Below are positions 1 to 22,477 of a stretch of 22,477 nucleotides of DNA, piece after piece (the stretch's first letter is position 1; every line of letters starts with the position of its first letter). The DNA lies in the NCBI GenBank assembly GCA_016191305.1, contig JACPOX010000095.1:1-22477 (forward strand). The letters are read 5' to 3'. Under the pieces are notes generated by a model. It was not told the origin of the DNA. It did no database searches and saw only the letters and a list, made by a program, of their open reading frames with translations. This stretch comes from Legionella longbeachae. GTDB taxonomy: Bacteria; Pseudomonadota; Gammaproteobacteria; Legionellales; Legionellaceae. A program made the translations under genes and the position numbers.

Positions 1-1194
1 TTGCATACCTCTCATTTGGAAAAGCGTTATATTCGAAAGGATGGTAGTATTATCTGGGCAATGGTAAGTGCGACCCTAGTTCGAGATGAACAAGGTGAAC
101 CAATGAATTTTATTACGCAAATGAAAGATATAAGTGATCGCATTCAGAGCGAAGAAAAATTGCGACAACTTAATGAGAAAACAATGGAGACTTTGAATGA
201 ATTGAAATTATTAGAACATGATGAAAGTTTATTAAATAAATTAAATCGTTCACTGCAAATTTGTATTACACCAGAAGAAGCTTATCCACGGATCCATTTA
301 ATTGCCCAAGATTTATTTCCAGACTTAAATGGAGGCTTGTCAATCTATAATAAAGCAGCAAATCAAATGGAAACAGTAGTTCAGTGGGGAAAAGAACAGC
401 TATTGCCAAAAATATTCTTGCCAATAGATTGTTTCCCAATTCGTGAAGCGACTACATATGTGGTTGATGATCCAAATAAATCAGTTCCTTGTACCCATTA
501 TCTCGCTCCTCCTCAAGGAGGATATATGGCATTACCACTGATGGTGCAAAATGAATTAATTGGTGTGATACATCTGTTAGCTTCAACTGGCAGAAAATTA
601 CCACACCATCAACAAGATATGGCAAATTCATTTGGTAATATTGTAAAACTCGCCATTGCTAATATTAATCTGCGCATGTCATTGAGTGAATTATCATTAC
701 ACGATCCCTTAACTGATTTATATAATCGACGTTATCTTAATGATATTTTATCGCGGGAATTGATTCGAATTGCCCGTGAAAAAAGTACTTTATGCGTTGC
801 CATGCTAGATATCGATAATTTCAAGAAATTTAATGATGATTACAGTCATTTAGCGGGTGATGAGGTACTTAAATCTATAGGACAATTATTACAGACAAGT
901 TTCCGTGATAGCGACATTTCTTTTCGATTCGGTGGGGAAGAATTTATTGTCGTGTTGTTGCAAACAACATTAGATCATGCGACGAATATCATGGAAGAAT
1001 TTCGTAAAAAGTTAAAAAATACCTCAACTTATTTTAAAGGCACTCCATTACCTAACATTACGCTTTCAATCGGCTTAGCAGAAGCACCCCAGCATGGAGC
1101 TTCTATTGAAGAGATAATAAAGTCTGCAGATCGTGCCCTTTATGTGGCAAAACAAACTGGTAAAGATAAAGTAGAAACTTGCAACAGTGTTTAG
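1..1194 (+). CDS. Diguanylate cyclase with PAS/PAC, GAF-like and GGDEF domains (5' truncated by window)
   Basis: This gene makes the second messenger c-di-GMP from two GTP. The reading frame is open from base 1, so the true start lies outside the window and the TTG at position 1 should not be taken as a start. In order, the visible part has the tail of a PAS domain (PAC segment, residues 7-45: YIRKDGSIIW), a short coiled linker (about 48-75), a GAF-like sensor region (about 80-220) and a GGDEF domain (about 230-395). The active-site loop is GGEEF at residues 311-315. An RDSD sequence at 302-305, five residues upstream, matches the RxxD product-inhibition site, so the enzyme is probably active and feedback-inhibited. 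No EAL domain follows. The ligand sensed by the PAS and GAF parts cannot be read from sequence. The family call is secure; the signal is unknown. Confidence 0.93.
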   Translation: MHTSHLEKRYIRKDGSIIWAMVSATLVRDEQGEPMNFITQMKDISDRIQSEEKLRQLNEKTMETLNELKLLEHDESLLNKLNRSLQICITPEEAYPRIHLIAQDLFPDLNGGLSIYNKAANQMETVVQWGKEQLLPKIFLPIDCFPIREATTYVVDDPNKSVPCTHYLAPPQGGYMALPLMVQNELIGVIHLLASTGRKLPHHQQDMANSFGNIVKLAIANINLRMSLSELSLHDPLTDLYNRRYLNDILSRELIRIAREKSTLCVAMLDIDNFKKFNDDYSHLAGDEVLKSIGQLLQTSFRDSDISFRFGGEEFIVVLLQTTLDHATNIMEEFRKKLKNTSTYFKGTPLPNITLSIGLAEAPQHGASIEEIIKSADRALYVAKQTGKDKVETCNSV

Positions 1195-1217
1195 CGAATT
1201 ATTAAATCATCTGCAAT

Positions 1218-1244
1218 GAATGTAAAAATCTACTATTTTCATTC
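1218..1244 (+). terminator. Weak AT-rich hairpin after the GGDEF gene
   Basis: GAATG at 1218-1222 pairs with CATTC at 1240-1244, and AAAAT at 1225-1229 pairs with ATTTT at 1235-1239, with one bulged T. It lies 23 bases after the GGDEF stop codon. It is AT-rich and has no T-run, so termination is only a possibility. Confidence 0.2.
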
Positions 1245-1252
1245 CTAGCAAA

Positions 1253-1270
1253 ATATGAAACAATTCATAT
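1253..1270. promoter_or_regulatory. Perfect inverted repeat upstream of parB (possible operator)
   Basis: ATATGAA (1253-1259) and TTCATAT (1264-1270) form perfect 7-base arms around ACAA, 26 bases before the parB ATG. The position suits an operator. The sequence does not match the parS consensus TGTTTCACGTGAAACA. A protein-binding role is inference only. Confidence 0.3.
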
Positions 1271-1295
1271 ATCTTTAATTAGTATATTTGTTTCA

Positions 1296-2087
1296 ATGCA
1301 AATTGAATTTCATCAATTACCTATAGAAAGCATCCAAGCAGGTCCATATCAACCCAGACAAGATTTTAATACAAGTGCTTTACAAGAACTCGCGCAATCA
1401 ATTGCATCTCAAGGATTAATCGAACCATTGATAGTCAGAATCATAGCGAAAGAACGTTATGAAATTATCGCTGGTGAAAGAAGATGGCGAGCTGCAAAAC
1501 TGGTAGGATTGCAAACAGTTCCATGCCTTATCGGTAATTACACTGATAAACAAGCATGCGCCCTCACCTTGATTGAAAATATTCAACGTGAAGATTTAAA
1601 TCTGATTGAAGAAGCAAATGCCTATAAACGTTTAATTGATGAATTCAATTATCATCAAGATGAAATTGCTACTCTCGTAGGTAAATCACGTAGCCATATC
1701 GCTAATATTTTAAGATTATTAGGTTTAAGTGAAAAAATAAAACATTTAATTCGTGATAAGACTTTATCCTTAGGTCATGCACGGACTCTTGTAGGATTAA
1801 GTCCTGTCCAACAAGAATATTTAGCCATGCAGACTATAGAAAAACAATGGTCTGTCAGACAACTGGAACTTGAAGTAAAAACGCTAAAAAATAAAGAAGC
1901 AGTTGTTCATAAAAATGCTAAAAAAGATAGAGACGTTGAACGACTACAAACCATCCTGGCTGAGCAGATAGGTGCCCCAGTACAAATAATAAACGACTCT
2001 GATGATGGTGGATGGTTAAAAGTAAAATTTTTTGATAATGATACCCTTGCTGGACTTTTGGAACGTTTGGGCTTGAGATATGATTAA
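1296..2087 (+). CDS. Orphan ParB/Spo0J-family protein
   Basis: This is a ParB-type DNA-binding protein of 263 residues, close to the usual family length. The N-terminal CTP-binding/ParB domain carries GERRWRAAK at 60-68 and ENIQRED at 94-100. A helix-turn-helix follows at about 122-146 (VGKSRSHIANILRLLGL), and a C-terminal dimerisation-like region covers about 212-263. The basic GLGRGL-type leader with which chromosomal ParB proteins contact ParA is absent, and no parA lies beside it: the neighbours are a GGDEF gene and dacB. It may therefore be a paralog that acts as a nucleoid or transcription factor rather than the main segregation ParB. No clear Shine-Dalgarno precedes the ATG. The nearest inverted repeat lies at 1253-1270. 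The gap to dacB is 19 bases, so co-transcription is likely. The family is certain; a role in segregation is not. Confidence 0.9.
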   Translation: MQIEFHQLPIESIQAGPYQPRQDFNTSALQELAQSIASQGLIEPLIVRIIAKERYEIIAGERRWRAAKLVGLQTVPCLIGNYTDKQACALTLIENIQREDLNLIEEANAYKRLIDEFNYHQDEIATLVGKSRSHIANILRLLGLSEKIKHLIRDKTLSLGHARTLVGLSPVQQEYLAMQTIEKQWSVRQLELEVKTLKNKEAVVHKNAKKDRDVERLQTILAEQIGAPVQIINDSDDGGWLKVKFFDNDTLAGLLERLGLRYD

Positions 2088-2106
2088 ACCAAAGGAAACA
2101 ACATAG

Positions 2107-3897
2107 ATGAAAAGGATCTTAACTGGTATCTGCTTATTGGCATTATTAACAACATCTCAAAGTGCCAGTATACAAACTGAAGTAGACAGGTTAGTTAATC
2201 ATACTAATCCAAATGTCAATCTTGGTGCCGTAGTTATAGATTTAACCTCAGGCAAAACCTTATACCGTCGTAACGCAGGGAAATTGTACATTCCTGCAAG
2301 CAACATGAAGATTTTTTCTGAGGCAGCAGCATTAATGGTTCTTGGCCCAGATTACCACTTTAAAAACCAACTCAGTATGAGTTCTGGTAAAATACAAAAT
2401 GGGGTTTTGCAAGGAAATATTTATCTACAGCTCAGTGGTGATCCCTCCTTCAACCGTGATGACTTGAAAACTCTGCTCTCCTCTTTAAAAAAATTGAATA
2501 TTAATACTATTCTAGGCAATGTATTTATTGACAGTAGTCTTTCTGAAGTTGATCCCTATCCTCCAGGTTGGTTAACTTCTGATTTATCTTATAGTTACGG
2601 TGCCCCTACAGCGCCAGTTATGGTCGATGCAAATCGCTTGACAGTTACTGTAAATCCAGGAGCTCAAGCGGGTGATCCCGCAATCGTTGAAGTCGATGAT
2701 GGTGGTGGATCCATCTCATTAAATAATCAAGCTATAACCAAAGCCAGTGCTAAAAATTGTGGCATAGGCTTTAGTCTGGATCAGGAAAACCATTTAACCG
2801 TGCGAGGTTGTGTTGGTGTTGGGCAATGGGCCATACAACAACGCATGGCTATAAAAAATCCATTAATGTATACCCAAGGAATGATTAAAAACCAACTTGC
2901 CCAAGCCAACATACAGCTTAATGGTCAAATACAATTGGGTAAAACGCCCAACGGTTCTCTATTAATCGCTAGTCAACATTCCAAGGCAGTATCTGAATTA
3001 ATGGCGGATACTTTGAAACCTTCCGACAATTTATATGCTGACAGCCTGTATTTGCATGCTGCAGCAAAACTTAAAGGTTCACCTGTCAATTGGCACGCCG
3101 CTGAGCCTCTGATTAAAAATTTTTTACAGTCACAAACAGGGATAGATTTTCAAAATGCAATATTTACTGATGGTTCCGGACTATCTCGCTACAGCCTGGT
3201 GACCCCTGAGCAAACCATATCCTTATTAAAATTTTTATATCAGCGTTTTCCTTTATCCTACGAATATATATCTGCTCTACCTGTTTCTGGGCGTGATGGT
3301 ACCTTACAAAAAAGATTTCGTATCCCAACTCAACAAGGTTTTGTTCGCGCTAAAACGGGCACAATGACTGGAATAAACAGTCTTTCGGGGTATTTATATA
3401 GCGCTAATGGTCATACTTTAGCCTTTGCCATGTACATCAATAGGCAGCCAGGCAAATCCTCTGGCCCTGGACGACCAGTATTGGATGCATTGTGCACTTA
3501 TTTTCTGAAAAACAGTCCAAATAGCAGTCGATTAAGCCAAGTTTTTTTGCCACATAAGCGTATTAGCTTTCAATTAAACCCTACTCAAGCTGAAAGACAA
3601 AAAACACATCAAGCAAGATGGCGACGTCTAGAGTCGGCTATACGAACAGCGTTTAGAGGTCAATCAGTCAATATAGTCTATCGGGGCAATGAGCTCATCG
3701 TAAATGATAAGCAAGATGATCCAGCTAAGGTATGGTCAACATTACAAGCTGTGGTAAAGAAATATCCTTTTGCAGTCTTATTATCATCCAGTACTTTATC
3801 GATTAACCCTTTAGGCAGCCCAACCCTAGTCTGGGCTCAGACAGCGGATATTCCAAATCAAGCACAGCGAACTTGGAGTATCCATGAAACTGCTTAA
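2107..3897 (+). CDS. dacB: D-alanyl-D-alanine carboxypeptidase/endopeptidase (PBP4, S13 family)
   Basis: This periplasmic penicillin-binding protein trims or cleaves peptidoglycan cross-links. A signal peptide (residues 1 to about 19, MKRILTGICLLALLTTSQSA) is followed by the S13 catalytic fold. The three active-site motifs are present: SNMK at 65-68 (nucleophile Ser65), SDN at 306-308 and KTG at 416-418. The long insert between motifs 1 and 2 is typical of class C PBPs. At 596 residues it is longer than the E. coli protein (477). The extra piece is a C-terminal stretch of about 110 residues after the catalytic domain, from about 480, with no motif I recognise. An AAGGAAA ribosome site lies about 10 bases before the ATG. 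The next gene begins 3 bases after the stop, suggesting one transcript with the phosphoesterase. Confidence 0.93.
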   Translation: MKRILTGICLLALLTTSQSASIQTEVDRLVNHTNPNVNLGAVVIDLTSGKTLYRRNAGKLYIPASNMKIFSEAAALMVLGPDYHFKNQLSMSSGKIQNGVLQGNIYLQLSGDPSFNRDDLKTLLSSLKKLNINTILGNVFIDSSLSEVDPYPPGWLTSDLSYSYGAPTAPVMVDANRLTVTVNPGAQAGDPAIVEVDDGGGSISLNNQAITKASAKNCGIGFSLDQENHLTVRGCVGVGQWAIQQRMAIKNPLMYTQGMIKNQLAQANIQLNGQIQLGKTPNGSLLIASQHSKAVSELMADTLKPSDNLYADSLYLHAAAKLKGSPVNWHAAEPLIKNFLQSQTGIDFQNAIFTDGSGLSRYSLVTPEQTISLLKFLYQRFPLSYEYISALPVSGRDGTLQKRFRIPTQQGFVRAKTGTMTGINSLSGYLYSANGHTLAFAMYINRQPGKSSGPGRPVLDALCTYFLKNSPNSSRLSQVFLPHKRISFQLNPTQAERQKTHQARWRRLESAIRTAFRGQSVNIVYRGNELIVNDKQDDPAKVWSTLQAVVKKYPFAVLLSSSTLSINPLGSPTLVWAQTADIPNQAQRTWSIHETA

Positions 3898-3900
3898 ACG

Positions 3901-5067
3901 ATGGAGATTCAATTGAATTCTATTATTAAAATTATTTTGTTGTTAGTTTATTTACTTGATACTTCCTATGCAGCTCCTAATTTTTTAACTATCTCTGATA
4001 TTCATTTCGGCAAAAATAACTTATCACGTGATGGAGAAGATACAGGCCCAGAATTTCTAAAAATCACTATGAAAGAATTTAAAAAATTAAGCAAAAATGT
4101 AGATTTTATCCTTTTTTTAGGCGATTTACCGACACATTCTTTATTTAATAGAGCTAAAAAAGAAGAATATGAGAAAACTGTATTTGACAGCTTGTTTGCA
4201 AACGATATTGGATTAAAACCCATCTTTTACATCGCGGGAAACAACGATTCTTTATCTGGAAATTATCAACCTTTTGAATCCAATGGAATTTCTCCTCTAA
4301 ATTTTGCTTCCCATTGGACGGGCTCCTGTGCTCATTGTAAAGGATTAATTATAGATGAAAGTCATATGCGTCATGATGGCTATTACTCTAGTTATGTCAT
4401 TCCTGGAAACAAAGAAATTATTTTAATAGCCCTGAATGCAACTCAGTGGACAAAAACCCCCTTACTTTCTAGATATCCAAATCAGGAAAAAGATGCGCTA
4501 ATGCAACTTTCCTGGCTGGACAAGGAATTAAAAAAACATCGCGGCAAACAACTATTAATCGCCATGCATGAAGCTCCAGGAAAATCGTATAAAGGCAAAC
4601 CCATTTGGCATAAACGATATTTACAAGATTTCATAAAAATATTGAGTAAAAATAGTAAATTATATGGAGAAATTACCTTACTTACTGGACATTCTCATAT
4701 GGATGAAATTAGAAAAATTCATTTAGCCGATGGCAAAAATCTATATGCTTATTCTACTCCAGGTATTAGTCGCATCCATCATAATTATCCAGGAATGAAA
4801 ATTTTTACCCTGAATAAAAAAATGCAAATCAAAAATTTTACTACTTATTACACAAGTCACTTGAATAAATGGGATAACCAACACTATCAAGCACTAAACA
4901 CCCCCAGTGCTATTTTTTCTAGATGTCGGTCTACAACATTATCTGAATGTCTTAATAAATTAAGTAGCCAACAAGTATGTGAGAATGTAGAGCAAGGTTT
5001 ATTTTATGGAGTCAAAAGTCCGAATGTATCAAATACAGAGTGCAATATAATATATGGGGTCAATTAA
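3901..5067 (+). CDS. Secreted calcineurin-like metallophosphoesterase (acid sphingomyelinase-like)
   Basis: This is a two-metal phosphoesterase. The metal-binding motifs are in canonical order: DIH (Asp33, His35), GDLP (Asp75), GNND (Asn114 and Asp116), a histidine at 223 in AMHEAPG, and GHSH at 263-266. A hydrophobic N-terminus (residues 8-24) ending in SYAA predicts export, so it should act in the periplasm or outside the cell. Several cysteines (about 143 and 146, and four near the C-terminus) would suit disulfides in an exported protein. The overall pattern resembles the acid sphingomyelinase-like branch, but the substrate (phospholipid, nucleotide or other phosphoester) cannot be assigned. 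The start is only 3 bases after the dacB stop, and no strong ribosome site of its own is visible, so translation may be coupled to dacB. The family call is firm and the substrate is open. Confidence 0.85.
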   Translation: MEIQLNSIIKIILLLVYLLDTSYAAPNFLTISDIHFGKNNLSRDGEDTGPEFLKITMKEFKKLSKNVDFILFLGDLPTHSLFNRAKKEEYEKTVFDSLFANDIGLKPIFYIAGNNDSLSGNYQPFESNGISPLNFASHWTGSCAHCKGLIIDESHMRHDGYYSSYVIPGNKEIILIALNATQWTKTPLLSRYPNQEKDALMQLSWLDKELKKHRGKQLLIAMHEAPGKSYKGKPIWHKRYLQDFIKILSKNSKLYGEITLLTGHSHMDEIRKIHLADGKNLYAYSTPGISRIHHNYPGMKIFTLNKKMQIKNFTTYYTSHLNKWDNQHYQALNTPSAIFSRCRSTTLSECLNKLSSQQVCENVEQGLFYGVKSPNVSNTECNIIYGVN

Positions 5068-5078
5068 AAATTTCCTGA

Positions 5079-5108
5079 GTTGACAAGTCAACAAATCAAC
5101 TCTACCTT
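5079..5108 (+). promoter_or_regulatory. Candidate ohr promoter with palindrome over the -35 box
   Basis: TTGACA (5080-5085) matches the -35 consensus exactly, and 17 bases later lies TACCTT (5103-5108), a poor -10. The -35 sits inside a perfect palindrome, GTTGAC-AA-GTCAAC (5079-5092), which could be a repressor site. The match to known OhrR operators is not obvious. Confidence 0.35.
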
Positions 5109-5138
5109 TGATAACAGTGATACTTTAAGGGATTAAAA

Positions 5139-5570
5139 ATGAAAGCACTATATAAAGCAACAGCGCGCACACATGGTGGTCGAAATGGTCATATAGAAAC
5201 CTCTGATGGCCTATTAAGACTGGATCTGGCTATGCCTAAGGAATTAGGAGGACAAGGCGGAGGAACGAATCCTGAAGAATTATTTGCCGCGGGTTATGCT
5301 GCTTGTTTTGAGAGTGCCATCCGTCATGTAGCAAATTTACAGAAAATTCCACTACAAGATGCGTCAATACTTAGTCTGGTTTCTTTATACCCAACAGCCG
5401 AGCATAGTTTTAAACTTGGCGTGGAATTGCATGCCCATCTAGTGGGATTAAACCAAGAAGATGCAGAAGCATTAGTAGCTAAAGCAGATGAAGTTTGTCC
5501 TTATTCCAACGCAATTCGCGAAAATGTTGCCGTTGAAATTAAAATAAGTTCTGAAGAGGATAGAACCTAA
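5139..5570 (+). CDS. ohr: Organic hydroperoxide resistance protein (Ohr/OsmC family)
   Basis: Ohr is a cytosolic thiol peroxidase that reduces organic and fatty-acid hydroperoxides, usually with lipoyl-proteins as reductant. At 143 residues it is full length for the family. The signatures are GGRNG at 13-17, GGTNPEELFAAGYAACF at 41-57 and EVCPYSNAIRENV at 118-130. The two catalytic cysteines are Cys56 (peroxidatic) and Cys120 (resolving), and the active-site arginine is probably Arg15. The GGRNG and NPEELFAAGYAACF patterns favour Ohr over OsmC. AAGGGA lies 6 bases before the ATG. The gene has its own 71-base upstream region with a candidate promoter and palindrome, and no ohrR regulator is adjacent. 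Confidence 0.93.
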   Translation: MKALYKATARTHGGRNGHIETSDGLLRLDLAMPKELGGQGGGTNPEELFAAGYAACFESAIRHVANLQKIPLQDASILSLVSLYPTAEHSFKLGVELHAHLVGLNQEDAEALVAKADEVCPYSNAIRENVAVEIKISSEEDRT

Positions 5571-5629
5571 TAGGTTAAGATCCTTTGCTCTAGATGACGT
5601 TTCGTAAGCATTCAATAAATACCGAAGGC

Positions 5630-5655
5630 ACACCCTAGAAATCGGGTGTCTTTCT
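5630..5655. terminator. Candidate terminator between convergent ohr and the release-factor-like gene
   Basis: ACACCC (5630-5635) pairs with GGGTGT (5644-5649) around an 8-base loop and is followed on the plus strand by CTTTCTT. It overlaps the last codons of the minus-strand gene and lies 60 bases after ohr, so it most probably ends ohr transcription. The stem is only 6 base pairs. Confidence 0.45.
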
Positions 5656-6033
5656 TAATACTTTGAGTTTGCCTTGCTTAGATTTTTCATCTAACATTTT
5701 TTGCTTGGATCGCCTTGTGCGCCGCTTCTTTTGACGCTTTAGCTTTTCTAATTGTTGCTGCTCTTTTGTTTTTTCAGCACATAAAATCGAATGCAATTTT
5801 TTACAAAGCCGCTCTCTAGCAAAATAGCGATTATCTTCACGACCTCTTGATTCCTGACATTTGATTTCTATACCAGAGGGCAAATGTTTCAAATAAACAG
5901 TTGAAGCCGTTTTATGCAGATTCTGCCCCCCTTTTCCACTGCCCAAGATAAATTTTTCGATGAGATCGTTTTCATTAATAAGAAGTTTTTCCATCCATGC
6001 TATTAATTTATCCCATTTTTCTTTACTAATCAT
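5635..6033 (-). CDS. Small peptide-chain-release-factor-like protein (GGQ domain, ribosome rescue)
   Basis: This 132-residue protein consists of only the peptidyl-tRNA hydrolysis domain of release factors plus a basic tail, with no stop-codon recognition domain. The GGQ motif is at 35-37 in GSGKGGQNLHKT. The following segment (YLKHLPSGIEIKCQESR, 47-63) resembles the short factors of the mitochondrial MTRFR/C12orf65 group at least as well as ArfB (YaeJ). The C-terminus from about 88 is rich in Lys and Arg (KRQKKRRTRRSKQK), as expected for a tail entering the ribosomal mRNA channel or binding rRNA. The expected role is hydrolysis of peptidyl-tRNA on stalled ribosomes or split large subunits. 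It is transcribed alone, divergent from gor and convergent with ohr. There is no clear ribosome site before the ATG. Which rescue subfamily it belongs to is uncertain. Confidence 0.82.
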   Translation of the reverse strand: MISKEKWDKLIAWMEKLLINENDLIEKFILGSGKGGQNLHKTASTVYLKHLPSGIEIKCQESRGREDNRYFARERLCKKLHSILCAEKTKEQQQLEKLKRQKKRRTRRSKQKMLDEKSKQGKLKVLRKTPDF

Positions 6034-6130
6034 ATAATTACTTATTATCTTTTAAAATCTGCTCATAACATTATATGACAATTTGGCATCATTAATCTCA
6101 TTATTAAAGAAAGCAGAATAATTAAGTTGG

Positions 6131-6158
6131 TTGCTTGGACAGTTCCTGATACTATAAA
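6131..6158 (+). promoter_or_regulatory. Candidate gor promoter
   Basis: TTGCTT (6131-6136) and TATAAA (6153-6158) are separated by 16 bases and lie 21 bases before the gor ATG. This would give a short leader. Boxes were matched by eye. Confidence 0.4.
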
Positions 6159-6179
6159 CTTATTTGTCAAAAATTGTCT

Positions 6180-7535
6180 ATGAAAAACAATCCATTTGAT
6201 CTTATTGTACTTGGTGGTGGAAGTGGCGGTATTGCCACCGCTATTCGAGCTGCTAAATATGGTGCTAAAGTCGCTGTAGTAGAACCAAACCATTTAGGAG
6301 GAACCTGCGTCAACTTGGGTTGCGTCCCTAAAAAAATTATGTTTAACGCATCTATGATTAGTGAAATGCTACGACATGCACCTGAGTATGGTTTTTCACC
6401 TATAACCACGCAGCTTGACTGGAACACACTGGTTAAGAAACGTAATACATACATTGAGCTCCTAAGAGAAAACTACCTAAAACGTTTTACTCAATTTAAT
6501 ATTACTCGAATTTGTGGTGAGGGTACATTTCATGATGCCCATTCAATAAAAGTAAATGATGCCATCTATCATGCGCAACATATCCTCATTGCTACAGGGG
6601 GTAAACCATCACAGCCAATAATTCATGGAGCACAACACACCATAGATTCCGATGGTTTTTTTTCCTTGACGAAACAACCGAATAAGGTCGCAATAATTGG
6701 TAGCGGCTATATTGGGGTGGAACTAGCAGGGATCTTTAATAATCTTGGTACTGAAACTCATTTGTTAATGAGAGGAGCACTACCTTTGAGCCGCTTTGAT
6801 GATGTTTTGGGTAATACTCTGTTAGAAATTATGCAACAACAAGGTATTTATATTCATCAAAATCATAAAGCACATGAAATTAATCTCCATAGCGATGGTA
6901 GAAAATCTATTGTATGCCAAAGCGGTTCAATTATTCACGATATAGATGTAATTGTTACTGCAATAGGCAGAGTCCCCAGAACAACTAACTTAAACTTGGA
7001 AAAAGTAAACGTCGAGATGAATCAAAATGGTATGGTTTTGGTTGATGCTTTTCAAAATACCAGTATCAAAGGAATCTACGCCTTAGGTGATGTAACTGAT
7101 GCTCCAGCCCTTACACCTGTAGCTATTGCTGCAGGTCGTCGTTTAGCAGATCGCTTGTTTGGTCAACAACCCGAAGCTTATTTAAATTACGATCAAATCT
7201 GTACTGTAGTTTTTAGCCATCCTCCTATAGGCACTGTAGGTTTGAGTGAAAAAGAAGCAACTAAACAGTATGGTAAAGACCAAATTAAAATCTATCAAAC
7301 TCGTTTTACTCCCATGTTTGATGCATTCGCTGACGAAAAAACGCCCACTGTTATGAAATTAGTTACCTTAGGGAAAGAAGAAAAAATAATTGGCCTCCAC
7401 GTGATAGGATTAGGAGCAGATGAAATGCTTCAAGGTTTTGGAGTTGCTGTAAAAATGGGGGCTTGTAAAAAAGACTTTGATAATACTGTCGCTATTCATC
7501 CCACCAGTGCTGAAGAATTTGTAACCATGGTGTAA
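6180..7535 (+). CDS. gor: Glutathione-disulfide reductase
   Basis: A cytosolic flavoenzyme of the pyridine nucleotide-disulfide oxidoreductase family that uses NADPH to regenerate glutathione. An FAD-binding GGGSGG is at 12-17. The redox-active disulfide is Cys43-VNLG-Cys48 within [13 protein letters not shown]. The NADPH-binding fold has [11 protein letters not shown] (174-184), and an arginine at 198 lies where NADPH-specific members bind the 2'-phosphate. The C-terminal HPTSAEE (440-446) supplies the catalytic His-Glu pair. I prefer the ATG at 6180 (451 residues) over the TTG two codons upstream, because the conserved family sequence begins just after it. The length is normal for Gor. The next gene starts 5 bases after the stop, so the two are probably co-transcribed. 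Confidence 0.93.
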
Positions 7536-7540
7536 TCAAT

Positions 7541-8080
7541 ATGAATGATTCAATTCGTAATTTTCAAAATACATCTCCTTCTATAGGCCAAAGAGTCTAT
7601 ATTGATCCCAAATCCGTAGTTATTGGGGATGTCTATTTGGGTGATGATGTATCCGTTTGGCCTATGGCCGTCATTCGCGGAGATGTAAATTCGATTAAAA
7701 TAGGTAATGCTTGCAGTATTCAAGATGGAGCTGTTTTGCATGTCACTCACGATGGCCCTTATACTCCCGGGGGACAAGCCTTGATTTTAGGACAAGGAAT
7801 TACTATTGGACATCAAGCTGTTTTACATGCTTGTACCGTTGATGATTACTGTCTGATTGGTATGGGCGCGTTGATTTTAGATGCGGTTCACATACAACAT
7901 CATGTAATGGTTGCTGCTGGGAGTGTGGTATCTCCCGGAAAAATATTGGAAAGTGGCTATTTGTATCTGGGAAATCCCGCTAAAGCCGTCAGGAAATTAA
8001 CCGAGCAAGAATTACAAAAATTGGAATATTCTGCGCATCATTATGTAAGACTTAAAGATAAATACCTAGGAACTGCTTAG
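7541..8080 (+). CDS. Gamma-carbonic anhydrase-family protein (YrdA-like left-handed beta-helix)
   Basis: This 179-residue protein is built of hexapeptide repeats (for example VVIGDVYLGDDVSVW, then IKIGNACSIQDGAVL), which fold as a left-handed beta-helix trimer. The metal-binding histidines of the gamma-carbonic anhydrase family appear as His67 (VLHVTH), His91 and His96 (IGHQAVLHA). RGD at 46-48 and Gln61-Asp62 are also family-conserved. The family includes true carbonic anhydrases and many YrdA/PaaY-like members of unproven activity, so CO2 hydration is possible but not assured. It follows gor by 5 bases on the same strand and is followed at once by a GC-rich inverted repeat (8088-8166) that may end the transcript. 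Confidence 0.88.
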   Translation: MNDSIRNFQNTSPSIGQRVYIDPKSVVIGDVYLGDDVSVWPMAVIRGDVNSIKIGNACSIQDGAVLHVTHDGPYTPGGQALILGQGITIGHQAVLHACTVDDYCLIGMGALILDAVHIQHHVMVAAGSVVSPGKILESGYLYLGNPAKAVRKLTEQELQKLEYSAHHYVRLKDKYLGTA

Positions 8081-8087
8081 TTAAAAG

Positions 8088-8166
8088 TGTTGTAGGTTCG
8101 GCCCCTGGCCCAACATGAACCCCGTCCTAACGTATCGCTCTTTGTTGGCCGGGGCCCAATACAACA
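8088..8166. repeat. GC-rich imperfect inverted repeat (GTAGGTT..GGCCC palindromic family)
   Basis: The left arm starts TGTTGTAGG (8088) and ends GGCCCAACA (8115); the right arm runs from TGTTGGCC (8143) to TACAACA (8166) and is its imperfect reverse complement. About 27 bases lie between the arms. The core GTAGGTT..GGCCC is shared with the perfect hairpin at 16382-16410, so both probably belong to one dispersed palindromic repeat. It sits between the convergent ends of the carbonic anhydrase-like gene and ald and is much more GC-rich than its surroundings. Confidence 0.7.
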
Positions 8167-8200
8167 AGTTAACCACCACGGCATGGTTTTAACGCCACAT

Positions 8201-9322
8201 TTATCGGCCCGCTAAAGCAATTGCTGCTGGTGTATACTCATAATCTAAATCACGAGCAACCGCATCAAAAGTAATTTTACCTTGATGAACATTTAAGCCA
8301 TTTAGTAAATGTTTGTCATTTAACAATGCTAATTTCACCCCTTTACTTGCAATACTTAAAATAAAAGGTAATGTTGCATTATTTAAAGCAAAGGTTGAGG
8401 TTCTTGGTACGGCCCCTGGCATGTTGGCAACACAATAATGCACTACATTATCAACAACATAAGTAGGTTCTTGATGAGTTGTTGCACGACTTGTTTCGAA
8501 ACATCCCCCTTGATCAATGGCTACATCAACTAATACTGAGCCAGGACGCATTGATTTGAGCATGGCCCGCGTCATCAATTTGGGAGCGGCAGCTCCGGGA
8601 ACCAATACGGCGCCAATAACTAAATCAGCACCAGCCACATATTTTTCTATTGCATCTGCAGTAGAATAGACTGTATTAATCTTGGAACCAAATTGAAAAT
8701 CCAATTCATTTAAACGCTGTAAAGAACGATCAAGAACAGTTACTCGTGCTTCCATACCCATAGCCACACGTACCGCATTAGTACCAACAACTCCACCACC
8801 GATCACCACTACATTTGCTGCAGCAACCCCAGGAACTCCACCTAACAATACACCACTACCACCTTGAGCCATTTCTAAACAATGAGCACCAGCTTGAATC
8901 GACATACGTCCAGCAACTTGGGACATGGGAGTCAATAAAGGTAATCCCCCATCATCTTGGGTTACTGTTTCATAAGCAATTGCAGTGACACCTGATTCTT
9001 TAAGCATACGTGCCTGATGAGGATCAGGAGCTAAATGCAGATAGGTAAATAAAGTTTGACCTTCTCGAAGACGTTTGCATTCAATCGGCTGTGGTTCTTT
9101 TACCTTGATGATTAATTCAGCTCTGGAGTACACTTCATCCGCGCTATCAACAACCTCTGCTCCGGCATGACGATAATCTTCATCAGATATACCTATTCCT
9201 AGTCCAGCGCCCTTTTCTACTATCGCAGAGCTCCCCACTCTCAGAATTTCTCTAATACTAGAAGGAACCAGGCCCACACGATTTTCTTGAGGTTTAATTT
9301 CTTTTGGAACACCTACTAACAT
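8201..9322 (-). CDS. ald: Alanine dehydrogenase
   Basis: This enzyme catalyses NAD-dependent interconversion of L-alanine and pyruvate plus ammonia in the cytosol. The start is placed at the ATG ending at 9322 because GGAGGGAG lies just upstream at ideal spacing, giving 373 residues, the normal length. A TTG five codons earlier is open but falls inside the ribosome site. Expected substrate and catalytic residues are in place: Arg15, Lys75 in KVKEP, His96 in YLHLAPD and Asp270 in VAIDQGG. The NAD-binding GGGVVG is at 175-180, with an acidic residue (Asp198) that fits NAD preference. It follows etfA on the same strand by 77 bases and may be part of that transcript. An inverted repeat lies beyond its 3' end. 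Confidence 0.94.
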
Positions 9323-9399
9323 AGTTTCTCCCTCCAATGTATTTTGTATCTATTCACCACATTTTTTGAGTATTGATTTCGATGAACTGCGATAAATAA

Positions 9400-10338
9400 T
9401 TATTGTTTTTTTAATTGTTCTATTAACTGAGGCACCAACTCAAATAAGTCACCGACCAAACCATAATCAGCAATTTGAAAAATAGGAGCATCCTCATCTT
9501 TATTAATGGCAACAATTATCTTTGAATCTTTCATACCCGCTAAATGCTGAACTGCTCCAGAGATACCTAATGCTATATAAAGCATCGGCGCGACGACTCT
9601 TCCCGTTTGCCCTACTTGATAATCATTCGGAACAAAACCTGCATCTACAGCAGCACGAGATGCACCCACAGCTGCACCCAAAACATCCGCTAATTCTTCA
9701 ACCAACTTAAATTTCTCAGCACTTTGTAAACCTCTTCCACCCGAAACCACAATTTTAGCACTACTTAAATCTGGACGCTCTGACTTACTTAGCTCATGTT
9801 GAATAAACTGTGTATTCTTAGCGATCAGCTCTTTATCAATCATCTCAATACAGCAACTCGTTTGATTTGCTATTACTGGATTAAATGCCGTGGTTCGAAT
9901 AGTTAAAATTTTTATATCATCAAGGACACGTACTGTTTCTAAAGCATTGCCTGCGTATATTGGGTGTTCAAATGTATTACCATCAATAATTTTAATAACA
10001 TCAGACACCTGAGCTACGTCTAATTTCGCTGCAATGCGTGGTGCAATATTTTTACCAAAAGTATTGGCAGAAACTAATATCGCTTTAAATGAATGCGCGA
10101 AAGAAAAAATTAAATCACCTATTTGTTCAGCCAATGGATGTTCATAACAAGGCTTATCTATGCACCAGACAGCATGTACCCCGGCAAGACTTGCGGCTTG
10201 TTCCGCAACAGCTTGACATTGATAGCCTACAACGAGCAAAGTTGGTGCGCCACCCAGTTCCAATGCAGCTGCTAATGTATTACGGGTAGATGGGTGTATT
10301 GTTTGATTGTTATGTTCAACAAGTACTAAAGTGCTCAT
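9400..10338 (-). CDS. etfA: Electron transfer flavoprotein alpha subunit
   Basis: With EtfB this forms the heterodimer that carries electrons from acyl-CoA and related dehydrogenases to ETF-ubiquinone oxidoreductase. At 312 residues it is full length. The N-terminal domain (about 1-185) is followed by the FAD-binding C-terminal domain with VSGGRGLQS (198-206), [10 protein letters not shown] (225-234), QVGQTGR (241-247), GISGAVQH (258-265) and [11 protein letters not shown] (277-287), the classical FAD contacts. GGAGGAG lies 3 bases before the ATG. The start is 12 bases after the etfB stop, so the two subunits are clearly co-transcribed. The partner oxidoreductase is not in this window. Confidence 0.95.
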
Positions 10339-10350
10339 TACTCCTCCTTA

Positions 10351-11100
10351 TCAAAGCACTTTGGCTTCATGCTGTAATTTATCTAATAACTCAGTCACCG
10401 ACGCCACCTTTACTCCTGCATTACGCACCTCTGGTGCACTAACTTTTAATACCTCAAGGTGTTTTTTAAGTGACAATCCCATATTTTCCAAATCATGTAT
10501 CTCTAAAGGCTTTCGCTTTGCTTTCATAATATTAGGAAGACTGGCATATCGTGGTTCATTCAAACGCAGATCGGTGCTTACTACGGCAGGCAATTGCACG
10601 CTTATTGTTTCGAGACCACCATCAATTTCACGGGTTACCTTGAAATGCTCTCCACTTACTTCTATTTGGGAAGCATATGTAGCTTGTGGCCAATTTAATA
10701 AAGCAGCGAGCATTTGTGGTGTCTGATTGTTATCACCATCGATTGCTTGTTTTCCCATCAAAACTAAATCCGGTTTTTCATCCTCAACAATTTTCTTTAA
10801 TATTTTTGCGATATTCAGGCTCTCTAAAGAATCCTGTGTTCGAATCAACAGTGCTTTGTCAGCACCTAAAGCCAGCGCATGCCGCAAAATCTCTTGTGAG
10901 CTATCTGGACCTATGCTTACTGCTACAACTTCAGTTGCCCAATTTTTTTCACGCAGGCGTATTGCTTCTTCTAAAGCAATCTCATCAAAAGGATTCATTG
11001 CCATTTTGATATTTTGTGTTTCAACTCCGCTATTATCCGACTTGACCCGAATTTTGACATAGGGATCGATTACACGCTTCACTGCCACGAGAATTTTCAT
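10351..11100 (-). CDS. etfB: Electron transfer flavoprotein beta subunit
   Basis: This is the partner of EtfA; the family binds AMP and contacts the dehydrogenase. The 249-residue length is standard. AVKRVIDP is at 6-13, and the segments MNPFDEIALEEAIRL (35-49), HALALGADKALLI (74-86) and LMGKQAIDGDNNQTPQ (113-128) are typical of the family, as is the C-terminal basic segment NIMKAKRKPLE. GAGGAA precedes the ATG. The unknown HPD-motif gene lies 85 bases upstream on the same strand, with an AT-rich hairpin between, so etfB probably has its own promoter there, although no convincing boxes stand out. Confidence 0.95.
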   Translation of the reverse strand: MKILVAVKRVIDPYVKIRVKSDNSGVETQNIKMAMNPFDEIALEEAIRLREKNWATEVVAVSIGPDSSQEILRHALALGADKALLIRTQDSLESLNIAKILKKIVEDEKPDLVLMGKQAIDGDNNQTPQMLAALLNWPQATYASQIEVSGEHFKVTREIDGGLETISVQLPAVVSTDLRLNEPRYASLPNIMKAKRKPLEIHDLENMGLSLKKHLEVLKVSAPEVRNAGVKVASVTELLDKLQHEAKVL

Positions 11101-11167
11101 AATTCCTCACTGGAAAATCAAATCAAAGGCATCTTGCCAGAGATACCAGGTCTAATTCAAGGGGTTG

Positions 11168-11186
11168 AAACTATTTATAATAGTTT
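11168..11186. terminator. AT-rich perfect hairpin between the HPD-motif gene and etfB
   Basis: AAACTATT (11168-11175) and AATAGTTT (11179-11186) are perfect arms around TAT, directly at the stop codon of the upstream minus-strand gene. It has only two G/C pairs and no clear minus-strand T-run. It could be a weak terminator or a binding site ahead of etfB. Confidence 0.35.
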
Positions 11187-12454
11187 TATTTCTCTAAAGA
11201 ACCCGTAATAGCTAAGGTTTGTTTCTCAGGAGTATTCGTCTTGAGTAAAATAATTACACGCTCAGCCCTATCAACTGCTAAAGCGGTACTCCCTCCTTGA
11301 GAATAAACTACTGGATTTTTTTTAATCAGATCCAAAGCGGAATATGCTTTTTCTATTTTCTCTTCTACTGGTAATTCATCATCCTTGTCTATCACGCGCA
11401 TTTTTAATAAAAAAGATTCCAAAGCACGCGACTTGTCTCCTCCTGCACGCCAATTTTTAAAAAACTGTTGGTTTAATAGCCCAAGATAAGATTCAACAGG
11501 TGCTGCAATCATTTTTAATTGTGCCGTTTGAAAATTGTCGCTGGTACTTATATTTTTATTTGCCAATATTAAATCCATACAGATAGAGTTTTCATCAGAT
11601 TCTTTATTCTTAAACTTCTTATTAGAAGTACCCGGAATTAATGGAGATAAAATAGAAGAACCTATTTGTAAACTCAAATCATAACACTGTCGAGATGCCC
11701 AAAAAGTCATTTCAACCAAACGAACCAGCAAGGTTGACGTAGTAGTCGCAGTAACCACACTAAATGTTTGTAATGTATAACCAAGCTCCTGCAAATCTTT
11801 TGAACCACTTCTTGAAAAATATTGTCCACTTTTTAGCAAGGCAAAATAAAGTGCATAAACAACAAATAATTCTTCAGCAAAAACAAAAGTACCGAAGCTG
11901 ATAAAAATCATAGGAAGAAATGAAACCAAAGCTCTTATTCCTTTAGGTTTTATTTTCCCTACTTTATCAAAATAGTCAGTCGATTCATGTAATAAATCAA
12001 GCAAACTTGTATAAAAACTACGCTCAGTAAAAGTTCTGGCATTTATTTTTAAAGTTTCCAACCACCTTTTAAGATCTTCTTGTGAATCAATGTCTTCAAA
12101 TTTGATGGATTTAAACTCTTCTGGAGAAAATAATTTTTGATAACACACAGACAATGTTTTAAAACAAGCTCCATCATTGCGGGCTTCAGATAAATTTTGC
12201 TCTATCCACTTGATTTCTGGTGAGAAATTTTCTTTACGGTCGGGATGGAAACATACTGTTAAGCGTTTGTAATTTTTCCTTATTTTTATTTTATCAGGAC
12301 CATCTTTCAACAATAATTTATTGATTAATTTAATAAAATCCGCATCTAATCGTAAAAGAGCTTCTTTATCCAAATTACTTAAATAAGATACCTTCTCTGC
12401 ATCGTAGCTGGAATAAAGACTAACCAAAGTTTTTAATTCAGTTTCTATAGTCAT
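11186..12454 (-). CDS. Unrecognised membrane protein with a J-domain-like HPD motif (effector-like)
   Basis: I do not recognise a named gene. From the ATG ending at 12454 the protein has 422 residues; GGAG lies 5 bases upstream, whereas the GTG two codons earlier overlaps that site. Residues 58-71 (RKNYKRLTVCFHPD) contain an HPD tripeptide (70-72) in the context of a DnaJ J-domain, where HPD stimulates Hsp70. The following helix (about 82-107) is consistent with J-domain helix III, though shortened. Two hydrophobic stretches follow at about 173-207 and 226-246, probably membrane-spanning. The rest is charged and soluble, ending ITGSLEK. There is no signal peptide and no zinc-finger or C-terminal domain of true DnaJ. 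In Legionella, such lone J-like membrane proteins are plausible Dot/Icm effectors; that is inference. It stands apart from etfB by 85 bases. Confidence 0.72.
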   Translation of the reverse strand: MTIETELKTLVSLYSSYDAEKVSYLSNLDKEALLRLDADFIKLINKLLLKDGPDKIKIRKNYKRLTVCFHPDRKENFSPEIKWIEQNLSEARNDGACFKTLSVCYQKLFSPEEFKSIKFEDIDSQEDLKRWLETLKINARTFTERSFYTSLLDLLHESTDYFDKVGKIKPKGIRALVSFLPMIFISFGTFVFAEELFVVYALYFALLKSGQYFSRSGSKDLQELGYTLQTFSVVTATTTSTLLVRLVEMTFWASRQCYDLSLQIGSSILSPLIPGTSNKKFKNKESDENSICMDLILANKNISTSDNFQTAQLKMIAAPVESYLGLLNQQFFKNWRAGGDKSRALESFLLKMRVIDKDDELPVEEKIEKAYSALDLIKKNPVVYSQGGSTALAVDRAERVIILLKTNTPEKQTLAITGSLEK

Positions 12455-12561
12455 AATCACTCCTTGAATTGACTGTTCAGGTCTCTGTTAAAACCCGAAC
12501 TAGACTTTATTTCATCTTAATATGGCATAATACAACCTTTTGCTTAGGGTTTACTATTCAG

Positions 12562-12583
12562 GCCAAAATCAGCTCATTTTGGC
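12562..12583. terminator. Hairpin downstream of the PAP2 gene
   Basis: GCCAAAAT (12562-12569) and ATTTTGGC (12576-12583) are perfect 8-base arms around a 6-base loop, 49 bases after the PAP2 stop on the minus strand. No T-run follows on that strand, so it may be a transcript-end hairpin or an operator of the downstream HPD-motif gene. Confidence 0.35.
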
Positions 12584-12632
12584 TTGAACTAGCGAAATAT
12601 CAACAGATCTAATTATCAGCAAAACTGATTTG

Positions 12633-13283
12633 CTACGATTCAATTGCTGAATTTAGGTTAAACCAATTTCTCTTTTTAAGATACTCAGTAAGAAAACCAA
12701 CAATAAATAAACTAATATAAAAAGCACTCATCACATCACTTAAATAATGACGACATAATAAGACTCTCGTTGCCACAACCAGTAGGGCTCCAATAAAAAA
12801 AGTATAAAAGTATCGCGGGAACAACACACTCAAACTTGCAGCCAAACTAATGACGGTTATTGTATGTCCCGATGGAAAAGACCAATAGCTTTCATTTAAT
12901 TTAAACCAGTAAAAACCAAACTCATTACTTGTAAATAATAAATCTGGTCGTGCACGACTTAAGCTCACTTTCAAAACCAGGCAAATCAAATTTGCTACTA
13001 ATAGACAAACTAATAAATACCAAGCTCTTGCTTCATAAGCAGAGTTAATTTGTATGTAGCGAAAATACAATCCGCCAAAAACAAATAAAATAATATAAAT
13101 AATCCATTGTCCTAAAGTAGTTAATAATTTCAATACAGGCACTTTATTAATGAAATCAAACTGATAGAAATAGGTTGCCAAAGGTTTATCTACAAAATAA
13201 TAGACTAAAATCACTAAAATTGTATAAAGAACAATAACCCAAGGTTTTTTAATAAAATAATATACTTTTTCAAACTGTGTCAT
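12633..13283 (-). CDS. PAP2-superfamily membrane phosphatase
   Basis: An integral membrane phosphatase of the type 2 phosphatidic acid phosphatase superfamily, 216 residues with about six hydrophobic segments (roughly 13-31, 59-75, 87-104, 141-155, 160-177 and 184-198). The three catalytic motifs are intact: K105-x6-R112-P113, P137-S-G-H140 and R173-x5-H179-x3-D183. The chemistry acts on lipid phosphates or pyrophosphates at the outer face of the inner membrane. Possible substrates are undecaprenyl pyrophosphate, phosphatidylglycerol phosphate or lipid A phosphate; the sequence does not decide. It is a single-gene unit. AAGGAA lies about 8 bases before the ATG. Another ATG four bases upstream is out of frame. 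Confidence 0.88.
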   Translation of the reverse strand: MTQFEKVYYFIKKPWVIVLYTILVILVYYFVDKPLATYFYQFDFINKVPVLKLLTTLGQWIIYIILFVFGGLYFRYIQINSAYEARAWYLLVCLLVANLICLVLKVSLSRARPDLLFTSNEFGFYWFKLNESYWSFPSGHTITVISLAASLSVLFPRYFYTFFIGALLVVATRVLLCRHYLSDVMSAFYISLFIVGFLTEYLKKRNWFNLNSAIES

Positions 13284-13634
13284 TCATTAGATTCCTTATT
13301 CCATGTTTTACTCGGCCTTGACCGCCATTTCGGCCCCTACGTCCCGCGACTTGTGCGCGAGTTCCAATACTGGTTCTGATTCTAAACTCCGCGGAGCGTA
13401 GCGGCATTCGAGGCCTTTCACTCTATAGCTAAATAATTCCAGTAGTATAGTATTGTTTTATTCAGTTTAAAATTAGGGTGTGTCAACAACCCCTATTAAT
13501 AAATTCATATTAACATTTTTTTTCAGATGGCCATCAAATAACAATTCAATCAACTTTTGATTTTTATTTATAAAGTCACCTGCTTTTTACTTGTTATCAA
13601 CAGCCAGTATTCGTTAGAATCAATAGAAATTAAT
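13284..13634. other. Intergenic region between divergent PAP2 and M50 protease genes
   Basis: These 351 bases separate divergent starts. The left third is occupied by the GC-rich repeat described at 13314-13415. The remainder (13416-13634) is AT-rich and must hold the promoter of the protease-pdxB pair. A weak TAGGG/CCCTA inverted repeat flanks TGTGTCAACAAC near 13475-13496. The frame is open upstream of 13635 to a TTG at 13557, but that extension has no family character. Confidence 0.5.
13314..13415. repeat. GC-rich palindromic element with GGCCTyGA termini
   Basis: The ends GGCCTTGA (13314 onward) and the reverse complement of TCGAGGCC (up to 13415) match, giving imperfect terminal inverted repeats. 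Inside, CCCGCGACTTGTGCGCGAG (13342-13361 region) is a decayed hairpin of the type CCCGCG-ACTTGTC-CGCGGG, which I recall as a dispersed intergenic repeat in Legionella. A second short GC-rich palindrome, CTCCGCGGAG, is at 13387-13396. The block is far more GC-rich than its flanks and encodes nothing. Confidence 0.55.
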
Positions 13635-14252
13635 ATGAGTCAATTTTTAATGCTAGAGTTTACCTTAATCCAGAAAATATGCATTTGGGCCATTCCGGTT
13701 TTACTCGCCATCACCTTACACGAAGCAGCTCATGCTTATGTTGCCTATCGCTGTGGAGATACTACTGCAAAAATGCTTGGCCGTTTAAGTTTAAACCCAA
13801 TTCGTCATATTGACCCTATCGGCACAATATTTATCCCCTTATTGATTGGTGTATTAACTCAATTCAATTTTGTTATAGGTTATGCCAAGCCAGTTCCAAT
13901 TAACTGGACCCAATTTCGTCATCCTCGCCGTGATATGATTCTCGTGACACTTGCTGGGCCCTTCTCTAATATTATTATGGCAATTATGTGGGCGGCGGGT
14001 TTAAAATTTGCGATAACTTTTCATCCAAAAATAACATCTATGCCAATGCTTTTTCTTTATGCTACAGCATTAGATGGGAGTCGAGTAGTGAGTAGTCTTT
14101 TGCCTCCAAGACAATCTATAGCTTACGAAAAAATTGAACCTTATGGATTTGTTATTCTGATCCTTTTAATGTTTACAGGTATTTTGGGAATGATATTAAC
14201 TCCATTAATCAATTTGGGCCTCACTACACTGAGTATGATTTTTCAAATATGA
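13635..14252 (+). CDS. Site-2 protease family (M50) membrane metalloprotease with shortened third motif
   Basis: A polytopic membrane zinc peptidase of the M50/YwhC-like group. From the ATG at 13635 it has 205 residues (ATG at 13650 is an alternative; family members usually begin near [13 protein letters not shown]). The zinc motif HEAAH (29-33) and the following segments [18 protein letters not shown] and YAKPVPIN are well conserved. The third motif, normally N-x-x-P-x-P-x-LDG within a membrane helix, is reduced to ATALDGSR: Asp137 remains, but the Asn, the two prolines and most of the preceding helix are missing, as if about 17 codons were deleted in frame. The downstream sequence ([10 protein letters not shown], then EPYGF) is normal. 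It overlaps pdxB by 4 bases (ATGA). Activity is therefore doubtful. Confidence 0.82.
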
Positions 14253-15319
14253 ATATTCTTGCAGACGCCTCGCTCCCAGGATTAGAGCAAGCATTTCCCA
14301 AACCTTTTCACTTAACGCTGTATCATCATCCTGAAGAAATTGCTTCATTGCTGCCTAAACAAGAGGTTCTTTTTTGTCGATCTACGTTAAAAGTAAATCA
14401 CTCTTTATTAAAAAACCATTGTTTACGTTATGTTGCTACGGCAAGTAGTGGCACCGATCATCTTAATCATAGTTGGTTACATTCCCAAAATATTCAGATT
14501 ATTGATGCCAAAGGCTCTAATGCAGGAGCCGTCGCTGACTATGTGATTGCTTGTCTTGCTTTCCTGAATCAACAAAATCTTGTTCATGGCAAGAAAGCAG
14601 GCATTATTGGATTAGGCAAAGTTGGGGTTCAAGTTGCTACTCGCTTGCAAGCTGCACACTTTCATACATTTAATTACGATCCACTAAAAGAGTTGCAAAC
14701 AGCCAATTCCTTTCAGAGTTGTATTTTGGAAGATTTATATCAAGTTGATCTCTTGTGCATTCATGCCGAATTGCATCAAGCACCACTTTATCCCAGCGCT
14801 CATTTAATTAATAAAACTTTTCTTGCTCAATTAAAACCTGGATGTATTATTATCAATGCAGCACGAGGAGGAATTGTCAATGAGGAAGATTTACTAAGCT
14901 CTCATAATGCTTTAACTTATTGCACAGATGTTTACCTGAATGAGCCAACTATTGATCAACGTATTATCGATAAAGCGATACTTTGTACGCCACACGTAGC
15001 AGGCCATAGTCTTGAAGCAAAATTTGCTGCTGTTTCCATGATCAGTGAAAAATTACATCAACTAGCTGACCTACCAACACCACAATTTACAAAGCCCCAA
15101 TTACCCAACAAAATACTCTTGAATTACGAAGCACCCTGGTATAAATCTATATTAGAAATATATAACCCCCATCTAGAAACATTAGAATTAAAAAAAGCCT
15201 TAGATATTAAGGCTGCTTTTTTAAGTTTGCGTAAAGCGCATCAAAAGCGACATGATTTTTCACTTTATTTTAAAGACCCAATTTTGAACGATCAAACCAG
15301 ATTGTTATTAGGTATGTAA
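14249..15319 (+). CDS. pdxB: 4-phosphoerythronate dehydrogenase (pyridoxal phosphate synthesis)
   Basis: This enzyme oxidises 4-phosphoerythronate to 2-oxo-3-hydroxy-4-phosphobutanoate, the second step of the DXP-dependent vitamin B6 route. It is a D-2-hydroxyacid dehydrogenase: the NAD-binding GLGKVG is at 121-126, and the catalytic triad is Arg206 ([14 protein letters not shown]), Glu232 (NEP) and His249 (TPHVAGHS). The N-terminal [16 protein letters not shown] and the C-terminal extension beyond about 270 separate PdxB from SerA-like enzymes, and the 356-residue length is close to that of the E. coli protein. Its ATG overlaps the protease stop, so translation is probably coupled. No T-rich terminator hairpin is obvious after it. 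Confidence 0.93.
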
Positions 15320-15385
15320 AAAAATAACCTCTCAAATGAAATACTTATGTGCTTGCTGCTCAGAAGATAATCTAAATTTCTTCAT

Positions 15386-15396
15386 TGTAAATTACA
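15386..15396. promoter_or_regulatory. Short palindrome upstream of the first secreted paralog
   Basis: TGTAA-A-TTACA is a perfect 5-base inverted repeat 53 bases before the chosen start at 15450. It could be an operator half of a larger site. Its length makes chance occurrence likely. Confidence 0.2.
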
Positions 15397-15449
15397 CAAT
15401 CAAATGATACTCTTTCCAAGGATTTTATAAAATAAAAAGGAGTATGGAT

Positions 15450-15860
15450 ATGTCTTTAAGAATAAAATTAACTGCTTTTGCAGCTGCCTTAGTTCTCGCT
15501 GGTGCTGCTTTTGCAAATGATGAAATCTGCCCTAATTTAAGTGACATGCAAGCTGAAGGAATCTCAGCGACTGAACAAATAGGGAACAACGTTTATGTCG
15601 GTTTTTCACTGAGTAACTTCAACTCAGAGCCATGGGGCTATGCGATAGGTCCTGTTCTAGCAGATTCAGATGACGAAGCGATAGATATAGCAAATGATGT
15701 TTTAGCAAACATGTCCTCTCAAGGATACCCGATACAACTTGATGATGACTATTTAGTTTGTCTCTATGACACAGGTAATCCTTTTATTTACTCAATTGCA
15801 ATCCGCGGTGCAGGAGTGGGTCCAATGAAATTAAAACAGTATTTGCAAAAAATTCACTAA
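15450..15860 (+). CDS. Small secreted protein, paralog 1 (DUF4949-like)
   Basis: A 136-residue exported protein of unknown function. The start at 15450 is preferred over the ATG at 15444 because AAGGAGT is 7 bases upstream of the former and abuts the latter, and because MSL then matches the paralog downstream. A signal peptide (about 1-22, ending LAGAAFA) is followed by a mature domain with ICPNLSDMQAEGI and a second cysteine near 105 (LVCLYDTG), which could form a disulfide. The core GYAIGPVLADSDDEAIDIANDVLANM and the end PMKLKQYLQKIH are shared with the neighbour at 15950. I associate this type with the Legionella family DUF4949, in which some members have been called hemin-binding; that link is from memory and not demonstrated here. 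Confidence 0.8.
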   Translation: MSLRIKLTAFAAALVLAGAAFANDEICPNLSDMQAEGISATEQIGNNVYVGFSLSNFNSEPWGYAIGPVLADSDDEAIDIANDVLANMSSQGYPIQLDDDYLVCLYDTGNPFIYSIAIRGAGVGPMKLKQYLQKIH

Positions 15861-15949
15861 TTTGTTAATACTTCCTCATATCCAGATTGAACTATAGCGT
15901 CATCTTGGAAGTAAGTTGTTGATTATTTATTTATACAAGGAGTAATAAA

Positions 15950-16363
15950 ATGTCTTTAGGATTAAAGTTAACTACAATTACAACCGCTTTACTAATTGCT
16001 GGATCCGTTTTTGCAGAAGAACCAATTTGTCCAAATCTTAGCGATATACAAGCTGTAGGTATCAACATGGCGTCACAACTTGGATATGATCTTTACGTCG
16101 GTTATACAGTCAATGATTATAACACTTCTTCTACATGGACCTTTGGTATTGGACCAGTGGAAGCTGATTCAGATGAAGACGCCATAGATATATCCAATGA
16201 TATTTTAGCCGATATGAGTGGGCCTGGAGTTCCTACAGAAAGTGATGGTCAAATGCTTTGTGTTTATGAAACGGGTGATCCTAATCTTTTTGCTGTTGGA
16301 ATTAAAGACTTTGAGGGAATGTCTCCAATGAAATTCAAGCAATATATGCATAAAGCACACTAA
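15950..16363 (+). CDS. Small secreted protein, paralog 2 (DUF4949-like)
   Basis: A 137-residue exported protein, roughly half identical to the neighbour upstream, so the pair arose by tandem duplication. AAGGAG lies 7 bases before the ATG. The signal peptide ends near IAGSVFA (residues about 16-22). The mature part begins EEPICPNLSDIQAVGI and contains GIGPVEADSDEDAIDISNDI, LCVYETGDPN (second cysteine) and ends MKFKQYMHKAH. The mature domain is strongly acidic in the middle. The pair is separated by 89 bases containing no T-run terminator, so co-transcription is possible. A perfect GC-rich hairpin 18 bases after the stop would terminate it. Function is unknown. Confidence 0.8.
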   Translation: MSLGLKLTTITTALLIAGSVFAEEPICPNLSDIQAVGINMASQLGYDLYVGYTVNDYNTSSTWTFGIGPVEADSDEDAIDISNDILADMSGPGVPTESDGQMLCVYETGDPNLFAVGIKDFEGMSPMKFKQYMHKAH

Positions 16364-16381
16364 CACAGCTAAGGATTTCAT

Positions 16382-16410
16382 TGTAGGTTGGGCCAGGGGC
16401 CCAACCTACA
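16382..16410. repeat. Perfect 13-base-pair GTAGGTTGGGCC hairpin (repeat, likely bidirectional terminator)
   Basis: TGTAGGTTGGGCC (16382-16394) and GGCCCAACCTACA (16398-16410) pair perfectly around AGG. It lies between the convergent ends of the second secreted paralog and murE, touching the murE stop. It shares its core with the element at 8088-8166, so it is a dispersed repeat that may serve as terminator for both genes. Confidence 0.75.
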
Positions 16411-16412
16411 TT

Positions 16413-17869
16413 CTAATTATGCATTAATCGTCTAACTACTTCCTGATCAGAAAAAGCATATTTCACAGTACCCATCTGTTGGTAAGCCTCATGACCTTTT
16501 CCTGCAATTAAAATAACATCATCTTTATCCGCTGCATTCAAAGCATAAGCTATCGCCTCTTCTCGATCAATTAGTTGGATTACATTAGATGATAAAGAAA
16601 CTCCTTTTGCTATCTCATTAATTATCATTTGCGGATCTTCAGTACGAGGATTATCACTAGTAATTACTATTTGATCTGCGAAGCGGCTAGCAACTTCTCC
16701 CATGATAGGTCTTTTGGTTTTATCTCTATCTCCCCCACAACCAAAAACCACCCACAATCGTCCTTTTTTCAATTGATTTAAAGTAATTAACACATTTTTC
16801 AAAGCATCTGGAGTATGAGCATAATCAACAAGAACATAAGGAGAATTAGCAACAATTTCCATACGGCCAGGAGCTGCTTTTAATTTTTTCATTACATCCA
16901 CTATCTGCTCAGGTGCATAGCCTGAAGCGAATAAACTACTAAACACAGCCAGACTATTGTAAATATTGAATTCACCCAAAGCATTAATTTGCAGTTGATA
17001 CTGTCCCCAAGGCGAATGAACATCAATTTTAGTACCGTTGATATCCATAAACCAGTTTACAGCTCGCACATCACAATCGTGCTGCATACCATAAGTTATT
17101 TTTCTAACATTTGGCTTAACTACTGCTGCCATCATTTTTTGATATGCATCATCTTGATTAATAATTGCCCAGCTCAATAACTCTTGAGCAAATAATAGTG
17201 ATTTTGCTGCAGCATAATTTTCCATGCTTTGGTGATAATCTAAATGATCTAAGGTTAAATTTGTAAATATAGCTTGCTTAAACTCAATACCCTCAACCCG
17301 ATGCTGCACCAAAGCGTGAGAAGACACTTCCATGCAAACTTGTTTGATGTTTTGATTATTATATTGATGCAATAACTTCTGCAAACGTAATGAATCCGGA
17401 GTAGTATTGTCCAATAGCTTTAATTCATTTACATTGCCTTGGCCAATTGTACCTATGTATGCTGCGCCTTGACCTAGTAGGTGATGTGCCTGAGCTAATT
17501 GATAAGCAATAGTCGTTTTGCCATTAGTTCCAGTCACACCTATTACAGTTAGAGAGCTCATTGGATCGTCATAGAACTGTTTAGCAATTAAAGCAAGTTT
17601 CATCGCCAATTCGGGAATGGGAATACAAGGAACCGATGTTGGTAATATGCAATCATCAGGAAAATGAATGGGATCATAGGCTACTGCAGCGGCACCTGAA
17701 GAAACAGCTTTATCGATAAATAAGCGTCCATCAGCGGCTGCTCCAGGACATGGATCTGGCCGCCGTCGAGAAGCTCGACGCTGCGCGCGCCCGCGATGCC
17801 GTCGAGGGTGCCGCGCGCACGCGCGTCTCCCAGCTCAGGAACATACATGTTCCTAAGCTGCAAATTCAT
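16413..17869 (-). pseudogene. murE: UDP-MurNAc-tripeptide synthetase, disrupted near the N-terminus
   Basis: MurE adds meso-diaminopimelate to UDP-MurNAc-L-Ala-D-Glu in the cytosol. The body is intact: from about 17747 downward the frame reads PGAAADGRLFIDKAV, followed by the ATP-binding GVTGTNGKTT (17540-17511), the DNPR motif that selects meso-DAP (16655-16644), and GKGHEAYQ near the end. The expected start is the ATG ending at 17869 (MNLQLRNMYVPEL), overlapping the ftsI stop by 17 bases. Between these two native pieces, about 17748-17831 is a very GC-rich stretch in place of the usual N-terminal substrate-binding segment (the xLTxDSR region). Reading from the ATG runs through it and stops at 17681 in the wrong frame; reading back from the body meets a stop at 17835. 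As written, no full-length MurE can be made. Since the enzyme is essential, a sequence error is the leading explanation. Confidence 0.85.
17748..17831. other. GC-rich foreign-looking segment inside murE
   Basis: About 84 bases of strongly GC-rich sequence sit inside an AT-rich gene; boundaries are accurate to within a few bases. On the plus strand it is open as MDLAAVEKLDAARARDAVEG onward with mostly G/C wobble bases. On the minus strand the same codon boundaries are open as ARGTLDGIAGARSVELLDGG, also with G/C wobble bases. It therefore looks like a scrap of protein-coding DNA from a high-GC genome, strand uncertain. The spacing from the murE ATG to the PGAAADG codons (122 bases) is close to the natural distance in MurE, so it replaces rather than adds to native sequence. 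Confidence 0.75.
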
Positions 17870-19520
17870 CAGTAGGTATATTAAACAATCGCAATGCACC
17901 CGACATCACTTTAGAAAACAAAGGAGCAGCAACTGCAGCAGCATAATAACCTTTCCGAGAAGGTTCATGAATAAATACAACTACAACAAATTTAGGTTTT
18001 GAAACCGGTGCTATACCTATAAAGCTTGCTGTGTATTTTCTATCTTTATACCCATCTTTTCCTGCCACACGAGCAGTACCTGTTTTTCCGGCCACACGAT
18101 ATCCTGGTACCCGTGCGGCAGTACCTGTACCATCCCTTAATACAGCTTCCATCATTGACAATACTTGCTTTGCTGTTTCAGACTTTATTACTTGTAGGCC
18201 GGAAGTAGGCGGATCATTATGCAGCAAAGTTACTGGAATCAATTGACCCTGATTAGCAAAAATCATATTCGCTTTAGCCAATTGCAAAGCAGTAACTGAC
18301 AAGCCATATCCAAAACTCAAAGTAGCTAAAACAAAAGGATTGGCATCTTTAACATTAACTATTGCTCCTTCACTTTCTCCAGGATAAGTACTTTCGGTAC
18401 GCTGACCAAAACCGCAACGCTGCAATAGCCCAATTAATTGCTCCGGCGGGCTAGCTAAAACCATTTTCGTTACCCCAACATTACTTGAGTGCTGCAAAAT
18501 ACCAGTTACATCCAAAACACCATAATTATGAATATCACGCACAGTATGGCCATGTACTCTCATCCAGCTTGGATTCGTATCAATAATCGTTTTAGGTGTA
18601 AACAATCCAGTTTCCAAGGCACTAGCTATACTAAAAGTCTTAATTACCGAACCAGGCTCAAACATATCGGTAACTGCTCTATTCCTATAAGAATCTTTAT
18701 CATAACGACCTCGTGAATTAGGATTATATGAAGGTACATTGGCCATGGCTAAAATTTCACCGTTTTCTGAATCAACTACGACAACAGAACCCGACTTTGC
18801 ACCAAACTCTTCCACCGTTTTAGTTAATTCACTATATGCCAAATATTGCAAGCGTCTATCAATACTTAAAGTCATGTCTCGTCCGGGACGCGGTTGCTTT
18901 ATTATCCCTAATTCTTCAATAATCTGCCCTAATCGATCTTTAATTACACGTTTTTTACCTACGACTCCTTTTAACCAATCTTGATAGGCCAGTTCAATTC
19001 CTTCTAAACCTTGGTCATCTACATTAGTAAATCCTATCAGTTGGGAAATACTGTCTGAATCAGGATAATAACGTTTAAATTCCTTTTGAAAATTAACACC
19101 TGGAATTTTAAGTGATTTGATTTGTTTCGCTAAAGGTGGTGGTAATTGTCTTTGCAAATAGAGAAACTCTAACTCTTTATTCTCTGCATCAACTATTTTT
19201 CTGCTTAATTGTTTTGGGGTCAAATGCAGAAATTTAGCCAAAGACATAAACTGTTCTTTATCTGGAGAAAACTCTTTAGGATTTACCCAGACTGATTCAA
19301 CAGGAGTACTAATAGCCAAGGGAGTACCATTCCTGTCCATGATCATCCCTCTATGTGCAGGAATATCCACGACACGCAAACTGCGTGCATTACCTTGACC
19401 TTGCAAAAATTGGCGATGTAAGACAGTTAAATCAACCATACGCCAAATAAGAACAAGCAAAATAAAGGAAAAAAAAGTAGATACTATGATAAGTCGGTTA
19501 CAATGAGTTGATTTTTTCAT
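17853..19520 (-). CDS. ftsI: Peptidoglycan D,D-transpeptidase FtsI (PBP3)
   Basis: This is the septal class B penicillin-binding protein that cross-links peptidoglycan during division with FtsW. The 555-residue protein has a short cytoplasmic start, one membrane anchor (about 9-30), a pedestal domain with HRGMIMDRNGTPLA at 56-69, and the transpeptidase domain. The catalytic motifs are SVIK at 291-294 (nucleophile Ser291), SSN at 345-347 and KTGT at 479-482. The length agrees with the family. The coding region is normal throughout, and its last 17 bases overlap the murE start, which favours translational coupling. Unlike most dcw clusters, 152 bases containing a palindromic element separate it from ftsL. 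Confidence 0.95.
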   Translation of the reverse strand: MKKSTHCNRLIIVSTFFSFILLVLIWRMVDLTVLHRQFLQGQGNARSLRVVDIPAHRGMIMDRNGTPLAISTPVESVWVNPKEFSPDKEQFMSLAKFLHLTPKQLSRKIVDAENKELEFLYLQRQLPPPLAKQIKSLKIPGVNFQKEFKRYYPDSDSISQLIGFTNVDDQGLEGIELAYQDWLKGVVGKKRVIKDRLGQIIEELGIIKQPRPGRDMTLSIDRRLQYLAYSELTKTVEEFGAKSGSVVVVDSENGEILAMANVPSYNPNSRGRYDKDSYRNRAVTDMFEPGSVIKTFSIASALETGLFTPKTIIDTNPSWMRVHGHTVRDIHNYGVLDVTGILQHSSNVGVTKMVLASPPEQLIGLLQRCGFGQRTESTYPGESEGAIVNVKDANPFVLATLSFGYGLSVTALQLAKANMIFANQGQLIPVTLLHNDPPTSGLQVIKSETAKQVLSMMEAVLRDGTGTAARVPGYRVAGKTGTARVAGKDGYKDRKYTASFIGIAPVSKPKFVVVVFIHEPSRKGYYAAAVAAPLFSKVMSGALRLFNIPTDEFAA

Positions 19521-19536
19521 GGATATTTATCCATCT

Positions 19537-19619
19537 GTAGCCTGACTGGGACGAAGCTGTAACCTGGGTTTATTAGCCTTAACTAATCCTAGGTCGCACC
19601 TTCGCGTCTATCCAGCTAC
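19537..19619. repeat. 83-base imperfect palindrome between ftsL and ftsI
   Basis: The left arm begins GTAGCCTGACTGGGACGAAG (19537) and the right arm ends CGCGTCTATCCAGCTAC (19619). The right arm's reverse complement (GTAGCTGGATAGACGCGAAG) aligns with the left over about 35 bases with several mismatches; a short TTAG-rich loop separates them. The pattern resembles the widespread GTAGCC(C)GGATxAGACGCGAAG-type intergenic palindromes (REP/MITE-like). It codes for nothing and would form a long hairpin in the dcw transcript. Confidence 0.65.
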
Positions 19620-19672
19620 CTTATCTACGTTATTAAAATAATGCCAATGGTACTCGTTTGAAACTAAAACTT

Positions 19673-20014
19673 CTACTGTTGTGATTGCAACCAATAAGTA
19701 TTTTTACTTGTTGGCAAAACCATTTGCAGTTTATCTTTGGCTAATTCCTCAACCCGAGCTGGGGTAGCCAAACTTGCTTGTTCCAAAAGTAATTGTCCCC
19801 ATTGCAACTGTAAATAGTGCGTTTGTTGTTCCTGATGCTCAACCTGGCTTAAAGTCACTCGATACGAATTAGTGCTGTATACAACCGCCAGAGCACTAAT
19901 TAATACAGAAACTAATAATATGATTAGCATGTATAATGATTTAGACATTTGCATCTCTGCCAGTTGACCATTAAACAAGGTACCTTGATTGATTACTTTA
20001 GCTGCAGCATTCAT
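19673..20014 (-). CDS. ftsL: Cell division protein FtsL
   Basis: A small bitopic divisome protein that forms a complex with FtsQ and FtsB and activates FtsWI. It has 113 residues: a cytoplasmic start (1-25), one membrane helix (about 27-47, [18 protein letters not shown]) and a periplasmic heptad-rich helix (about 55-95) containing [24 protein letters not shown], typical of gammaproteobacterial FtsL. The ATG overlaps the rsmH stop in an ATGA arrangement. Identification rests on topology, the [12 protein letters not shown] signature and its place between rsmH and ftsI. A palindromic element follows before ftsI. Confidence 0.92.
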
Positions 20015-20937
20015 GCTAATTTCTCCCCTATTCTGAGCACTGCACTTCGAGCTCTTACATTCTCTTTTACTTCATTTTCTTGTGGCATTATAGCCTTACC
20101 TATTTTCTTAAAATTAGTCATGAGTTCTTCGTAGCGAATAGGTACTTCTGGAGGAGGCTTTATCCCTTGTTCTTTATCACGCATAAATTGCTTCACAATG
20201 CGATCTTCAAGAGAGTGGAAACTAATCACTGCCAATCTTCCATTTGGTGCCAAAACATTGAGACATTGCTCCAGACAATTTTTTAAATCATTTAACTCCT
20301 GATTCACATGAATCCGAATCGCTTGAAATACGCGTGTTGCCGGATGCTTGTGTTTTTCCCATTTTGGATTTGCTTCCTTGACTATTTCTGCCAATTGCAA
20401 AGTGGTGGAAATAGGAGTTCTGTTTCTTGCAGCAACTATTGCCCTTGCTATTCGACCAGCAAAGCGCTCTTCGCCATAAAGTCTGAAAATAGAAGCCATT
20501 TCATCTGCCTCCGCTTCATTAATAAATTGTGCTGCACTCATAGATTGAGACAAATCCATGCGCATATCCAATGGCCCTTCCTGCATAAAACTAAAACCCC
20601 TTTCAGGATTATCCAATTGCGGGGAAGACACTCCTAAATCAAGTAAAATGCCATCTACCTTTTCCAATACTCCCACTTCACTAGCGAATGCTTGGATTTT
20701 TGCAAATGAACCCTGAAATATATGGAATCGGCTATCCTGACCAAAATGATCTTTTGCATATGCTATTGCATCTAAATCTTTATCTATGGCGTACAAACGA
20801 CCTTGTTCATCTAATAAACTTAAAATTTCCCGGCTATGACCGCCTCGGCCAAAAGTAGCATCAAAATAGATTCCTCCACTTTTAATGGCCAAACCTTTTA
20901 TTGATTCATGTAATAATACTGATTGATGCATTGCCAT
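20011..20937 (-). CDS. rsmH: 16S rRNA (cytosine(1402)-N(4))-methyltransferase
   Basis: This enzyme (formerly MraW) methylates N4 of C1402 in 16S rRNA, tuning start-codon selection and decoding. The 308-residue length is normal. The S-adenosylmethionine motif [10 protein letters not shown] is at 26-35, followed by the acidic AIDKD at 50-54; later family blocks include [35 protein letters not shown] and [15 protein letters not shown]. An ATG two codons inside the gene is an alternative, but GGAAA sits 8 bases before the first one. It is 11 bases after the mraZ stop and overlaps ftsL by 4 bases, so it is part of the same transcript. Confidence 0.96.
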
Positions 20938-20948
20938 TTATGTTTCCA

Positions 20949-21407
20949 TTACAAAGAAAACGTTTTCATTTCATCGGGTAAACCCGCAGCTCCTGAGCTT
21001 TCCTCAGTTAACCATTGCTCACGTCGGGTTTCCCAAAGGTCCTTACTCCACACCTCAAATTTATTTCCTTGGCCTATCATCACTACATCTTTTTCCAACT
21101 GCGCATAATTTCTTAAAACTGTTGGCAATAACACCCGACCATTAGTGTCGAGTTCAACATCGCTAGCATGACCTATCAACAAACGTTGTATTCTTCGTGC
21201 AGCAGCATTAAAACTAGGTAATTTTTGTAAATTATCTTCAATTAACTGCCATTGAGCTGCGGTATAAAGTAACAAACATGTTTCTTCAGTATCAATTGTT
21301 ACCACTAAAGGCGTTTTTTCTTCAGCACCCAACGCAGATCGATATCGCGTTGGAATAGCTAAGCGCCCTTTAGTATCAATTGTGATGGCATTTATTCCAC
21401 GAAACAT
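20949..21407 (-). CDS. mraZ: Transcriptional regulator MraZ
   Basis: MraZ is a ring-forming AbrB-like DNA-binding protein that represses its own dcw operon through TGGGN repeats. The 152-residue protein carries the two family repeats with their signature loops DTKGRLAIP (11-19) and DTNGRVLLP (87-95). It is the first gene of the cluster. No Shine-Dalgarno sits at normal distance; the only GGAGG is about 25 bases upstream inside a hairpin, so translation may be weak or controlled by structure. TGGRG boxes lie in the leader. Confidence 0.96.
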   Translation of the reverse strand: MFRGINAITIDTKGRLAIPTRYRSALGAEEKTPLVVTIDTEETCLLLYTAAQWQLIEDNLQKLPSFNAAARRIQRLLIGHASDVELDTNGRVLLPTVLRNYAQLEKDVVMIGQGNKFEVWSKDLWETRREQWLTEESSGAAGLPDEMKTFSL

Positions 21408-21419
21408 GGTTTTTTTAAT

Positions 21420-21440
21420 GTGGAGTTTTTATTCCTCCAC
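21420..21440 (-). promoter_or_regulatory. Leader hairpin enclosing a GGAGG upstream of mraZ
   Basis: GTGGAG (21420-21425 on the plus strand) pairs with CTCCAC (21435-21440) around 9 bases. On the minus strand the GGAGG inside it is the only Shine-Dalgarno-like sequence before mraZ, and one MraZ-type box overlaps the same bases. Confidence 0.4.
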
Positions 21441-21470
21441 AATTCTCCACTTTTTTATTATTTTATCCCA
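21435..21470 (-). promoter_or_regulatory. MraZ-type operator boxes
   Basis: On the minus strand TGGAG occurs at 21449-21445 and again at 21439-21435, exactly 10 bases apart, and TGGGA lies 21 bases further upstream at 21470-21466. MraZ binds TGGGN repeats with 10-base spacing, so these are its probable targets, placed just downstream of the promoter for repression. Confidence 0.6.
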
Positions 21471-21479
21471 CTTTTATAC

Positions 21480-21509
21480 ACTATAGAAACACATTTCTTC
21501 ATGCGTCAA
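21480..21509 (-). promoter_or_regulatory. Promoter of the mraZ-rsmH-ftsL-ftsI-murE operon
   Basis: Reading on the minus strand, TTGACG (21509-21504) and TATAGT (21485-21480) are separated by 18 bases. Both are strong sigma-70-like boxes, about 75-100 bases ahead of mraZ and immediately upstream of the MraZ-type boxes. Confidence 0.65.
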
Positions 21510-21604
21510 GCTAAAAACCCACTTTTCAGGTAATTTATTTTACATTAACAATACCAATGATTAGAAACTAACCGAAAAGATAAATTTATGACCCAATGAG
21601 CACT

Positions 21605-21636
21605 GAATTATTGCTATTCAGAATTATTGCTATTCA
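21605..21636. repeat. Perfect 16-base tandem duplication
   Basis: GAATTATTGCTATTCA occurs twice head to tail (21605-21620 and 21621-21636) in the divergent intergenic region between mraZ and the small gene at 21704. TTGATT (21637) and TAAGAT (21660) just downstream form a weak promoter candidate for that gene. Confidence 0.7.
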
Positions 21637-21703
21637 TTGATTTTTTTAGATTGTTCATTTAAGATTATATTTTAATTAAGTTGAAATAAATTAGGGCATA
21701 TCG

Positions 21704-22075
21704 ATGAAAATAGCATTTTTCTTAGACAGTGGTTGTACGACCCAAAAAAAAATCGATGAGAATATTACTAAAATAAATGAGATAAACCTTAAAAAGAAAA
21801 AATCTTCTTATTTCATTGAACCCGAGAACTGTGTAAGTATTGAAAAAGCCAAGGAGTTGCTTTCAGACATCGATATTCAAAGCACAGAAAATTTGTCTGT
21901 CTCCCAAGAAGAACCATTTAGTTTAAATAACCTTACCCGGATAGATAGATTAAAAATGTCTCATGAAACATTTTTTCAACCTAAGTCGGACTCTCAAAAC
22001 ATATCCAGTTCTATTGAGAATGATCTTCATCTTGCTTGTACGTCATTAATAATCGATGAGAATATTAAGATTTAA
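21704..22075 (+). CDS. Unrecognised small protein
   Basis: I do not recognise this 123-residue protein. It is hydrophilic, rich in Lys, Glu, Ser, Ile and Asn, with no signal peptide or membrane segment; MKIAFFLDSG is the only hydrophobic part. Cysteines are at 11, 43 and 110. A TAGGG 7 bases before the ATG is a modest ribosome site. The DNA AATCGATGAGAATATTA occurs at 21751 and again at 22051, in the same frame, so IDENI is repeated near both ends. It converges on coaX with an 8-base gap, which argues for a real compact gene. It is probably lineage-specific; an effector role is possible but not supported by any visible motif. Chance ORF status in AT-rich DNA cannot be excluded. Confidence 0.5.
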   Translation: MKIAFFLDSGCTTQKKIDENITKINEINLKKKKSSYFIEPENCVSIEKAKELLSDIDIQSTENLSVSQEEPFSLNNLTRIDRLKMSHETFFQPKSDSQNISSSIENDLHLACTSLIIDENIKI

Positions 22076-22083
22076 ATCTAGCT

Positions 22084-22477
22084 TTAAGATTGACTATTCA
22101 TTAAAGCTGCCAAGCGTATTCCTTGAAGAACCAAATCAGGTATCAAATGATCGTACAAATCTTGTTTATCAAATAAAGAAGCAAAGCCTCCTGTAGCTAA
22201 AACCAAAGCTTTATTTGTACCAAAAGCTTCTTGAGTCATTCGCAAAATCAACTCTCGACAAGCTCCGAGAACACCATAGTAGACACCCGACTGAATGCTT
22301 TCTATTGTAGTTCGACCTATACAATTTTCAATTTTTATTATTTCTACCGCTGGGAGTTTAGCCGTATTTTTTGATAAAGCATCTACTGATAACCTTACAC
22401 CAGGTAAAATAGCACCGCCCAAGTATGCTTTCTGGCCACTGATAACGCAAAAAGTAGTTGCCGTACCGAAGTCAATA
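22084..22477 (-). CDS. coaX: Type III pantothenate kinase, C-terminal part (runs off the window)
   Basis: CoaX phosphorylates pantothenate, the first step of coenzyme A synthesis, in the cytosol. The frame is open to the right edge, where it reads DFGTATTFCVISG, the conserved aspartate and phosphate-binding block of the ASKHA-type kinase, then GGAILPGVRLSVDALSKNTAKLP, IGRTTIESIQSGVYYG and LATGGFA. About half of the usual 250-odd residues are present, and the start lies outside. The stop is 8 bases from the convergent small gene. It neighbours the dcw operon on the same strand, 676 bases upstream of mraZ. Confidence 0.93.
   Translation of the reverse strand, partial: IDFGTATTFCVISGQKAYLGGAILPGVRLSVDALSKNTAKLPAVEIIKIENCIGRTTIESIQSGVYYGVLGACRELILRMTQEAFGTNKALVLATGGFASLFDKQDLYDHLIPDLVLQGIRLAALMNSQS

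What the first reader, a model, noticed from the sequence alone, without database searches (positions are those of the whole stretch)
17741..17837. Essential murE broken by a short high-GC segment that replaces native sequence
Seen directly: about 84 bases of very GC-rich DNA lie between MNLQLRNMYVPEL and PGAAADGRLF of murE, shift the frame, and leave no full-length reading. The distance from the start codon to PGAAADG (122 bases) is near the natural length, so this is substitution rather than insertion. Flanks resume Legionella-like AT-rich sequence abruptly, and the segment is open in a GC-rich codon pattern on both strands. MurE is normally essential and single-copy. The simplest explanations are a chimeric read or contaminant stitched in at assembly; a gene-conversion-like event with a second murE elsewhere would be far more surprising.
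Basis: partly seen in the sequence, partly recalled or inferred. Interest (0 to 1): 0.75.

Follow-up and report, generated by a model that had tools for sequence, protein, structure and literature searches.

The report
Misassembled start of murE gene
In a draft Legionella genome the first 40 or so codons of the essential cell-wall gene murE are overwritten by a scrap of unrelated high-GC DNA, which is very probably a sequencing or assembly error and not biology.

Summary
On the minus strand, about 94 bases (17748-17841, 72% GC) stand where the first ~39 codons of murE should be and shift the frame. Three details of the finding are wrong. The likely murE start is the ATG at 17844-17842, by comparison with congeners, not the ATG at 17869, so MNLQLRNMYVPEL is not the MurE N-terminus. 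The replaced stretch is 20 bases shorter than in 21 of 23 congeners. The open frames mean little, since five of six are stop-free.

All 23 same-genus genomes examined carry an intact, AT-rich murE start. The window's assembly (323 contigs, 81.68% complete) shows only this murE, and no stray copy of the lost N-terminus was found. The GC peak (80% over 60 bases) is unmatched in the 689 kb of the assembly sampled. That sample also holds 21 short runs of N, as scaffold gaps would give. The ftsI-side junction carries a 14-base inverted repeat with a 2-base loop. The donor was not found.

Best explanation: foreign DNA joined in at a weak spot of a draft assembly, by a chimeric molecule or by gap closing. 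A genuine recombinant is possible but would have broken its only known murE. Verdict: not a real feature.

The parts
16413..17747 (-). murE body, uninterrupted from PGAAADGRLF to the stop codon; lacks the N-terminal residues; Mur ligase middle and C domains matched, N domain (PF01225) not matched
   Evidence: sequence
17748..17841 (-). high-GC segment of unknown origin standing in place of codons 2 to ~39 of murE; edges uncertain by a few bases
17842..17844 (-). ATG at the position of the native murE start codon; its frame now ends after 37 codons
17831..17860 (.). inverted repeat, arms 17831-17844 and 17847-17860 (13 of 14 paired, 2-nt loop), spanning the ftsI-side junction
17853..19520 (-). 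ftsI (penicillin-binding protein with transpeptidase and dimerisation domains), intact; native flank on the upstream side of murE

Best explanation
This is an artefact of making the draft genome. A piece of high-GC DNA, presumably from another organism in the sample, was joined into the ftsI-murE junction in place of the native ~115-120 bases. It arose either in a chimeric molecule, by template switching in amplification or library preparation at short matches, or when the assembler or a gap-closing step bridged a weak spot with the wrong reads. The organism itself most likely has an ordinary murE. Shown: the substitution, its singularity in the sample, the intact congeners, no second copy found and the junction inverted repeat. 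Inferred: that the joining happened outside the cell, and by which route. The inverted repeat leans towards a template switch, the short N runs elsewhere in the assembly towards gap closing; I do not choose between them.
For: Intact murE start in 23 of 23 same-genus genomes examined. The own genome is a draft of 323 contigs, 81.68% complete. 69 of the 80 sampled contigs are readable, and 16 of these hold 21 runs of N of 3-76 bases, which look like scaffold gaps (inference; operators' masking would look the same). The only MurE-level match in the assembly is this one, and the native N-terminal piece was not found elsewhere. The segment occurs once in the assembly and its GC is unmatched in 688,821 sampled bases. 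ftsI and the murE body on either side match their congeners, so only a local stretch is wrong. The junction inverted repeat has 13 of 14 pairs and a 2-nt loop; repeats that good occur at 16 distinct places in the sample (my grouping of the 36 entries), so meeting one at a given junction by chance is roughly 1 in 1,000 (my estimate). In the MDA study PMC1855051 (abstract and passages seen) more than 85% of rearrangements were inverted and over 70% of junctions had primed on 2-21 complementary bases. PMC7111523 (abstract and passages seen) describes local assembly errors that put incorrect gene sequences into metagenome-assembled genomes.
Against: No reads could be examined. The donor of the segment was not found. 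No second high-GC scrap was seen in the sampled contigs, so the process is not visibly systematic. Whether the genome is a metagenome bin, or was amplified, is not known here. No independent assembly of the same species was found (closest other homologue 80% identical among the 120 listed, a database clustered at 90% in which only the 7999 candidates sharing most words were scored), so an intact copy from this very species was not seen.
Confidence: 0.9

Rival explanations
1. A real illegitimate recombination: in the cells sequenced, foreign high-GC DNA replaced the start of murE through short homologies, leaving a broken gene in part of the population or in a lineage that survives by another route.
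For: Substitution with both flanks matching the congeners; inverted homology at one junction.
Against: MurE is essential (established knowledge) and this is the only MurE-level match in the assembly. 23 of 23 congeners are intact. The body frame has no ATG, GTG or TTG start until the TTG at 17609.
Confidence: 0.05
2. The break is real but harmless because a second murE lies in the ~18% of the genome not assembled.
For: Completeness is only 81.68%.
Against: In the listing (capped) each of the 23 congeners shows one strong MurE match (60-80% identity); the further listed matches are 22-37% identical, as expected of other Mur-type ligases.
Confidence: 0.02
3. A shortened MurE is made from an internal start, for instance the TTG at 17609, and works without the N-terminal part.
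For: The remaining body is uninterrupted; an ORF of 398 aa with a TTG start exists.
Against: Among the 120 homologues listed the window's own entry (434 aa) is the only one shorter than 467 aa. The Mur ligase N domain PF01225 is matched in the intact homologue P0003 and not in the window's body.
Confidence: 0.02

Closest known systems
Chimeras of multiple displacement amplification (PMC1855051; abstract and passages seen)
   Same: Short complementary stretch at the junction, inverted arms close together, loss of intervening sequence
   Different: That study mapped both partners within one E. coli genome; here the partner is foreign and unidentified, and whether amplification was used is unknown
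Local assembly errors in metagenome-assembled genomes (PMC7111523; abstract and passages seen)
   Same: Short wrong stretch inside an otherwise sound contig that damages a protein-coding gene in a draft genome
   Different: The sign given there, lack of perfect read support, could not be checked here; that the window's assembly is a metagenome bin is inferred

Membership tests
MurE (UDP-N-acetylmuramoyl-tripeptide synthetase) | Mur ligase middle and C-terminal domains | tested here: met
   PF08245 and PF02875 in P0001
MurE (UDP-N-acetylmuramoyl-tripeptide synthetase) | N-terminal Mur ligase domain and the genus-typical start (MKLSQLL...NDSR...GDLFIAYPG or close) | tested here: not met
   Replaced by the high-GC segment; PF01225 matched in P0003 but not in P0001
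Chimera of amplification (template switch) | Inverted arms at the join | tested here: met
   Arms 17831-17844 / 17847-17860, 13 of 14 paired
Chimera of amplification (template switch) | Both partner sequences identified | tested here: inconclusive
   Donor not found in the collections and samples searched
Local assembly error | Consensus lacks perfect read support across the join | not testable with these tools
   Reads are not held

The most novel reading that the evidence does not exclude
The substitution is real and fixed, and this Legionella species lives with a MurE lacking its first ~40 residues, or with a replacement for it.
Probability: 0.03. Interest if true: 0.6.

Novelty: not a real feature. 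Interest (0 to 1): 0.08.

Why it matters
If it were real it would mean that a bacterium tolerates loss of the start of an essential cell-wall gene. As an artefact it shows that a single broken essential gene in a draft genome should be checked against reads before any biology is read into it, and that a GC jump with an inverted repeat at a junction is a cheap warning sign.

Tried and rejected
Donor of the segment. blastn against plasmids and phages gave only partial GC-rich matches (best E 2e-3 among the 20 plasmid rows listed of 216 records, 3e-2 among the 20 phage rows listed of 113 records; 0 records covering 80% of the query). tblastn of one frame per strand against plasmids: no match for +, one at E 8 for -; one search was run in the wrong frame. 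Pfam on all six frames: one meaningless hit at E 6.5; NCBIfam on the wrong + frame and three - frames, then on one frame per strand, the right + frame included: none. Solved structures: none at E 10. 398 genomes of the phylum, the window's own included, with the + peptide: two weak hits besides the window (E 0.005 and 0.009), one lying antisense to a gene that looks like a branched-chain aminotransferase and one in a gene that looks like ribosomal protein S13 (my reading of the translations); judged chance. The same with the - peptide: only the window itself. DNA against 369 genomes of the window's class: only the window at E <= 1e-7. A 22-mer in genome-contig hit one Aureimonas contig, where the match ends with the pattern. 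A 25-mer in viral contigs gave none; a 20-mer gave one contig with 43 of 89 bases identical around it. From memory I thought of CpaF-type ATPases, aminotransferases and FecR for the peptide readings; no call supports any of these.

Mobile element: rejected, since the segment occurs once in the assembly. GC-rich native gene start: rejected, since the 23 congeners are 36-42% GC there. Paper searches were two.

Full report
What is there. The window is the whole of contig C194 of a draft genome (G000) of 2,483,502 bases in 323 contigs, 81.68% complete, 1.06% contaminated. Homologues of its MurE that carry an organism name in the listing are mostly Legionella and Fluoribacter, at up to 79% identity, and 23 genomes of the same genus were drawn. 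On the minus strand the cell-wall cluster reads mraZ, rsmH (mraW), a short gene where ftsL is expected (name by position), ftsI, murE. ftsI is intact and its product ends PTDEFAA*. The murE body is uninterrupted from PGAAADGRLF to its stop and has the middle and C-terminal Mur ligase domains.

The break. Between the two lies a stretch of up to 80% GC per 60 bases in a window of 37% GC. Comparison with 23 congeners puts the native start codon at the ATG 17844-17842: it follows TTAGGAA at the usual spacing, a motif present before the start in 10 of 23 congeners (AGGAA in 12 of 23), and in L019 the end of ftsI, the motif and the ATG line up with the window. After the ATG the native MKLSQLL...NDSR...GDLFIAYPG-like stretch is missing, and native sequence resumes at about 17747. 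From ATG to DGRL there are 112 bases, against 132 in 21 congeners and 141 in 2. The frame from the ATG ends after 37 codons. The body frame has no ATG, GTG or TTG before the TTG at 17609.

Is it exceptional? In the window plus 80 further contigs of the same assembly (717,200 bases, 28,379 of them N; 11 contigs entirely N; contigs longer than 20 kb cut at 20 kb) no other 60-base window exceeds 71.7% GC, and that one (L091) looks like a tRNA gene (no tRNA program was run). So 81 of 323 contigs were looked at, 70 of them readable. The 69 readable sampled contigs also hold 21 internal runs of N of 3-76 bases, as scaffold gaps would give; masking by the operators cannot be told from this. The segment occurs once in the assembly. 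MurE has one strong match there; two others are 24% identical. A congener's N-terminal piece (46 residues, including the first residues of the body) finds only a 39% match at E 0.04 on another contig.

The junction. On the ftsI side the arms 17831-17844 and 17847-17860 pair in 13 of 14 positions with a 2-base loop. As single-stranded DNA the region folds better than all 200 shuffles (z -4.3), to which the GC-rich part contributes. One arm is native sequence before the murE ATG; the other runs from that ATG into the segment. Inverted repeats of that quality and loop size exist at 16 distinct places in the sample, this one included (my grouping of the 36 entries), so one at a given junction is unlikely by chance, roughly 1 in 1,000 by my estimate. 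A strand that switched template at a short complementary stretch could leave this mark. In PMC1855051 (abstract and passages) more than 85% of MDA rearrangements were inverted and over 70% of junctions had primed on 2-21 complementary bases. A pure assembler error would not by itself explain an inverted arm, though the arm could be a chance match. PMC7111523 (abstract and passages) describes local assembly errors in metagenome-assembled genomes that give incorrect gene sequences. The N runs fit gap closing as the occasion. I leave the route open.

Where the segment came from. GC by codon position is 0.88/0.47/0.88, as in coding DNA of a GC-rich genome, but five of its six frames are stop-free and it is only about 31 codons long, so this is a hint. 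No donor was found in plasmids, phages, 398 genomes of the phylum by peptide, 385 genomes of one class and 369 of the window's class by DNA, or by exact patterns in genome and viral contigs. These are samples, and metagenome contigs could not be scanned, so the donor may simply not be held.

Weighing. A living cell with this murE alone would lack an enzyme known to be essential. The assembly is a fragmented draft, the congeners examined are intact and the junction looks like a template switch or a bad join. I put 0.9 on an artefact, 0.05 on a real recombination in the cells sequenced, and 0.02 each on a second murE in the missing part and on a working shortened MurE. Reads are not available here; they would settle it.

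Noticed in passing
protein P0112 (485 aa, contig of 1937 bases): Pfam PF21799 in place of the usual N domain; looks like a MurD-type N-terminus (recalled) fused to a MurE body at the conserved GTNGKTT motif, perhaps another chimera of assembly in a Legionella-like sequence
   Followed up: partly
window 16380-16412: Short-loop inverted repeat between the convergent murE and a DUF4949 gene (15950-16363, +), perhaps a shared terminator (inference)
   Followed up: no
window 17742-17844 (-): The two edges of the segment resemble each other (ATGTTCCTGAGC and ATGTCCTGGAGC) with small gaps; possibly chance
   Followed up: no
16 of 69 readable sampled contigs of G000: 21 short internal N runs of 3-76 bases, as scaffold gaps would give
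   Followed up: partly
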